Shown here one piece after another: positions 1-64,000 of a stretch of 64,000 bases of DNA. This DNA comes from an uncultured Rhizobiaceae group bacterium (lineage in GTDB: Bacteria > Pseudomonadota > Alphaproteobacteria > Rhizobiales > Rhizobiaceae), in contig CALLUS010000014.1 of NCBI GenBank assembly GCA_938010435.1, forward strand, positions 124,001-188,000, in the 5' to 3' direction. Below the pieces are notes generated by a model. That model saw only the letters and a list, made by a program, of their open reading frames with translations. It ran no database searches and had not been told where the DNA came from. A program made the position numbers and the translations under genes. Every line of letters starts with the position of its first letter. Position 1 is the first letter of the stretch.

Positions 1-1162
1 CAAACGCCAAACCGTTTAGCAGGCCGACTTGCAGTTCCTTTCGGATCGTGCGCCGCGCATTATACGTGTCAATATCTTTCGTTGCCAAAGCGCGCACGGC
101 CACGGTCATGGTTTGTGTGCCCGCATTACCGCCCATGGAGGCAACAATAGGCATCAAGATCGCAAGAGCCACCATTTGTTCGATCGTGGCATCAAACATT
201 CCGATCACCAGTGATGCCAGAATGGCAGTCACCAAATTGATGCCCAACCAAACCATACGCGAACGGGCGATGGAGCGTACGCTGTCAGACAATTCTTCAT
301 CACCTACACCCGCAAGACGTTTGATGTCCTCAGCCGCTTCTTCTTGAATAACGTCAACCACATCATCAATCGTCAACACACCCACAAGCCGTTCGTTTTC
401 ATCCACCACAGGCGCCGACAACAAGTCATACTGCTCGAACACTTGTGCAGCTTCTTCTTGGTCCAACACCGCTTCTATCGGGTGGGAATTGGTTTCATGA
501 ATATCCGCAATCACCACTTCGCGCTTGGCCCGCAACATCGTGTCTAAGGGCAAAACACCTGCCAATTTAAACGTTGGCTCGATGGTGAAAATTTCTGAAA
601 ACCGCTCCGGCAGATCCTCACCCGCGCGAATATAATCTATCGCCTGCCCGACGGTCCAAAACGGTGGCACCGCGACGAATTCAGTCTGCATCCGTCGTCC
701 GGCAGTTTCTTCGGGATATTCCAAAGACCGCCGCAGACGTATCCGTTCCTGAAACGGAATTTGCGCCAGAATATCTTCACGGTCTTCAGATCCCAAATCT
801 TCCAGAATGAAAACCGCATCATCAGAATCCAACCCGCGCACCGCGTCCGCCACTTGGGCGTTAGACATATTATCCACAATGTCGAGGCGGATCGCCTCAT
901 CCACCTCTGTCAGTGCAGCAAAGTCAAAATCACGCCCGGCAAGTTCCACAATCTTATTACGGTAGTCTTCACCCACCGCTTCAAGAATGTCAGCCATCTC
1001 AGATTCGTGCAGATCACGAACAGACTCCCGAACACCTTCTTCCCATTCAGCCTGAGCGGCTTCTAAAAGAGACGCAACGAATTCAGGCCGCACAACACCT
1101 TCATTGGTGTAAATGCTAGCCGATGCGGCTTTGTCTTCAACGGGTGGCTCAATGTCAGGCAT
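1..1162 (-). CDS. mgtE: Magnesium transporter MgtE (5' part, runs off left edge)
   Basis: Reading the minus strand from the ATG at 1162 gives an open frame of 387 codons that leaves the window. The start is MPDIEPPVEDKAAS. It shows the MgtE order: an acidic superhelical N domain (roughly residues 40-140), a CBS pair (about 145-280, with the block VGVLTIDDVVDVIQEEAAED), then the first membrane segments containing PIVASMGGNAGTQTMTV, the hallmark of the MgtE pore region. MgtE is an inner-membrane Mg2+ channel whose cytosolic domains sense Mg2+ and close the pore. The final transmembrane helices lie outside the window. The gene is divergent from the amidohydrolase at 1293, with about 130 bases between them. 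I see no M-box riboswitch in that gap. Family assignment is firm; the exact start is less so because no strong Shine-Dalgarno precedes it. Confidence 0.93.
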   Translation of the reverse strand, partial: MPDIEPPVEDKAASASIYTNEGVVRPEFVASLLEAAQAEWEEGVRESVRDLHESEMADILEAVGEDYRNKIVELAGRDFDFAALTEVDEAIRLDIVDNMSNAQVADAVRGLDSDDAVFILEDLGSEDREDILAQIPFQERIRLRRSLEYPEETAGRRMQTEFVAVPPFWTVGQAIDYIRAGEDLPERFSEIFTIEPTFKLAGVLPLDTMLRAKREVVIADIHETNSHPIEAVLDQEEAAQVFEQYDLLSAPVVDENERLVGVLTIDDVVDVIQEEAAEDIKRLAGVGDEELSDSVRSIARSRMVWLGINLVTAILASLVIGMFDATIEQMVALAILMPIVASMGGNAGTQTMTVAVRALATKDIDTYNARRTIRKELQVGLLNGLAF

Positions 1163-1292
1163 AAAGAGCAGCTACCACACCCCGCTCCTGCTGCCTATAT
1201 TGGAAAGATGATTTCCCTCTGTTTGACGGTTTGGCGGAAACCTTCATAGTTATGTCACCCGCGTGGTCATCCAAATTTCAAGGCAATCCCAA

Positions 1293-2201
1293 ATGTTCAA
1301 TTCATCAAAATCAGCAGCCCGCACATTCGCCACGCTGTTCTTTAGCGGCATCGCTTTGTTTACAACGCACACTTTAGCAGATGAAAACCATCCGCCCATT
1401 GGCGATAAAATCAAAGGCATTCCCCTATTCGACGCGCATATCCACTACAAACAACCTGCTTGGGAAAAATATTCCGTCAAAAATATCATCGAACTGATGG
1501 ACCAAAACGGTGTCGCTATGGGGCTTGTGTCATCCACGCCTGATGAAGGCACAATCATGCTTTGGGAATATGCGCCAAACCGTATCGTGCCCGAACTGCG
1601 CCCCTATCACGGCAATGCAGGCTCTTCCAATTGGGCCAAGGCTACCAATATGGAGGTCTATCTGGAACAACGCCTCAAACAATACCCCCATGAGGGTATT
1701 GGCGAATTCCACATCCATTCCTTAGACAAAACCGATGAACCGCTGTTTTGTAAAGTCATCGCCATGGCCAAGAAACGCGATATTTTCCTCCACGTTCATT
1801 CCGGTGCAGAGCCCATACGTTGGCTCTACAGTTTGGACAAAGATGTGAAAATCATTTGGGCCCATGCTGGTTTGGGAGATCCCGCCAGTACCGTTTACGA
1901 ATTGATGTCCGAATTTCCAGACCTCTACGCCGACACATCCCTTCGCGAATATGCCATTTTGGGCGGCGGCGACGGCCTTGATCCCGAATGGAAGAAAATT
2001 ATCTTCGACTTCCAAGACCGCCTGATGATCGGCAGCGACACGTGGATCAATGCCCAATGGGACAATTACTCATCCATCATGTCATCGAACCGCCAGTGGC
2101 TTTCCAAACTACCAAAAGATGTCGCCGAAAAAATCGCGTATAAAAATGCTGGGCGGATATTTAAGCGGGATATTTCAATGGGGTTAGTTGGGAGACAGTG
2201 A
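1293..2201 (+). CDS. Secreted amidohydrolase-2 family (TIM-barrel) protein
   Basis: This 302-residue protein starts with a signal peptide (a basic stretch, then ATLFFSGIALFTTHTLA). The mature part has FDAHIHY, the HxH metal-binding motif of the amidohydrolase superfamily, plus FHIHS, FLHVHSGAEP, IIWAHAGLGDP and a late MIGSDTW, all expected for the amidohydrolase-2 (PF04909) TIM barrel. The substrate cannot be told from the sequence; related proteins are metal-dependent hydrolases or decarboxylases acting on ring compounds. An in-frame GTG at 1263 would add ten residues, but the ATG at 1293 puts the signal peptide at the N terminus and is preferred. The gene stands alone. Downstream, after a short spacer, begins a repeat copy and an IS110-family element, so its own terminator may have been disturbed. 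Confidence 0.8.
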   Translation: MFNSSKSAARTFATLFFSGIALFTTHTLADENHPPIGDKIKGIPLFDAHIHYKQPAWEKYSVKNIIELMDQNGVAMGLVSSTPDEGTIMLWEYAPNRIVPELRPYHGNAGSSNWAKATNMEVYLEQRLKQYPHEGIGEFHIHSLDKTDEPLFCKVIAMAKKRDIFLHVHSGAEPIRWLYSLDKDVKIIWAHAGLGDPASTVYELMSEFPDLYADTSLREYAILGGGDGLDPEWKKIIFDFQDRLMIGSDTWINAQWDNYSSIMSSNRQWLSKLPKDVAEKIAYKNAGRIFKRDISMGLVGRQ

Positions 2202-2288
2202 AGGGGGCGGTGGAACGCACGGCGCGGCATACCAAATTAGCATCACTAAAAATAAATAAGGATTGGCAACTAGCAAATGATTTGTGCT

Positions 2289-2350
2289 TTCGGTCCATTG
2301 CTGCCGTTGGTGTTGTGAACCAATTTCTCTACCGATTTCACCAAAGCGGA
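2289..2350. repeat. Dispersed intergenic repeat, copy A (IS insertion target)
   Basis: This stretch aligns by eye with 5585-5650 over about 65 positions, with roughly two thirds identical. Shared blocks are a TTTCGG start, GCTGCCGT, AATTTC, and a CGGA end. Both copies are noncoding and lie in the accessory region. The IS110-family element begins exactly at the end of this copy. Confidence 0.55.
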
Positions 2351-2352
2351 TG

Positions 2353-2367
2353 GTGTGGATGGCTCCT
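2353..2367. repeat. Left subterminal inverted repeat of the IS1111-group element
   Basis: The 15 bases GTGTGGATGGCTCCT are the exact reverse complement of 3677-3691 on the other side of the transposase gene. Confidence 0.85.
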
Positions 2368-2430
2368 ACACCCCGGCGTTTATTGCGCCATAGTGCAGTT
2401 AGTTATTACTGCTGGTATAGGAGCCACGAT

Positions 2431-3456
2431 ATGCAGATTACCACAATAGGTATTGATCTCGCCAAGACTGTTTTTCAAGTTCACGGTGTTTATGAAGATG
2501 GGTCTGTTGCATTCAACAAACCATTGCGCCGCGCACAGATGCTGCCCTTTTTCGCAAGACACGATCGATGTTTGGTTGGCATTGAAGCATGTGGTTCGAG
2601 CCATCATTGGGCCCGCGAACTGACAAAGCTTGGTCATGAAGTCAAGCTGATGCCAGCAAACTACGTCAAAGCCTATGTTAAACGGGGCAAATCAGATGCG
2701 GTTGATGCTGCTGCAATTTGCGAAGCGGTGACACGCCCAAGCATGCGTTTTGTCGCCATCAAACCTGAGGAACAACAGGCGGCCCTCAGTTTGCACCGTG
2801 TTCGTCAGACATTGATCCGTCAACGCACTCAATTGGTGAACATGACCCGCGGTCTGCTTGCCGAGTTTGGGATCATTCTCCCCGCAGGGATCAATCACCT
2901 GCGGGAGTTTGCCTTTGGGATGCAAGCTGGCGAACTTCTGGATATTCCCGAGATTGGCGAAGACGTTATTGCTCTCCTGTGCGATCAATTGATTGAGCTG
3001 GACCAACGCATAATGACCTTGGACAGGACGATCAATGAACAATCGAAGCAGGACGAACGTGTTGAGCTGTTGCAGAGCATTCCAGGAATTGGGCCTGTTA
3101 CAGCATCTGCGATTGTTTCGACCATCGGTAGTGGCCGGCAGTTTCGCTGTGCTCGTGACTTTGCAGCATGGGTTGGTTTAACGCCCCTAAACAAATCCAG
3201 TGGTGGCAAAGAAACTTTGGGTCGGATCAGCCGTATGGGCGATCAATATCTGCGTTCTCTTCTGGTAAATGGAATGGCCAGTCGCGTTCGCTCTGCCAAA
3301 ATCAAACCTGACAAAGCTGATCCTTGGTTGTTAAGCCTGCTTGAGCGCAAGCCTACAAAGCTTGCCGCAGTCGCGATGGCGAACAAAACGGCCCGCATCG
3401 CATGGGCAGTTTTGACCAATGGAGAACCCTACAGGGAGGCACACGCCACCCGATAG
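2431..3456 (+). CDS. IS110-family (IS1111 group) transposase/recombinase
   Basis: The 341-residue product begins MQITTIGIDLAKTVFQVHG. The N-terminal RuvC-like DEDD domain shows Asp in GIDLAK, Glu in GIEACGSSHHWAR and Asp residues in GKSDAVDAAAI. The C-terminal Transposase_20 domain carries the helix-hairpin-helix LLQSIPGIGPVTA and the block NKSSGGKETLGRISRMGD, which contains the serine region used by IS110 recombinases. An in-frame start at 2284 would extend the protein through the left inverted repeat and is rejected. The frame is intact with no visible damage, so the enzyme may be active. IS110-family recombinases are guided by an RNA encoded in a noncoding end of the element; in the IS1111 group this lies downstream of the gene. 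Confidence 0.92.
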   Translation: MQITTIGIDLAKTVFQVHGVYEDGSVAFNKPLRRAQMLPFFARHDRCLVGIEACGSSHHWARELTKLGHEVKLMPANYVKAYVKRGKSDAVDAAAICEAVTRPSMRFVAIKPEEQQAALSLHRVRQTLIRQRTQLVNMTRGLLAEFGIILPAGINHLREFAFGMQAGELLDIPEIGEDVIALLCDQLIELDQRIMTLDRTINEQSKQDERVELLQSIPGIGPVTASAIVSTIGSGRQFRCARDFAAWVGLTPLNKSSGGKETLGRISRMGDQYLRSLLVNGMASRVRSAKIKPDKADPWLLSLLERKPTKLAAVAMANKTARIAWAVLTNGEPYREAHATR

Positions 3457-3676
3457 AGAAAACACCAGTTTGCAAGAACGTATGATGTGATGAGAATCCG
3501 GGCCAGCCGGAGAAACAGGAAACACCGGGAATGGCTGAGGACATTAATAGTCCGCTAAGCGGTTTGGAACCTGTTTCACGGAAACCATCAAGGCCAGCAG
3601 TTCAATCCTGCATCAACAGGCCGGACACAGGACTGTATCTGATCTCGGAAATACTTCACAAAACGACTTGCAATTC
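3457..3676 (+). ncRNA. Candidate guide (seek/bridge) RNA region of the IS1111-group element
   Basis: About 220 bases lie between the transposase stop and the right inverted repeat without a credible protein. The short frame at 3531-3719 crosses the repeat and looks like chance. In IS1111-group elements the guide RNA is encoded in this position (established for the family). The sequence has several pairing tracts, for example GGTTTGGAACC near 3560 followed by GTTTCACGGAAACC. I cannot locate the RNA ends or its target-binding loops by reading. Confidence 0.35.
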
Positions 3677-3691
3677 AGGAGCCATCCACAC
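3677..3691. repeat. Right subterminal inverted repeat of the IS1111-group element
   Basis: AGGAGCCATCCACAC is the perfect reverse complement of 2353-2367. The element ends about four bases further on. Confidence 0.85.
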
Positions 3692-3816
3692 AAGCCATTC
3701 AGCTCTGCCACATCTTTAGGATGTTTGATAAACAGCACGGGGAACCACTTATTGTGGCATCCGTCTATTAAACGTTAAACCTCGGCATCGAAACAAACCG
3801 CTGGATGTGTGCGTCA

Positions 3817-4215
3817 TTAATCAGCGGCTTTGCGTCCCAGCCCGAGATTGATGGCAATGGAAGTGCGTTTTTCGGAATAGTTGGGTGCCGTAACCGGGTA
3901 ATCCGATGGCAAGCCATAGCGGCGTCTATATTCATCAACAGTTAGACCGTGGGACGCTTTGATGTGCCTTTTGATCGTTTTGAACTGTTTGCCACAATCC
4001 AGACAAACCAAATGGTCGGGCTTGATAGACTTTTTTATAGATGTGAACAGCTCGTAGTTTTGATCATCCACCGTGGTCTCTGAATCGTCGAGATTGCTTA
4101 TGACTGAAGCCACATTGTTCAATAGATCGGAAAGGTCTGTTTTTGCCACTGGGTTGTTGGCAACGTATGCGGAAACGATCTTACTTGTCAGTTCTAGTTT
4201 GAGGTCATTGTTCAC
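3817..4215 (-). CDS. MucR/Ros-family zinc-finger transcriptional regulator
   Basis: The 132-residue product has the Ros/MucR layout: an N-terminal helical part for oligomerisation, then the zinc finger CLDCGKQFKTIKRHIKASHGL (Cys-x2-Cys, with His residues nine and more positions later) followed by EYRRRYGLPSDYPVTAPNYSEKR, a conserved stretch of the family. These proteins are alphaproteobacterial DNA-binding regulators that bind AT-rich sites and commonly repress surface, motility or virulence genes. It sits among insertion-sequence debris rather than in a core operon, so it may be a paralogue carried by the accessory region rather than the main chromosomal MucR. The stop is about 120 bases from the right end of the IS1111-group element. 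Confidence 0.88.
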   Translation of the reverse strand: MNNDLKLELTSKIVSAYVANNPVAKTDLSDLLNNVASVISNLDDSETTVDDQNYELFTSIKKSIKPDHLVCLDCGKQFKTIKRHIKASHGLTVDEYRRRYGLPSDYPVTAPNYSEKRTSIAINLGLGRKAAD

Positions 4216-4341
4216 AGGACTATCTCGCTGTTTTTATCTTACTCTCTTTTAACAGCTGCCCCATCTCAATGCATGTATAATTTTTCGTACGAATGAGGTG
4301 ACTGTCTGAACCGTAGCAGTAACTCTAATGTCGAATGGCAG

Positions 4342-4365
4342 CAAAGCGGACAGTTTACCGCTTTG
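4342..4365. repeat. Short palindrome CAAAGCGG-N8-CCGCTTTG
   Basis: Perfect 8-base inverted arms (4342-4349 and 4358-4365) around an 8-base loop. The left arm runs into GGACAG and resembles the end of the dispersed repeat copies A and B. No T-tract follows on either strand, so it is not an obvious terminator. The rest of 4216-4415 holds nothing else I can name. Confidence 0.45.
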
Positions 4366-4415
4366 AATGGATTCAGTTTGTCAGCTGCAGGCATGTGATT
4401 TGCTTTTAGTGGGCA

Positions 4416-5406
4416 TCATAGACGGCCATCTGCTATCAGTTGTTCTAATTTCTGCAGAATATACCATGATGGAATAAATGTATTGCCTCTGGATGTTTCA
4501 ACAAAATCTTGATCAGTGGTTGCCTTGGTTGATCCACCGATATGGATACCGATTACACCATTCGCACCGGATCTTACGGGGCGACCTGAACTGCCAGCAC
4601 CTGTATCTAAACAATGCTTCATCAATCCACTTATCTTGTGAGCTTTGATACACCCTATTTGAGTTTCAATGACCACCTGACGTCTTTTGTCATAGTTTTT
4701 GCGATCACCGATAATTCGAATGCGATTCCGTTTTTCACCAATCAACCAGTTGCTCGGTTGGAATATCCAGTAGTTCCAAGAATTGTCTTTTTCTGAACTC
4801 TCCATTGGAGGCCTTCACTTGGCTTCGCAGCAGCGATGAATCAGGCATCTCCAGAATAGCGAAATCGTCAATGTATGATCTTTTAGGTTTTCTCAAACGA
4901 TTTGCTTCAGCCGCTTCTTGATGATTGACCGGCGGCAATTTTAGTTTGTATCTCTTTTTGTATTTGATCCCACTTCTGTCTTTGTAGTGACGGTCTGGCT
5001 GAAAATGTACAAAGTTCTTGTTACATCTTGGCTTTCCATTTTTGTACAATGTATGCGCACTTGCGATTACCAAATATCGATTCTTGAATTTGTATATCGC
5101 GCCGCCACCAGCCAATTTTCGCTTTTTGTATCCTGTGTTACATCGGGAAATGCGCCCGCCCGCTTCAGCGTCAATTGCTTCCTGCATAAATGGGTTGTTT
5201 GAAATCCGTCTCGCCGACTCGGGACCAATCAATCGAACCTTATATGCTCTTATTGGTGCTTCGTTGACTGCTTGAGATTGCAACAATTGAAAACTATTTG
5301 CAGTGTTTGGAAAGGCGAGAATGCAAGGAAGGGCTAGGAAAAGATGAAATTTCATAAAATGATCAAACCAACAACGCGACATAAACTTATAATAAGAGCT
5401 TTTCAT
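4416..5406 (-). pseudogene. Trypsin-like serine protease split by a frameshift
   Basis: Two overlapping minus-strand frames together make one protease. The upstream frame (5406 to 4735) has a signal peptide after Met18 (MKFHLFLALPCILAF), the His motif VIASAHTLY and the Asp motif DDFAILEM. The downstream frame (4805 to 4416) supplies the Ser motif GAGSSGRPVRSG and VIGIHIGG. The triad is thus complete but spread over two frames offset by one base, and the switch must occur between about 4735 and 4805. The total of 991 bases equals 330 codons plus one base, so a single inserted base would explain it. It could be a decayed gene, a sequencing error or, less likely, programmed frameshifting; I see no classic slippery heptamer with a following structure. 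The intact protein would be an exported or periplasmic endopeptidase. Confidence 0.7.
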
Positions 5407-5584
5407 TAAATTTTGTTTGCTTTGTCCGAAAATAGCATTTCAGCAAAGATCAAACAGATTGAGCTAATTTGACCCTGCCTATCATTTTAGCTGCCGTATA
5501 AAATGCTGACGGTGTTGGGTGAATACACACGCGAAGCTCTGTACGGATCTTGGCATAAATCTGTCGAGCAAGGCACTGCTTAGT

Positions 5585-5650
5585 GTTTTCGGCCCCATAG
5601 CTGCCGTGGGAGTGAGTCAGAAATTTCCAAACGAATTTTAGAAATCGGAC
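5585..5650. repeat. Dispersed intergenic repeat, copy B
   Basis: Partner of copy A at 2289-2350. It reads TTTTCGG, then CATAGCTGCCGT, AAATTTCC and ends ATCGGACATT. Because this copy is uninterrupted, it shows what the copy A site probably looked like before the IS1111-group element inserted. Confidence 0.5.
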
Positions 5651-5796
5651 ATTTACTGAACACTTTATTCTTCAAATTTCTTCACCGGTGCGAAATTTTG
5701 CGTTCGATACCATCAAAAAACTTTGCGGAATTCCGCAGAGCGTCGGAATAAAGTTAGTACATGCCGTTTGCGCTCATTATGAAATTCAAGGCATAT

Positions 5797-5850
5797 TTGG
5801 TTCTGAAAACATGGAACCAAAAATATGGAATCTAACCAAGAGATTGGTTC
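5797..5850. repeat. Alternating TTGGTTC / GAACCAA / TTGGTTC heptamers beside integrase fragment
   Basis: TTGGTTC occurs at 5797-5803, its reverse complement GAACCAA at 5814-5820, and TTGGTTC again at 5844-5850. A direct repeat GCAGTGT follows near 5878 and 5900, just before the integrase fragment ends. The stretch 5407-5909 has no convincing gene. These repeats could be recombinase arm sites of a dead mobile element, but that is inference. Confidence 0.4.
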
Positions 5851-5909
5851 AATCGAAAACCCAAAGGGTCGCAGCAGTGTCACAGCGTTATTATGCAGTG
5901 TTGTGCTAA

Positions 5910-6167
5910 CTAGAAATCAACCTGCGAAAGAGTGTCTGCCCGCTCGATAGCGGCAACCAATGAGTTATCAGATACCTTGGTGTAGATCTCCGTGGTCGAA
6001 ATACTGGCATGACCCAACAGGCGTTGAACGATGCGAATATCTACGCCTTCTTCAATCAACAAAGTTGCTGCTGAATGCCGAAATTGGTGAGGCGTTAAAT
6101 AAGGTGCAATCAAAAGCGAATGTGAAACGGTACGAAGCCGCTTTCTAAATGCTGGCTCAGCGTTCAC
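5910..6167 (-). pseudogene. Tyrosine recombinase/phage integrase, C-terminal fragment
   Basis: The 85-residue frame carries only the catalytic end of a tyrosine recombinase: TPHQFRHSAATLL (Arg and His), then VQRLLGHASISTTEIYTKV with the final His and the nucleophile Tyr. Full integrases of this class run to 300-400 residues, so the SAM-like and N-terminal catalytic parts are missing. An in-frame TGA lies just upstream of the GTG at 6167, and the missing part is replaced by an IS110 transposase fragment. The protein cannot recombine DNA on its own. Its place on the 3' side of tRNA-Leu fits a remnant of an integrated element. Confidence 0.78.
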
Positions 6168-6334
6168 GCTTCAAAGCCAATACGACTTACCTCATGTGGG
6201 AAACTTGTCAGACACAATGCAATTTCATCAATCTCACACGGCATTTCGCGCTCAAACAACACCGTACCTTTGATATCGACAATGCAAAGCGCACACGACC
6301 TCAACGACACGTCTAATCCAGCAAAATATTCCAT
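6164..6334 (-). pseudogene. IS110-family transposase, N-terminal fragment
   Basis: A 56-codon frame starts at the ATG at 6334 and reads MEYFAGLDVSLRSCALCIVD, ending RIGFEA before TGA. This is the N terminus of an IS110-family recombinase: GLDVS holds the first RuvC-like Asp, and RIGFEA matches the second acidic motif of the group, where related enzymes continue into a GPLS-like block. About 85% of the protein is absent. The stop overlaps the GTG of the integrase fragment, so the break point lies near 6150-6166. It differs from the IS1111-group enzyme at 2431 and belongs to another IS110 lineage. Confidence 0.75.
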
Positions 6335-6545
6335 GTTCTTTCTCCCTTGTTCATAGCGATCCTAAGATCCTATCGGGAGCTTGACCTGAGTACAGAGGTA
6401 GCTCAATTACACATGCTTTCCACCATTAGTTTCTGAAACACCAATGCCCGCCCCCCAATTACAGGAATACATTCCGACATTCTCATCGTTTGCTTCGCAA
6501 ACAACTGCCGCTGATTAAATTCGGAACTTATGTTGAGTCATCTGC
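6335..6545 (-). mobile_element. Retained noncoding left end of the truncated IS110 element
   Basis: No protein is visible between the IS110 fragment and tRNA-Leu. Read on the minus strand, the last part before the ATG contains CTCAGGTCAAGCTCCCGATAG and AGGATCGCTATGAACAAGGG, the style of leader I associate with alphaproteobacterial IS110 elements, where the guide RNA lies upstream of the transposase. A small hairpin, GTTTGC-TTC-GCAAAC, is at 6488-6502. The outer end of the element is not defined by any repeat I can see. Confidence 0.4.
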
Positions 6546-6559
6546 TTTGCATATGACTT

Positions 6560-6647
6560 TGGTGCGGCCGAGAAGACTCGAACTTCCACGGGATATTATC
6601 CCACAGCGACCTCAACGCTGCGCGTCTACCAGTTCCGCCACGGCCGC
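6560..6647 (-). tRNA. tRNA-Leu (anticodon GAG)
   Basis: On the minus strand the 88-base sequence starts GCGGCCGTGGCGGAACTGG and ends TCGGCCGCACCA. The acceptor arms GCGGCCG/CGGCCGC pair perfectly. The anticodon arm is CAGCG-TTGAGGT-CGCTG, giving anticodon GAG. A long variable arm (TGGGATAATATCCCG, pairing GGGAT/ATCCC) is the class II feature of tRNA-Leu, and the T arm GGAAG-TTCGAGT-CTTCT has G-T pairs. The CCA is encoded. Its 3' end faces the integrase fragment and the accessory stretch, the usual orientation for tRNA-targeted integration. Confidence 0.96.
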
Positions 6648-6767
6648 ACTTGCCTAGTCGTTTGACTGGTTCGGCGGGTGGTAACAAACCCCGCACACCC
6701 GCACAAGCATAAAAACTCTGTTGCGGGCGATTTATCTGATCTTGTTTTCCCTTTAGCTTGCTGCCAC

Positions 6768-7499
6768 ATGAAGACCATGGCCATTGAACGATCCAAACTG
6801 TCCACCAATATGCTGCCTGAGGCGGGTTCTGCGCCCGTTGAATGGCGCGTGAGCGACACGCCCGTAGATTATCAAAAAGCACTCGATGTGATGGAACAGA
6901 GAGTGGCGGACATCGCCAATGGTACCGCTTCCGAACTCGTATGGTTGTTAGAACATCCCTCACTCTACACCGCAGGCACCACAGCCGACAGCGCCGACCT
7001 TGTTCAACCAGATCGTTTCCCTGTGTTCAAAACAGGGCGTGGCGGGCAATACACTTATCATGGTCCGGGCCAACGGGTGGCCTATGTGATGCTCAATCTG
7101 AAACGCCGCCAACCTGATGTGCGCGCATTCGTTTCCACATTGGAACGTTGGACGATTGAAACCCTTGAAAGTTTCGGCGTAACAGGTGAACGGCGCGAAG
7201 ATCGTGTGGGGGTTTGGGTGAGGCGCCCCACCCGCCTTGCGCGCCCTTCAGCTCCAGCTGGTGAGATTGCAGAAGACAAAATCGCCGCTATTGGCATTCG
7301 ACTGAAAAAATGGGTGTCGCTCCACGGCATATCCATCAATGTGGATCCGGAGCTGGAGCATTTTTCAGGTATCGTGCCCTGTGGCGTTCAAAACCACGGG
7401 GTCACAAGTCTGGTAGACCTCGGTTTGCCCGTCACAATAAATAATCTGGATATTGAATTGCGCAAGAGCTTTGAGAACCTGTTTGGGCCGACCGTATAA
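6768..7499 (+). CDS. lipB: Lipoyl(octanoyl) transferase LipB
   Basis: LipB moves the octanoyl group from acyl carrier protein to the lipoyl domains of 2-oxoacid dehydrogenases and GcvH, the first step of endogenous lipoate synthesis in the cytosol. The 243-residue product shows [24 protein letters not shown], the lysine block [15 protein letters not shown] and FSGIVPCGV with the acyl-carrying Cys. A short rhizobial-style insertion ([13 protein letters not shown]) separates the GVWV block from the lysine motif. Frames open further upstream to 6678, but the ATG at 6768 fits family length; 6777 is an alternative. It is divergent from tRNA-Leu and convergent with the molybdenum-cofactor operon, whose last stop is three bases away. 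Confidence 0.95.
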
Positions 7500-7502
7500 G
7501 AC

Positions 7503-8111
7503 CTAAACATCGAAGGCCTCAGGCGTGTCAAAGTCTTTCGCCGCAGCAACACCGATCTCCACTTCGATGATCTTATCCCTATGAACGTTCATCACAGATC
7601 TTGCACCTGCATCTCCGTCAAGCTGTTTCAGCTCGGCGAAAAAATCCACCCCAAACAAAACCGGATTACCCCATTCACCTTCATTGGTGGCCACAACGAT
7701 GCAATCGCTGCCCGCGTGATTTTCAAATGCTGCGATAAGCGCATTGATATGATCCGCTGTCACCAGTGGCATATCACCTAACAATATCATCACATGGGCC
7801 AGCCCCCGCAAACGATAGATTCCAGCGCGAATGGAACCGGCCATACCGTTGGCAAAATCTCCATTAACGAATATGCCGAGACCTTCCGGCAGCGCGGCTT
7901 CAACGGCATCCGCTTCATGGCCCAAGGCTGCTGAAACCCGTTCCAATCGACTGGCCAACGCTGAATCCGCCACATGACATACAAGAGATTTACCGTTCCA
8001 CATTTCCAAAAGCTTGTTGCGTGACCCCATACGGGTGGATTGGCCAGCCGCCAGAATGACACCACAGATAGGTTGCACGGAATTGGTAACTTTCATGGGT
8101 TCACCCCTCAC
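7503..8111 (-). CDS. Molybdenum-cofactor cytidylyl/guanylyltransferase-like protein (MocA/MobA-like)
   Basis: This 202-residue protein opens with GVILAAGQSTRMGSRNKLL, the nucleotide-binding signature of the NTP_transf_3 (MobA/MocA) fold, followed by ILLGDMPLVT, which holds the metal-binding Asp. Such enzymes attach CMP or GMP to molybdopterin; placement in an operon with XdhC-type genes favours the MocA role of making molybdopterin cytosine dinucleotide for xanthine dehydrogenase-family or CO dehydrogenase-family enzymes. It is the last gene of a six-gene minus-strand operon and overlaps the preceding molybdopterin-binding gene by 11 bases, so it is probably translationally coupled. Specificity for CTP rather than GTP is inferred. 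Confidence 0.85.
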   Translation of the reverse strand: MRGEPMKVTNSVQPICGVILAAGQSTRMGSRNKLLEMWNGKSLVCHVADSALASRLERVSAALGHEADAVEAALPEGLGIFVNGDFANGMAGSIRAGIYRLRGLAHVMILLGDMPLVTADHINALIAAFENHAGSDCIVVATNEGEWGNPVLFGVDFFAELKQLDGDAGARSVMNVHRDKIIEVEIGVAAAKDFDTPEAFDV

Positions 8112-9099
8112 GCGGTTGCGGGCGGGAGGTGATTTCCATTAGCAAACCTCCAACGCCAAGGCTAGAAATATAGTCGTCATCCACGGGCAATTGCGCCAAC
8201 AGACGTTGCAAAACCCAGTCAAACCCATTTTCTGCCGGACTGCGCGCGCACCCGGGCGCACCAATCACCAGTTTACCGTCAAGCTCTCCGATCATCAACA
8301 AATTCCCCGGGTCCACGGGCATACCGAGGCGAATGACGTGCCCCCCTGCCGTTTCCAGAGCTGCGGGGATAACATCTTGCCTGTCAGTGATTGCAGACGC
8401 GCCGAAAACCACAATCAGATCGGTACGGTTGCGCATCACACACATGGCTGCCGACAATTCCCGCACATCGTGCGCAACCCGCATTTCTTCCGTGAGCGAA
8501 CTGCCTGCCACTTCTAATCGTGCGTGGAGTGTGCCGCGTGTCTTGTCCATTGTTGTCGATTTAAGAGAGGGAAGTTTTGTGGCAATCAAACCCACATTGA
8601 AAGGCACGGAAGGTGTGATGCTGACAACAGCATGCGATTGCGCTTCGGCAAGCACTTCGTCGAGTGCGTGTTGCGAAACGGCAAATGGAATAATTTTAAC
8701 AGTGGCCACCATACGCCCCGCTTCCACAAAGACACCATCGTTCAAAGTGGCCAATGTGATCTCTGGTGAGATGCGGTTTAGCGTATTGATCACATCAGCT
8801 TTCGCGTGAAAAATGCCGGCACTAGCGGTGTAAAAATTCACCCGTCCCGTGAAAGCAGTTTTGGGTTCGATCTGCTCCGAAGCCAAAATATCTGCGATTC
8901 GACCAGCGGCAATATCCTCCGCCACATCACCATCACTCAATTGAGCAACGATGATGGCGTCCATTTTAGCACTTTTCAATGCAATGATATCATTAGCGGA
9001 CAACACATGCCCTTTTTGCAACACGCCGCTGGGCAAAGCCAATTTGTGAGCCAGCACCGCACCTTCCGCCGAGGCCACATCTACCGAACCAAACTTCAC
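8101..9099 (-). CDS. Molybdopterin-binding protein (MoeA/MogA-like domain)
   Basis: The 332-residue product has a MoeA-like beginning (GSVDVASAEGAVLAHKL, then GHVLSANDIIAL) and in its second half the MoCF_biosynth fold, visible as DLIVVFGASAITDRQDVIPAALETAGG and MPVDPGNLLMIGELDGKLVIGAPGCARSP. It is expected to bind molybdopterin or its precursor in the cytosol. Related proteins in Rhizobiales lie, as here, between XdhC genes and a MocA-like transferase and help load cofactor into molybdenum hydroxylases. It overlaps the upstream XdhC gene by four bases (ATGA). The precise chemistry is not known to me. Confidence 0.8.
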   Translation of the reverse strand: MKFGSVDVASAEGAVLAHKLALPSGVLQKGHVLSANDIIALKSAKMDAIIVAQLSDGDVAEDIAAGRIADILASEQIEPKTAFTGRVNFYTASAGIFHAKADVINTLNRISPEITLATLNDGVFVEAGRMVATVKIIPFAVSQHALDEVLAEAQSHAVVSITPSVPFNVGLIATKLPSLKSTTMDKTRGTLHARLEVAGSSLTEEMRVAHDVRELSAAMCVMRNRTDLIVVFGASAITDRQDVIPAALETAGGHVIRLGMPVDPGNLLMIGELDGKLVIGAPGCARSPAENGFDWVLQRLLAQLPVDDDYISSLGVGGLLMEITSRPQPREG

Positions 9100-9797
9100 G
9101 TCTTTTTGCCTAGTGTTACAGGCTTGCGTTGCGTCTCAATAATTTGCCCCATAATCGCCACCGCAATCTCTGCAGGCGTCGCCGCACCAATATTCAACCC
9201 GATAGGCGCTCGAATGCGGTCAACAACTTCTTGATCAGCCCCGGCTTCCAACAAGCGCAAAACTCGTTTTGCATGGGTTTTACGACTGCCCAACGCACCC
9301 ACGTAAAAGCAACCTGCATCCAAAGCAGCTTTCAGCGGATAATCATCAATCTTGGAATCGTGGGTCACAGCAACCAGCGCAGTAAAGGGGTCGAGATAGT
9401 CATCCCCCATCATATCTTCGGGCCATTCCGCATGAAGCGTATAACCTTCAAACCGTTCTGGCGTCGCAAACGCCGTGCGCGGGTCAATGATAGTAAGGTC
9501 ATAGCCACAAGCAGCAGCCATGGGCGCAATCGCTTGAGAGATATGAACGGCGCCAATCAAAACCAAACGCACAGACGGGACATAAACCTGCACAAATTGG
9601 TCACCATTTTCCATTTCTTCTATGCCGGATTTTCCCGACTTCAATCGACTGAAAAGAATTTCGCTAAGCGGATCTGCAATAATTTCATCCGACAAAACCA
9701 AACGCTTTGCACCCGATGATAAGTTCGTCACCACAATGGCTGGCTGGCGCGCTTCACGCGCTGCGTTCAATGATATGAGTAGAGATTGGTCCATCAA
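9096..9797 (-). CDS. XdhC-family protein, Rossmann (C-terminal) half
   Basis: This 233-residue protein carries the XdhC Rossmann domain (PF13478): VLIGAVHISQAIAPMAAACGYDLTIIDPR, VTHDSKIDDYPLKAAL and FYVGALGSRKTHAKR. XdhC proteins bind the molybdenum cofactor, promote its sulfuration and insert it into xanthine dehydrogenase-family enzymes. In the classic protein the N-terminal CoxI domain and this domain form one chain; here the N-terminal half is a separate gene just upstream, overlapping by four bases, which should keep the two products stoichiometric. The first 70 residues (NAAREARQPAIVVTNLSSGAKRLV) resemble a shortened additional CoxI-like domain. The end overlaps the molybdopterin-binding gene. 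Confidence 0.88.
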   Translation of the reverse strand: MMDQSLLISLNAAREARQPAIVVTNLSSGAKRLVLSDEIIADPLSEILFSRLKSGKSGIEEMENGDQFVQVYVPSVRLVLIGAVHISQAIAPMAAACGYDLTIIDPRTAFATPERFEGYTLHAEWPEDMMGDDYLDPFTALVAVTHDSKIDDYPLKAALDAGCFYVGALGSRKTHAKRVLRLLEAGADQEVVDRIRAPIGLNIGAATPAEIAVAIMGQIIETQRKPVTLGKKT

Positions 9798-10129
9798 GTT
9801 GCCACCGGTTCCACATAAATTTTAATGCGTCCACCGCACGACAGACCAACTTCCCATGCAGTTTCATCTGCAACACCAAACTCAAGCATTTTGGGTTCAC
9901 CGCTCTCAATGGCATCAACCGCATCGAACACGACGGCTCCTTCCACACAGCCACCGGAAACTGACCCTTCAAAATTGCCATCGCTGTCAATCACCAAGTG
10001 ACTACCTGTTGGTCGTGGCGCAGAACCCCATGTTTCAACAACAGTGGCAATGGCGATCTGGCGACCTTCATCAGCCCAGTTTTGAGCAACGGTTAGTGCG
10101 TCAAATTTGTCTTTAATCATATCAACCAT
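9794..10129 (-). CDS. XdhC/CoxI-family protein, N-terminal half
   Basis: At 111 residues this is only the XdhC_CoxI domain (PF02625). The diagnostic block is VVETWGSAPRPTGSHLVID followed by FEGSVSGGCVEGAVV, where the glycine-rich loop and conserved Cys are typical. It would act with the Rossmann-half protein encoded next in the operon to handle molybdenum cofactor for a CO dehydrogenase/xanthine dehydrogenase-type enzyme. The final four bases overlap the next start. Twenty-one bases separate it from the CoxE-like gene. Being split from its partner is a known variant and not a sign of decay, since both frames are intact. Confidence 0.88.
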   Translation of the reverse strand: MVDMIKDKFDALTVAQNWADEGRQIAIATVVETWGSAPRPTGSHLVIDSDGNFEGSVSGGCVEGAVVFDAVDAIESGEPKMLEFGVADETAWEVGLSCGGRIKIYVEPVAT

Positions 10130-10150
10130 GGTTTCAATTTAAGCTTGTTT

Positions 10151-11359
10151 TTAATTGAAACAACGCTTGGCACTTCCAAGGGCTGCACAAATATCCGCAA
10201 GTGAATTAAGTGAATGCACTGTGCGAAAATCATCCACAAAGGGCAACATGGTCCGCACGCCAGCAGCACGTGGTTCAAACCCTTCAAACCGCAACAATGG
10301 ATTGAGCCAAATCAAACGGCGACAAGATTTTTGCAACCGTTCCATTTCTTTCGCCAACTGCACCATTTCATGTTCGTCAGCGGCGCGCTCCAATCCGTCA
10401 GTAATCAACAGCACCACTGCGCCCTGCCCCAAAACCCGCCGACCCCATTGCCGATTAAAATCGTGCAACGTGGACCCGATACGCGTGCCGCCTTCCCAGT
10501 CCACTACCTGATCAGCTACATCATCCAACGCCTCATCAGGGTCTTTGTTGCGCAATGCACGGGTAACATTGGTGAGGCGCGTGCCAAACAAGAATGTGTG
10601 AACCCGTTTTCGCTTGTCCGTGAGTGCATGGAGGAAATGTAAAAATATACGCGAATATTGGCTCATAGAACCCGAGATATCAGCCAACACAACCAATGGA
10701 GGTTGCACCAACCGTGGTTCCTTGAAACTGGGTAAAATAAGATCGCCACCTGTTGCCATACTCTTGCGCATAACAGCGCGCGCATCAAACACACGACCTT
10801 TGTTAGACGTCCTGAAACGGCGAGTTTTCACTTGGTCGATCGGCAAACGTAGGTTTTGAATTTCAGCACGAGCCTGAGAAAACTCTGCAGCGGACATTTG
10901 AGCGAAATCTTTCTCACGCAACACTTCTTTGGCGCTCATTGAAAAAGAAGCATCAACCTCAAGCTCAGGTTTTTCTTGTGTTTCTTTCTCTCCATTGTCT
11001 TGAAACAGCGCTTCCGCCACCCGCGATTGTCCGGCTTTCGGTTTTGCCGCCGGTTCGTTCGGGTTTGCCATGGGCGAAAACATTGCGATCATTTTATTGA
11101 CCAAATCACGCGAGCGCCAATAAAGCTTAAAGGCTTCATCAAATACCGGATGATCTTCTTTACGGGTCACGAAGACGCAATGCAGCGTCCAATATAAATC
11201 ATCGCGATCACCAAGCCCGGCAGCTTCCACAGCGCGAACCGCATCCACGACGCTAGACGGTCCAAGCTTTAAGCCCGCATCACGCAACGTTCGCGCGAAA
11301 TACAATATATTCTCAGGCAAACGTCCGCCTATTGCGGTTGTTGGTTGAGTTGCAATCAC
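10151..11359 (-). CDS. CoxE-like von Willebrand factor A domain protein
   Basis: The 402-residue product belongs to the VWA/CoxE family (PF05762). The VWA domain occupies the second half: LVVLADISGSMSQYS gives the MIDAS DxSxS motif, and GAVVLLITDGLERAADEH the later Asp of the fold. The N-terminal half is helical and charged, as in other MoxR partners. In carboxydotrophs CoxE works with the AAA+ ATPase CoxD to assemble the CuSMoO2 site of CO dehydrogenase after cofactor insertion. Here the CoxD-like gene lies immediately upstream, only 12 bases away. No CO dehydrogenase structural genes are in the window, so the client enzyme is unknown. Confidence 0.87.
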   Translation of the reverse strand: MIATQPTTAIGGRLPENILYFARTLRDAGLKLGPSSVVDAVRAVEAAGLGDRDDLYWTLHCVFVTRKEDHPVFDEAFKLYWRSRDLVNKMIAMFSPMANPNEPAAKPKAGQSRVAEALFQDNGEKETQEKPELEVDASFSMSAKEVLREKDFAQMSAAEFSQARAEIQNLRLPIDQVKTRRFRTSNKGRVFDARAVMRKSMATGGDLILPSFKEPRLVQPPLVVLADISGSMSQYSRIFLHFLHALTDKRKRVHTFLFGTRLTNVTRALRNKDPDEALDDVADQVVDWEGGTRIGSTLHDFNRQWGRRVLGQGAVVLLITDGLERAADEHEMVQLAKEMERLQKSCRRLIWLNPLLRFEGFEPRAAGVRTMLPFVDDFRTVHSLNSLADICAALGSAKRCFN

Positions 11360-11371
11360 GTCAACGACCGA

Positions 11372-12319
11372 TCAAATCGACGGCATGCCGGAGCCTGCAA
11401 TGGCACCAGCACTACGGGCTTCAGACTTAATTTGCTTTAAAATTTCAGCGCCTTCACTGCCCTGAATTTGTGCAATATCATCTTGATATTTCAACAACAC
11501 ACCCAGCGTGTCTGAAATGGCTTGCGGGTCAAGCGCTACCTTATCGAGTTCCATCAAGGCCGTTGCCCAATCCAAGGTTTCGGCAATGCCCGGATTTTTA
11601 AAGAGTTCTTTCGTGCGCAATTCTTGGACATAAGCCACAATTTCTTGGCTGAGAGTCTCATCAGCTCCTGGAACCTTTTTACGCACAATATCCAGCTCCC
11701 GTTCAGCATCGGGATAATCGACCCAGTGATATAGGCAACGGCGTTTCAACGCATCGTGTATTTCTCTGGTTCGGTTTGTGGTCACAATGACAATTGGCGG
11801 TTCTTTAGCTTTAATTGTTCCAAGTTCGGGAATGGTGACTTGAAAGTCTGACAACACTTCTAAAAGGAATGCTTCAAAGGCTTCATCTGTGCGGTCCAAC
11901 TCATCAATCAGCAACACAGGGGTTACGCCTTCCACCTGCTGCAACGCTTGCAGCAACGGGCGACGGATCAAAAATCGTTCAGAAAAAACACCATCTTCCA
12001 TAGCGTCTTTATTGGTGTCGCGCGAAGCCTCGCGCATTCGAATTTCCACCATTTGCGCTGCATAGTTCCACTCATAGACAGCAGATGAGATATCCAACCC
12101 CTCATAACATTGCAGCCGGATCAACGGACGCTTCAATTGATCAGCAAGCACTTTCGCAATTTCAGTTTTGCCGACACCCGCCTCACCTTCCAAAAACAAC
12201 GGGCGTTGCATCTTCAATGAAAGATACAAAACGGTGGCTAGCGAACGGTCAGCCACATAATCAGCAGCGTTCAACAGATCGAGTGTTTCATCAATAGAAA
12301 CGGGAATTTTGGATGTCAT
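11372..12319 (-). CDS. CoxD-like MoxR-family AAA+ ATPase
   Basis: The 315-residue protein has Walker A GEAGVGKTEIAKVLA, Walker B VTPVLLIDELDRTDEAFEAF, sensor 1 IVIVTTNRTREIHDAL and the arginine-finger/sensor 2 region KRRCLYHWVDYP, the pattern of MoxR-type AAA+ chaperone ATPases. Paired with a CoxE-like VWA protein and XdhC proteins it corresponds to CoxD, a membrane-associated ATPase needed for maturing the active site of molybdenum hydroxylases. It is the first gene of the six-gene operon (12319 down to 7503). The 122 bases between it and the divergent kinase gene must hold both promoters, but I cannot pick convincing boxes. Confidence 0.88.
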   Translation of the reverse strand: MTSKIPVSIDETLDLLNAADYVADRSLATVLYLSLKMQRPLFLEGEAGVGKTEIAKVLADQLKRPLIRLQCYEGLDISSAVYEWNYAAQMVEIRMREASRDTNKDAMEDGVFSERFLIRRPLLQALQQVEGVTPVLLIDELDRTDEAFEAFLLEVLSDFQVTIPELGTIKAKEPPIVIVTTNRTREIHDALKRRCLYHWVDYPDAERELDIVRKKVPGADETLSQEIVAYVQELRTKELFKNPGIAETLDWATALMELDKVALDPQAISDTLGVLLKYQDDIAQIQGSEGAEILKQIKSEARSAGAIAGSGMPSI

Positions 12320-12441
12320 AAATGGCTGCTCAATCGAAGGTCAATTTAAACAACCTACACAGCGAATTGCGGAAACAAAAGACAATTGAGTGACGCATAT
12401 ACGCACAAAAAGACCAGCAACTTGCGCTTAAAGAATAGAAA

Positions 12442-13302
12442 ATGCAAAAAGTAAACATGACCACCGACCACATCTTGCCTTTGGAGTTAAGCGCCAAGTT
12501 TAACGTGTCTTCCATATGTTTTGTAGAGGAAACCGCGATTGCCTCTATTTGGAAAGTTCAAAGGTCGGACGGGCAATTCGCTGCTCTGAAATCCTATAGA
12601 AAAGCAAATATGGGCAATGAAAGCTGCGGATATAAATTTCTAAAGTCCTTGAACGGAGAAGCCGCAGCTCTGGTTTTTGAGCAAAGCGCGACATGTGCCG
12701 TGATCGAATGGCTAGATGGACCTTCTTTGGGTGATCTCACTCGAAATGGAAAGGATGAACAAGCGGCAACCGAACTTGTTTCTGTTGCAAACAGAATTCA
12801 TGCTGCACCTCGCTCCCAGATGCTGGAATTGCCGTTACTGGAAGACTGGTTTGAAGCACTTTTTACGACTAAGTTCGGAGCCGATTGTCCTCCAATTGCG
12901 CACAAAAACCTTTTGAAATCCAGAAACATTGCCCAACACCTCTTACAAGAACAACAAGACATTCAACCACTACATGGCGATTTACATCACGATAACATAC
13001 GGTTGGGTAAGCGAGGTTATTGCGCTTTTGATGCTAAAGGAGTTTTGGGCGAAAGAGCCTATGAATTGGCAAATGCGTTCCGCAATCCAAAAGGCGCGCC
13101 AGATTTGATACAAGACCCTGAACGCATCAGATACCTATACCGTTTGTGGAGTAAGCATTTTTGTGTCGAGCAACATCGATTGATACAATGGGCAGCGGTC
13201 AAATCTGCACTTTCAATCGCTTGGCGTGGTTCTGGAACAGTTACGATAGATCCCGAATTTGATCTTCTCGATATTTTTCTTTCAATTCTTGACGAGCAGT
13301 AA
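12442..13302 (+). CDS. APH(6)/hydroxyurea phosphotransferase-like kinase
   Basis: The 286-residue product carries the aminoglycoside/hydroxyurea kinase pattern: QPLHGDLHHDNIRLG as the catalytic loop (HGDxHxxN) and CAFDAKGVLGERAYELANAFRNP, where Asp of FDAKG is the metal ligand of the DFG-equivalent and the AYELAN-FRNP block is typical of PF04655. The family includes streptomycin 6-phosphotransferases and a hydroxyurea kinase; many chromosomal members have no proven resistance role. It stands alone, divergent from the coxD-like gene. An in-frame ATG at 12457 is an alternative start. A weak hairpin CCAAAC-AAAA-GTTTGG follows at 13319-13334. Resistance should not be assumed from homology. Confidence 0.75.
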   Translation: MQKVNMTTDHILPLELSAKFNVSSICFVEETAIASIWKVQRSDGQFAALKSYRKANMGNESCGYKFLKSLNGEAAALVFEQSATCAVIEWLDGPSLGDLTRNGKDEQAATELVSVANRIHAAPRSQMLELPLLEDWFEALFTTKFGADCPPIAHKNLLKSRNIAQHLLQEQQDIQPLHGDLHHDNIRLGKRGYCAFDAKGVLGERAYELANAFRNPKGAPDLIQDPERIRYLYRLWSKHFCVEQHRLIQWAAVKSALSIAWRGSGTVTIDPEFDLLDIFLSILDEQ

Positions 13303-13484
13303 AAAGAAACAATGGGTTCCAAACAAAAGTTTGGTTAATTGCGCTTCGTCAAACCGCCTCCACCAAATGATAACGGCAATATTGTTCATCTTGGCTTAGC
13401 AAACATCCATGTCGTTGCTCCCAAGCGCCCGATTTTAGATTCCCTCAAACCGGTTCAAGTCTTCCTGGACATCGTCAATAGCTC

Positions 13485-13523
13485 AAAAAAAGACCCGTTC
13501 AATTCCGAAGAATCAAACGGGTC
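13485..13523 (-). terminator. Intrinsic terminator of the candidate small RNA
   Basis: Stem GACCCGTT (13523-13516) pairs with AACGGGTC (13499-13492), with inner ATTC/GAAT pairing around a CGGA-type loop, followed on the minus strand by seven T (13491-13485). Confidence 0.85.
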
Positions 13524-13533
13524 AAACAGTCGT

Positions 13534-13590
13534 TCAGGGGCGATCGACGACTGCAATTAGTTGGGTTACTTGATCCAAAAAATGTTTCAT
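13534..13590 (-). CDS. 18-residue small ORF inside the candidate small RNA
   Basis: ATG at 13590 opens MKHFLDQVTQLIAVVDRP and stops at TGA 13536-13534. It is preceded by GGAAGTGGGGGACT, an unusually G-rich ribosome-binding region at good spacing. The peptide has no run of one amino acid that would mark a classic biosynthetic leader. It lies between the predicted transcript start and a hairpin plus terminator, the layout of leader peptides, but no gene follows. Translation is unproven. Confidence 0.35.
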   Translation of the reverse strand: MKHFLDQVTQLIAVVDRP

Positions 13591-13633
13591 AGTCCCCCAC
13601 TTCCAAAATAGTAACATTTTTGAGATCTTTGAC

Positions 13634-13649
13634 TGTGAGAAAAATCACA
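13634..13649. promoter_or_regulatory. CRP-type operator TGTGA-N6-TCACA
   Basis: The sequence is the exact consensus palindrome TGTGA-GAAAAA-TCACA. Its centre (13641.5) is 31 bases from the centre of the TACTAT -10 box on the minus strand, matching the position of a class II activator site near -41.5. It begins about 20 bases beyond the lysE stop. The regulator itself is not in the window, but a class III nucleotide cyclase is (45954-47333). Confidence 0.5.
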
Positions 13650-13667
13650 CTCATGATTTACCAAACG

Positions 13668-14264
13668 TCACGTACGCAACATCGGCCAAAGTGACCCCAC
13701 CAATGCCAACGCCATTATAGTATTGAATAGTTTGAGCTTTTTGGGATCTTTCAAAAAATTTCGCATGGCCGTGCCAAATCCGGCCCATATAGAAACAGAT
13801 GGAAAATTTACAAAACAAAACGCAAAGACGACGATTAGAACATTGATCGTATAGTCACCTTCTGTCGTATAGGTCGCCATTGCCGTTGCAGCCATTACCC
13901 AAGCTTTCGGATTAACCCATTGAAACAAGGCCGCACTCAGAAACATCATGGGGCGTGCTTCACCACCTTTAATTTCAACCGGTCCTGAATTGTAAATCTT
14001 CCAAGCCAACCAGAGCATATAGGCTCCTCCAGCAATTTTGATTGCCAAAAAGATTGGAGGATATTGCTTCAAGACAACGCCCAATCCAGCACCAACAGCC
14101 GCCAGTAAAACCCCAAACCCAAACGCAATACCAAACATGTGCGGTACCGTGCGGCGCAGTCCAAAATTTACGCCAGAAGAAAACAGCATGATGTTATTCG
14201 GCCCGGGCGTAACGGATGATACAAATGAAAAAATCAATAGAGCTGAAAATGTGGCGAGTGTCAT
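13668..14264 (-). CDS. LysE/RhtB-family amino-acid exporter
   Basis: The 198-residue protein is a six-helix inner-membrane exporter of the LysE/RhtB superfamily. Typical blocks are SSVTPGPNNIMLFSSGVNFG near the N terminus (the family's PGP motif), VLKQYPPIFLAIKIAGGAYMLWLAWKI and FQWVNPKAWVMA. Members export lysine, threonine, homoserine lactone-type compounds or other amino acids using the proton gradient; the substrate is not readable. It follows the Cys-rich lipoprotein gene by 28 bases on the same strand and may be co-transcribed with it. No terminator stands between its stop and the CRP-type site. Confidence 0.9.
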   Translation of the reverse strand: MTLATFSALLIFSFVSSVTPGPNNIMLFSSGVNFGLRRTVPHMFGIAFGFGVLLAAVGAGLGVVLKQYPPIFLAIKIAGGAYMLWLAWKIYNSGPVEIKGGEARPMMFLSAALFQWVNPKAWVMAATAMATYTTEGDYTINVLIVVFAFCFVNFPSVSIWAGFGTAMRNFLKDPKKLKLFNTIMALALVGSLWPMLRT

Positions 14265-14292
14265 TGTAGAATCATTTCATTTCCACATTCAT

Positions 14293-15036
14293 TCAATCAG
14301 CTGACTGAAGAAACGTCTCTTCCAATTGTTTGGCATAACTGCACGCTTCGTCTTCAGCATCTAGCACACAAGCCTTCGTTAATTTTTGCTTCGAAACAGA
14401 GAGGTTCTTTTCTGCGCCCTGACCTCTACCATAGGCCTCTCCCAACATAGCGCAGCCCCACGCATCATTGTGCTCACAGCCCGTTTTGAAGAGTTCAAAG
14501 GTACAAGCGTAACCATTGGACTTTAAATTTTGTGACAGCGGGTCGGCTTCAGATGGATAGTTCAACAACCCACCTCCACGGTTTGTGCAACCCGACGCAC
14601 TGCCTGTGGCACAAGCCAGCGCATAAGTTTTACGACCTGGTGTTGTCCCGATTTCTTCATGTGTTCCCGCGCCTTCCAGAGCTTGCGCCAGCGACAGGCA
14701 GACGTTTGCATCACCATCCAAACAGATGGACAAACACAGCTCCGGCGAAAGCGAACATAGATGTTGGTCCAATTCCTCTGCACCCAGCACTACATTCATT
14801 ACGTTTGTGATGAGTGATTGTTCCTTACCAAAGTGCTTAGCGGGACATTGGTTGAAATAGGTGTTGAATTTTTCATGACCATCCACTTTTTTTGCAACGG
14901 ACTTGAGAGCTGCAAGCTTTTTGCTCTCATCTTCTATGCGCTCTTCAATCTGTTGTTCGATATTGGTGAATTCTTCGATCTCATTACAACCAACAAGCAT
15001 CATTCCACACAGTGCAAAAACAAACCATCGCAACAT
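14293..15036 (-). CDS. Cys-rich lipoprotein with Sel1-like repeats
   Basis: The N terminus MLRWFVFALCGMMLVGC is a lipoprotein signal with lipobox LVGC, so the mature protein should be lipid-anchored in the envelope. After a charged coiled segment (EEFTNIEQQIEERIEDESKKL) come Cys-paired helical repeats such as YACTFELFKTGCEHNDAWGC, AMLGEAYGRGQGAEKN and KACVLDAEDEACSYAKQLE. The spacing resembles the disulfide-linked Sel1-like repeats of Hcp proteins. Such repeats mediate protein contacts; no enzyme activity is implied. An overlapping GTG at 15039 is possible, but the ATG at 15036 is preferred. It directly abuts the ilvH stop, so it may be read as the last gene after ilvI-ilvH. Confidence 0.7.
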   Translation of the reverse strand: MLRWFVFALCGMMLVGCNEIEEFTNIEQQIEERIEDESKKLAALKSVAKKVDGHEKFNTYFNQCPAKHFGKEQSLITNVMNVVLGAEELDQHLCSLSPELCLSICLDGDANVCLSLAQALEGAGTHEEIGTTPGRKTYALACATGSASGCTNRGGGLLNYPSEADPLSQNLKSNGYACTFELFKTGCEHNDAWGCAMLGEAYGRGQGAEKNLSVSKQKLTKACVLDAEDEACSYAKQLEETFLQSAD

Positions 15037-15038
15037 CA

Positions 15039-15632
15039 CTACATTCCTTCAACACCACGGTTCATGGCGGCAATTCCTGTGCGACAGACTTCAACGAGTC
15101 CCAACGGAGTGAGGATGGATATAAACTGCTCCACCTTTTGCTGACGTCCCGTAATTTCAAAAATGAAATGTTTGGTCGTTGCATCAGTAACAATTGCGCC
15201 AAAAGCTTCAGCCAAACGCAACGCTTCCACACGGTCATTACCTTCACCGGCAACTTTCACCAGCGCAAGTTCCCGCTCTAACGGTTTCTCGTGCCCTTTG
15301 GAATGAGCAACCAATGTAAGGTCAACCACACGATGTACGGGCACCATACGTTCAAGTTGTCGCTTAATCTGTTCAAGCACTTTGGGCGTACCTTTGGAGA
15401 TAATCGTGATCCGCGACAAATGCTGTTCATGCTCGGTTTCCGAGACCGTCAGACTTTCAATATTGTAGCCACGCCCGGAAAACAATCCAATCACACGCGC
15501 TAGAACTCCACTTTCATTGTCGACCAAAACAGACAAAGTGTGTTGCACAATGACATCTGTATTCTCAGCGATGAAATATGCGGATGCTGGTGGCAATACC
15601 GGCTTATTTTGATTTTGAATCTCTTTGGCCAT
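15039..15632 (-). CDS. ilvH: Acetolactate synthase small (regulatory) subunit IlvH
   Basis: The 197-residue protein has an N-terminal ACT domain (HTLSVLVDNESGVLARVIGLF, then GRGYNIESLTVSETE) that binds valine for feedback control, and a C-terminal small-subunit domain (RELALVKVAGEG, HFIFEITG, LTPLGLVEVCRTGIAAMNRG). It activates and regulates the catalytic subunit IlvI, the first common enzyme of valine, leucine and isoleucine synthesis in the cytosol. Unusually, a DMT transporter gene separates it from ilvI; the gap to that gene is only six bases, so all three are probably one transcript behind the ilv attenuator at 18443-18550. The length is a little above the usual 165-180 because of a short N-terminal tail. 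Confidence 0.96.
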   Translation of the reverse strand: MAKEIQNQNKPVLPPASAYFIAENTDVIVQHTLSVLVDNESGVLARVIGLFSGRGYNIESLTVSETEHEQHLSRITIISKGTPKVLEQIKRQLERMVPVHRVVDLTLVAHSKGHEKPLERELALVKVAGEGNDRVEALRLAEAFGAIVTDATTKHFIFEITGRQQKVEQFISILTPLGLVEVCRTGIAAMNRGVEGM

Positions 15633-15638
15633 AATTCT

Positions 15639-16544
15639 CTATACACCTTTGTTTATAGATATAATTTCGCGTTTGGGGCGCCGGCGCGCCAAGGCAACTC
15701 CGGCAAGAATAATAAGCAATGCGATAGCACCGTTCGCGGGCAAGACTTCCCCAAGAAACAAAATGGAAAATGCCACACCGAATAGCGGAACCATAAAATT
15801 GATCTGCGACAGAAACGAAGCACTCGTTCTGCGCACAATATAGATCACGAGCACAGCGCCAACAGCAGTTGGCATCACACCCGTATAGATAGCTGCGGCC
15901 CAAACACTTGCTGATGCGGAGATTGCAGAAATATCTTCAAACATCAAAAGAGGTAAAGACAAAACCAACGCTGCAACCATGAATGAAGCGGTGGATTGTT
16001 GCCACGGTAAGCCAACCAATTGTTTGGTGATGATGGCATTTACGCCGTAACTCATAGCAGCGAGAATGATCGCATGTTGACGTACACTCTGATCTGCCAA
16101 GCTCATCAGTTTATCAGGACCGAATAAGACAACAATTCCCACCAGCGCTATCGCAAACCCTGTAACAGAATATCGGTTTGGTTTTTCATCATTGGTGAAA
16201 ACCTGCGCCAAAAGCAAAGTGAAAAGCGGCATTGAGGCCATAAGAATGGCAGCCAAGCCAGCATCAACACTTTGTTGCCCCCAAGCCAAAAGCGAAAATG
16301 GCAATGTATGCCCAAAAAAAGCTGACCCAAGCAAAACAATCCAAATACGCCCTTTGGGGAACCATTCTCGCGCGGCGATCATGATAGCAACCAACAAGGC
16401 AGCTGCAACGGCCAAGCGGAATGAGACGACAAACATCGGTGGTAGAGCCTGCAGCGATATTTTGGTCATCATAAAGTTTGACCCAAACACCGCAGCCAGC
16501 ACCACCAGCATCACATAATCAGTAAGTGAAAATTTGTTTTCCAT
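15639..16544 (-). CDS. EamA-domain DMT-superfamily transporter
   Basis: The 301-residue protein has ten predicted hydrophobic segments arranged as two EamA repeats (PF00892). Typical blocks are FGSNFMMTKISLQALPPMFVVSFRL at the first repeat, ILMASMPLFTLLLAQVF, and VMPTAVGAVLVIYIVRRTSASFLSQINFMVPLFGVAFSILFLGE in the second. It sits in the inner membrane and would export a metabolite or amino acid. Its position between ilvI and ilvH, 24 and 6 bases away, suggests control by the same branched-chain attenuator and perhaps a role with that pathway, but substrate is unknown. Basic C-terminal tail RRRPKREIIS is normal topology. Confidence 0.9.
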   Translation of the reverse strand: MENKFSLTDYVMLVVLAAVFGSNFMMTKISLQALPPMFVVSFRLAVAAALLVAIMIAAREWFPKGRIWIVLLGSAFFGHTLPFSLLAWGQQSVDAGLAAILMASMPLFTLLLAQVFTNDEKPNRYSVTGFAIALVGIVVLFGPDKLMSLADQSVRQHAIILAAMSYGVNAIITKQLVGLPWQQSTASFMVAALVLSLPLLMFEDISAISASASVWAAAIYTGVMPTAVGAVLVIYIVRRTSASFLSQINFMVPLFGVAFSILFLGEVLPANGAIALLIILAGVALARRRPKREIISINKGV

Positions 16545-16568
16545 ACCCGCAAGACACCGCGCTTTGGT

Positions 16569-18362
16569 TTAAACCAGAGCTTTGCCTTTCTCATCGATGG
16601 CTTTGCCAACAACTTCATCAGTCGCTTCATCGGGCAACAACATTTCGTTGTGAGCTTTGCCTGAAGGGATCATTGGGAAGCAGTTTGCCAATGCAACAAT
16701 GCAACAATCGAAAATTACCGGACCCGGCGTCTCGATCATTTTTTTTATCGCAGCATCCAATTGATCAGGCTTGGAGCAACGAATGCCAGTTGCACCATAA
16801 GCTTCCGCAAGTTTTACAAAATCAGGCATGGCTTCCGTGTATGAGTTGGAGAGGCGGTTACCGTGCAGCAATTGCTGCCACTGACGCACCATGCCCATAT
16901 ATTCATTGTTCAAAATCATAATTTTGATCGGCGCACCGTGCTGCATGGCCGAAGACATTTCTTGAATATTCATCTGAACAGATGCATCGCCGGCCACACA
17001 TACAACCAATGAATCAGGGTGCGCGATTTGCACACCCATCGCAGCAGGCAGTCCATACCCCATTGTGCCCAATCCACCCGATGTCATCCAACGGTTCGGT
17101 TCATCAAAATCGAAATATTGAGCCGCCCACATCTGGTGCTGTCCAACTTCCGTTGTGATGTAAGTGTCATGACCTTTCGTCATCGCATTCAGACGCTCGA
17201 TCGCGAGTTGAGGCATGATCACGTCATCATTGGGTTTGTAAGACAAAGACTTACGATCACGCCACATGTTGATCTGCGCCCACCACTTTTTCATGTCTTC
17301 TTCCGCAGGTTTTGCAGACTGGGCCCGCCACAAACGCACCATATCTTCAAGCACATGCTCCACATCGCCAATAATCGGCACATCGGCATGAACAACTTTG
17401 TTGATGGACGATGCATCCACATCGATGTGGATGATCTTGGCATCAGGTGCAAAAGCATCGAGTCGGCCTGTAATGCGGTCATCAAAACGCGCACCGATAC
17501 AAACCATCACATCACAACCGTGCATGGTCATATTGGCTTCATAAGTGCCGTGCATGCCCAACATGCCCAACCAATTGTCACCACTGGCAGGATAGCAACC
17601 AAGTCCCATCAAAGTCGAAGTGATTGGAAAGTTGGTAAGCTTCACCAATTCACGCAACAAACGGGTCGCATCGTCGCCCGAATTGACAACACCGCCGCCC
17701 GAATAAATTACAGGCTTCTTAGCGGACGCCATAAGAGCTACAGCCTCCTTAATTTTCTCAAGGTCACCAGAAAGCTTTGGTTGATAATGCGCCTGATCAA
17801 ATGCGGATGGCGGATGATAAATGCCAGTGGCGAATTGAACGTCTTTAGGAACATCAACAACAACAGGTCCTGGACGACCGTGTGTCGCCACATGGAATGC
17901 TTCATGCAGCACAGCAGCAAGCTCATTCACATCGCTCACGAGCCAGTTGTGTTTCGTACAAGGCCGCGTAATGCCAACGGTATCGCATTCTTGAAAAGCG
18001 TCCGATCCGATCAAAGGCGTTGGCACTTGTCCCGTTATACAAATCAACGGGATGGAATCCATCAAAGCATCTTGCAACGGTGTAACGGTATTGGTCGCAC
18101 CTGGACCTGATGTGACAAGAAGAACACCGGGCTTTCCAGTTGACCGGGCGTAACCTTCTGCAGCGTGACCTGCCCCTTGCTCATGCCGCACCAGAATATG
18201 ACGCACTTCTTCTTGCTGATGCAGTTCATCGTAAATCGGAAGAACAGCACCACCGGGATAGCCGAACAAATCGGTCACACCATTGTCAATCAACGCCTGT
18301 ACCACCATTTCGGCGCCTGTCATTTCTCGTGAGCCGGTATCTGTCTTTGTTGTTTTGGTCAT
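16569..18362 (-). CDS. ilvI: Acetolactate synthase large (catalytic) subunit
   Basis: A 597-residue thiamine-diphosphate enzyme: N-terminal GYPGGAVLPIYDEL and HEQGAGHAAEGYARSTGKPGVLLVTSGPGATN form the PYR domain including the catalytic Glu; the middle FAD-binding region has GARFDDRITG; the C-terminal PP domain has GDASVQMNIQEMSSAMQHGAPIKIMILNN, the Mg2+/ThDP motif. It condenses pyruvate (or pyruvate with 2-oxobutyrate) to acetolactate or acetohydroxybutyrate in the cytosol. The first gene after the attenuator, it begins about 80 bases beyond the leader terminator. Length and motifs match normal IlvI/IlvB proteins; the symbol ilvI or ilvB depends on convention. Confidence 0.96.
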   Translation of the reverse strand: MTKTTKTDTGSREMTGAEMVVQALIDNGVTDLFGYPGGAVLPIYDELHQQEEVRHILVRHEQGAGHAAEGYARSTGKPGVLLVTSGPGATNTVTPLQDALMDSIPLICITGQVPTPLIGSDAFQECDTVGITRPCTKHNWLVSDVNELAAVLHEAFHVATHGRPGPVVVDVPKDVQFATGIYHPPSAFDQAHYQPKLSGDLEKIKEAVALMASAKKPVIYSGGGVVNSGDDATRLLRELVKLTNFPITSTLMGLGCYPASGDNWLGMLGMHGTYEANMTMHGCDVMVCIGARFDDRITGRLDAFAPDAKIIHIDVDASSINKVVHADVPIIGDVEHVLEDMVRLWRAQSAKPAEEDMKKWWAQINMWRDRKSLSYKPNDDVIMPQLAIERLNAMTKGHDTYITTEVGQHQMWAAQYFDFDEPNRWMTSGGLGTMGYGLPAAMGVQIAHPDSLVVCVAGDASVQMNIQEMSSAMQHGAPIKIMILNNEYMGMVRQWQQLLHGNRLSNSYTEAMPDFVKLAEAYGATGIRCSKPDQLDAAIKKMIETPGPVIFDCCIVALANCFPMIPSGKAHNEMLLPDEATDEVVGKAIDEKGKALV

Positions 18363-18442
18363 AGTTCTTCTCTTTTATTTCGTTCGGTCGTCCGGACGGT
18401 CTTTTCAATTTGGCTTTAAAAATAACATTTCAAATCAGCCAA

Positions 18443-18466
18443 TAAAAAAGGCCCCCGAAGGAGCCT
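18443..18466 (-). terminator. ilv attenuator terminator
   Basis: On the minus strand AGGCTCC (18466-18460), loop TTCG, then GGGGCCT (18455-18449), followed by a T run (18449-18444). The C(TTCG)G loop is very stable. It stands between the leader peptide and ilvI. Upstream a competing stem GCGCGTT-N-GCAT with ATGC-N-AACGCGC (within 18467-18515) covers the end of the leader ORF. Confidence 0.9.
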
Positions 18467-18493
18467 GACGCGCGTTAGCATTCATGAAGGTTT

Positions 18494-18550
18494 TCAAACC
18501 ATCATGCCAACGCGCCTAATCACCACCACTAGAATATTGAACATTCTCAT
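18494..18550 (-). CDS. ilv leader peptide (18 residues)
   Basis: ATG at 18550 opens MRMFNILVVVIRRVGMMV, ending at TGA 18496-18494. Seven of the 18 residues are Ile, Leu or Val, with the run ILVVVI, as expected for an attenuation leader that stalls ribosomes when branched-chain aminoacyl-tRNAs are scarce. AAAGGTGA just before the ATG is a good ribosome-binding site. It lies between a sigma70-type promoter and a strong terminator upstream of ilvI. When the ribosome stalls on these codons, the GCGCGTT/AACGCGC stem cannot form and an antiterminator presumably does. Confidence 0.9.
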   Translation of the reverse strand: MRMFNILVVVIRRVGMMV

Positions 18551-18572
18551 TCACCTTTAAATTCGTGATGAC

Positions 18573-18602
18573 ACTGTATGCACCAGTTGGGAATTGCGTC
18601 AA
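18573..18602 (-). promoter_or_regulatory. Promoter of the ilvI operon
   Basis: TTGACG (18602-18597) and TACAGT (18578-18573) are separated by 18 bases on the minus strand. The predicted start near 18566 gives a short untranslated leader before the ilv leader peptide at 18550. Confidence 0.65.
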
Positions 18603-18628
18603 CCGATTATATTGCTGATTGATGAAAT

Positions 18629-19393
18629 TTAAGTCGCCAGCATGCAAACGCGGTTTCGACCTTCATTTTTTGCCTTGTAGAGCTGTTGATCCGAGGCTTT
18701 TGAGAGCTGCTTGCTGGTCGTGAAACCATCGCACGTTGTCGCAACACCAATTGAAATTGTTGGTTGCAATACAACATCACCCACATCGATCTCAAGGTTT
18801 GAAACCATTCTGCAGATACGTTGGGCAAATGGTTTGACTTGTTCCACCTGTGTGAACGGAGCGACAATACAAAACTCTTCGCCACCCGTACGAGCAACGA
18901 TATCATGCTTACGTGTGAGTCGTTTTAGTCCTTTGGCAAGTTCCACCAGAACTCTGTCACCTGAATCGTGGCCAAAATTGTCATTGACCTGTTTGAAATG
19001 GTCCAAATCGAGGGTCAGAAGAGCCAGCGGAGCATCTGTTCCATCAAACTCGCGCATATATTCTTTCAAACCATCCTCAAAGTAGCGACGGTTGTACAAT
19101 CCAGTCAAAGGGTCTGTCACAGCCGCCAATTCCAGCTCAGCTGTCCGTTCAGACGTAATGATATGATCGAAATGAGTTTGACGCAGTATTGGCATAGCAC
19201 CAAACAGCCCATAAATCAGCGTTGCAATCATCAAGAGCAAAGCGATATGAACAAGGCTGAAGGGCCCCATCACGGGTAATGCAACAGGTCCTATAAGGCC
19301 ACTGGTCCGCGCCATCACAAAGCAAGAAATAGCAATGCTGGCAATTACACCGCCAGCGTAAATCCAATACGCAGTATTCGCCAATTTTTTCAT
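18629..19393 (-). CDS. Membrane-anchored diguanylate cyclase (GGDEF)
   Basis: The 254-residue protein has three N-terminal hydrophobic segments (TAYWIYAGGVIASIAISCFVM, LPVMGPFSLVHIALLLMIATLIYGLFG) and a C-terminal GGDEF domain beginning at DPLTGLYNRRYFEDGL. The active-site loop is RTGGEEF, the common GGEEF variant, and the product-inhibition site RxxD (RKHD) lies five residues before it, so feedback control by c-di-GMP is expected. It would make c-di-GMP from two GTP at the inner membrane, affecting motility or biofilm choice. No sensory domain beyond the membrane part is visible. The gene stands between the ilv promoter and miaA, on the same strand as both. Confidence 0.93.
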   Translation of the reverse strand: MKKLANTAYWIYAGGVIASIAISCFVMARTSGLIGPVALPVMGPFSLVHIALLLMIATLIYGLFGAMPILRQTHFDHIITSERTAELELAAVTDPLTGLYNRRYFEDGLKEYMREFDGTDAPLALLTLDLDHFKQVNDNFGHDSGDRVLVELAKGLKRLTRKHDIVARTGGEEFCIVAPFTQVEQVKPFAQRICRMVSNLEIDVGDVVLQPTISIGVATTCDGFTTSKQLSKASDQQLYKAKNEGRNRVCMLAT

Positions 19394-19527
19394 TCGTTAC
19401 CAATTTCCCGACGCAAGGGAATAATCGTCAAATTCTGCAAGTTAGCGGCCCCTACAACCACTTTCGTTAGAATATAAACATAAATAATAAATGGAAACCT
19501 AACTATACCCAATTTTATACAATTGGT

Positions 19528-20415
19528 TCAGTTATTTGAAAACAGCGCCCAATCGGTCTTCAATTGCCCGCGGAACCACGTCGATTGGCGCTTCGCATAC
19601 TGTCTCGTGGCCGCTCTAATTTTTTCAATCACTTCATCCTTCGTGAACGATCCAGCAAGATATTGTGCTATTTCTTTCACTCCGATCGCACGCATGACAG
19701 ACAGTTCATCTGATAAATTGTGTGTAAGTAACTCGCGGACCTCATCAACAGCCCCTTCATCTATCATTTTGACTGTGCGGGCATTGATACGGTCATGCAA
19801 AACTAGCCGGTCCGGCATTACCAGATAACGTTTCACCGACTTACCCGCCAGCAATGGTTCGGTATCAGGTTTGTCTTGAAAAGATTTCAGCGATTGCCCT
19901 GTTGCTTGCACAACTTCTAGCGCACGTGCAATGCGTTGCCCATCACTGGTGCGCAGTAAAGACGCCCCGTGTGGATCAGCGGCAAGCAATTTTTGGTAAA
20001 GCTGTTCGCTTCCCATTTCTGTAAGTTGCTGGCGAACGTTTGCTCGAATATCCGTTGGAATATCAGGAACTTGTGCCAACCCATGTTCCAAACCACGAAA
20101 GTAAAGTCCTGTCCCACCAACGAAGATTGCAGTTTTATCACGGCTCCAAATATCGTTTGCTACACGTTCCGCATCGCGCATCCATATTGCGACAGATGAA
20201 GGACCTTGCAAAGGTGTTGTCCCGTATAAATGATGAACCGCTTGCGCTAAATCAATGTTATCCGGCCGTGCGGTCAATACACGCAAAATCGGAAATATTT
20301 GCATGGAATCTGTATTGATGATTTCGCCATCAAATTCGTCGGCCAATTTCAACGCCAAGTTAGACTTGCCGCTGGCTGTTGGCCCCGCTATCAAAATGGC
20401 ATCCGGTTTATTCAA
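19528..20415 (-). CDS. miaA: tRNA dimethylallyltransferase MiaA
   Basis: The 295-residue enzyme starts with the P-loop LIAGPTASGKSNLALKLA, then INTDSMQIFPILRVLTARP, FVGGTGLYFRGLEHGLA, the DGQRIARALEV block and AIGVKEIAQYLAG, all diagnostic of MiaA. It transfers a dimethylallyl group to N6 of A37 in tRNAs reading codons that start with U, using DMAPP. It is divergent from serB with only 27 bases between starts. The first ATG is taken; the P-loop at residue 11 leaves no room for a later one. Confidence 0.96.
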   Translation of the reverse strand: MNKPDAILIAGPTASGKSNLALKLADEFDGEIINTDSMQIFPILRVLTARPDNIDLAQAVHHLYGTTPLQGPSSVAIWMRDAERVANDIWSRDKTAIFVGGTGLYFRGLEHGLAQVPDIPTDIRANVRQQLTEMGSEQLYQKLLAADPHGASLLRTSDGQRIARALEVVQATGQSLKSFQDKPDTEPLLAGKSVKRYLVMPDRLVLHDRINARTVKMIDEGAVDEVRELLTHNLSDELSVMRAIGVKEIAQYLAGSFTKDEVIEKIRAATRQYAKRQSTWFRGQLKTDWALFSNN

Positions 20416-20442
20416 ATCACCCTCGAAAATTGACGAGTCCCA

Positions 20443-21333
20443 ATGACGTCCTCTGAACGCGTTTTAACGCTCATAGCCAACCCCGCAACCCCTTGCCTCA
20501 CAGCTGAAATCGCTGACCGAGTGCGCGATTTGGTGAAAGCTAGAGCCGTTTATTTTCTAGCAGATAATATTGCATGCGACATTCCATTGCCATTTGAAGC
20601 TGAAATAGTTGAAAATGGCATCGCAAAATGCATCGACACTTTGCCTATCGATTTTGTTGTTCAGGATGCTGACTTCAGGCGCAAAAAAATTCTGCTTGCT
20701 GATATGGATTCAACCCTCATTCAGCAAGAATGCATCGATGAATTGGCTGACGAAGCCGGTGTTGGCGAAAGAGTGGCCGACATAACAGCAAGGGCCATGC
20801 GCGGAGAACTGGAATTTGATTCCGCCTTGCGCGAACGTGTCAGGCTGCTTGCAGGTTTGGATGAAAGCATTTTTGACAAAGTCATCAAAAACCGCATTAC
20901 CCTTATGCCCGGCGGGAAAGAATTGGTTGCAACAATGAAAGCAAGTGGAGCCTATTGCGCTCTTGTTTCCGGCGGTTTTGTCCAGTTCACCTCGAAAATT
21001 GCAGAAGTTTTAGGCTTCGACGAAAATCGGGCCAACACATTTGAAATCAAAAGCAGTAAGCTCACAGGCAATGTTATTCCACCCATACTCGGCAAAGAAG
21101 CAAAAATCGATGCGCTAAACGATGTCACTGCCAAACTCGATCTCACCGCCGATGACGTCATCGCTGTAGGCGATGGAGCAAACGATCTTGGCATGCTTGA
21201 ACTGGCAGGCAGCGGCGTAGCTCTTCATGCCAAGCCTATAGTTGCTGAACAGGCCCAATTCAAAATCAATCACGGCGATCTCACCGCCCTACTTTACATA
21301 CAGGGCTACCGCAAAGGCGATTTTTCTGCCTGA
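20443..21333 (+). CDS. serB: Phosphoserine phosphatase SerB
   Basis: A HAD-family enzyme of 296 residues: the nucleophile motif ILLADMDSTLIQQECIDELADEAG (DxDST), motif II ALVSGGFVQFTSKIA, and motif III/IV VGDGANDLGMLELAGSGVALHAKP. It removes phosphate from L-phosphoserine in the last step of serine synthesis. The first 85 residues form the usual N-terminal ACT-like extension of SerB. It shares a 27-base divergent promoter region with miaA, an arrangement common in Rhizobiales. A bidirectional-looking terminator follows at 21367. Confidence 0.96.
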   Translation: MTSSERVLTLIANPATPCLTAEIADRVRDLVKARAVYFLADNIACDIPLPFEAEIVENGIAKCIDTLPIDFVVQDADFRRKKILLADMDSTLIQQECIDELADEAGVGERVADITARAMRGELEFDSALRERVRLLAGLDESIFDKVIKNRITLMPGGKELVATMKASGAYCALVSGGFVQFTSKIAEVLGFDENRANTFEIKSSKLTGNVIPPILGKEAKIDALNDVTAKLDLTADDVIAVGDGANDLGMLELAGSGVALHAKPIVAEQAQFKINHGDLTALLYIQGYRKGDFSA

Positions 21334-21366
21334 TCTAAAACAAAGTTAGATAGGCAAAAACAAACA

Positions 21367-21392
21367 AGCCGCTGAACTTTCGTTCAACGGCT
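21367..21392. terminator. Hairpin terminator between serB and degP
   Basis: AGCCG-C-TGAAC (21367-21377) and GTTCA-A-CGGCT (21382-21392) form an 11-base stem with one mismatch around TTTC. The minus strand continues TGTTTGTTTTTG, so it best serves degP; the plus strand continues with a GTTTTGTCTTT tract and may also serve serB. Confidence 0.8.
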
Positions 21393-21417
21393 AGTCTTAG
21401 GTTTTGTCTTTATCGGT

Positions 21418-22926
21418 TTATTTGATGGTCAGAACAATAAAGCCCAGTTGACCATCTTTTGACGCTACCAACATCAACGCCTTTTTGCGTCCGTCTTTCT
21501 TTAGCTCCGCAATACGTTTTTCCACGTCGAGTGGAGTGACGATTGCTTCCTGACCGATTTCAGAAATCACGCTTCCTGCCTTGATACCTTTTTCTGCAGC
21601 GTCAGATCCTGGCTCTACAACCGTTATCAAAGCGCCTTTCACATCTTCGGCAATTTTAAACTCTTCACGAGCTTTGTCATCGAGTTCAACTAACGTCATG
21701 CCAGACACAACAGTGGTTTGCGGTTTGACGTCATCTGGAAGAGGTGTGCCATTTTTATTGGCAGCTATGATTTTCTCACCATCTTCCAAACGACCAAGAG
21801 TCACCGAAATATTTTCTTCTTTGCCTTTGCGCAAAACAACAACGTCAACACTTTTGCCGACAGGAGTCTCCGCCACAATCCGTGGCAAATCACGCATTTG
21901 CGAAATATTTTTTCCATCGAACGACAATATCACATCACCAACTTTGACACCCGAATTTTGAGCAGGCCCCTTTGCCGTCAAACCGGCAACCAGCGCACCT
22001 TTTGCAGATGCCATGGAAAGGCTTTCAGCTATATCATCTGTAACAGGTTGAATGCTCACGCCGAGCCAACCACGACGGGTTTCGCCGAACTCCCGCAGTT
22101 GTTTGATGACTTTTGTGGCCAACGAAGACGGAATTGAAAAGCCCAACCCAATAGAGCCACCAGAAGGTGAAATAATTGCGGTATTGATGCCGATCACATC
22201 CCCATCCATGTTGAACAATGGACCACCTGAGTTGCCACGGTTAATCGCGGCATCCGTTTGAATGAAGTTGTCATACGGGCCAGATCGAATATCACGGTTG
22301 ATTGCGGAAACGATACCCAGCGTAACCGAACTGCCCTGCCCGAACGGGTTGCCAATGGCCATAACCCAGTCACCCACACGCGACTTGCTGGATTCACCGA
22401 ACTTAACCGCTTGCAAGGGCTTGGGCGGTTTCACCCGTAAAACGGCAATATCGGTCTTTGCATCCGTGCCAATCACTTCAGCCACAAGTTTGCTACCATC
22501 TGTGAAATCAACGGTAATTTCGTCGGCATCCGCAATCACATGGTTGTTTGTGATGATGATCCCTTCAGGATCAATGACAAATCCAGAGCCAAGGGATTGT
22601 ACTTTACGGGGTTGGTTACGTGAGCCACCGCGTTCTTGTTGTTTAAAAAAGTCATCAAAGAATTCTTGGAAAGGAGAGCCGTCCGGAACCCGTGGTCGCG
22701 GTGTCGAACCACCTTCATTCCCGTTCGTACCTCCACCCACATTCTGTGATGTGGAAATATTCACCACAGCACCAATCAGATTGTCAGCAAGGTCAGCTAC
22801 AGAAGCAGGGCCGGCTGCATGGGCAGACAGCATCGTGAATTGAGGGCCCGAATGGCCTGCCAGTCCGCCAGCGACAGTCATCGCCAGTGCTGCAACTGAA
22901 ACTTTCAGAAACTTTGGAAACTTCAT
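21418..22926 (-). CDS. degP: Periplasmic Do-family serine protease/chaperone (DegP/HtrA)
   Basis: A 502-residue HtrA protein with a Sec signal peptide (VSVAALAMTVAGGLAG... ending SAHA). The trypsin-like domain carries His129 (TNNHVIADADE), Asp159 (KTDIAVLRV) and Ser233 (NRGNSGGPLFN). Two PDZ domains follow: from LGVSIQPVTDDIAESL and from TLVELDDKAREEFKI. It degrades or refolds damaged envelope proteins in the periplasm. The Gly/Pro-rich loop GGGTNGNEGGSTPRPR in the LA-loop region is typical of Rhizobiales. It is the last gene of a minus-strand run after hflK-hflC-DUF2065 (135 bases after the latter), all envelope quality control. I see no clear sigma-E or sigma-H promoter in the gap. Confidence 0.95.
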   Translation of the reverse strand: MKFPKFLKVSVAALAMTVAGGLAGHSGPQFTMLSAHAAGPASVADLADNLIGAVVNISTSQNVGGGTNGNEGGSTPRPRVPDGSPFQEFFDDFFKQQERGGSRNQPRKVQSLGSGFVIDPEGIIITNNHVIADADEITVDFTDGSKLVAEVIGTDAKTDIAVLRVKPPKPLQAVKFGESSKSRVGDWVMAIGNPFGQGSSVTLGIVSAINRDIRSGPYDNFIQTDAAINRGNSGGPLFNMDGDVIGINTAIISPSGGSIGLGFSIPSSLATKVIKQLREFGETRRGWLGVSIQPVTDDIAESLSMASAKGALVAGLTAKGPAQNSGVKVGDVILSFDGKNISQMRDLPRIVAETPVGKSVDVVVLRKGKEENISVTLGRLEDGEKIIAANKNGTPLPDDVKPQTTVVSGMTLVELDDKAREEFKIAEDVKGALITVVEPGSDAAEKGIKAGSVISEIGQEAIVTPLDVEKRIAELKKDGRKKALMLVASKDGQLGFIVLTIK

Positions 22927-23060
22927 TCAAACATTCTCCAGCAAATTATCTTTGGACATCAAGCCTGAAACAATGTGGCAGGGAAAGTCCCAAATACCGC
23001 TTCAATCTCACAATTGCCTGATCAAGGTTAAGTTACGCCAAAATTTGTGAATTGGTTTCA

Positions 23061-23246
23061 TCAACCACGCACAATCCAAACCAGTCCCACACCAATACAA
23101 AGTGCGACAAGACCCGCGCGGCGTAAAACACTTTCGTCCATTTGGCTGACATCAAATGCCAATTTCTTGGCTGCAGAAGGTGCGCCTGCATAAAGCGCAC
23201 CCTCAATTGCTAAAAACGCTCCGACAATACTCAGCAGTTCAACCAT
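23061..23246 (-). CDS. DUF2065-family small membrane protein
   Basis: A 61-residue protein with two hydrophobic helices: VELLSIVGAFLAIEGALYAGAP at the start and LRRAGLVALCIGVGLVWIVRG at the end, joined by a loop with QMDESVLRRAG. This matches DUF2065 (YjeT), which is regularly encoded next to hflKC, as it is here (24 bases after hflC). Function is unknown; association with the HflKC complex in the inner membrane is a context-based guess. Confidence 0.88.
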   Translation of the reverse strand: MVELLSIVGAFLAIEGALYAGAPSAAKKLAFDVSQMDESVLRRAGLVALCIGVGLVWIVRG

Positions 23247-23270
23247 AAAACCGCCTCGCGCCAGACCGGA

Positions 23271-24176
23271 CTACTTCTTCTGCTCCGGTGATTTACCGTT
23301 AGCATCTTGAAAGAAGTTGAAGAACTCAGAGTTAGGTGAAAGAACCAAAGTTGTACCGGAATCTTTCAAAGCCGTTTGATACGCAATCATTGAGCGATAA
23401 AATGAAAAGAATTCAGGGTCTCTGTTGTAAGCGTCCGCAAAAATACGGTTTCGTTCACCTTCACCTTCACCACGCGTGATCTCCGCTTCACGCTGTGCTT
23501 CCGCTTTGATCTCCACAACCTGACGGTCAGCCGACGCACGAATACGTCGCGCCGCTTCCTGACCACGGGCCCGAAGACGCTCAGCTTCAGCATAACGTTC
23601 CGCTTTCATCCGCTCATAAGTCTGTTCTGAAACTTCACTGGTGAGATCGGTACGGCGAATACGCACATCCACGATTTCAATGCCAAGCTCTTGAGCTTCA
23701 GGACGAATTTGATCCCGAACTTCAAACATCATTTCAGAACGTTCTTCGGACAAAGCCGCCTCAAAACCACGCAAACCATACGTACGGCGCAAAGCAGAAT
23801 CTAAACGTGTACTCAACAGGCTTTCAGCTTGTTGCGTTGTGGCGCCCGGAACACGCTCACGGAATTTACGGGGGTCCGAAATCTTGTAAGTAAGGAATGC
23901 ACTCACATCATAAAACTTACCACCTTTAACCTGAACCGGATTGGAGGGATCAAAATCCAAACGCAACAGACGGTCTTCAACGATTTGCACCGTGTCAGCG
24001 CCCATGAACGTAAATGGGAGTTTGAAATAGAGACCGGGCTCTTTTTCAACTTTTTGAATTTCACCAAACCGCAAGACAATTGCTTGCTCACGTTCGTTGA
24101 CGATGAAGAATGAACTCCAAACAAACAACAGGACCAAAAGCGCAATAACGCCCAAAAAACCAAAACGATTAGACAT
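23271..24176 (-). CDS. hflC: Membrane protease modulator HflC
   Basis: The 301-residue SPFH/band-7 protein has an N-terminal membrane anchor (GVIALLVLLFVWSSFFIVNEREQAIVLRFGEI) and the band-7 domain, then a long coiled region rich in Arg/Glu (RMKAERYAEAERLRARGQEAARRIRA, REAEITRGEGEGERN). HflC pairs with HflK to form a large cage around FtsH in the inner membrane, restraining its proteolysis. Start and upstream stop share a base with hflK (24176), so the two are coupled. The length is near the usual 300-330 residues. Confidence 0.95.
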   Translation of the reverse strand: MSNRFGFLGVIALLVLLFVWSSFFIVNEREQAIVLRFGEIQKVEKEPGLYFKLPFTFMGADTVQIVEDRLLRLDFDPSNPVQVKGGKFYDVSAFLTYKISDPRKFRERVPGATTQQAESLLSTRLDSALRRTYGLRGFEAALSEERSEMMFEVRDQIRPEAQELGIEIVDVRIRRTDLTSEVSEQTYERMKAERYAEAERLRARGQEAARRIRASADRQVVEIKAEAQREAEITRGEGEGERNRIFADAYNRDPEFFSFYRSMIAYQTALKDSGTTLVLSPNSEFFNFFQDANGKSPEQKK

Positions 24177-25309
24177 TAGTTGTTTCCTCCTGTTGCGCGT
24201 TTTTGAATTTCAGGTAGCGGCAGATAGGGCACAACGCCTGTACCACCAGCACCATTGGCGCCACCATTCTCCATAATCACTTTGTTTGAGCCTTTCAAAA
24301 CGCCTTCCATTGTTTCCAAGAACAAACGTTTGCGGGTCACTTCAGGCGCTTTTGCATATTGTTCATAAACAGAGATAAAGCGTTGCGCTTCCCCCTCAGC
24401 TTCTTGAACAACGCGGCTTTTGTAAGCTGCCGCATCTTCGAGAATTTGAGCAGCTTCACCGCGAGCATCACCCAGTTGGGTATTTTGATACTTGTTGGCT
24501 TCTTCTTGGAACTGATCTTCATTCTGTTCCGCGCGCTGAACTTCATCGTACGCCTGCGCCACTTCATCAGGCGGAGCCGCGTCTTCGATTTTCAAACCAC
24601 GAATTGAGATACCAGCACCGTAACCGTCGAGTGTTCCTTGAACGATTTTCAAAACCGCTTGGGCAATGCCTTCACGGTCATCACGGAAAATATCTTGAGC
24701 AGGTCGGCGACCAACGATTTCGCGCATGGCGCTTTCGCTCACCTGAGCAACCATGCCCGCAGGATCGCTTACGTTGAACAAAAATTTCTTAGGGTCAGAG
24801 ACCGAATACAGAACGGTGAACGCCACATCCACGATGTTTTGGTCACCAGAAAGCATCAAACCTTGTTTGGAGCGGGAATTTGCTGATGAGCCAATATTGA
24901 TTTGATTTTCAACAATTTTGATTTTCTCAGCAGTTTCGACAGGCCAGAAGGCAAAGTGCAGACCGGCAGTCGCCACTTCATCCTTTGGAACACCAAAACG
25001 CGTTTCAACAGCGAGCTCATCCGCATCAACCTGATAAGCCGATGCTAAAACCCAAAGAGCAACACCAGCCAAAGCAATGAAACCAAGCCCTGCTGCGCCA
25101 AATCCGGCACCGCTGCCACCGCCGCCGCCTGGTAAAACATTTTTCAGCTTGTCCTGACCGCGCTTTAAAATTTCTTCCAAATCCGGTGGTTGTTGACCAC
25201 CTCCCCCTTGTGGGCGTTGTGGACCGCGAGGCCCCTGCCCCCAAGGGCCGCCGCCATTACCATTATTTCCACCGGGCTTACCGCCACCAGTTTGATTGCT
25301 CCAGGGCAT
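24176..25309 (-). CDS. hflK: Membrane protease modulator HflK
   Basis: A 377-residue partner of HflC. The N terminus is Gly/Pro/Gln-rich (MPWSNQTGGGKPGGNNGN, then GPQRPQGGGGQQPPDLEEIL), as is usual for HflK, followed by one membrane helix (GAAGLGFIALAGVALWVLASAYQV), the band-7/SPFH domain (DELAVETRFGVPKDEV) and a helical stretch with QFQEEANKYQNTQLGDARGEAAQILEDA. It assembles with HflC in the inner membrane, the bulk facing the periplasm. It heads the hflK-hflC-DUF2065 run. The 141 bases to folA contain no obvious gene. Confidence 0.95.
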   Translation of the reverse strand: MPWSNQTGGGKPGGNNGNGGGPWGQGPRGPQRPQGGGGQQPPDLEEILKRGQDKLKNVLPGGGGGSGAGFGAAGLGFIALAGVALWVLASAYQVDADELAVETRFGVPKDEVATAGLHFAFWPVETAEKIKIVENQINIGSSANSRSKQGLMLSGDQNIVDVAFTVLYSVSDPKKFLFNVSDPAGMVAQVSESAMREIVGRRPAQDIFRDDREGIAQAVLKIVQGTLDGYGAGISIRGLKIEDAAPPDEVAQAYDEVQRAEQNEDQFQEEANKYQNTQLGDARGEAAQILEDAAAYKSRVVQEAEGEAQRFISVYEQYAKAPEVTRKRLFLETMEGVLKGSNKVIMENGGANGAGGTGVVPYLPLPEIQKRATGGNN

Positions 25310-25450
25310 ATATTGTCCTTGTCTTAGCGTTGCGACGACCTCATCGAAACGACATGCTGGATAAGTGTTTATTCTTTATAGGGTTGCCGCATCACGCTTT
25401 CAACGAAAGATCGCAAGATTCATGACGTTTTGCGTGTTCCAAATGACGCA

Positions 25451-25963
25451 TCAACCACGTTTGTGGTAAATACTGTAACGTGTAGGTGCGCTATCACGTT
25501 CACCGACAGGAGTATCTTCATGGTTCATCTCTTGCCAAACAGCCATATCAATGTCGGGAAAATGGGTGTCACCTTCCGGCTGTGCTGCCACACGCGTCAC
25601 ATGTAAAACGTCAGCAGACGCAAGAGTTTTCGCATAAATTTGCCCGCCACCAACCACACAAATAGCTTCAGCATCATCAGCCAATGCAACCTGTTCCGCC
25701 ACCAACAATGCTTGCTCGGTCGATTGAACGGCAACAACGCCAGGCGATTGCCATTCAACATCCCGCGTCACAACAATAGACGTGCGACCGGGCAATGGTT
25801 TACCAATACTTTCAAACGTCTTCCGGCCCATAATCATGGGCTTACCCAATGTCAGCGCTTTAAAGCGTTTCAAATCTGTTGAAAGTCGCCATGGCATATC
25901 ACCATCCATGCCGATCACACCATTTTCAGCCGTCGCGACCACAATCCATACTGGAACGTTCAT
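25451..25963 (-). CDS. folA: Dihydrofolate reductase
   Basis: The 170-residue protein shows the DHFR core: [20 protein letters not shown] with the substrate-binding region and Asp/Trp of the active loop, then [23 protein letters not shown] (NADPH-binding), [12 protein letters not shown] and [26 protein letters not shown]. It reduces dihydrofolate to tetrahydrofolate with NADPH, regenerating the cofactor oxidised by thymidylate synthase. Its start overlaps the thyA stop by four bases, coupling the two functions of the thymidylate cycle. Confidence 0.96.
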
Positions 25964-26754
25964 ACCGCGATTGCCGCTTTAATGGTTGGGTCAGCTTCAT
26001 ATCCATTGAGTACGAAATCATCGAATTTGAAGGCAAACAGATCGACCACACCCGGGTTTATGTCGAGTGTGGGAAGTGGTTTCGGCGTGCGGGTCAATTG
26101 CTCTTTGGCTTGATCGAAATGGTTGGAATACAAATGTGCGTCACCAAGCGTGTGTAAGAAATCACCCGGCTTCAATCCGCAAACCTGAGCCATCATCATG
26201 GTCAACAAGGCATAAGATGCGATGTTGAACGGCACACCAAGGAAAATATCACCTGATCTTTGATACAACTGGCACGACAGTTTCCCGTCCGACACATAAA
26301 ACTGAAACATCGTGTGGCATGGTGGCAAAGCCATTTCATCCACCAAAGCCGGATTCCAAGCCGTCACAATCAAACGTCGCGAATTCGGATTGGTTTTGAT
26401 TTGCTCAATCACATTGGCGATCTGATCAATAGTGCCACCATCCGGTTTTGGCCAAGAACGCCACTGAACCCCGTAAACAGGCCCAAGCTCACCATTCTCG
26501 TCAGCCCATTCATCCCAAATGGAAACGCCATTCTCTTTCAAATAGGCGATATTAGAACTGCCTTTCAAAAACCACAGTAATTCGTGAATGATCGATTTGA
26601 GATGTAGTTTTTTGGTCGTCAAAACCGGAAAGCCTCGCGACAAATCAAACCGCATCTGATGACCAAACACTGAGCGCGTACCCGTTCCGGTTCTGTCACC
26701 ACGATCAGAACCGTTCTCAAGAACATGGGCGAGAAGATTGAGATATTGTTTCAT
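25960..26754 (-). CDS. thyA: Thymidylate synthase ThyA
   Basis: A 264-residue enzyme starting [20 protein letters not shown]. It shows [19 protein letters not shown] (phosphate-binding), [20 protein letters not shown], the catalytic Cys in [15 protein letters not shown], and [20 protein letters not shown]. It converts dUMP to dTMP using methylene-tetrahydrofolate. The frame stays open to 27060 upstream, but that extension is basic, Cys/Arg-rich, unlike any ThyA, and runs into the divergent DUF2853 gene; the ATG at 26754 gives exactly the 264-residue E. coli-type length. Confidence 0.97.
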
Positions 26755-26993
26755 GAAAAGCTCAAAACCACTGCAAAACGACAATGAATCAAATTGTCTG
26801 ATACGGTTCTCATAAAGCACCCTCATAAAACTCGTGCAAGAATTGCAAATTCTTCCACAGGTGACGATGGACGCACGCCAAAGAAAGTCGTAAAGATGGA
26901 TCGCAATCTTCCGTAGGGTAAATTGCGCCTGCGGAATTCCACAACTGCGCCAAGCATAATGCCGATAGCGCTTAGACGAAAGAAAGAAGCCCC

Positions 26994-27335
26994 ATGAGTA
27001 AACGCGACGATCTAATCGCCAAATACGCAGATGATTTGAAAAACAAATGCGGCATGTCACCTGACATGGACCTTTTGACCAAAGTAACTATCGGTTGCGG
27101 CCCATCCATCTACAATGCAGATGCGTCAACAGTATCCGGTTCTGACAAGTCAGAACTCGACACAGTGAAAAACAACTTCCTGATCAAAAAGCTTGGTTTG
27201 GGCGATGGTCCAAAGCTTGATGAAGCAATCGACGCTGTGATCACAACTTATGGCAAATCCGAGCGCAACAAATATCGCGCAGTTGTTTATTACATGCTGA
27301 CTAAACACTTCGGCAAAGAAAGCGTTTACGGCTAA
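26994..27335 (+). CDS. DUF2853-family protein (paralogue 1)
   Basis: The 113-residue soluble protein is a DUF2853 member: [22 protein letters not shown], then [21 protein letters not shown] and [22 protein letters not shown] second member lies on the opposite strand at 28033-28344 and shares the pattern SELD-V, KKLG and R-K-R-V-YY-L-KH. The family folds as a helical bundle (structural-genomics knowledge); function is not known. It is divergent from thyA with 239 bases between starts. Confidence 0.88.
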
Positions 27336-27358
27336 GCCTTTACGCTAAAATGCTTTTC

Positions 27359-27386
27359 GTCATGCCGGACCAATGTTCGGCATGAC
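27359..27386. repeat. GTCATGCCG palindromic hairpin
   Basis: GTCATGCCG (27359-27367) and CGGCATGAC (27378-27386) pair perfectly around a 10-base loop. It lies between the convergent DUF2853 and YHS genes. There is no T-tract, so it looks more like one of the common GTCATGCC-type intergenic palindromes of proteobacteria than a terminator. Confidence 0.7.
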
Positions 27387-27406
27387 ATCTCAACAAACAA
27401 TTTGCG

Positions 27407-27883
27407 TTATTCGCTTTTGCTAAGAGCGATCCAATTCTTATCTCCGTCTTTGATATATTGAACCTTATCGCGTTCCCAGCGACTTTGAATATTCTTATCA
27501 TAGTTCAAATATAACTTTTTATCGACAACAGTGAAGGCGTCCGGCTCTGTTTTAGCCGTTGATCCGTTTGCAACTGCATAAGCACAGAAGCCGCCATACT
27601 GGGGGGCATATTTCTGCGGATTGGCAACAAACAAAGCTTTGTTTTCAGCAGACGCAAAACGCCATTCCACATCTTTCCATTTGTGTGAATGATCGCTGCT
27701 TCCCTCCACCGGTTTACCCTCAGTGATATAAGCAACAGTGTCGTATCCATTGATCGCAATACCTGGTGTGTTGCCCGTGAACACAGGCCCCGAAGCCAAG
27801 CTTTCGCGCGCTGTCCAAAAATAAGCCCCAACACCACCGGCTGCGATAACTGCTGCACCGGCAAGAAATCCGCGTCTGTTCAT
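27407..27883 (-). CDS. Tat-exported YHS-domain protein
   Basis: The 158-residue protein begins MNRRGFLAGAAVIAAGGVGAY, a twin-arginine-like signal. The YHS region shows AINGYDTVAYITEGKPVEGS, WRFASAENKALFVANPQKYAPQYGGFCAYAV and FTVVDKKLYLNYDKNIQSRWERD. YHS proteins are thought to bind metals; the exported form with GYD(T/P)V-Y is widespread in marine proteobacteria, and its role is not established. An ATG at 27910 would bury the signal behind nine residues, so the start at 27883 is used. It sits between the two DUF2853 paralogues. Confidence 0.85.
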   Translation of the reverse strand: MNRRGFLAGAAVIAAGGVGAYFWTARESLASGPVFTGNTPGIAINGYDTVAYITEGKPVEGSSDHSHKWKDVEWRFASAENKALFVANPQKYAPQYGGFCAYAVANGSTAKTEPDAFTVVDKKLYLNYDKNIQSRWERDKVQYIKDGDKNWIALSKSE

Positions 27884-27981
27884 ATCAATGTCCTCAAATC
27901 TGTTTCGCAAAGAATATAACTCATCAATTTATCATTTTCGAGATCAGCAACCTCACACCATTTCACATTCATGTGCATAGC

Positions 27982-28008
27982 AAAAAGGCGGCACTCTTAG
28001 CATCGCCT
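27982..28008 (-). terminator. Probable terminator of the second DUF2853 gene
   Basis: Minus-strand stem AGGCG (28008-28004) with CGCCT (27990-27986) followed by five T. The stem is short, so strength is uncertain. Confidence 0.55.
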
Positions 28009-28032
28009 CTTAAAATTTAGACCCAATGAACG

Positions 28033-28344
28033 TTACAGGTCACCGAGTTGACCATGGTGCTTTGCAACGAGGTAGTAAAAGGTCACACGCTGTTTGTTAC
28101 GGTCGCCTTTCATAGCTTCGCAAACTTTGCCGATCACATCATCGCAGGCAGATGCATCAGTCTGGCCAAGCTTCTTCATGGACCATTTCTCACGAACACG
28201 GTCCAATTCAGAAGTGTCAGAACATGACACCAACGACGAATCTTTCCCGCGCAGAGCAATTCCAAGATGTTTGACGATTTTTTCAACAACGCCAGAATCC
28301 GCGCCAGAATCATAACGTTTCACGTCATCAAGATATTCACTCAT
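28033..28344 (-). CDS. DUF2853-family protein (paralogue 2)
   Basis: This 103-residue protein starts MSEYLDDVKRYDSGADSG. It matches the DUF2853 pattern of its neighbour at 26994: SDTSELDRVREKWSMKKLGQ, then KGDRNKQRVTFYYLVAKHHGQ. Similarity is clear but moderate, so the duplication is old or one copy was acquired. GGGAGACTTATTCA before the ATG at 28344 is an acceptable ribosome-binding region; upstream in-frame starts to 28434 are unlikely because that part has no family similarity. Function unknown. It is divergent from ssrA. Confidence 0.85.
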   Translation of the reverse strand: MSEYLDDVKRYDSGADSGVVEKIVKHLGIALRGKDSSLVSCSDTSELDRVREKWSMKKLGQTDASACDDVIGKVCEAMKGDRNKQRVTFYYLVAKHHGQLGDL

Positions 28345-28477
28345 TGAATAAGTCTCCCAATTTTTCAGCCCAATTAAGTGGGCCATTTTCAGTTTGCCAA
28401 ACGCAAATCCCCACGTTTGAGCGTTTATGGGCACAATTTGGCAAACGCCTCATTTTTCCCCGAAACAAGTCTCGGCC

Positions 28478-28506
28478 TTTTCATTGTCGATTGCCAACCC
28501 TATATA
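28478..28506 (+). promoter_or_regulatory. Probable ssrA promoter
   Basis: TTTTCA (28478-28483) and TATATA (28501-28506) with 17-base spacing, followed by AGGGAG just before the tmRNA acceptor piece. The predicted start is near 28513. Confidence 0.55.
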
Positions 28507-28512
28507 GGGAGT

Positions 28513-28845
28513 GCCGGAGCAATCCGGATATGGTGATAAATGACCTGTGTAATAAGCCATTCGGACCCGGGGGCGGTACCCGGCGCCTCCACCAAGCTGC
28601 TTAAAACGCTGTTTTAAAGCGTCTTGGCGGGGGCGAAATAGGATCGACGAGGGTGTAAAGACTGCGTTTTCACTCGGCATGGTACCCACCGATATCGGGC
28701 CATTATAGTAGTTGCAAATGATAACAACTATGTGGAAGCACGCGTCGCTGCGTAAGCAGTGCCAAGTACTTCAATTTAACTCCTAGAGGTTCACACTTTT
28801 AGGCGGGGTCCGAAGGCACCTGGCAACAGAAGCCTTCACTTTTTA
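28513..28845 (+). ncRNA. ssrA: tmRNA, circularly permuted two-piece form
   Basis: tmRNA rescues stalled ribosomes and tags the nascent chain for proteolysis. The gene is permuted as in other alphaproteobacteria. The acceptor piece (about 28513-28594) comes first and ends with a T arm CCGGG-GGCGGTA-CCCGG, then CGCCTCC-ACCA. After a spacer (28595-28628) the coding piece starts GGGGGCGAAATAGGATCGAC at 28629; its GGGGGCG pairs with CGCCTCC to rebuild the acceptor stem. The tag frame begins at GCA 28714 and encodes ANDNNYVEARVAA before TAA (28753-28755). A GAAGGC/GCCTTC hairpin (28812-28837) and T run end it. The exact 5' end is inferred from the promoter. Confidence 0.93.
28812..28844 (+). terminator. 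Terminator of ssrA
   Basis: GAAGGC (28812-28817) pairs with GCCTTC (28832-28837), followed by ACTTTTT. Part of the stem may belong to the mature coding piece. Confidence 0.75.
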
Positions 28846-28941
28846 TCTGCATTTTTCAGGGGTTATTTGTGACGCACTGGTGCATGCAAGCACGTTCGTG
28901 CATATATTAACGTAACAATTGCAGAAGAACGTTCCAACACA

Positions 28942-29568
28942 ATGTCCGACACTACTGACAACACCGAACCCGAAGATTTAATCCGCTACGACATTTTGGC
29001 TCAAGAAGCCTTGCGCGGTGTGGTTAAAAAAGTGCTGCAAGAAGTGGCGCGTACAGGTTTGCCGGGTGAGCACCATTTCTACGTGACGTTCGACACAAAT
29101 TGGAACGGTGTTCGTATGTCGAGCCGGATGAAAGAGAAATACCCGGAAGAAATGACAATTGTGGTTCAACACCAGTTCTGGGATTTGGAAACAACAGATC
29201 ACGGTTTCTCAATAGGTCTGTCCTTCGACAATATCCCTGAAACCATGCTTGTTCCTTATTCAGCCATCCGTGGATTCTTTGACCCATCCGTTCAATTCGG
29301 CCTTCAGTTTGAAGCCGTGGATGAAGACGGTAAAGAGGTTTTACCGGAATTAGAGACGCTGGACACCGATGCTGGAGAAAATGTCAGCGCCCTTCCCGCA
29401 CCAGGAAAAAAGTCAAAAGCCAAAAAACCGGCGGCCAAAGCGAAAAAAGCAGACACCAAAACGGACGCTGAGAGCGCCGGTGAAAAATCTGATGCGCCGG
29501 AAGTTGAAGCGGAAGAAAACAGCGGCTCTGCAGATGTTGTCTCCCTTGACGCTTTCCGCAAAAAATAA
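28942..29568 (+). CDS. sspB: SspB-type ClpXP adaptor (alphaproteobacterial)
   Basis: The 208-residue protein has the SspB fold pattern of alphaproteobacteria: LIRYDILAQEALRGVVKKVLQEVARTG, HHFYVTFDTNWNGVRMSSRMKEKYPEEMTIVVQHQFWDL and FSIGLSFDNIPETMLVPYSAIRGFFDPSVQFGLQF. It is followed by an acidic/Lys-Ala-rich linker (KKSKAKKPAAKAKKADTKT) and the C-terminal tail DVVSLDAFRKK, the expected ClpX-docking peptide. SspB binds ssrA-tagged proteins and delivers them to ClpXP. Its direct neighbour upstream is ssrA itself, about 97 bases away, so the tag and its receptor are adjacent. The Lys/Ala linker is longer than in E. coli. Confidence 0.93.
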   Translation: MSDTTDNTEPEDLIRYDILAQEALRGVVKKVLQEVARTGLPGEHHFYVTFDTNWNGVRMSSRMKEKYPEEMTIVVQHQFWDLETTDHGFSIGLSFDNIPETMLVPYSAIRGFFDPSVQFGLQFEAVDEDGKEVLPELETLDTDAGENVSALPAPGKKSKAKKPAAKAKKADTKTDAESAGEKSDAPEVEAEENSGSADVVSLDAFRKK

Positions 29569-29582
29569 CCTGCGTTTTTGAG

Positions 29583-29804
29583 ATGAGAAAACACTCTATC
29601 TCAATCAACGGTCACTCCACATCCTTTTCTCTTGAAGACCCGTTCTGGAACTTACTCAAAGGTTTTGCCGCGAAAGACCAGCATTCGGTAGCGCGCGTGG
29701 TGACTAGAATTGACCGCGAACGGCCAGAAGGCACGAACCTTTCATCAGCGCTACGGCTTTATGTGTTGGACAGAGTATTGAAAGAAGGCGCTGCGCAAGA
29801 CTAA
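29583..29804 (+). CDS. Ribbon-helix-helix domain protein
   Basis: The 73-residue product reads MRKHSISINGHSTSFSLEDPFW followed by helical segments (NLLKGFAAKDQHSVARVVTRID, NLSSALRLYVLDRVLK). The beta strand HSISINGHSTSFSLED and two helices fit the ribbon-helix-helix fold of PF13467, small DNA-binding proteins common next to sspB in Rhizobiales. It begins 14 bases after sspB, so it is probably co-transcribed. No target is known. Confidence 0.8.
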   Translation: MRKHSISINGHSTSFSLEDPFWNLLKGFAAKDQHSVARVVTRIDRERPEGTNLSSALRLYVLDRVLKEGAAQD

Positions 29805-29815
29805 AGCAAGCAAGC

Positions 29816-32800
29816 TCAATTGTCCGTAGGGTCTTCATTCAACTGCTGCGGGTTGTCTTCAAAATTCAGCTGCAAACGTCGTGAAGCGCGATTGGCACGC
29901 TCTCGCAATGCATCAATCTTTTGTTGTTGTTCTGTCAAACGCTTGGCTTCCGCTACAGCTTCTTGTGCAGCTTTCTCAGCTTCAATCTGAGCTTTTTTCT
30001 GTTCTTCAAGCAGGCGCTTTATCTCATCATCCTTACGGCGCTTCTCTTCTTCTTTTTTCAGTTGTTCTAAACGTATTTTCTCCGCTTCCGCCGCACGTTG
30101 TGCCTCCTCACGCAACACATAGATACGGGCTGTTCTGGTGAGACGTTGACGTTCCAATATTTCAGCGCGTTGCGCCAAAAATTCACGCTCGCGACGTTCA
30201 CTCAGACGCAGCCCGAGATATGTTTGGAAAAATGTGGAATCTACAGAAATATCAAGTTTGTCGGCGGGGCCAGTGGCTGTGATATACAATTCGGGTTCAG
30301 CACCAGCTAACGCTTCAAGCCCGGCCGAATAACTCAGTCGCCCTTCAAACGCAGCCGTTTGGTCGTTAAAAACGTAACCGGCTTTACCTGTCAGTTTAAG
30401 ATTGTTGTTCGCCACTTCGATGGAATTTATACGCGCCTCACCATCAGCAACCGTATAGATAAATTCTCCTTGTCCAAATTCAAAGGACTTATGAAAAACG
30501 CCATCATCGATAATCCGACCAGCCGCAGCAACCAGTGATTTGTCCTCCAGCCCATCACTGGAAACCAGTATGGGACCGAATGCGCCAGAATTGACGCCAG
30601 AGATCGTCCCATCTGTTATTCGAATTTCACCGCCACCTGACAAACCATCGAGCAATTCATCCCGCATTGAATTGGCGCCATCGAAGTTGAATGAGATGTC
30701 TACTTTACCCGTCAGTTTTTGCGGAAGTCTGGTCAGCTTCATCAACTCTTGCGAATCCACCGACTTTAACTCCAAAGCACCATTTATTGTGGCCGCCCGT
30801 TCATTCTGGGCAATTGACAGTTTGCCCGTGAGTTGACCACCAAGCCAAGTCGCCTTCAAACCACTAAAACGCATATCTCCATCACGAAGCGCTAATGTTG
30901 CATGAGCATTTTGAACCGGCGGCCGTTCCCCAATGAAAAGACGTTCTGTTTTCAAGTCAATTTGTCCGTCCAACCCGGCCAAGAGAGACTTTGGCTTTAC
31001 ATCAGCTACAGCATCCACATCACCCGTATGAACCAAAAGACGAACAACATTCGCATCAAGATTATTCGCTGAAATCTCGCCTGACAAAACAGGGCGGGGC
31101 AATGTATTGGTTTGCAACACCAACTTGCCTTTCAACTCACCATCCGAAATTCGAGTATTCAGTTTATCGAACTCATAAGTGGCTCCGGAGATCAGCATTT
31201 GTGTTTCGAATTTAACCGACGCACCACTTCCGTACCCTGGTATTGGAAGACCTGACAGGAGAATCGCACTGTCGAGATCAGAGACTTCACCTGTTACCGA
31301 AAGAGTTCCATTTAACGATAGAGCGCCGTTGATCGTTTCCGGCTTTAACATTCCTGCTGCACTTATGTACCCGGATTTCAGGGTCAATGCAGATTCAGTT
31401 TCAAACCCGTTTGCCATATTCCCGCTGCCAGAGGCCCTAAAGGCCGCTCTGCCTGTCTGGTCTAAAGGAACAACAGGCACACCCAACTGCAACATCAATT
31501 GAGAAGCTTCAGGGTTTACCAAAACAAACTTGAACAATTGCTCTGACACCGGTTTTCCATCAGCAAGTGAGATGCCCGACAAGCTGGCGTTCACTTCACT
31601 CTCTCCACTTTTCCCTTCAAGTAAAAGCGACAAGCCATCGTCTTTTCCAGCTCCACTTAAAACGAAATTCAAATCAGTGTTTTCAGTCAATGCGGGATCG
31701 TTCTTCAATCTGATAAGGCCCGGCAAACCACCCAAACGTTGATTGACCAGAGCCAAAAACTGAGACGGGTTTTTTGATACAACTCGTCCATCAATTTTCC
31801 CCACAGGCGTGGAGAGCAAATCATCAACAGTGCCGGACACTGACAATTGAGCCCCCTCCAAATCACCAATCGTAATTTGTTCGATCTTGAGGGAATTGGA
31901 ACTACGTTCGAGTTTAGCCTGAACATTACGAGCCATCGCACCTGAAACGACCGCACGTTCTGCACTCAAATCCAAATCAATGTTCCGGGCAATCAATCCA
32001 CCATCAGCAGCATTACCTGTAATCAGTTTGGCCAAAGCATCAAGCTGATCAATATTGGCTTCATCGCCTTGCAATTTTAAAGATAATGTCTGTTCAGCGG
32101 TACCGTCCGCTTCATACAAAACACTGCCTCTCAGTGTATTACCATCCAAAACGAGCTCGAGATCATTTGTTTCGAACTGTTTGGGTGTGATGTTCACATT
32201 TCCTGAAAACCCCATGCCAGATATGTCTCGTATGATTTGTGAGGCTTCCACGCCCAACCACTTTGCAAGGCCGGACGGCTGGCGCGATGCCACCACCACA
32301 TCGCCTTGAAAGCTCACATCACTCAACACAGAAAGTCGGCCATCGGCCCGCAAGTCTGTTCGCCCCGGCATTTGAGCACTTAGATTTCCAACCTGCCAGC
32401 CGTCATCGCCTTCAAGAGGGCTAAGGTCCACCCCAACGTCGCGAATGACCGTATCTCCGGCTACAACAGCAGGTAAAAACAAACTCAACGTGCTGTTCTC
32501 TGGCATTTTTGGAACTTGTTTTAGAAAAACCATTGCGGAAGCAAGGCGCGCTTTCAATCCGCTATCGGCGCTCGTTCCTTTCGCAGCTTGGGTGTCTCCA
32601 AATCGCTTAAGATCAATCTGCTGCCCCTCAGCATTTGCCCGCATTGATAATATTTCGTCAATGCGGACGTCTGCCGATCCCGTCAATGTATAAGGGTCAT
32701 CATTCGATCCAATATCCATCTTAAACGCCGGAAAACTGGCCCCGGATGTAGTCAATTGCAAATCACTCTCCAGTCGCATGGCAAGTGCGCTCTCCGCACT

Positions 32801-33583
32801 CGGCCGACGAAACGCGATCGCATCTTCGGCACTTTGGGGTGTCATAGGCTTCACTGTGACAATGCCGCTTATGCCCGGGACACCATCAACAACCTTTAAC
32901 GGCCCATCAAAAAACAGGTCATAGGGTTGCGATTGCAGCTCAGTGAATAACTTGATGCTAACCGATTGGCTCTCTTGCCATCTGCCAGTCGAAAGGCGCA
33001 TCCGTGCTTTTTCATTTTTATACGTCAAAGTACCTTGCGCGCGCCACGGTCCTGCTAACGTGCGGGCAGAGGCATTGGCATTAATATTGCGAACTAGGAA
33101 TTCGCGGTTGAAGCGCTCATCACGAAAACGCACCACACCGCCCTCTATACCTACATTTTCAAGCGCCACATCGTCGCGATTTATATCAATCCGAGCGCGT
33201 TGTTTAATCTGCGGCCATTCAATATTTCCATTCTTATCCAGCCGCGCGTCGAACACAGGTTTTTGTAACTGCACGTCGACAATTACCACTTCCCCTTTCA
33301 TCAGAGGAGCGAGTTCCACGTTCATTGTGAAGCTTTCAGCCTTCAACAACGGAACGCCGTCAGAGGTTTGGCCCATTTTCATATCTGTAAATGTAAATGA
33401 GGGCAGAGGCAGAAGGCGCACACTGGCGTCACCGTCAACAATAACAGGCATGCCCAGAACGCGTGAAGCCTCATTTTCAAAACGGCTTTTATACTGGTTC
33501 CAGTCAATAAAAGGCGGCGCAAACAACGCAGCTAGAAGCGCGATGACAAGCAAACTGCCCAAAAAGACAAAAAAACGGATCAA
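29816..33583 (-). CDS. AsmA-family inner-membrane protein
   Basis: This very large protein (1255 residues) has one N-terminal membrane anchor (FFVFLGSLLVIALLAALFAPPFIDW) followed by an AsmA domain (YKSRFENEASRVLGMPVIVDGDASVRLLPLP) and a long beta-rich periplasmic region. The AsmA-2 domain lies near the C terminus (DGLSGGGEIRITDGTISGVNSGAFG). It ends in a highly charged coiled coil of about 110 residues (REREFLAQRAEILERQRL... EEEKRRKDDEIKRLLEEQKKA). AsmA-family proteins bridge the periplasm and help lipid transport or outer-membrane homeostasis. The charged tail is notable and would lie in the periplasm. The stop lies 12 bases from the end of the RHH gene (convergent). Confidence 0.92.
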   Translation of the reverse strand: MIRFFVFLGSLLVIALLAALFAPPFIDWNQYKSRFENEASRVLGMPVIVDGDASVRLLPLPSFTFTDMKMGQTSDGVPLLKAESFTMNVELAPLMKGEVVIVDVQLQKPVFDARLDKNGNIEWPQIKQRARIDINRDDVALENVGIEGGVVRFRDERFNREFLVRNINANASARTLAGPWRAQGTLTYKNEKARMRLSTGRWQESQSVSIKLFTELQSQPYDLFFDGPLKVVDGVPGISGIVTVKPMTPQSAEDAIAFRRPSAESALAMRLESDLQLTTSGASFPAFKMDIGSNDDPYTLTGSADVRIDEILSMRANAEGQQIDLKRFGDTQAAKGTSADSGLKARLASAMVFLKQVPKMPENSTLSLFLPAVVAGDTVIRDVGVDLSPLEGDDGWQVGNLSAQMPGRTDLRADGRLSVLSDVSFQGDVVVASRQPSGLAKWLGVEASQIIRDISGMGFSGNVNITPKQFETNDLELVLDGNTLRGSVLYEADGTAEQTLSLKLQGDEANIDQLDALAKLITGNAADGGLIARNIDLDLSAERAVVSGAMARNVQAKLERSSNSLKIEQITIGDLEGAQLSVSGTVDDLLSTPVGKIDGRVVSKNPSQFLALVNQRLGGLPGLIRLKNDPALTENTDLNFVLSGAGKDDGLSLLLEGKSGESEVNASLSGISLADGKPVSEQLFKFVLVNPEASQLMLQLGVPVVPLDQTGRAAFRASGSGNMANGFETESALTLKSGYISAAGMLKPETINGALSLNGTLSVTGEVSDLDSAILLSGLPIPGYGSGASVKFETQMLISGATYEFDKLNTRISDGELKGKLVLQTNTLPRPVLSGEISANNLDANVVRLLVHTGDVDAVADVKPKSLLAGLDGQIDLKTERLFIGERPPVQNAHATLALRDGDMRFSGLKATWLGGQLTGKLSIAQNERAATINGALELKSVDSQELMKLTRLPQKLTGKVDISFNFDGANSMRDELLDGLSGGGEIRITDGTISGVNSGAFGPILVSSDGLEDKSLVAAAGRIIDDGVFHKSFEFGQGEFIYTVADGEARINSIEVANNNLKLTGKAGYVFNDQTAAFEGRLSYSAGLEALAGAEPELYITATGPADKLDISVDSTFFQTYLGLRLSERREREFLAQRAEILERQRLTRTARIYVLREEAQRAAEAEKIRLEQLKKEEEKRRKDDEIKRLLEEQKKAQIEAEKAAQEAVAEAKRLTEQQQKIDALRERANRASRRLQLNFEDNPQQLNEDPTDN

Positions 33584-33614
33584 ATCTTGCCCCTTATCAA
33601 AGTTCTACCACTCC

Positions 33615-35030
33615 TTACTCAACCAGTGTCACAACTTTACCCGGGTTCATAATGTTATGGGGATCAATAGACCTTTTTATGGCAGCCATAATGTCGGCAC
33701 CACCACCATGTTCAATTTTCAAGAAGCGACGTTTACCCTGACCTATGCCGTGTTCGCCGGTGCAGGTTCCTTCCATTGCGATGGTGCGCATGTTCAAACG
33801 CTCAATCATGGTTTCAGCACGTGCTACTTCGTCAGCATCATCCATCATCACCAAAGGTGAAACATGGAAATTTCCGTCGCCCACATGCCCAACGATGGGA
33901 GCAACCAAATTCAACTCTTCCACATCTTTCAAAGTTTCGGCGACGCATTCGGCAAGTCGTGAAATAGGCACACACGCATCTGTCGCAATACCTTGCGCTC
34001 CTGGTCGATAAGCTAACATAGCTGGATAAGCGTCATGACGCGCTTTCCACAATTTGTTCCTCGCCTCCACCGAATTCACCCATTTGATACTTGTTCCACC
34101 CAGATCGGAAGCAATTTCGCTAAACGTTTCTGTTTGTTCAGCCACGCCAACGTCTGTGCCGTGAAACTCCAACATGAGTGTAGGTTTCAACTCCATATCC
34201 AAATTGGAGTATCGATTTATCGCATCAGTCATGGGCGTATCCAACAACTCGATCCGTGCCAAAGGCAAGCCAATTTGCATAGCCAGAATGGTTGCGTTGC
34301 AAGCGTCAGCAACTGTATTGAATTGACAAACACCTGATGAAATATTTTCTGGAATGCCATGCAATCGAAGGGTCATTTCGGTGATGATACCAAGTGTGCC
34401 CTCTGACCCCACCATCAAACGTGTCAGATCATAACCAGCGGAAGATTTCCGCGCACGCCCGGCAGTTTTAGTAACCGCACCATCAGGCATCACCACAGTA
34501 AGATTGATCACGTTGTCGCGCATTGTGCCGTAACGCACCGCGTTTGTTCCGGAAGCACGTGTTGCGGCCATGCCGCCCAAACTTGCATTGGCGCCCGGAT
34601 CGATTGGAAAAAACAACCCTTGGTCACGCAACGCGATATTTAGGTCTTCACGCGTGACACCCGGTTGCAAAGTAACATCCAAATCTTCAGCATTAATGGA
34701 CAACACTTTGTTCATCCGCATCAGATCAAGTGAGATTCCTCCCGCTGGAGCATTAACCCCACCTTCGAGGGACGTTCCTGTGCCAAAGGGAATGATTGGC
34801 ACTTTATGCTCTGCACAAACACGCACAACTTGCTGCACATCTTCAGTGCTCTCTGCAAATATAACCGCATCCGGCAATTGGCTTGGTATGTAAGTGGTTG
34901 TATGGCTGTGCTGTTCCAAAAGCGAAGCATTCGTTTGTAACTTATCACCGAAACGTTGTTTCAAAATGCCGATTGCAGTTGCGATTCCGTCATCATTGCG
35001 AACTTCAGTTTTCAGGTCTGATAACGCCAT
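33615..35030 (-). CDS. FAD-linked oxidase, D-lactate dehydrogenase/GlcD type
   Basis: The 471-residue enzyme belongs to the FAD-binding type 4 family: PIIPFGTGTSLEGGVNAPAGGISLDLMRMNKVL and NASLGGMAATRASGTNAVRYGTMRDNV bind FAD. The C-terminal FAD-oxidase_C domain ends VSPLVMMDDADEV and GEHGIGQGKRRFL, where the His/Glu block is typical of D-lactate dehydrogenase (cytochrome) and GlcD. It would oxidise D-lactate, glycolate or another 2-hydroxy acid and pass electrons to the respiratory chain. GlcE and GlcF are absent here, so a single-subunit D-lactate dehydrogenase is favoured. The ATG at 35030 follows a GGGA ribosome-binding motif; upstream ATG and GTG codons to 35048 are possible. Confidence 0.9.
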   Translation of the reverse strand: MALSDLKTEVRNDDGIATAIGILKQRFGDKLQTNASLLEQHSHTTTYIPSQLPDAVIFAESTEDVQQVVRVCAEHKVPIIPFGTGTSLEGGVNAPAGGISLDLMRMNKVLSINAEDLDVTLQPGVTREDLNIALRDQGLFFPIDPGANASLGGMAATRASGTNAVRYGTMRDNVINLTVVMPDGAVTKTAGRARKSSAGYDLTRLMVGSEGTLGIITEMTLRLHGIPENISSGVCQFNTVADACNATILAMQIGLPLARIELLDTPMTDAINRYSNLDMELKPTLMLEFHGTDVGVAEQTETFSEIASDLGGTSIKWVNSVEARNKLWKARHDAYPAMLAYRPGAQGIATDACVPISRLAECVAETLKDVEELNLVAPIVGHVGDGNFHVSPLVMMDDADEVARAETMIERLNMRTIAMEGTCTGEHGIGQGKRRFLKIEHGGGADIMAAIKRSIDPHNIMNPGKVVTLVE

Positions 35031-35196
35031 ATTCATTCCCATCAACACAAATCAACGAGTAAGCTGAAGACCTCAATGAGGGAATTCAAGATAAGTCGCA
35101 AATGTGTGATTGTGTATTTCAAATCACCGAGTTAGCAATCTAACAAATTACAGCGCATGGTCCAGCGCGCAATTTCAAACTTCGCGAGGCGAAACA

Positions 35197-35685
35197 ATGT
35201 CATCACAAACAGCACCTTCACTCTCTCCATTGATGGAATTGGAAAGCGATTGGATCGACTATAACGGCCATCTTAATATGGCGTTCTACAATGTCTTATT
35301 CGACCGGGGATGTGATTTCAGTTTTGAGGCTTTAGGTATGGGCCCTCAATATGCCAATGAGCGCAAACATACGATCTATACCGCCGAAGCTCATGTGAGA
35401 TATATGCGCGAAGTTCATTTGGGTGATCGTGTGCAAGCCTCATTTCAAATTTTGGATTACGACGAAAAACGGCTGCATATATTTCAAGAATTGCGCCACG
35501 AAGACGGTTGGCTTTCTGCGACCAGCGAGAATATAACGCTGCACATTGATATGGGCGGGCCGAAAGTAGCTCCCTTCCCTGAAGATGTATTCTCAAAGGT
35601 TGAATCTTTGGCCACGCAGCACACGAATTTACCATATCCAGAAAATGCAGGGCGACGCATCGAAATCGTTCGCAAATCGGCGTAA
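35197..35685 (+). CDS. Hotdog-fold acyl-CoA thioesterase-like protein
   Basis: The 162-residue protein shows the 4HBT-type hotdog signature SDWIDYNGHLNMAFYNVLFDRGCDF, in which Asp and His/Asn are the catalytic region. It then has HVRYMREVHLGDRVQASFQILDYDEKRLHIFQELRH. Such proteins hydrolyse acyl-CoA thioesters; similar proteins next to carnitine or betaine genes act on those CoA esters, but here the neighbours give no hint. GCGAGGCGAAACA directly before the ATG at 35197 is a good ribosome-binding site and decides the start over 35110. It is divergent from the dehydrogenase gene and 42 bases ahead of the chloride channel. Confidence 0.82.
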   Translation: MSSQTAPSLSPLMELESDWIDYNGHLNMAFYNVLFDRGCDFSFEALGMGPQYANERKHTIYTAEAHVRYMREVHLGDRVQASFQILDYDEKRLHIFQELRHEDGWLSATSENITLHIDMGGPKVAPFPEDVFSKVESLATQHTNLPYPENAGRRIEIVRKSA

Positions 35686-35726
35686 GCTCATTTTGGGGCA
35701 TTGAGAGACGAAGGGAGCGCATTTTT

Positions 35727-37358
35727 ATGTTGGATATTGTTCGGCGTCTTCCATCCATTTTAATCGCTTGGGTAAGCCCCAACCTTCAAAGTTTTATATC
35801 TTCCCGCCAGCCCAATCTTTGGGTGTTATCTTTGATCATTGGTTTGATCGTCTCTGTCGCAGCAATTTTGTTTCGGGAGCTTATTCTCTTTACCCAGCTA
35901 ATCTGGCTGGGGGTAAACACAGAGACGGTGATCACAGCAGCATCCAAGATCCATTGGTCGATTATTCTATTCACCCCCGCTTTAGGTGGTCTGCTGGTGG
36001 GATGGTTGTTGAATAACTTTTTGCCTTCACGCCGTACTGGCGGCGTTGCCGATGTAATCGAAGCCAAAGCTCATGGCGGTCGAAACATTGAATTAAAAGC
36101 GGGCTTAGGTTCGGCTTTTGTGAGCGCAATTTCACTCGGCTTTGGCGCTAGTGCAGGACGTGAAGGACCATTAGTTCATTTGGGTGGAACGCTTGCCACA
36201 TCCATTACCGAGAAATTCAACCTTCCTGTTTGGGGTCGCAGAACCTTACTGGGTTGCGGTGTCGCCAGCGCCGTTTCAGCCTCGTTTAATGCACCTATTG
36301 CAGGCGTATTATTCGCCCATGAAGTCATTCTCGGGCACTATTCGAAAAGAGCCTTTATTCCCATCGTGATCTCATCGGTCATGGGCACAATCCTGACCCG
36401 TCTTTGGTTCGGTGATGCTGCCGCCTTCACTATTCCTGATTATCAAATAACATCGAACCTAGAGTTCCCTGCTTTTGTCTTGTTAGGAGCAGTATGCGGA
36501 TTCATCGCCATTGCCTTGCAGTTTTCTGTGATTGCCACTGATTATGTTGCCCGCTCTATCATCATGCCATTGTGGATGCGCCCCGCAATCGGCGGATTGA
36601 TGGTTGGTGCTATTGCTGTGTTCTTCCCCCATGTTCTTGGTGTGGGTTATGAAGCCACAGACATGGCTTTGAAAAATCAATTTTCTTTATCTCTCTTGAT
36701 TGCTTTAATTGTTGCAAAAACCGCAGCAACCTCCATCACTCTCGCTTCGCGCTTTGGAGGAGGCATTTTCTCGCCTGCGCTTTATATTGGAGCAATGACA
36801 GGCGGTGCATTCGGCCTCATCGCAGCCTCTTTCTTTCCCGAGCTTGCATCATCTGGCGGTCTTTACGCAATTTTGGGCATGGGCGCAGTTTCAGCAGCAG
36901 TCATTGGTGCCCCCATTTCAACAGCAGTCATCGTGTTTGAATTGACTGGAGGATATTCCCTATCTATTGCGCTTTTGCTCACCGTTTCTATTGCAGTTGG
37001 CATAAATATGGCCGTACACGGCCGCTCATTCTTTCAATGGCAGTTAGAAGCCCGCGGGTTCAATATTCAAGATGGCCCGCACCGTTTTATGGCACGAAAC
37101 ACTTTGGTTGGATCGTTTATGACTCCGCTGGACGACGATGAAAGCAATGTACGAAACATCGAAGAACAAGAAACCGTATTGCGTCCGGACACAAACCTAG
37201 AAACAGCGTTGCGGATTTTCGATGATGGTGGTCACTCACGATTGCCTGTTGTTGGAGCCCGCGACGAGGGAATTATCGTCGGTTGGGCTACTCAGGTCGC
37301 AGCACTGCGTGAGTACAACAATGCGCTTGTAGATTTGAGTGTGGAAGAACACCGCTAA
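35727..37358 (+). CDS. ClC-family chloride channel/transporter with C-terminal CBS part
   Basis: A 543-residue membrane protein with the ClC signatures GASAGREGPLVHLGG (gating Glu of GREGP) and ASRFGGGIFSPALYIGAMTGGAFG (GxFxP anion-binding). The GSGIP loop of E. coli ClcA is replaced by RRTGGVADVIEA, as in several alphaproteobacterial and long-form members, so ion selectivity and coupling may differ. After the membrane part a cytosolic tail contains one recognisable CBS motif (QETVLRPDTNLETALRIFDDGGHSRLPVVG). It would carry Cl- or another halide across the inner membrane. GAAGGGAGCGC upstream of the ATG is a fair ribosome-binding site. Confidence 0.93.
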   Translation: MLDIVRRLPSILIAWVSPNLQSFISSRQPNLWVLSLIIGLIVSVAAILFRELILFTQLIWLGVNTETVITAASKIHWSIILFTPALGGLLVGWLLNNFLPSRRTGGVADVIEAKAHGGRNIELKAGLGSAFVSAISLGFGASAGREGPLVHLGGTLATSITEKFNLPVWGRRTLLGCGVASAVSASFNAPIAGVLFAHEVILGHYSKRAFIPIVISSVMGTILTRLWFGDAAAFTIPDYQITSNLEFPAFVLLGAVCGFIAIALQFSVIATDYVARSIIMPLWMRPAIGGLMVGAIAVFFPHVLGVGYEATDMALKNQFSLSLLIALIVAKTAATSITLASRFGGGIFSPALYIGAMTGGAFGLIAASFFPELASSGGLYAILGMGAVSAAVIGAPISTAVIVFELTGGYSLSIALLLTVSIAVGINMAVHGRSFFQWQLEARGFNIQDGPHRFMARNTLVGSFMTPLDDDESNVRNIEEQETVLRPDTNLETALRIFDDGGHSRLPVVGARDEGIIVGWATQVAALREYNNALVDLSVEEHR

Positions 37359-37361
37359 GTG

Positions 37362-38363
37362 TTAGTCAAACTGCATTTGAAATTTAAATCGTGCTTCATC
37401 ACTCACATCCAACACGCCCCCGTGGCTGACAACCATGGCACGCGCGATCCCAAGTCCCATGCCCGTTCCGCCGGTCTCACGCCGCGTGGTAAAAAACGGT
37501 GTAAAGACTTCAGCCTTGTTCGCTTCTGATATTTTGTCTCCATCGTCACCAATGGAAAGCCTTAGGCCCGTTCCAGATTGAACAGCTTGCACTTGAAATA
37601 TCTGCGCGCCGTGTGATGCTGCATTCTGAACTAATTGTTGCCAAACAATTTCACTGTTCGCAGCGACCATCGGAATTTCAATGTCACGATCTGTAAACTC
37701 TAAAGTCAAACTATATTGAGCAACGCATTTCTCAAGTATTGGTCTCAAACGGCTGCTGCCATCCATACCCGCAAGTTCGGCATGGGCTAATTCTCGAAGA
37801 CGAGACGATAGCAATGCCATGCGTTCAGCATCAGTTTTGATATTAGTCAAGAACCGGGTCTTCTGATCTACCGACATGTCATCACCGTTCTCGATCAAGA
37901 GTTCTGATGCACCTTGAATAGCGGTCAGTGGAGTTTTTAATTCGTGACTCACATGCGTGGTAAAGAGATTGAGATAGTTGTTTCGTTCAATCAGTTTGCG
38001 TGATGTGCTGAACAGACTTTGCGCCAAATTGTCCACTTCGCGGGTACCTCTCGGCCCCATAGGGCGAAACGCGTTCAGATCACCGGCATCAATTTCAGCA
38101 GCCCGCGCATTCAATTCTTGCAACGGCCGAAGGAGCGTTCGCAAGAATACATAGCCGATTACCGCAGCCATAGAGATGCTGCCCACAGCCAAAATCGCCA
38201 ACCCGGTAAAGCTACGCATTCGGAACTCAATGCCAAAGATCGATTCCACCGACACCAGTGCCACCAACCCTGATAAAGGTAAAAGCGACACCAAGGCGAT
38301 TGTGCCAAAGACGATCATCCAGAGTGCGGGACGCCATTTCCGGCTCTCAGGTATCTTCGGCAA
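37362..38363 (-). CDS. Sensor histidine kinase
   Basis: Two N-terminal membrane segments (PALWMIVFGTIALVSLLPLSGLVALV and FTGLAILAVGSISMAAVIGYVFL) enclose a very short extracytoplasmic loop. Then come a HAMP linker, the HisKA box HVSHELKTPLTAIQGASELL with the phosphorylated His, and the ATPase domain (WQQLVQNAASHGA, SIGDDGD, TGGTGMGLGIARAMVVSHGG). It should phosphorylate the response regulator encoded just upstream. The open frame reaches 38426, but a TTG at 38363, preceded at ideal spacing by GGGGGAG, is the best start; it lies 16 bases inside the regulator gene. The stimulus is unknown. The 333-residue length is normal for a kinase with a small sensor part. Confidence 0.9.
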   Translation of the reverse strand: MPKIPESRKWRPALWMIVFGTIALVSLLPLSGLVALVSVESIFGIEFRMRSFTGLAILAVGSISMAAVIGYVFLRTLLRPLQELNARAAEIDAGDLNAFRPMGPRGTREVDNLAQSLFSTSRKLIERNNYLNLFTTHVSHELKTPLTAIQGASELLIENGDDMSVDQKTRFLTNIKTDAERMALLSSRLRELAHAELAGMDGSSRLRPILEKCVAQYSLTLEFTDRDIEIPMVAANSEIVWQQLVQNAASHGAQIFQVQAVQSGTGLRLSIGDDGDKISEANKAEVFTPFFTTRRETGGTGMGLGIARAMVVSHGGVLDVSDEARFKFQMQFD

Positions 38364-39063
38364 GTTGGACTCCCCCTTCGCAAGTATGCAATTGGAAACC
38401 AACCCCGCGTACTGTGCGCACAGCATCAGAGCATCCAGCCTGTCTCAACTTTGACCGCAAATTACGCATGTGACTGTCGATTGTACGGTCCGACACATGA
38501 ATATTATTACCCCAAGCCTGATCCAAAATTGAGTTGCGATCAAACACAACACCCGGTCTGCGCATCAGGACCGCCAACATATCAAACTCGGTTTCAGTCA
38601 ATTCAATATCAACGCCTAATACCTTGGACGTGCGCCGCTCGGTGTTCAGTCTCAAAATACCGAACTCAAGATTGCTCTCTTTACTCACATCGGGTTGTGC
38701 AGCGACGCGCTTTGAAATCGCACGCACGCGTGCAACCAACTCCCGTGGACTGAACGGTTTCGTGACATAATCATCACCTCCCATTTCCAGTCCAAGAATG
38801 CGGTCGATCTCGTCATCGCGCGCCGACAAAAACAAGATAGGACAATTGCTGGTGGCGCGAATTCGACGGCAAACTTCTAGCCCGTCCATCTCCGGCATAC
38901 CCACATCCAAAACCACAAATTCTGGCGCACGTTGTTCAAATAATTTCAATGCCTCCACACCGTCGGCCGCCATAGTTATGCTCATGCCATCTTTTTCAAG
39001 AGCGAACGCAATAACCTCGCGAATATGTGGATCATCATCCACAATGAGTACCCGTTTGCTCAT
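38347..39063 (-). CDS. OmpR-family response regulator
   Basis: The 238-residue regulator has a receiver domain (VLIVDDDPHIREVIAFAL, phospho-Asp in VVLDVGMPEMDGLEV, ILFLSARDDE, DDYVTKPFSPREL) and a C-terminal winged-helix (LTETEFDMLAVLMRRPGVVFDRNSILDQAW, SDRTIDSHMRNLRSKL, VRTVRGVGFQL). Its closest textbook partners are CreB-like and other OmpR-type regulators. It is sandwiched between a DUF4173 membrane gene upstream (4-base overlap) and the kinase downstream (16-base overlap), so the four-gene unit is tightly coupled. The gene CreD is not present, so I do not use the cre names. Confidence 0.94.
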   Translation of the reverse strand: MSKRVLIVDDDPHIREVIAFALEKDGMSITMAADGVEALKLFEQRAPEFVVLDVGMPEMDGLEVCRRIRATSNCPILFLSARDDEIDRILGLEMGGDDYVTKPFSPRELVARVRAISKRVAAQPDVSKESNLEFGILRLNTERRTSKVLGVDIELTETEFDMLAVLMRRPGVVFDRNSILDQAWGNNIHVSDRTIDSHMRNLRSKLRQAGCSDAVRTVRGVGFQLHTCEGGVQLAEDT

Positions 39064-40607
39064 GGTGCTTCCCTCTCTGCAGCGTTTACACTTTGCTCTT
39101 GTTTACTCGTCTGTTCAACAAACTCTTTCAATCGATGCCCACGATACGTCCATGCGCACCAATTACATTTGTGATATTTTGAAAGAGATTTATGTCGCTT
39201 CAAAAGAAAGTCACGCTCCTTCCTCAATCTGTAAAGTTGTACTCGCGAGGCAAAGTTTAACTTGGTTTCAAAATTCTGAAACGCAGGTAAAGCATCCGGC
39301 CCAAGTCTTCGCATATAGTACGTATCAAATTGAGACCCACCAACTTTTGCCATGCTGGAATGCTCCAAATTGAACTCCGTAATACGGTAAGGAAGATTGA
39401 CGAAACTGGTAACGTAAAGTGTGCTGATCAAGACGATCACATTGGCTACAACCAACCATCCAACACTGCGCTTCAATACAAATCGCACGATGATCAACAC
39501 GAGACCCGTTGCGACCAATAGCATCCAGATAAAAGCTGCAATGCGCCAATAAGTCAGCGCATAAGCTGTAATGTAAATATCGAGACGCAGAAGCGAAGAC
39601 ATCAGCAGAATGATGTTTTGAGCAACCCACAAAAACACAAGATTTCGAATAAGTATCGAACGCTCTCCCACACCACCAGGGCGCGTGGCGATCAATACGA
39701 ACACACCTGCCAACAGCGCAGCAACCACCAGTGGATAGGCTCCACGATGGGCATATTCAGCGTAGGACATTCCTTCTGGAAGCGCTGCTCCGCTCCACAA
39801 AATACTGAAGTCCAAAATATTTTGCAGAGCAAAAACCAGATTGCACAGAATAAGACAACGTTGCGCAAACTGCTGCCAGTCATGCATTTTTAGTAGGTTC
39901 TCGGTGTCCACAAAGGAGACAGTTTTTTTCGATCTATTGAACAGGCGAAACTTGGAGACACGACCTTCCAAGAAGGGCCAAATCACCCAAGCAATAAATA
40001 TCCAGAAGAAAATTCGTGGACTGAACAAAACATCCAGTAACACAAAGAGGTCGATTGCTTCCAACCAGCCTTGCCAAATCGGGCTTGCATAAGCGAAAAG
40101 CAACACAAAGACGCAGCAAATTACTGCAGGCACAATCCATCCCATAAGATTTGATGTGCCAACTTTCTTCAGGTTTGAGCTTTTGAGTTGGATACAGAGT
40201 TTCGGGAACCTGAACGGTGCAACAATAGCCGACGATAAAAGCAGACCGAGCTGTGTGGCCCAATCCTGTCTTTCACTGTTTGACAAGGCAAAACATGCAG
40301 CAAATGCGAACCCGGCGCCTATGATAAATGTCAACGTGTTGACAGTTTCAATCATCGGCAAAATACCCGCAATAAATATACCGATTGCAAGCATTTTGGA
40401 TCGGTGCGTGGTGTTCTGAAACTGTGTCCAAAACTTCAAACTGAACACAACCATGGCACTGAGCACCAAAGATATACCGAAACTACCCGACCAGAGTAGA
40501 AAATCTAAAGTGAGAATTCCCATCACCAACGACAATTTCTCAATTGTTCTGATAGGTGGAGAAACCTCGGCAACAGGCAAAACCGGCCCGTAGGTTGTGT
40601 TGGTCAT
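39060..40607 (-). CDS. DUF4173/DUF4153-family multi-spanning membrane protein
   Basis: The 515-residue protein is mostly membrane helices (about 12-13), e.g. KLSLVMGILTLDFLLWSGSF and ILIRNLVFLWVAQNIILLMSSLLRLDIYITAYALTYWRIAAFIWM. The late block LDIYITAYALTYWRIAAFIWM is a hallmark of DUF4153/4173 proteins. The soluble C-terminal part contains YMRRLGPDALPAF. Function is not established. Its start overlaps the stop of a small CxxC protein (ATGA) and its stop overlaps the response regulator start, so it is the second gene in a four-gene operon and a good candidate for what the two-component system senses or controls. Confidence 0.85.
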   Translation of the reverse strand: MTNTTYGPVLPVAEVSPPIRTIEKLSLVMGILTLDFLLWSGSFGISLVLSAMVVFSLKFWTQFQNTTHRSKMLAIGIFIAGILPMIETVNTLTFIIGAGFAFAACFALSNSERQDWATQLGLLLSSAIVAPFRFPKLCIQLKSSNLKKVGTSNLMGWIVPAVICCVFVLLFAYASPIWQGWLEAIDLFVLLDVLFSPRIFFWIFIAWVIWPFLEGRVSKFRLFNRSKKTVSFVDTENLLKMHDWQQFAQRCLILCNLVFALQNILDFSILWSGAALPEGMSYAEYAHRGAYPLVVAALLAGVFVLIATRPGGVGERSILIRNLVFLWVAQNIILLMSSLLRLDIYITAYALTYWRIAAFIWMLLVATGLVLIIVRFVLKRSVGWLVVANVIVLISTLYVTSFVNLPYRITEFNLEHSSMAKVGGSQFDTYYMRRLGPDALPAFQNFETKLNFASRVQLYRLRKERDFLLKRHKSLSKYHKCNWCAWTYRGHRLKEFVEQTSKQEQSVNAAEREAP

Positions 40608-40786
40608 GTCGCAGTTTCCTTGATGCAAAAATGTTGATTGAAACCACATCGGGAACAGGCAAAACGACCTTCACGAACGAGCGGTGTGACAAGTTCATCC
40701 AGCCACCAACCGTCCTGCACCAAACGACTTGGCAATTTTAGATGACTGTTGAGTTTAGCTGTTTCAAATGTCTGATGTGTTTTCAT
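40604..40786 (-). CDS. Small CxxC zinc-ribbon-like protein coupled to DUF4173 gene
   Basis: The 60-residue product reads MKTHQTFETAKLNSHLKLPS, then WWLDELVTPLVREGRFACSRCGFNQHFCIKE. The CSRC pair plus a later His and Cys (GFNQHFC) could bind zinc or iron. The stop overlaps the ATG of the DUF4173 gene by four bases, a strong sign that it is a real translated gene heading the operon. I do not recognise a named family. An in-frame start two codons earlier (40792) is possible. Confidence 0.6.
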   Translation of the reverse strand: MKTHQTFETAKLNSHLKLPSRLVQDGWWLDELVTPLVREGRFACSRCGFNQHFCIKETAT

Positions 40787-40971
40787 GCACAATGACTAAC
40801 GGGGCGCTGTGCATACAAATGGACGAACCTGTGCGGCTTGCCCCCAACTTTGTGCAGATTGTGTGCAATCAACAGATAACGGTTTTTCTGACCTCGTCTT
40901 GTCAATCCGGCTTCAAAAATTGAACACGCCAGGTCCTACCAATCGCGATGAAAAACACCTAAGTACATTCC

Positions 40972-43530
40972 ATGAACGAACCTGTCCCGAATCAAGCTGC
41001 TGGAGGCATCGCTGCCCGCGCTCTGGGTGCCGCAAGGCAGTCCCCGGACACTGGCACTTTGCCGTATCTTGACGGCTTAAATCCTGAACAATTGGACGCT
41101 GTGCTGTCCACTGAAGGGCCGTTGCTTGTTTTGGCGGGCGCTGGCACGGGCAAAACGCGCGTGCTCACAACCCGCATCACCCATATTTTACAACAGCGCA
41201 TGGCTTGGCCAAGCCAAATCTTGGCAGTTACATTCACCAACAAAGCCGCCCGCGAGATGAAAAACCGCATCGCAACCCAAGTGGGTGAAGCCGTGGAAGG
41301 CATGCCGTGGCTCGGCACATTTCACTCCATCTGCGTGAAAATTCTGCGTCGCCATGCCGAACTTGTGGGCTTAAAGTCAGGCTTCAGTATTCTGGACACC
41401 GACGATACAATCCGCCTGCTCAAACAAATCTTGCTTGCCGAAAACATCGACATAAAACGTTGGCCTCCCCGTCAGCTTGCCGGTTTAATTGACGGCTGGA
41501 AGAACAAAGCCCTTGGACCGGAACAGATTCCTGAAGGCGAAGCCCGCGCATTCGGCAATGGCATGGGCCGCGAACTCTACACCGCCTATCAAGAACGATT
41601 GAAAATTTTGAACGCCTGCGACTTCGGCGATTTGTTGGTGGAATGCATCCGCCTGTTCCGCGAAAACCCGGACGTCTTAGCCGACTATCATGGCCGATTT
41701 AAATACATTCTGGTGGACGAATACCAAGACACCAACGTGGCACAATATTTGTGGTTGAGGCTTTTGGCTCAGCCGCGGTCTTCAAACACACACTCAGGTT
41801 CAAAGAAACATGCTCCATTCTCCCCCCTTAGTGGGGGAGATGTCACAGAACGTGACAGAGGGGGGGAGCAAACAGAAAATCCCGCCCCCCCTCTGTCTGT
41901 TGCACAGACATCTCCCCCACAAGGGGGGAGAGAAAACCAGCCTACGAATATATGCTGCGTGGGTGATGACGACCAATCGATTTACGGCTGGCGTGGAGCC
42001 GAGGTTGAGAACATTCTGCGCTTCGACAAAGATTTCAAAGACGCGAAAGTCATTCGCTTGGAACGCAACTACCGATCCACTTCTCATATTTTGAAAGCGG
42101 CCAGCCACCTGATCGCTCACAATGAAGGGCGCTTGGGCAAAACCTTGTTCACGGATCTCACAGACCCTGACGAAGAAAAATTGAAGGTCGCCGCTGGTTG
42201 GGACAGTGAAGAAGAAGCCCGCGCCATCGGCGAAGAAATCGAAAGCCTTCAACGCAAGAAACATGCCCTCAATGATATCGCCATTCTGGTGCGCGCCTCG
42301 TTTCAAATGCGCGAATTTGAAGACCGCTTTGTTTCGCTTGGTTTGAACTACCGCGTTGTTGGTGGCCCTCGCTTTTATGAGCGCATGGAAATTCGCGATG
42401 CCATGGCTTATTTCCGCGTCACCTGTCAGCCTGCCGATGATTTGGCTTTTGAACGTATCGTCAACACACCAAAACGCGGCTTGGGTGACGCGACGATTAA
42501 ACTGATCAGAGATCACGCCCGCGCCCGCCGCATTCCCATGTTGGCTGCGGTGCGTGAGATGGTCGAAACGGAAGAGCTTAAGCCCAAACAGCGTATGACG
42601 CTGAAAACACTGGCGCTTAATTTTGGCCGTTGGGCGGACTCCATCGCCACCATGAAACACACCGACCTTGCCGAGATGATCTTGGAAGAAAGCGGCTATA
42701 CGGAATTTTGGCAAAACGACCGCAGCGCCGAAGCGCCGGGCCGTTTGGACAATTTGAAAGAACTCATCCGCTCCATGGAAGAGTTTGAATCCCTCCCCGG
42801 TTTTCTAGAACATGTGTCGCTGGTGATGGACACGGAAAACGATCCGAATTTGGACGCCGTCAATCTGATGACGCTGCACTCCGCAAAGGGGTTGGAATTT
42901 GACACCGTGTTCTTACCCGGTTGGGAAGAAGGCTTGTTTCCCCACCAGCGCAGTTTGGACGAAGGCGGACGCACGGGCTTGGAAGAAGAACGCCGCCTCG
43001 CCTATGTGGGCATCACTCGCGCGCGCAAAAACTGCCACATCTGGTTCGTGTCCAACCGCCGCATACACGGCCAATGGCAAGCCTCCATCCCCAGCCGATT
43101 CATCGATGAATTGCCCGCAGACAATGTGGAAGTGGTAGAACCTTCCGGCAATTATGGCGGCTACAGCAATGGCGGCAGCGCCTATGGGAAATCGCGTTTC
43201 GACACGTCCGACCCGTTCAACAATTCGGGCTATTCCTCCCCCGGCTGGAAACGCGCGCAAGCCAATGCCAACGAAGATACCAAAAACAATTGGGGCACAC
43301 GCTCCGGCTATAAATCCACCTATTCCGGCGGCCCCCGCACGATAGAAGGCGAACTCGTCGCCAAATCCGTCATCGGCGCAGAAGAAAGCACGTTCGCCAT
43401 GGGCGAACGCGTCTTCCACATGAAATTCGGCTACGGCGCAATTACGAACATCGACGGGAATAAATTGACGATTGAGTTTGAAAAAGCAGGCGAAAAGCGC
43501 GTGTTGGATTCATTTGTGGAGCGGCATTAG
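40972..43530 (+). CDS. uvrD: UvrD/PcrA-type superfamily 1 DNA helicase with in-frame insertion
   Basis: The 852-residue helicase has motif I LVLAGAGTGKTRVLTTRI, Ia AVTFTNKAAREMKNRI, II FKYILVDEYQDTNVAQY, III CVGDDDQSIYGWRGAEVENIL, IV VIRLERNYRSTSHIL, V MTLHSAKGLEFDTVFLPGWEEGLFP and VI EERRLAYVGITRARK. The C-terminal tail has a PcrA-type conserved end (RVFHMKFGYGAITNIDGNKLTIEFEKAGEKRVLDSF). It unwinds DNA in nucleotide excision repair, mismatch repair and replication-fork rescue. Between motifs II and III about 56 residues (268-323, Pro/Gly/Ser-rich) are encoded by a large palindromic repeat at 41819-41931 and flanks; ordinary members have only a few residues there. Frame and downstream motifs remain intact. 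Confidence 0.95.
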   Translation: MNEPVPNQAAGGIAARALGAARQSPDTGTLPYLDGLNPEQLDAVLSTEGPLLVLAGAGTGKTRVLTTRITHILQQRMAWPSQILAVTFTNKAAREMKNRIATQVGEAVEGMPWLGTFHSICVKILRRHAELVGLKSGFSILDTDDTIRLLKQILLAENIDIKRWPPRQLAGLIDGWKNKALGPEQIPEGEARAFGNGMGRELYTAYQERLKILNACDFGDLLVECIRLFRENPDVLADYHGRFKYILVDEYQDTNVAQYLWLRLLAQPRSSNTHSGSKKHAPFSPLSGGDVTERDRGGEQTENPAPPLSVAQTSPPQGGRENQPTNICCVGDDDQSIYGWRGAEVENILRFDKDFKDAKVIRLERNYRSTSHILKAASHLIAHNEGRLGKTLFTDLTDPDEEKLKVAAGWDSEEEARAIGEEIESLQRKKHALNDIAILVRASFQMREFEDRFVSLGLNYRVVGGPRFYERMEIRDAMAYFRVTCQPADDLAFERIVNTPKRGLGDATIKLIRDHARARRIPMLAAVREMVETEELKPKQRMTLKTLALNFGRWADSIATMKHTDLAEMILEESGYTEFWQNDRSAEAPGRLDNLKELIRSMEEFESLPGFLEHVSLVMDTENDPNLDAVNLMTLHSAKGLEFDTVFLPGWEEGLFPHQRSLDEGGRTGLEEERRLAYVGITRARKNCHIWFVSNRRIHGQWQASIPSRFIDELPADNVEVVEPSGNYGGYSNGGSAYGKSRFDTSDPFNNSGYSSPGWKRAQANANEDTKNNWGTRSGYKSTYSGGPRTIEGELVAKSVIGAEESTFAMGERVFHMKFGYGAITNIDGNKLTIEFEKAGEKRVLDSFVERH
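41819..41931. repeat. Large palindromic repeat inserted in frame within uvrD
   Basis: Two 49-50 base arms (41819-41868 and 41883-41931) are near-perfect reverse complements, both reading TCTCCCCCCTT-GTGGGGGAGATGTC outward to inward, then a C/T-G-rich part ending GACAGAGGGGGGG. A 14-base spacer separates them. Each arm folds on itself too (CTCCCCC with GGGGGAG, GTCAC with GTGAC). This resembles compound intergenic palindromes of Rhizobiales, here sitting inside a coding region. Confidence 0.9.
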
Positions 43531-43552
43531 ATTGAAATAAGTAATGATTGTT

Positions 43553-45877
43553 TCAAACAGACCAATCAGGATCACGACTTTTCTTCAAAGCAATCAGAAA
43601 CCTTTTCGCAGCTTTTCGTATTTGTTCGTTTTCATTACTAACGAGCAAGTTCGCCTTTGACTCAACCGCCTCCAAACTGACCAAAGTGTCTGCGTGTTTA
43701 TCGACCGTTTCGTAATCGCCCTCAGTAGAAAAAACTGGATTAACTATAACTTCTACCAAATTTGGAAAATCATCTGCATTTTGCAAAGCGTCGTTCATAA
43801 ATTCGCGATGAGCTTCGCTTTCATCACTGCCTCTCCAAAACCAGATCAATGAGCTTGGTCTTGCTTGTTGCCAAAGTTTTCCAGTGTTCGCGTAATCCAC
43901 GACCTTAGTAACAGTTTGCTCCCGTAATTGGGCTTCCATGCCCGCAAATCCCAGCAACTTTCCAGAATTTGCATCCCATTCAAGATCACCTATTGCAATT
44001 CTAATCACATTGCACAAAACGCTGATGTCATCAGCATTGTTTAAAGCATTTGATACCAGTTGAAATCGATCTTGCTCAGGGATAACATCAAGTCCACGGA
44101 AAATTGCACGAGCAAGCCGCCTAAAATTATCACTTACAGTAAGAATGCCACCGGTGTGATCCGTGAATCCAATAAACATTGGACTGAGGTCAACAATAGC
44201 GTTCACCCATTGCAGCGTAATTGACGTTCCATCACCAAAGTGAGAAACCAATTCATCCAAGAAACTGGATCGGAGTTCACTGGCAAAATCTGGTCTTGAA
44301 TTCGCAATTTCCAACACCTCTTTTAAAAGTTCCTTGGGAGCTTCGGTTTCAGAAATTCTATTGAGAAACGATCTAGAAAATTCATTTTTAGGCGGCACAA
44401 CATCGAAATAGTTAAACGCAAACTCTAAGTGTCGAATTGCCTTTCCAAATTTATCATCCGAATCTGTATAGGTTGAATACGTGTCCAATGCTTCGGCAAC
44501 TTTCGGAAACAAGATAGAAAGGGCTCGCCCAGAAGGTTGATTGCTGTTTATGCCTTTTTCTTCCAGCATCCCCTCAAGTAGCGTACTCATACTGTCATCT
44601 GACAACCGATTGGACGATCCACATAGTAAATCCAAATTTTCTCGTATCCATTCGTAAAGATCAGGTTGTTTTGCAGAAATAACTTCCAATACAAGCAGGT
44701 CAACCGGGTCAGTAAAATCGCCAATATCTTGAAATGAAAATGAAAATGCGCTCAAAATTCGTTTGATGTCGCGTGGTGTCTTCAGAACCTTACTTAAATA
44801 TTCTGTCCATAGATCTGAAAGTCGCGAACTGTATTGACTTTCATTCTCAAAAACTGAATTCAATCCAAAATTTAGAAGATCAATAATCTTATTTCTGCGT
44901 ATTGGAGGAACTCTGCGCTCGTATTGAACAATTTTTTCCAAGTACTGGTTGCCATCAACTTTGAGGCTAGTTTGCAAACATTTCGACAGAACATCACGGT
45001 CATAACTAAGAAGGTAAAGCACATTAGGTAAATCGCCTAGCCCTTTCACCAAACCAATCATTTCTGCAGCTTCATCTGGAGACAACCGATCAAGATCATC
45101 GATTACAACAATGATTTTGGTTGGAGACATCGATACCAATTTCTTTTCTAAATCGGCTTTCGATTGAAAAAGACTTTTGGGAACTCCTTCGCTTGAGCCC
45201 ATAGCAGAAGCAACGGCCTTCATTACACCGCCTAAGCCAGGTGCACCCAATTCCGCAATTGAACCTACAATAGGTGCTAAATCAGATATCTGCTTCGAAT
45301 ATTCACCAAATGCATTTCCCAAATCCTCACGCAATGTCGATAATGACCGACTCATGTCCCTAATGAAGGCGGTGGATAAAGCGGCAGTATCTGGTATCAT
45401 CCAAGGTGCAAAGTGCACGAATATGTTCCTAGGGCTTTGATGTACTGCGTAATCTAAACGAAAATAACGATACAATTCCTCGCTTGAATTATATTCAGAG
45501 CCAGTATTAGTGACTCTGCGGTTGAAGTAATCAGGTGAAACATAATTCAATTGGGAGTGCTCAAAATCTAAAGAGCTTTTTATCTCGCTGTATTGCTCTT
45601 GAATTCGACGAAGTTTCTCTAACGTGAGAGGTTTGCCACACTCACCGACATATTGCTCGGACTTACTGAGTTCTAACATATGCAGATGATGCAGTTCGAT
45701 TAGAACAAGGTTAACGATACTCGTCTTACCTGCTCCCCACTCACCATTGAGACCAATTACAAGTCCGCTTTCACCCATTTGTATTCTGTAAATGCGGCGA
45801 GCAAATTTCTCTACGAACTCGTTTCTATCTAATCTGTCAGCACCGCTGGAGGAGATAGGTTCATCGTTTATTTCCAA
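43553..45877 (-). CDS. KAP-family P-loop NTPase
   Basis: The 774-residue protein has a KAP NTPase domain in its first half: Walker A LNGEWGAGKTSIVNLVL, Walker B KIIVVIDDLDRLSPDEAAEMIGLVKGL, followed by VLYLLSYDRDVLSKCL and the sensor region FQDIGDFTDPVDLLVLEV. Typical KAP members carry two or four membrane helices in the NTPase domain; the region SIAELGAPGLGGVMKAVASAMGSS is only weakly hydrophobic, so this looks like a soluble variant. The C-terminal half is helical with no named domain. The family includes PifA, which excludes phage T7. The gene looks AT-richer than uvrD on one side and the cyclase on the other, and stands alone, suggesting acquisition. The start is a TTG at 45877 with weak upstream signals. 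Confidence 0.85.
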   Translation of the reverse strand: MEINDEPISSSGADRLDRNEFVEKFARRIYRIQMGESGLVIGLNGEWGAGKTSIVNLVLIELHHLHMLELSKSEQYVGECGKPLTLEKLRRIQEQYSEIKSSLDFEHSQLNYVSPDYFNRRVTNTGSEYNSSEELYRYFRLDYAVHQSPRNIFVHFAPWMIPDTAALSTAFIRDMSRSLSTLREDLGNAFGEYSKQISDLAPIVGSIAELGAPGLGGVMKAVASAMGSSEGVPKSLFQSKADLEKKLVSMSPTKIIVVIDDLDRLSPDEAAEMIGLVKGLGDLPNVLYLLSYDRDVLSKCLQTSLKVDGNQYLEKIVQYERRVPPIRRNKIIDLLNFGLNSVFENESQYSSRLSDLWTEYLSKVLKTPRDIKRILSAFSFSFQDIGDFTDPVDLLVLEVISAKQPDLYEWIRENLDLLCGSSNRLSDDSMSTLLEGMLEEKGINSNQPSGRALSILFPKVAEALDTYSTYTDSDDKFGKAIRHLEFAFNYFDVVPPKNEFSRSFLNRISETEAPKELLKEVLEIANSRPDFASELRSSFLDELVSHFGDGTSITLQWVNAIVDLSPMFIGFTDHTGGILTVSDNFRRLARAIFRGLDVIPEQDRFQLVSNALNNADDISVLCNVIRIAIGDLEWDANSGKLLGFAGMEAQLREQTVTKVVDYANTGKLWQQARPSSLIWFWRGSDESEAHREFMNDALQNADDFPNLVEVIVNPVFSTEGDYETVDKHADTLVSLEAVESKANLLVSNENEQIRKAAKRFLIALKKSRDPDWSV

Positions 45878-45953
45878 GAAATATTCTTCTTTATTTAAAT
45901 TGCAAATCCGTTATCAGTATAAAGAAATGTAATTCAAAATAAATACATCGCCT

Positions 45954-47333
45954 TCAAACCACCCAAATATCAATCGGGTTCTGCCGCCCTCTTAAGCGTT
46001 GGCCTTTGTGCAGTTTGAAGGTGTCTTGGCTGCCATTGCCTGCTTTTTGAACCACGCTGTCGCTGACGACGCATTGGCAGTCGAGTTCTCTTGTGGTGGC
46101 TTCCAGACGGCTGGCGACGTTGACTGTGTCTCCGAGAACCGCAAATTCCAAACGTCTGGCGGGGCCAATGTCGCCCAAGATCACGGGGCCAAAATGCACG
46201 CCGATGGAGACTTTGAGGCTGGGCTTGCCTTGGGCTGAACGTTCGGCGTTGAACGCATCCACATCTTCGATGATCTGCTGCGCGGCGCGCAGGGAATTAG
46301 CAGCATCTTCAGGGGTTGGGTCTGGCGTGCCGAATGTGGCCATAACCCCATCGCCCAGATACTTGTCCAACGTGCCTTTGTTCTGAAAAATCGCCCTTTC
46401 CACAATGGCGTGATAATCGCGCAAAAACTCCATCACTTCTTCAGGCGTGTGGTCTTCTGCAAACTGGGTAAAGCCCACAATGTCAGTGAACAACACGCCC
46501 ACATCCTGGCTGCGCACTGCCCCAAGGTCGCGGTCTGACGCTGCCAAAACATCCACCATGCTGGCTGGAAAGTAGCGGGACAAATTTGCCCGTTCCGTAG
46601 CGATTTCCGCCTGCCGTATCAAAAGCTGGTTGGAGCGATAGCCTTTAAGACCGAGTATGGCAGCAACGATCATAACAACTACAGCCTCCTGAACGCGAAT
46701 GGCAGGCTGTGTCGTATTCGGGTCCAACTCGTAAGAAACGATATCATACCCTGCAAACGCATTGGCGGCCGCTGCACTCAATTCCGGAATTGTGGTTCCA
46801 AACCATGAAATTATAGCCAACCCGCCTAGCCACAAAACGGCGATTAACGTGCCCATAGACCAAACGGTGCGCCATGAATACGCCAATGTGCCGACCGAAA
46901 GGAGCACAAAGAAATAGATAAAGTTGTCAAACCGATAAGTGAACGCCGTAGGAATGGTTTCATCCAAAAACGGGCTCGGCATAATCAGCACAACGGTGAG
47001 AAGGAAGAGATCAAGCACGATCAAAAACAGCTCAATGCCTGATCGGCCGACGGTTGCCATGCGCAATTGGAGCCACCCAAGCCCAATGAAGAACAACAAA
47101 GTCGCTTCATAAAACAACACGTTCCAACGCGGATTCACAAAAACCAGCAGAACCATAACCAACATGAGAGCAATCGTACGGGCGATCACCGCAAGCCGGT
47201 GCCCTTCCCGCTTTTCCGTTTCCAGAGCCTGCGCCAACAAAGGGTTGCGGGCAGCTTGTTCCAACTCCCGTTCACGCATATTGCGCAAGTTTTCAATGAA
47301 AGGCGGCAGAGGAAAAGGAGGATTGCTGGCCAT
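45954..47333 (-). CDS. Membrane class III adenylate/guanylate cyclase
   Basis: The 459-residue protein has about six membrane helices in residues 55-240 (e.g. VIARTIALMLVMVLLVFVNPRWNVLFYEATLLFFIGLGWL). A class III cyclase domain follows: DVGVLFTDIVGFTQFAEDHTPEEVMEFL with the two metal Asp residues, GTLDKYLGDGVMATFGTP, and EFAVLGDTVNVASRLEATTREL near the transition-state residues. It makes cyclic AMP or, less likely, cyclic GMP at the inner membrane. A short charged N terminus (NMRERELEQAARNPLLAQALETE) precedes the membrane part. The gene is alone, between the KAP NTPase and glcB. A perfect CRP-type operator elsewhere in the window (13634) suggests cAMP signalling operates in this organism. 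Confidence 0.92.
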   Translation of the reverse strand: MASNPPFPLPPFIENLRNMRERELEQAARNPLLAQALETEKREGHRLAVIARTIALMLVMVLLVFVNPRWNVLFYEATLLFFIGLGWLQLRMATVGRSGIELFLIVLDLFLLTVVLIMPSPFLDETIPTAFTYRFDNFIYFFVLLSVGTLAYSWRTVWSMGTLIAVLWLGGLAIISWFGTTIPELSAAAANAFAGYDIVSYELDPNTTQPAIRVQEAVVVMIVAAILGLKGYRSNQLLIRQAEIATERANLSRYFPASMVDVLAASDRDLGAVRSQDVGVLFTDIVGFTQFAEDHTPEEVMEFLRDYHAIVERAIFQNKGTLDKYLGDGVMATFGTPDPTPEDAANSLRAAQQIIEDVDAFNAERSAQGKPSLKVSIGVHFGPVILGDIGPARRLEFAVLGDTVNVASRLEATTRELDCQCVVSDSVVQKAGNGSQDTFKLHKGQRLRGRQNPIDIWVV

Positions 47334-47425
47334 AACTGTGTTCCGTGTGTGCCCGTCTTAGAACGAGCCTATCACCACGGCACAGAGAATTGCAGTCTAA
47401 AGAGTGTAAAGAAGTGCGAAGCAAA

Positions 47426-47453
47426 GGGTCACCATCCGATTGGATGGTGACCC
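47426..47453. terminator. Strong bidirectional terminator after glcB
   Basis: GGGTCACCATCC and GGATGGTGACCC form a perfect 12-base stem with loop GATT. It stands 22 bases beyond the glcB stop on the minus strand. The T-tracts on both sides are modest (GTTTGTT on plus, TTTGCTTCG on minus). Confidence 0.85.
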
Positions 47454-47475
47454 GTTTGTTATATCAGTTAAGATC

Positions 47476-49665
47476 CTAGCCGACCTTCTTTTCCAAACGG
47501 CGCTGATGCAAAATCGGCTCGGTGTAACCGCTTGGCTGCTCTTTGCCCTTGAGAACCAAATCCATCGCGGCTTGGAACGCGACAGATGTGTCCCAATTGC
47601 CATCCATAGGTTCATACAAGGCATCGCCATCGTTTTGACCGTCAACAATCTTCGCCATTTTTTTCATGGTGGCCTCAATCTGCGGTGCATCTACAATGCC
47701 GTGGTGCAACCAATTTGCCATGTGCTGGCTGGAAATACGCAGTGTGGCGCGGTCTTCCATCAAACCAACATCGTTGATGTCTGGCACTTTGGAGCAGCCA
47801 ACGCCTTGGTCGACCCAGCGCACAACATAACCCAAAATTCCTTGTGCATTATTGTCCAGTTCAGCCTGAATATCCTCTGGTGACCAGTTTGGTCGCTCAG
47901 CCACAGGAATGGACAGGATATCAGACAATTTCGCACGGCCGCGCTTTTTGATTTCCGCCTGAACATCATGAACATTCACCTGATGATAATGGGTGGCATG
48001 AAGCGTTGCAGCCGTTGGACTTGGAACCCAAGCGGTGTTGGCTCCTGCCTTCGGGTGACCAATTTTTTGCTCCAACATTGCTGCCATAAGGTCCGGCATA
48101 GCCCACATGCCTTTGCCGATTTGCGCCCTGCCCTGCAAACCACACTCAAGACCAATATCCACATTCCAGTCTTCGTAAGCTGCAATCCAGGAAGAGGCTT
48201 TCATATCCGCTTTACGGATCATCGGCCCCGCTTCCATAGAAGTGTGCATTTCATCGCCCGTGCGGTCCAAAAATCCTGTATTGATGAACACAACACGGTT
48301 TTTAGCGGCGCGAATGCACTCTTTCAGGTTCACCGTGGTGCGACGTTCCTCATCCATAATGCCCATTTTCATGGTGTTGGGTTTCATGCCCAGCGCTGCT
48401 TCCACACGGTCGAAAATTTCCACTGCGAAAGCCACTTCTTCAGGGCCGTGCATTTTGGGTTTCACCACATACATAGAGCCTTCAGAGGAATTCACACGAC
48501 GACCGTTTTCGCCCACATCATGCAAAGAGCAAGCGGCCGTCATCATGGCGTCCATAATGCCTTCTGGAATTTCTGACCCATCCGCCAGCAAGATCGCAGG
48601 GTTGGTCATCAGGTGACCCACATTGCGGGTGAGCATCAAAACTTGCGCTTTGACGCTCATCTCAGCGCCAGAAGTGTCAAGATAGGAACGCGCCTCATTC
48701 AAACGGCGCACCATCATGGAGCCGCCCTTTTCAAAGCTCTCTTCCAGATCACCTTTCATAAGGCCAAGCCAGTTGCGGTAAGCCACCACTTTGTCTTCTG
48801 CATCAACAGCAGCAATGGAGTCTTCATTGTCCATGATCGACGTCAGTGCAGATTCCAAAACCACATCTGCAATGCCAGCAATATCCGTCTCACCGATCGG
48901 GTGCTGACGGTTAATGACGATATCCAAATGCATGCCATTCTTCACGAGAAGAATGTTATCCAAACCAGCTTCAGTCCCATTATATCCGACAAATTGAGAA
49001 GGTTCTGAAAGACCAGTTGTGCCGCCATCATTAAGTGAAATAACCAAGTGACCGGCTTCCACGCTAAAGCCTGTTACATTTTCCCAAGAGCCCATCGCAA
49101 GAGGCGCACTTTGATTCAGGAAATTGCGTGCCCACGCGATAACTTTGTCGCCGCGTACTTTATTATACCCCGGTCCTTTGGCGGCGCCACCTTCTTCAGA
49201 AATTGCGTCGGTCCCATAAAGCGCATCGTAAAGCGAACCCCAGCGTGAGTTGGCTGCATTCAATGCATATCGCGCATTCATCACCGGCACCACCAGTTGT
49301 GGACCTGCTATTTTCGCAATCTCGTCGTCCACATTGTCTGTTTCAACAGAGAATGCGGGGCCTTCGCCTACGATGTAACCGATATCACGCAGGAAGTTCT
49401 GATACACGTCCATATCGCTGAACATGTCACGATTTTCACGGTGCCACTCATCTATCTTGGCTTGGAGTTCACCGCGTTTTGCAAGCAACGCCTTATTCTT
49501 TGGTGCTAGTTCATTAGCGATTGCACCAAGTGCATCCCAATAGGCAGATTGCTCAATCCCTGTGCCCGGCAACACTTCATCATTGACGAAATTATACAAT
49601 TCTTGTGCGACGGAAACGCCACCGACTTCAACGCGATCAACACCCATAAGGTTTCTCCCAAACAA
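47476..49665 (-). CDS. glcB: Malate synthase G
   Basis: A 729-residue malate synthase G, the long monomeric form. Typical blocks are [28 protein letters not shown] at the N terminus, [24 protein letters not shown]-type insert region, [83 protein letters not shown] (catalytic acid and Mg2+ ligands) and [25 protein letters not shown]. It condenses glyoxylate with acetyl-CoA to malate in the glyoxylate bypass or glycolate use. No isocitrate lyase is nearby. Upstream lies a CAAACTTGCAGTTTG inverted repeat (around 49671) that could be an operator. Confidence 0.97.
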
Positions 49666-49753
49666 ACTTCAAACTTGCAGTTTGTTTGACTGTTGATCAG
49701 GTGATGGTCAAGTAAGCGTTTTACAAGTTCAGTTAAGTAAATTCGATCTGAAG

Positions 49754-50650
49754 TTATTTCACCCACTTTAAGGCTTGATCCAACCACCCTGAGGGCAAGC
49801 CATGCCCACCCGAATGAAGGCAGAATCGAACGGATTGATCCGAACCGCAACCCGACCAATCACGACACCAAAACCTGCCTTTAGCCTCTATTTTGACAGG
49901 TTTTGAACCGCATTGATTTGTGATGCGTTGAACGGATAGCCCCTCGAAAACATCACCTTGATGCCATGCGCGAATACCGCGCCCTTCCAAAGGCACTTGC
50001 CCGTCTGTGAACCCGTGAATGTGCAGCATTTTGCGTGGGCCACCCGGGCATTTACGCAAATCTGCGCCCGTTGCATCTGTGTCGAACTTTGGCGGTAAAG
50101 GTCTGCGCAAGCCGCCTGCAACTGCAGCAATAGCCGCATAGTGGCGCGTTGAATAACACGCCATATACCAAGCCATTGATCCACCGGATGAAAACCCGGA
50201 CAAAACCGTAGATTTAGCAATTGTGGGAAAACGTTGATTTATGTCGTCAAGCACACGTTCAACAAAAGCGATATCATCACGTTTGCCACGCGGAGAGTTT
50301 CCTTCAGGTCTGGCCGCCCACCCCCGCGAACTGCGCCCGCGAAATGTGAACATCGGCCCATCAGGAGCGATCAATAAATAACCCGACTTACCCAATTGCT
50401 TTGCGAGGTTTTTATTACGCGCAATGCCTTTGCCAGATCCGTTGTGACCATGAAAAAATACAAACGGTTTGAGTTTTTGTTTTCCATTCCAATTTTTGGG
50501 AAAGGTCAGATGATATGTCCCGCCATTCTTTCCTGTCAGTTCGCAAGGGCTGCCATTCGTGCACGGCAAATCAGCAGCAACAGCACTTGTGGTTGAGACA
50601 ACACCTGCGAAAACAAGCAAACTAGGGAATGCGTATTTGAAATAAGCCAT
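49754..50650 (-). CDS. Secreted PHB-depolymerase/feruloyl-esterase-like hydrolase
   Basis: The 298-residue protein has a signal peptide (YAFPSLLVFAGVVSTTSAVAA) and the alpha/beta-hydrolase pattern of the LpqC/PHB depolymerase family. The oxyanion region is FVFFHGHNGSGKG, the nucleophile is in STVLSGFSSGGSMAWYMAC, the acid in HIHGFTDGQVPLEGRG, and the catalytic His in LHSGGHGLPSGWLD. Several Cys residues could form disulfides in the periplasm or outside. It would hydrolyse an ester such as poly-3-hydroxybutyrate oligomers or a cell-wall ester; substrate is not fixed. The gene stands alone after glcB on the same strand. Confidence 0.85.
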   Translation of the reverse strand: MAYFKYAFPSLLVFAGVVSTTSAVAADLPCTNGSPCELTGKNGGTYHLTFPKNWNGKQKLKPFVFFHGHNGSGKGIARNKNLAKQLGKSGYLLIAPDGPMFTFRGRSSRGWAARPEGNSPRGKRDDIAFVERVLDDINQRFPTIAKSTVLSGFSSGGSMAWYMACYSTRHYAAIAAVAGGLRRPLPPKFDTDATGADLRKCPGGPRKMLHIHGFTDGQVPLEGRGIRAWHQGDVFEGLSVQRITNQCGSKPVKIEAKGRFWCRDWSGCGSDQSVRFCLHSGGHGLPSGWLDQALKWVK

Positions 50651-50836
50651 ACCGACTAGTGACGGGTTTCCAAACGGTTCTCAACAAAACTCCGTTCACT
50701 TTTGCGCCAATGAGAGAAATAATTCAAAAACATAAGTTTTCGACAATTGATCGACATTGTTAAGGTTATCTTCGTTTGTTATAATGAAAATGCCTGCGAC
50801 AACGAAACGACTTTTTCATTGCGAAATGGTGCCCCC

Positions 50837-51073
50837 ATGTCCGGCAATACCAACCAAAACCTTGCGGCAATCCAAACGCTTGTGGAACGAGAACAATTTC
50901 TGCGTTTGAGCGTCTTGGATATTCAATGCTACGATGGAACTCTTGTTGTCATGACTGACGACGCCGTTCCCCGCCCTTTTGTTCGAATGATTCTCAAAAA
51001 AGCATGGAATGGTCCTATCGAAGTCTTCTGTGCGTCAGCGCTTATGAGCGGCAGTACGGCTTCTCTCGTTTAG
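50837..51073 (+). CDS. Small hypothetical protein
   Basis: The 78-residue frame reads MSGNTNQNLAAIQTLVEREQ, then FLRLSVLDIQCYDGTLVVMTDDAVPRPFVRMILKKAW and ends ALMSGSTASLV. I do not recognise a family. It resembles real protein (balanced composition, secondary-structure-like pattern) but the ribosome-binding site is poor. It stands 93 bases before the antiporter gene. Longer starts to 50747 give a less protein-like N terminus. It may be a small conserved gene or chance. Confidence 0.35.
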   Translation: MSGNTNQNLAAIQTLVEREQFLRLSVLDIQCYDGTLVVMTDDAVPRPFVRMILKKAWNGPIEVFCASALMSGSTASLV

Positions 51074-51166
51074 ATCGAATCACTCCAATCTCAACGTTCG
51101 CTTTTGATCTGTGATCCTACAGTTTCGCCAATTGCATACGCTTGGCAGAACCGATACGTCAGTTGA

Positions 51167-52996
51167 ATGACCGGGCTCATTCTAAAACTTGCTGTAATTG
51201 GCTTTTCAGGAATCGCATCGCAATGGGTTGCGTGGCGGATAAGAATTCCAGCGATAGCACTCTTGTTACTGGCTGGCTTGTTGCTTGGACCGGTCTCAGG
51301 TTATGTGAATCCTCAGCAGGACCTTGGCAACGTCTACAAGCCCATTATTGCATTATCCGTTGCCATCATTTTGTTTGAAGGCGGGCTGACGCTAAACTTT
51401 CGGGAAATCCGCGAAACATCAAGCGCCGTCAGAGCAATTATATTAATTGGCGGACCATTAGTTTGGTTCTTTTCAGCATTAAGCGCTCACTATGCGGCTG
51501 GTTTGTCATGGCCTTCTGCGATTGTTTTGGGAGCTATTCTTGTTGTCACAGGGCCAACAGTTATCATGCCACTTTTACGGCAGACCCAGTTAAGCCATCG
51601 CCCAGCCGCCCTTCTGCGTTGGGAAGCAATCGTCAACGATCCGATTGGCGCATTATTCGCTGTTATTTCTTTTGAGATCTATCTTGTGCTGCATGGATCG
51701 CATGGAGCAACAGACTTAGCGCTGACACTCGTATTGGGTGCCGTCATTGCTGTTGGCGGCGGATATTTAGCAGGGATGGCAATAGCAAAAACGTTCGTTG
51801 GCGGTCACGTTCCAGAGTTCTTGAAATCACCTGTATTACTTACAATTGTGCTCGGTGTTTACGCGATCTCTGATCTTGTATTGGAGGAATCCGGCCTCCT
51901 CACCGTCACCGTTATGGGCATCACTTTGGCCAATTCCAAAATGGCCAGCCTGACAGAATTGCGTCGCTTTAAAGAGACTATCACGGTACTCCTCGTCTCA
52001 GGCCTGTTCATTTTATTGACCGCATCGTTGGATTTGAACGCGCTTTATTCTCTCGGTTGGGGAGCTGCATTGTTCGTTGCGTTAGTATTGTTCGTGGTGC
52101 GCCCCATTGCGATCATGATCGCCACAATCGGGCGTGGATTATCTCTGTCTGAACGGGTTTTGGTTTCATGGATCGCACCACGCGGCATTGTTGCCGTAGC
52201 CGTATCTGGCCTGTTTGGTGCAGCGTTGACTGAAAATGGTATTGCAGATGGAAGTCAACTCACCGCACTTACATTTGCAGTCGTGGCGTCGACAATCTTC
52301 CTGCACGGGTTTTCACTTGCCCCACTTGCCAGTGCCTTTGGTCTGAAGTCTGCAGAAAAACCCGGCATCATGATTGTCGGTGGATCGGAATGGTCAGACG
52401 CGTTAGCGCAAAAACTGAGAGATCTTGAACTCCCCGTTTTGGTTGTGGACTCGAATTACAACCATATTAAACGCTCCCGATTGAATGATATTCCGGTCTT
52501 CTTTGGTGAAGTTCTTTCTGAGTCCGCACACCACGACATCACGCTAAACCGTTACTCGCACTTGATCGCTACAACAGACAATGACGCATACAATTCCCTC
52601 GTTTGTACAGAGTTTGGACCTGAACTCGGCCGCAACCACGTGTTCCAAATTGGCACTGTACGTGAAGACAGTGAACGCCAATCACTGAGTGTCACCGTTG
52701 GCGGCCGCCCCTTGTTCAAACCCGGTCGTGAGTTTTCGGAATTGCGCCGTCAGATTTGGAACGGCTGGCATTTTCAAAGCACACGATTGACCCAAGAGTT
52801 CAATTACAGTGATTATTTGGACACGCGGGCTAAAGAGACAACACTTCTTCTATGGGTGAAACTAAACGGAAAAATTCATTTTAAAGAAGGCCGCGGTGAT
52901 GCTGAACCTGGAATTGAAGATACACTGATAGCATTTGGGCCCGCTTCCAAAACCGATAAAAATCAATCACGCAACAACTTACCCGAAAAGTTCTAA
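51167..52996 (+). CDS. CPA1-type Na+/H+ antiporter with C-terminal TrkA-like domain
   Basis: The 609-residue protein has about 12 membrane helices (e.g. ASQWVAWRIRIPAIALLLLAGLLLGP, IIALSVAIILFEGGLTLNF, IVLGAILVVTGPTVIMPLLRQ and RWEAIVNDPIGALFAVISFE with the Asp pair of the ion site). It ends in a cytosolic part with a Rossmann-like GIMIVGGSEWSDALAQKLRDLELPVLVVDSNYNHI, a TrkA-N-type nucleotide-binding pattern, and a following TrkA-C-like domain. It exchanges sodium or potassium for protons across the inner membrane, fitting a marine habitat. The stop shares a base with the prmA start (52996). Confidence 0.92.
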   Translation: MTGLILKLAVIGFSGIASQWVAWRIRIPAIALLLLAGLLLGPVSGYVNPQQDLGNVYKPIIALSVAIILFEGGLTLNFREIRETSSAVRAIILIGGPLVWFFSALSAHYAAGLSWPSAIVLGAILVVTGPTVIMPLLRQTQLSHRPAALLRWEAIVNDPIGALFAVISFEIYLVLHGSHGATDLALTLVLGAVIAVGGGYLAGMAIAKTFVGGHVPEFLKSPVLLTIVLGVYAISDLVLEESGLLTVTVMGITLANSKMASLTELRRFKETITVLLVSGLFILLTASLDLNALYSLGWGAALFVALVLFVVRPIAIMIATIGRGLSLSERVLVSWIAPRGIVAVAVSGLFGAALTENGIADGSQLTALTFAVVASTIFLHGFSLAPLASAFGLKSAEKPGIMIVGGSEWSDALAQKLRDLELPVLVVDSNYNHIKRSRLNDIPVFFGEVLSESAHHDITLNRYSHLIATTDNDAYNSLVCTEFGPELGRNHVFQIGTVREDSERQSLSVTVGGRPLFKPGREFSELRRQIWNGWHFQSTRLTQEFNYSDYLDTRAKETTLLLWVKLNGKIHFKEGRGDAEPGIEDTLIAFGPASKTDKNQSRNNLPEKF

Positions 52997-53874
52997 TGTC
53001 ACAGACACGTCTTTATCTGAACGCCCGAAAGCCCGAAGCGCACCATCTTGCCTCAATTCTCGATGTAACCTTTGAAGAGGAAGGTATAACTACCGTTCTT
53101 TTCGAAACTGCTGAAGATTCAGGCGTGTGGTGTTATTCCATTTATGCGGATACCAGTGAAGCAGACCAACGCGAACAACAAATTAAAGATTTGCTCGGCA
53201 GCGATGCATTCGGACTACAAATTGAACGTGAAGAAATTGGTGACGTGGATTGGATTTCACAAACGCTCCGCGAACTCGTGCCTGTGGAAGCCGGTCGGTT
53301 TTTCGTTCATGGTTCACATGATAGTCAGTTGGCGGCAAAGAAGCGCGTTCCAGTACAAGTGGATGCAGGACAAGCTTTTGGCACAGGCCACCACGGAACC
53401 ACTGCAGGCTGTCTTGATATGTTGGAACTGGTTTTACGCCGCCGGAAACCAAACTTCGCAATGGATATTGGGACTGGCTCAGGTGTTTTAGCCATTTCAA
53501 CGGCAAAAGCTGCGCGCATTCCTGTGTTGGCCACGGACATTGATCCTATTTCAGAAGTGGTCGCGCGCGAAAATTGTCTGATCAACGGGGTTGGCAATTT
53601 TGTGACATGCCGTACAGCGACCGGCTTTCAACACCCTGTGTTCCGTGAGTTTAGCCAAGCAGATCTCTTGTTTGCAAATATACTGGCGCGCCCATTGGAA
53701 GGGTTGGCACATCCAATGCAAGCCCATTTGGCACAAGGTGCTGACGTGATCTTGTCTGGTCTTTTACCACATCAAAGAGCACGTATCGTATCGGCATACA
53801 GCCAACAGGGGTTGCACCTTATTAAATGGCATATTCGCGATGGCTGGCTCACATTGCTCATGCGCAAGCCATAA
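52996..53874 (+). CDS. prmA: Ribosomal protein L11 methyltransferase PrmA
   Basis: A 292-residue SAM-dependent methyltransferase. The substrate-binding N-terminal domain (RLYLNARKPEAHHLASILDVTFEEEG) precedes the catalytic domain with PVQVDAGQAFGTGHHGTTAGCLDMLE, the SAM motif FAMDIGTGSGVLAISTAKAARIPVLATDIDPI, ADLLFANILARPLEGLAH (catalytic NILA) and a C-terminal GWLTLLMRKP. It trimethylates ribosomal protein L11. It overlaps the antiporter stop by one base and is closed by a hairpin at 53877. Confidence 0.95.
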   Translation: MSQTRLYLNARKPEAHHLASILDVTFEEEGITTVLFETAEDSGVWCYSIYADTSEADQREQQIKDLLGSDAFGLQIEREEIGDVDWISQTLRELVPVEAGRFFVHGSHDSQLAAKKRVPVQVDAGQAFGTGHHGTTAGCLDMLELVLRRRKPNFAMDIGTGSGVLAISTAKAARIPVLATDIDPISEVVARENCLINGVGNFVTCRTATGFQHPVFREFSQADLLFANILARPLEGLAHPMQAHLAQGADVILSGLLPHQRARIVSAYSQQGLHLIKWHIRDGWLTLLMRKP

Positions 53875-53876
53875 AA

Positions 53877-53898
53877 AACGGGCCTTAAAAGACCCGTT
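53877..53898. terminator. Terminator between prmA and the DUF1127-like gene
   Basis: AACGGG (53877-53882) and CCCGTT (53893-53898) pair around a 10-base loop. Read on the minus strand it is followed by TTTTTTAT, so it best serves the DUF1127-like gene; on the plus strand CTTTC follows, which is weaker for prmA. Confidence 0.75.
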
Positions 53899-53923
53899 CT
53901 TTCCGTCTTTACTGTGTTCAACC

Positions 53924-54088
53924 TTAGAAAGGATAAACGTAAGTACCTTGAGCTTTGAGCTCTGCACGGGTGTAACCCGCTTTTTCCAAAGTCGCATCAT
54001 CAAGGTTGAGCATTGCGCCAGCAACATAACGACGAGCCTGCTTTTCGCGAGCCTGTATCATACGATCAAATGTGTTGCGAAGTCCCAT
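53924..54088 (-). CDS. DUF1127-like small protein
   Basis: A 54-residue product from the ATG at 54088: MGLRNTFDRMIQAREKQARR, then YVAGAMLNLDDATLEKAGYTRAELKAQGTYVYPF. The pattern LDD-TL-AGYTRAEL-G matches the DUF1127/YjiS-like small proteins common in Rhizobiales, some of which influence phosphate, RNA or stress responses. AGAGAT before the ATG is an acceptable ribosome-binding site, and a terminator follows directly. The exact role here is unknown. The 289 bases upstream to the aminopeptidase gene show no other gene. Confidence 0.85.
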   Translation of the reverse strand: MGLRNTFDRMIQAREKQARRYVAGAMLNLDDATLEKAGYTRAELKAQGTYVYPF

Positions 54089-54377
54089 ATCTCTCTTCCT
54101 TCTATCTCGGAGCCAATCGTTGTTGATCAGCTATGGGAGATAGATAGGATATTAGTAAAATTTGGTAAGGGGGGCAGACGCAAGTGAGCTGTGCAAAAAA
54201 CGCATGGGCCTTTTAATACTTCCGTCACTTTCATCACATTGCCCCGCACCATCGATACAAATTTCATCTTATCGGCAACATATAAGCGCTAAAAGATGTG
54301 CATCCTTGGAGCATCTTCTGTGGCAGACTGAATAGAACATGCTCTAGTATTCGCTAAACGAAGTCTCGGATTGCCCA

Positions 54378-56222
54378 ATGTTTCAAAATTTCTCAGCGCC
54401 TGAAAAACCTGTTACTGGTAACAGCCGTCTCCAAGCACTGCGCAATCAGATGGAGCAACACTCTCTTGATACGCTTGTTGTTCCCCATGCTGATGAGCAG
54501 CGCAATGAATATTTGCCAGCATCCGCTGAACGGTTGGCTTGGTTATCCGGCTTCACAGGATCAGCCGGCGAAGCCGTCATCACTAAGAATGAAGCGGTTA
54601 TATTCGTGGATGGACGATACACATTACAATCTGCGCAGCAAACCGATGCAGAATTTTGGACTGTCGAAAGCCTTATCGAGACTCCGAGCCACAAATGGTT
54701 GCGTCATAATGCAATACCAGGCGCACGTATTGGCTTCGACCCATGGCTGCACACATTGAACGAAGTGAAAAACTTGAAAGCAGCAGCCAAAGAAATTGAT
54801 GGCGAACTCATTGCGTTGAAAAACAACTTGGTTGATGCGGTTTGGACAGACAGACCTGCCCTTCCCAGCGAACCAGTTTCCATTCATGACTTCACCTATG
54901 CTGGCAAACCAACGCGAAAGAAACTGGAAGCCATGCAAGCCGCAATGGTTTCAGAAAACGCCAATGCATGTGTCCTAAGCGATCCATCTTCCGTCTGCTG
55001 GCTTTTCAACATTCGTGGGCACGATGTAGCTCACACGCCCATCACTCTGGCTCACGCCATTTTGCGGGACGATAAAGAACCAATTCTCTTAATCGACAGC
55101 AAAAAACTGGACATCGAAGTCAAAGCCTTTTTGACTCAAGTCTGTGAATTACGGGACGCAAGCGAATTGACTGAAACACTTGCTTCATTGTCTCCTAATA
55201 GTCGCATCATACTCGACCCCAATTTAGCGGCCTATGCACTCCATTCAATTATTGAAGATGCTGGCGGAACTGTTGTCTCAGCATCTGATCCTGCCCGCCT
55301 ACCCCGTGCTATAAAAAACAAAACTGAAATTGATGGCACACGCAATGCACATTTACGCGACGGCGCGGCTGTTACAAGTTTTCTTGCGTGGCTTGATCAG
55401 CAATCTTCAGGAAGCGTCGACGAAATCACTGTAGCTAAAAAATTGGAACAAATGCGAACAGATATGGCAGGCAACATGCCATTGCGCGATATTTCATTCG
55501 ACACGATCTCAGGCTCAGGCCCCAATGGTGCAATTGTTCATTATCGCGTTGATGAAAGCACCAATCGCAAACTGCAAGAAGGTGAATTGTATCTATGCGA
55601 TTCCGGTGCTCAACATGACGATGGCACGACCGATATCACTCGTACTGTCGCAATTGGTGAACCAAGCAACGATCAACGCAAAATGTTCACCCTTGTTCTC
55701 AAAGGGCATATTGGGATTGCACTTGCGCGTTTTCCAAAAGGCACACGCGGCGTAGATATTGACGTCTTGGCCAGAATGCCATTATGGCAGCACGGTGCTG
55801 ACTATGCACACGGTACAGGCCACGGCGTTGGCTCATACTTGTCCGTACACGAAGGACCACAGAGTATTTCAAAGCGCGGCATGCAGGAACTTCTACCGGG
55901 CATGATTATATCAAATGAACCTGGATATTATCGAACAGGAGAGTTTGGCATTCGCATTGAAAACCTCGTTTTGGTGCGTGAAGAAATGGACATTGCTGGC
56001 GGAGATCAACTCATGTTGGGCTTTGAAACCCTGACACTTGCCCCGATAGATCAACGCCTCATAGACCCCACCATGTTGACCGATGACGAACTTCATTGGC
56101 TCAATGCTTATCACGGTCATGTTCGACGGCAGCTGGAACCTTTGGTGGAAGACAGAGTGGTCAATTGGTTGAGAAGTGCGACCGAACCAATGGTCCAAAA
56201 CCTTCCTGCCGCATCGGCCTAA
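54378..56222 (+). CDS. M24-family Xaa-Pro aminopeptidase
   Basis: The 614-residue protein has two creatinase N-like domains (residues to about 300, e.g. EYLPASAERLAWLSGFTGSAGEAVI) and the C-terminal M24 pita-bread domain. Metal ligands are seen in LYLCDSGAQHDDGTTDITRT (two Asp), HGTGHGVGSYLSVHEGPQ (His), SNEPGYYRTGEFGIRIENL (Glu) and the final Glu region. It removes N-terminal residues next to proline, in the cytosol. Length fits the long APP1-like form. It converges with azlD, stops overlapping by four bases. Confidence 0.95.
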   Translation: MFQNFSAPEKPVTGNSRLQALRNQMEQHSLDTLVVPHADEQRNEYLPASAERLAWLSGFTGSAGEAVITKNEAVIFVDGRYTLQSAQQTDAEFWTVESLIETPSHKWLRHNAIPGARIGFDPWLHTLNEVKNLKAAAKEIDGELIALKNNLVDAVWTDRPALPSEPVSIHDFTYAGKPTRKKLEAMQAAMVSENANACVLSDPSSVCWLFNIRGHDVAHTPITLAHAILRDDKEPILLIDSKKLDIEVKAFLTQVCELRDASELTETLASLSPNSRIILDPNLAAYALHSIIEDAGGTVVSASDPARLPRAIKNKTEIDGTRNAHLRDGAAVTSFLAWLDQQSSGSVDEITVAKKLEQMRTDMAGNMPLRDISFDTISGSGPNGAIVHYRVDESTNRKLQEGELYLCDSGAQHDDGTTDITRTVAIGEPSNDQRKMFTLVLKGHIGIALARFPKGTRGVDIDVLARMPLWQHGADYAHGTGHGVGSYLSVHEGPQSISKRGMQELLPGMIISNEPGYYRTGEFGIRIENLVLVREEMDIAGGDQLMLGFETLTLAPIDQRLIDPTMLTDDELHWLNAYHGHVRRQLEPLVEDRVVNWLRSATEPMVQNLPAASA

Positions 56223-56522
56223 TACCCCAAATAGCGCAAACCCAACAAAAACAACAAAGCAACAAACACTGCTGCTATGAACGGAAGCCGAAAGCTGAGA
56301 AGTAAAGCCACGAACAAAGTGAGCCACTCCACCCAGCCTCCATCAACAATTGTGGGAACAACAAGGGTGATCATGACCGCCACTGGTACAGCTTCCAGTG
56401 CTGCCTCAACTCGAAAGGGTATGGGTTCAAAACGCGCCATGATGTAGTGGCCTGCCAAACGATTGGCGAGTGTCACCACGCCTCCGACAACGATCAGCAA
56501 CACTAAGGTCGTGTCCAACAAA

Positions 56523-56530
<8 letters not shown>
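56219..56530 (-). CDS. azlD: AzlD-family branched-chain amino acid export subunit
   Basis: A 103-residue membrane protein with four hydrophobic helices: LDTTLVLLIVVGGVVTLANRLAGHYIM, then FRVEAALEAVPVAVMITLVVPTIVDG and WLTLFVALLLSFRLPFIAAVFVALLFLLGLRYLGY. It is the small partner of AzlC. The frame opens earlier at 56644, but the ATG at 56530 begins just inside the end of azlC (8-base overlap), the usual coupling, and gives a normal AzlD length. Together the two export branched-chain amino acids or analogues. Confidence 0.87.
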
Positions 56531-61044
<4,514 letters not shown>

Positions 61045-61198
61045 GAATCAGAAAATTCAAACCAGAAAAATTTCAACGTTGAGATTTTAGACGGATTCTC
61101 GCATCGGAACCAGCATGTTTCCGCTTTGTACCGCAACTTTTAAACACGGGAAACACCAGACAGTCATTTGAATATGAAAGTCTCCGTTACAAGAACGT

Positions 61199-62077
61199 TT
61201 ATGTGTTTTTAATGCCCACAATTGATTTTGCGGCACGCGTTATCCATGAACCTTGATTGGCAAGTGGACGTAAGCCACCTTTTTCCAACAAAGCATACGA
61301 ATCTTTGTACCACTGGCTTTCAGGGAAATTGTGCCCAAGAACAGCAGCAGCGGTTTGTGCTTCAGATACAAGGCCAAGCGCAAAATAAGCTTCGGTCAAA
61401 CGCGCAAGCGCTTCTTCGATGTGACGTGTGTCTTGATACGTTTCAACGACCGCACGGAAGCGATTGATCGCAGCTAAATGCTCACGGCGTTCAAGATAGT
61501 AACGCCCCACAAGCATTTCTTTACCAGCCAATTGATCACGCGCAATACGCATCTTGCGACGAGCATCTTCAACATATTCGCTATCTGGATAGCGCGTCAC
61601 CAACTCATTCATGGAACGATAAGAGTTTTTCGCAGCTTTTTGATCGCGCGTCACGTCAACCAACTGTTTGTGGTAAGACATACCGATTAAATATTGAATG
61701 TAGGGCGCTTCTTCATGAGCAGGGTAAAGTCCCACAAAACGTTTACCGTTGGTCACGGCTTCAGTGTAATTGCCGCCACGGTAAGCCAAATAAGTGGACA
61801 TAATGCCAGACTGGCGAGCAAATTTTGAAAATGGATGCTGGCGGTCAAGTTTCTGCAACTTGCGTTTTGCTTGGACCGAATCTCCGGCATCAATGTTTGC
61901 TAAAGCTTCGTTGTAAAGTTGGTCAGCAGGAACAGTAGGTTCAACAAATGCGTTGATTTCTTGGTCTTTAGAGCAAGCCGACAACAAAAGCGCAGCTATA
62001 ACGCAGAAAACGGGCGCTTTCAGCAAGCCGCTTGTTGTTGCTTTTCGGATCAGACCAGACTTAAACACATCCGCCAT
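61199..62077 (-). CDS. bamD: Outer-membrane assembly lipoprotein BamD
   Basis: A 292-residue lipoprotein with an N-terminal signal and lipobox FCVIAALLLSACSKDQEI. After it come five TPR-like repeats: LYNEALANIDAGDSVQAKRKLQKLDRQHPFSKFARQSGIMSTY, APYIQYLIGMSYHKQL and PDSEYVEDARRKMRIARDQLAGKEMLVGRYYLERREHLAAINRF. BamD is the essential scaffold of the BAM complex at the inner leaflet of the outer membrane. The N-terminal 20 residues before the hydrophobic core are basic and somewhat long, so a later start is possible. Confidence 0.95.
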   Translation of the reverse strand: MADVFKSGLIRKATTSGLLKAPVFCVIAALLLSACSKDQEINAFVEPTVPADQLYNEALANIDAGDSVQAKRKLQKLDRQHPFSKFARQSGIMSTYLAYRGGNYTEAVTNGKRFVGLYPAHEEAPYIQYLIGMSYHKQLVDVTRDQKAAKNSYRSMNELVTRYPDSEYVEDARRKMRIARDQLAGKEMLVGRYYLERREHLAAINRFRAVVETYQDTRHIEEALARLTEAYFALGLVSEAQTAAAVLGHNFPESQWYKDSYALLEKGGLRPLANQGSWITRAAKSIVGIKNT

Positions 62078-62232
62078 GTTTTATTTCCCAACACGCCGCG
62101 TTTCATAAAACGGCTTTTCGCTACGCATAGTTACAATGAAACTTCAAATAGAACAACGTCTACGGCAATATCATTGAAAGACAATTAGCACTTTTTTGAG
62201 GCAAAAATGTTTCAAATGCCGAATTGGTAAAT

Positions 62233-63192
62233 TTAGCTTTTTTCAGGTGCAAAAGCGGGAGATTTAACGGCCATGAGTTCGACACGTCCTGCAGAAGAAC
62301 GATTAACCGGTGAAACATCGCTCCACTCGTAATTTGAGGTGTCGCTCAATAATGCCTGAAGAGCCAAAGCATTCAATTTGTGGCCACCACGGTAAGAACG
62401 GAAACACCCGAGAATTTGCGCGCCTGCCAAGGCCAAGTCGCCAACAGCATCCAGCGTCTTATGACGCACAAACTCGTCCGCATAACGCAGACCTTCTGGG
62501 TTTATAATATTGTTATCATTACAAATAACAACCGAGTTATCGAGACTTGAACCCAGCGCAAAGCCAGCTGCCCAATATCGCTCAACGTCTTTCATAAAGC
62601 CAAATGTACGCGCACGTGATAATTCTCTACGGAAAACATCAGGTGTGAGATTAGATGCAAATTTCTGGCGGCCAATGATTGGTTCGTCAAAATCGATCTC
62701 AACTTCAAACCGTGTGGTCTCGTGGGGTGTAAACATGCCCCAGCAAGGTCCCATATCAAAACGCACTTCTTTCAATACCCGCAAATAACGGCGCGGACGG
62801 TGCTGAGCGACAAGACCAACCTGATCAATGGCATCAACAAACACTTCCGATGAACCGTCCATGACAGGCACTTCAGCGCTGTCAACTTCAACAATCACGT
62901 TATCAACGTGAAGAGCAATCAGAGCAGCCATCAAATGTTCGACTGTCATCACATGAACGCCAGCAGGTTCACCCAACACAGTGCAAAGATCTGTAGCACC
63001 TACAGATGATACAATTGCCGGAATATCTTTTTGGAGTTCTGGAGCGACATCGCTTCTTTGGAAAACAATACCGGTATCGGCATCAGCAGGAACGAGAGAG
63101 ATAGAAACAGGTTTGCCACTGTGCACACCTACGCCAGACAAATCGATGCGAGAACCGATTGTGTTTTGAATTCCAGAAACTGAAAGTCCCAT
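62233..63192 (-). CDS. lpxC: UDP-3-O-acyl-N-acetylglucosamine deacetylase LpxC
   Basis: The 319-residue zinc enzyme shows VHSGKPVSISLVPADADTGIVFQR, the zinc motif MTVEHLMAAL, VPVMDGSSEVFVDAI, and RHKTLDAVGDLALAG with the second His and Asp, plus YRGGHKLNALALQALL with the catalytic His. It commits lipid A synthesis by removing acetate from UDP-3-O-acyl-GlcNAc in the cytosol. The gene lies between ftsZ and bamD, its usual site. Its length is normal. Turnover in many bacteria is by FtsH, whose modulators hflKC are also in this window. Confidence 0.97.
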   Translation of the reverse strand: MGLSVSGIQNTIGSRIDLSGVGVHSGKPVSISLVPADADTGIVFQRSDVAPELQKDIPAIVSSVGATDLCTVLGEPAGVHVMTVEHLMAALIALHVDNVIVEVDSAEVPVMDGSSEVFVDAIDQVGLVAQHRPRRYLRVLKEVRFDMGPCWGMFTPHETTRFEVEIDFDEPIIGRQKFASNLTPDVFRRELSRARTFGFMKDVERYWAAGFALGSSLDNSVVICNDNNIINPEGLRYADEFVRHKTLDAVGDLALAGAQILGCFRSYRGGHKLNALALQALLSDTSNYEWSDVSPVNRSSAGRVELMAVKSPAFAPEKS

Positions 63193-63437
63193 ATTTACCC
63201 CGTGGTTCGCGCTGTACTCATGCGCAACGTTCTAAAACTACATTTTCTAGGGCGATGTTCCGTTTGGTAGCGCTTTCGCACATCCCACCCAATGACCAAA
63301 CGAGTCATTCACCCCGTATTTCAATAGTCATACGCACAGTTCACAAGACTTCCAAATCACGCTTTCTTACGTTTTGTTACCGCGTTAACAAAAGGTTAAC
63401 ACACTGAAAGTTCGAGATAATATAGTGTACAAATAGA

Positions 63438-63471
63438 AACACTGACCCCGCGATTATGCAGAGTCAGTGTT
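63438..63471 (-). terminator. Probable terminator after ftsZ
   Basis: AACACTGAC (63438-63446) and GTCAGTGTT (63463-63471) form a perfect nine-base stem with a 16-base loop. Minus-strand sequence after it is TCTATTTGT, a weak T tract. It separates ftsZ from lpxC, so some read-through is likely. Confidence 0.65.
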
Positions 63472-63533
63472 AGTATTTTCTAAACATTTTAAACTGACGG
63501 AAGCGCTTGACTTAAACCCGTCAGAATCACCGG

Positions 63534-64000
63534 TTAGTTTGCTTGGCGACGCAAGAATGCAGGAATATCCAATTGGTCTTCTTCAGAACCGGCACGCGGT
63601 GCTGGTGCTTGACGGCCATGGATATCCAAAGTGCCATTACGAGGAGGTGCATAAGGATCACCACCTTCGCGCGCAACAGGTACAGACTGCGGAGCAACGG
63701 TAGGCGCGGGCTGGACCACCGGTGCTGCTTGTTGTTTAGACTCTTGTTCAGAACCGCCACCAAAGCCTGTTGCAATACGTTTCAACAGCCCCATTGGTCC
63801 GTTTTCTGTCGTTTCAGAAACCTGCTCAGGAGTCTTATGCTGTGCAACGGCAGGAAACTCATTGGCTTCCGGCATACGCGGTGAGGCTGCAGGAGCTTGT
63901 TGTTGAACTGGCGCTGTTGGAATTTGAATTTGTTCTTCCAAAGCAGACTGGAAGTCATCATCAGAAATTGGGTCTGACAAATCGACGCTTTCAGCTTTCG
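63534..64000 (-). CDS. ftsZ: Cell-division protein FtsZ (C-terminal part, runs off right edge)
   Basis: Only the last 155 or so residues are present: an acidic and Gln/Pro/Ala-rich unstructured linker (e.g. QIQIPTAPVQQQAPAASPR, QQAAPVVQPAPTVAPQS) and the conserved C-terminal peptide EEDQLDIPAFLRRQAN, which binds FtsA and other membrane anchors. The GTPase domain lies beyond the window. FtsZ forms the cytokinetic ring. Identity comes from the tail motif and the following lpxC gene. The long linker is normal for alphaproteobacteria. Confidence 0.92.
   Translation of the reverse strand, partial: KAESVDLSDPISDDDFQSALEEQIQIPTAPVQQQAPAASPRMPEANEFPAVAQHKTPEQVSETTENGPMGLLKRIATGFGGGSEQESKQQAAPVVQPAPTVAPQSVPVAREGGDPYAPPRNGTLDIHGRQAPAPRAGSEEDQLDIPAFLRRQAN

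Follow-up and report, generated by a model that had tools for sequence, protein, structure and literature searches.

A compact unit between lysE and moxR

The window (the whole 64,000-nucleotide stretch of DNA that we analysed, from the genome referred to here as G000) carries on its minus strand, directly downstream of a LysE-family exporter gene, a compact unit that comprises a CRP-type palindrome, a putative −10 element and a predicted structured transcript of about 116 nt. The features of the locus are listed below in the direction of the predicted transcript, with the evidence for each in brackets.

13668..14264, minus strand: LysE-family exporter gene, directly upstream of the sRNA (neighbour in 11 of 13 genomes)
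13634..13649, minus strand: CRP-type operator TGTGATTTTTCTCACA, a perfect TGTGA-N6-TCACA (sequence; shuffles; relatives)
13608..13613, minus strand: putative −10 element TACTAT (sequence; spacing in relatives)
13485..13601, minus strand: predicted sRNA transcript, ~116 nt, three hairpins (fold z-score; homology; model matches)
13562..13599, minus strand: 5′ hairpin, its G-run pairing with the CCC of AACCCAAC (folds of 13 sequences)
13534..13590, minus strand: 18-codon ORF MKHFLDQVTQLIAVVDRP, judged not to be a gene (not conserved in 12 relatives)
13526..13554, minus strand: central hairpin with the exposed loop AUCGCCCC (compensatory changes in 9 of 10 pairs)
13536..13541, minus strand: invariant loop core GCCCCU, putative base-pairing seed (invariant in 13 of 13)
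13485..13523, minus strand: intrinsic terminator, a 14-bp stem (13523-13492) followed by T7 (13 of 14 pairs covary)
12442..13302, plus strand: APH(6)-like phosphotransferase gene, separating moxR from the sRNA
12320..12390, minus strand: conserved promoter-like stretch of moxR, TTGTCTTTTGTTT...CTGTGTAGG (alignment of G000, G013 and G008)
11372..12319, minus strand: moxR/CoxD-like AAA ATPase gene, conserved downstream neighbour

The elements named in an earlier, sequence-only reading of this DNA are all present: the perfect palindrome (13649-13634), TACTAT 31 bases from it, centre to centre, in a class II geometry that is conserved in the genus, an 18-codon ORF preceded by a G-rich stretch, a stem with a CCCC loop (13554-13526), and a strong terminator. 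Its statement that no gene follows on this strand does not hold, as moxR (start at 12319) comes 1.17 kb further on and is directly downstream in relatives.

The APH(6)-like gene is found at the sRNA–moxR locus in G000 only, and relatives have no such gene there. A lipoprotein-like gene without a Pfam match (14293-15039, minus strand) is conserved in close relatives, with ilvH on one side and lysE or the sRNA on the other. Further away in the window, Rfam reports a 58.5-bit match to the Atu_C8 ‘sRNA’ (18434-18550, minus strand), ahead of the gene for the acetolactate synthase large subunit (16569-18362) by about 72 nt; this leader encodes the Ile/Leu/Val-rich peptide MRMFNILVVVIRRVGMMV*, with hairpins and a T-run after it, and resembles a transcription attenuator of ilv genes more than an independent sRNA. 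The tmRNA of the window is of the alphaproteobacterial type (Rfam).

The unit is conserved within one genus

The predicted transcript has a fold energy of −45.8 kcal/mol (z = −4.67), and none of 200 shuffled sequences was equally stable. The perfect TGTGA-N6-TCACA occurs once in the window (0.08 expected), and at least one copy was present in 8 of 100 shuffled windows. Since about 8% of shuffled windows carry such a box, the box by itself is only mildly improbable, and it is therefore conservation that must decide.

To follow conservation we used 15 genomes of one Rhizobiaceae genus, G000 included. By DNA search, five relatives carry the unit, with 77-79% identity across about 190 nt in G013 and G008. 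A search with the loop pattern was positive in 8 of the 15 genomes, counting G000, and a covariance model built on these eight matched the unit in 13 of the 15, always as a single, syntenic copy placed after ilvH, ilvH-lysE or lysE and before moxR. The G000 unit scores 86 bits against this model, like its relatives; the five weakest matches were checked, and each lies upstream of moxR and has both the GCCCCU loop and TGTG-N8-CACA. The sRNA was not found in G005, where moxR sits in a different context, and the model had no match in G014 (0.9 Mb). Its retention in 13 of the 15 genomes, together with the covariation, puts the unit as a whole far beyond chance.

Searching 297 genomes of the family with the covariance model gave eight matches in all and no convincing member outside the genus. 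The five extra-genus matches (30.9-33.7 bits) resemble terminators hit by chance: box and synteny are missing in all of them, and the four of the five for which an alignment was shown all lack the GCCCCU loop. Among 397 genomes of the order, a pattern search returned two matches other than the unit’s own, both of which we took as chance, and in 76 lysE loci of other species the box and loop were absent at the corresponding site. Judged by these samples of the family, the order and lysE loci, the RNA family appears restricted to one genus.

A conserved operator at a probable activating position

Assuming that transcription starts near 13600, the centre of the palindrome falls at about −40.5 to −41.5, as in class II promoters. 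TGTG-N8-CACA is found at the equivalent place in 13 of 13 genomes, eight of which have the perfect TGTGA-N6-TCACA, and it lies 90-105 nt upstream of the GCCCC loop in every case; by our estimate, chance would place TGTG-N8-CACA within such a 16-base range in only about one in 4000 genomes (16/4^8). The distance from the palindrome to the best −10-like hexamer is about 27-31 bases in most of the 13 genomes, and in most relatives the spacing between box and −10 varies by 1-2 bases at most, with hexamers that match the consensus at just 3-4 of 6 positions. A conserved CRP-type operator thus appears to sit at an activating position, with class II spacing in most genomes, although the box could instead mediate repression or bind another CRP-family protein.

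From genes on contigs C4, C5 and C8, G000 encodes three CRP-like proteins with a recognition helix of the form RExVSR; their helix motifs are RREVVSR, HREAVSR and RREIVSR, as compared to SRETVGR in E. coli CAP, in which R180, E181 and R185 read the site (TGTGA) (PMC10127613). As far as such motifs predict specificity, the genome encodes a transcription factor capable of reading TGTGA-N6-TCACA. Genome-wide, G000 has 11 perfect boxes, with none for the reversed control. Three of the 11 are intergenic: that of the sRNA, one just ahead of the gene for a CHASE2 adenylate cyclase (L169:760-3049; contig C8 of G000, 28260 onward) and one before a YkuD gene. The cyclase box, TGTGAGGAATCTCACA, lies about 30 nt upstream of the start codon, and on the same contig, some 5 kb away from the cyclase gene, lies one of the three CRP-like genes; adenylate cyclase, box and CRP-like gene likely constitute a cAMP feedback module. 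The third intergenic box (contig C5, 190911-190926) is located between a fumarate hydratase-like gene and the YkuD L,D-transpeptidase gene.

The unit is unlikely to belong to either of its neighbours

Given its position, the unit might act in cis on the moxR-coxE operon, as a leader or attenuator in which CRP promoter, hairpin and terminator would control read-through; indeed, moxR follows the terminator on the same strand at a distance of 55-205 nt in 12 of the 13 genomes. We nevertheless consider this unlikely. Past the terminator moxR has a separate conserved promoter-like element, also in G000, where an 861-nt gene on the opposite strand intervenes and the unit still scores like those of its relatives; in addition, no alternative pairing of the antiterminator type was seen in the 13 folds. 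On account of the separate promoter-like element and the intervening APH(6)-like gene, we rejected the moxR leader.

We hold it to be similarly improbable that the unit is a mere lysE 3′ UTR with its terminator, perhaps yielding a 3′UTR-derived sRNA, and that the CRP box is unrelated to it. While lysE directly precedes the unit in 11 of the 13 genomes, the box, loop and terminator are kept in G012 and G006, where the locus has no lysE match, and over 70 further loci with ilvH-lysE or lysE have none of the three.

Covarying stems and an invariant C-rich loop

Folded separately, the 13 sequences each give a variable 5′ hairpin, a central hairpin whose C-rich loop stays open, and a terminator. 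The sequence of the 5′ hairpin is variable, and a 5′ stem is nonetheless predicted in 13 of 13; the terminator U-tracts are interrupted in several relatives. The loop core GCCCCU is constant in all 13 genomes while the flanking stems diverge, and its mean unpaired probability is 0.83-0.87 in 12 of them and 0.60 in G001.

In the aligned model matches, 94.8% of cells are paired and 22 of 24 pairs have changes on both sides, with 60 double-change cells as compared to 14.5 in shuffles (none of 500 shuffles was as good) and 36-49% of cells paired in slid controls; these figures lean somewhat towards structure, because the 14-row alignment was fitted to the model and one row is a partial reverse-strand match to the terminator. 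RNAalifold on the first eight sequences, which were aligned by sequence, finds double changes in 15 of 24 pairs. The covariation, the terminator and the lack of a conserved ORF point to a discrete RNA that is structured, ends at a terminator of its own and does not code for protein.

Two further roles are conceivable for this RNA, both of which we consider very unlikely. According to the first, it would be a dual-function RNA or small-protein gene, with the 18-codon ORF translated under CRP control. A G-rich stretch does directly precede the ATG and its 18 sense codons, and many small proteins are among the targets of S. meliloti Clr (PMC10127613). However, exactly this ORF exists only in G000 among the 13 genomes; in 6 of the 13, no complete ORF runs from a start codon to the loop stop, which is itself gone in G011 and G003. 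Peptides are alike across genomes solely in the tail dictated by the hairpin, the compensatory changes favour base pairing over codons (the stems covary and the ORF is not kept), and the G-run before the ORF sits within a stem. As the ORF is unconserved and the peptides are unrelated outside the hairpin, dual function is unlikely and the 18-codon peptide is probably not real. What stands of the proposal of a regulatory or dual-function RNA is the regulatory part, which agrees with the conserved class II CRP-type box and with a discrete, structured and separately terminated RNA; the peptide falls away.

The second role, in which the CCCC loop pairs with the RNA’s own 5′ GGGGG as a self-regulating switch or dimerisation element, has in its favour that the 5′ part holds at least four consecutive G in 9 of the 13 sequences, mostly within 2-9 nt of the predicted start. 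Such a pseudoknot is, however, not favoured as the main fold: the predicted folds leave the loop open (least so in G001), and the G-run, where it is paired, pairs locally, in G000 preferentially with a CCC close by to form its own 5′ hairpin. In 4 of 13 genomes the G-run is just 2-3 nt long, with the loop core unchanged.

Relation to known regulatory RNAs

We conclude that the unit is very probably a small regulatory RNA gene with a CRP-type promoter box, previously uncatalogued. An Rfam scan of the unit and the loci of 12 relatives found no family at threshold. The best similarity was to anti-hemB (RF02837, Burkholderia), a short hairpin with a C-rich loop followed by a terminator; at 21.7 bits as compared to a gathering score of 49.5 we rejected membership, as we did for Betaproteobacteria_toxic_sRNA (RF02278; 14.3 bits, gathering threshold 50).

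In enterobacteria, Spot 42 and CyaR are CRP-regulated sRNAs of carbon metabolism. The unit resembles them in the logic of a CRP box combined with a pairing seed, with no homology by Rfam. CRP-controlled sRNAs are familiar in enterobacteria and, to our knowledge, hardly described in Alphaproteobacteria. According to the S. meliloti study, there are few reports of a CRP regulating an sRNA (PMC10127613). One precedent is SMelC181 of S. meliloti, an sRNA gene that Clr-cAMP/cGMP activates directly (PMC10127613); like our unit, it is a Rhizobiaceae small noncoding RNA under the direct control of a CRP-like protein, control that is predicted in our case. The two differ in their operators: Clr has no equivalent of E181 and reads GTNNCNNNNGNNAC (PMC10127613), whereas the box described here, TGTGA-N6-TCACA, is of the E. 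coli kind and RExVxR is kept in the CRP homologues of G000.

With respect to the loop, the closest parallels are Caulobacter GsrN, which acts on G-tracts via a C-rich loop (PMC5869019), and Agrobacterium PmaR, which acts on mRNA targets through an exposed C-rich loop (PMC6234868). Both are alphaproteobacterial sRNAs with the kind of exposed C-rich loop that we predict; unlike our unit they are under other control (the general stress response for GsrN) and in another genomic context, and we saw no shared sequence beyond C-richness and no Rfam match for our unit. On these comparisons, what seems new here is the genus-restricted family, and the kind – a CRP-controlled sRNA with a C-rich seed – is known.

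Proposed function and candidate targets

The reading that we prefer, and consider probable, is that of a free-standing gene for a trans-acting sRNA of about 116 nt with a class II CRP-type promoter, its own terminator and a C-rich seed. When cAMP is high, the sRNA would be transcribed from the class II promoter up to its own intrinsic terminator; the central hairpin would expose the C-rich loop AUCGCCCCU, probably the seed, which would pair with G-rich sites of target mRNAs (ribosome-binding sites or G-tracts in leaders), and this pairing would alter their translation or stability. We infer from the sequence both that the sRNA is transcribed and that cAMP-CRP activates rather than represses it; the RNA may use Hfq, and pairing of the loop with G-rich mRNA sites is suggested by analogy with GsrN and PmaR.

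A search for AGGGGCGA or AGGGGCG before ATG did not find a genus-wide target. In G000 and G013, AGGGGCG sites in the start regions of an mmsB-like and an acyl-CoA dehydrogenase-like gene pair so well that about 1% of shuffles or fewer do equally well. The mmsB-like site is kept in these two genomes only and lost elsewhere, and the acyl-CoA dehydrogenase-like site is weakly conserved, in about five genomes. The mmsB-like protein, which begins MATIGFIGLGNMG, was named by inspection and is of the 3-hydroxyisobutyrate dehydrogenase type.

More tentatively, this lineage-specific sRNA could be the RNA arm of a cAMP circuit, sharing an E. coli-type box with the CHASE2 adenylate cyclase gene (feedback) and silencing the G-rich ribosome-binding sites of catabolic genes; we regard this as a possibility on the doubtful side. 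The unit adds a structurally well-supported sRNA family, with a conserved operator, an invariant putative seed and a nearby cAMP system, and its covariance model is usable for Rfam-type annotation.
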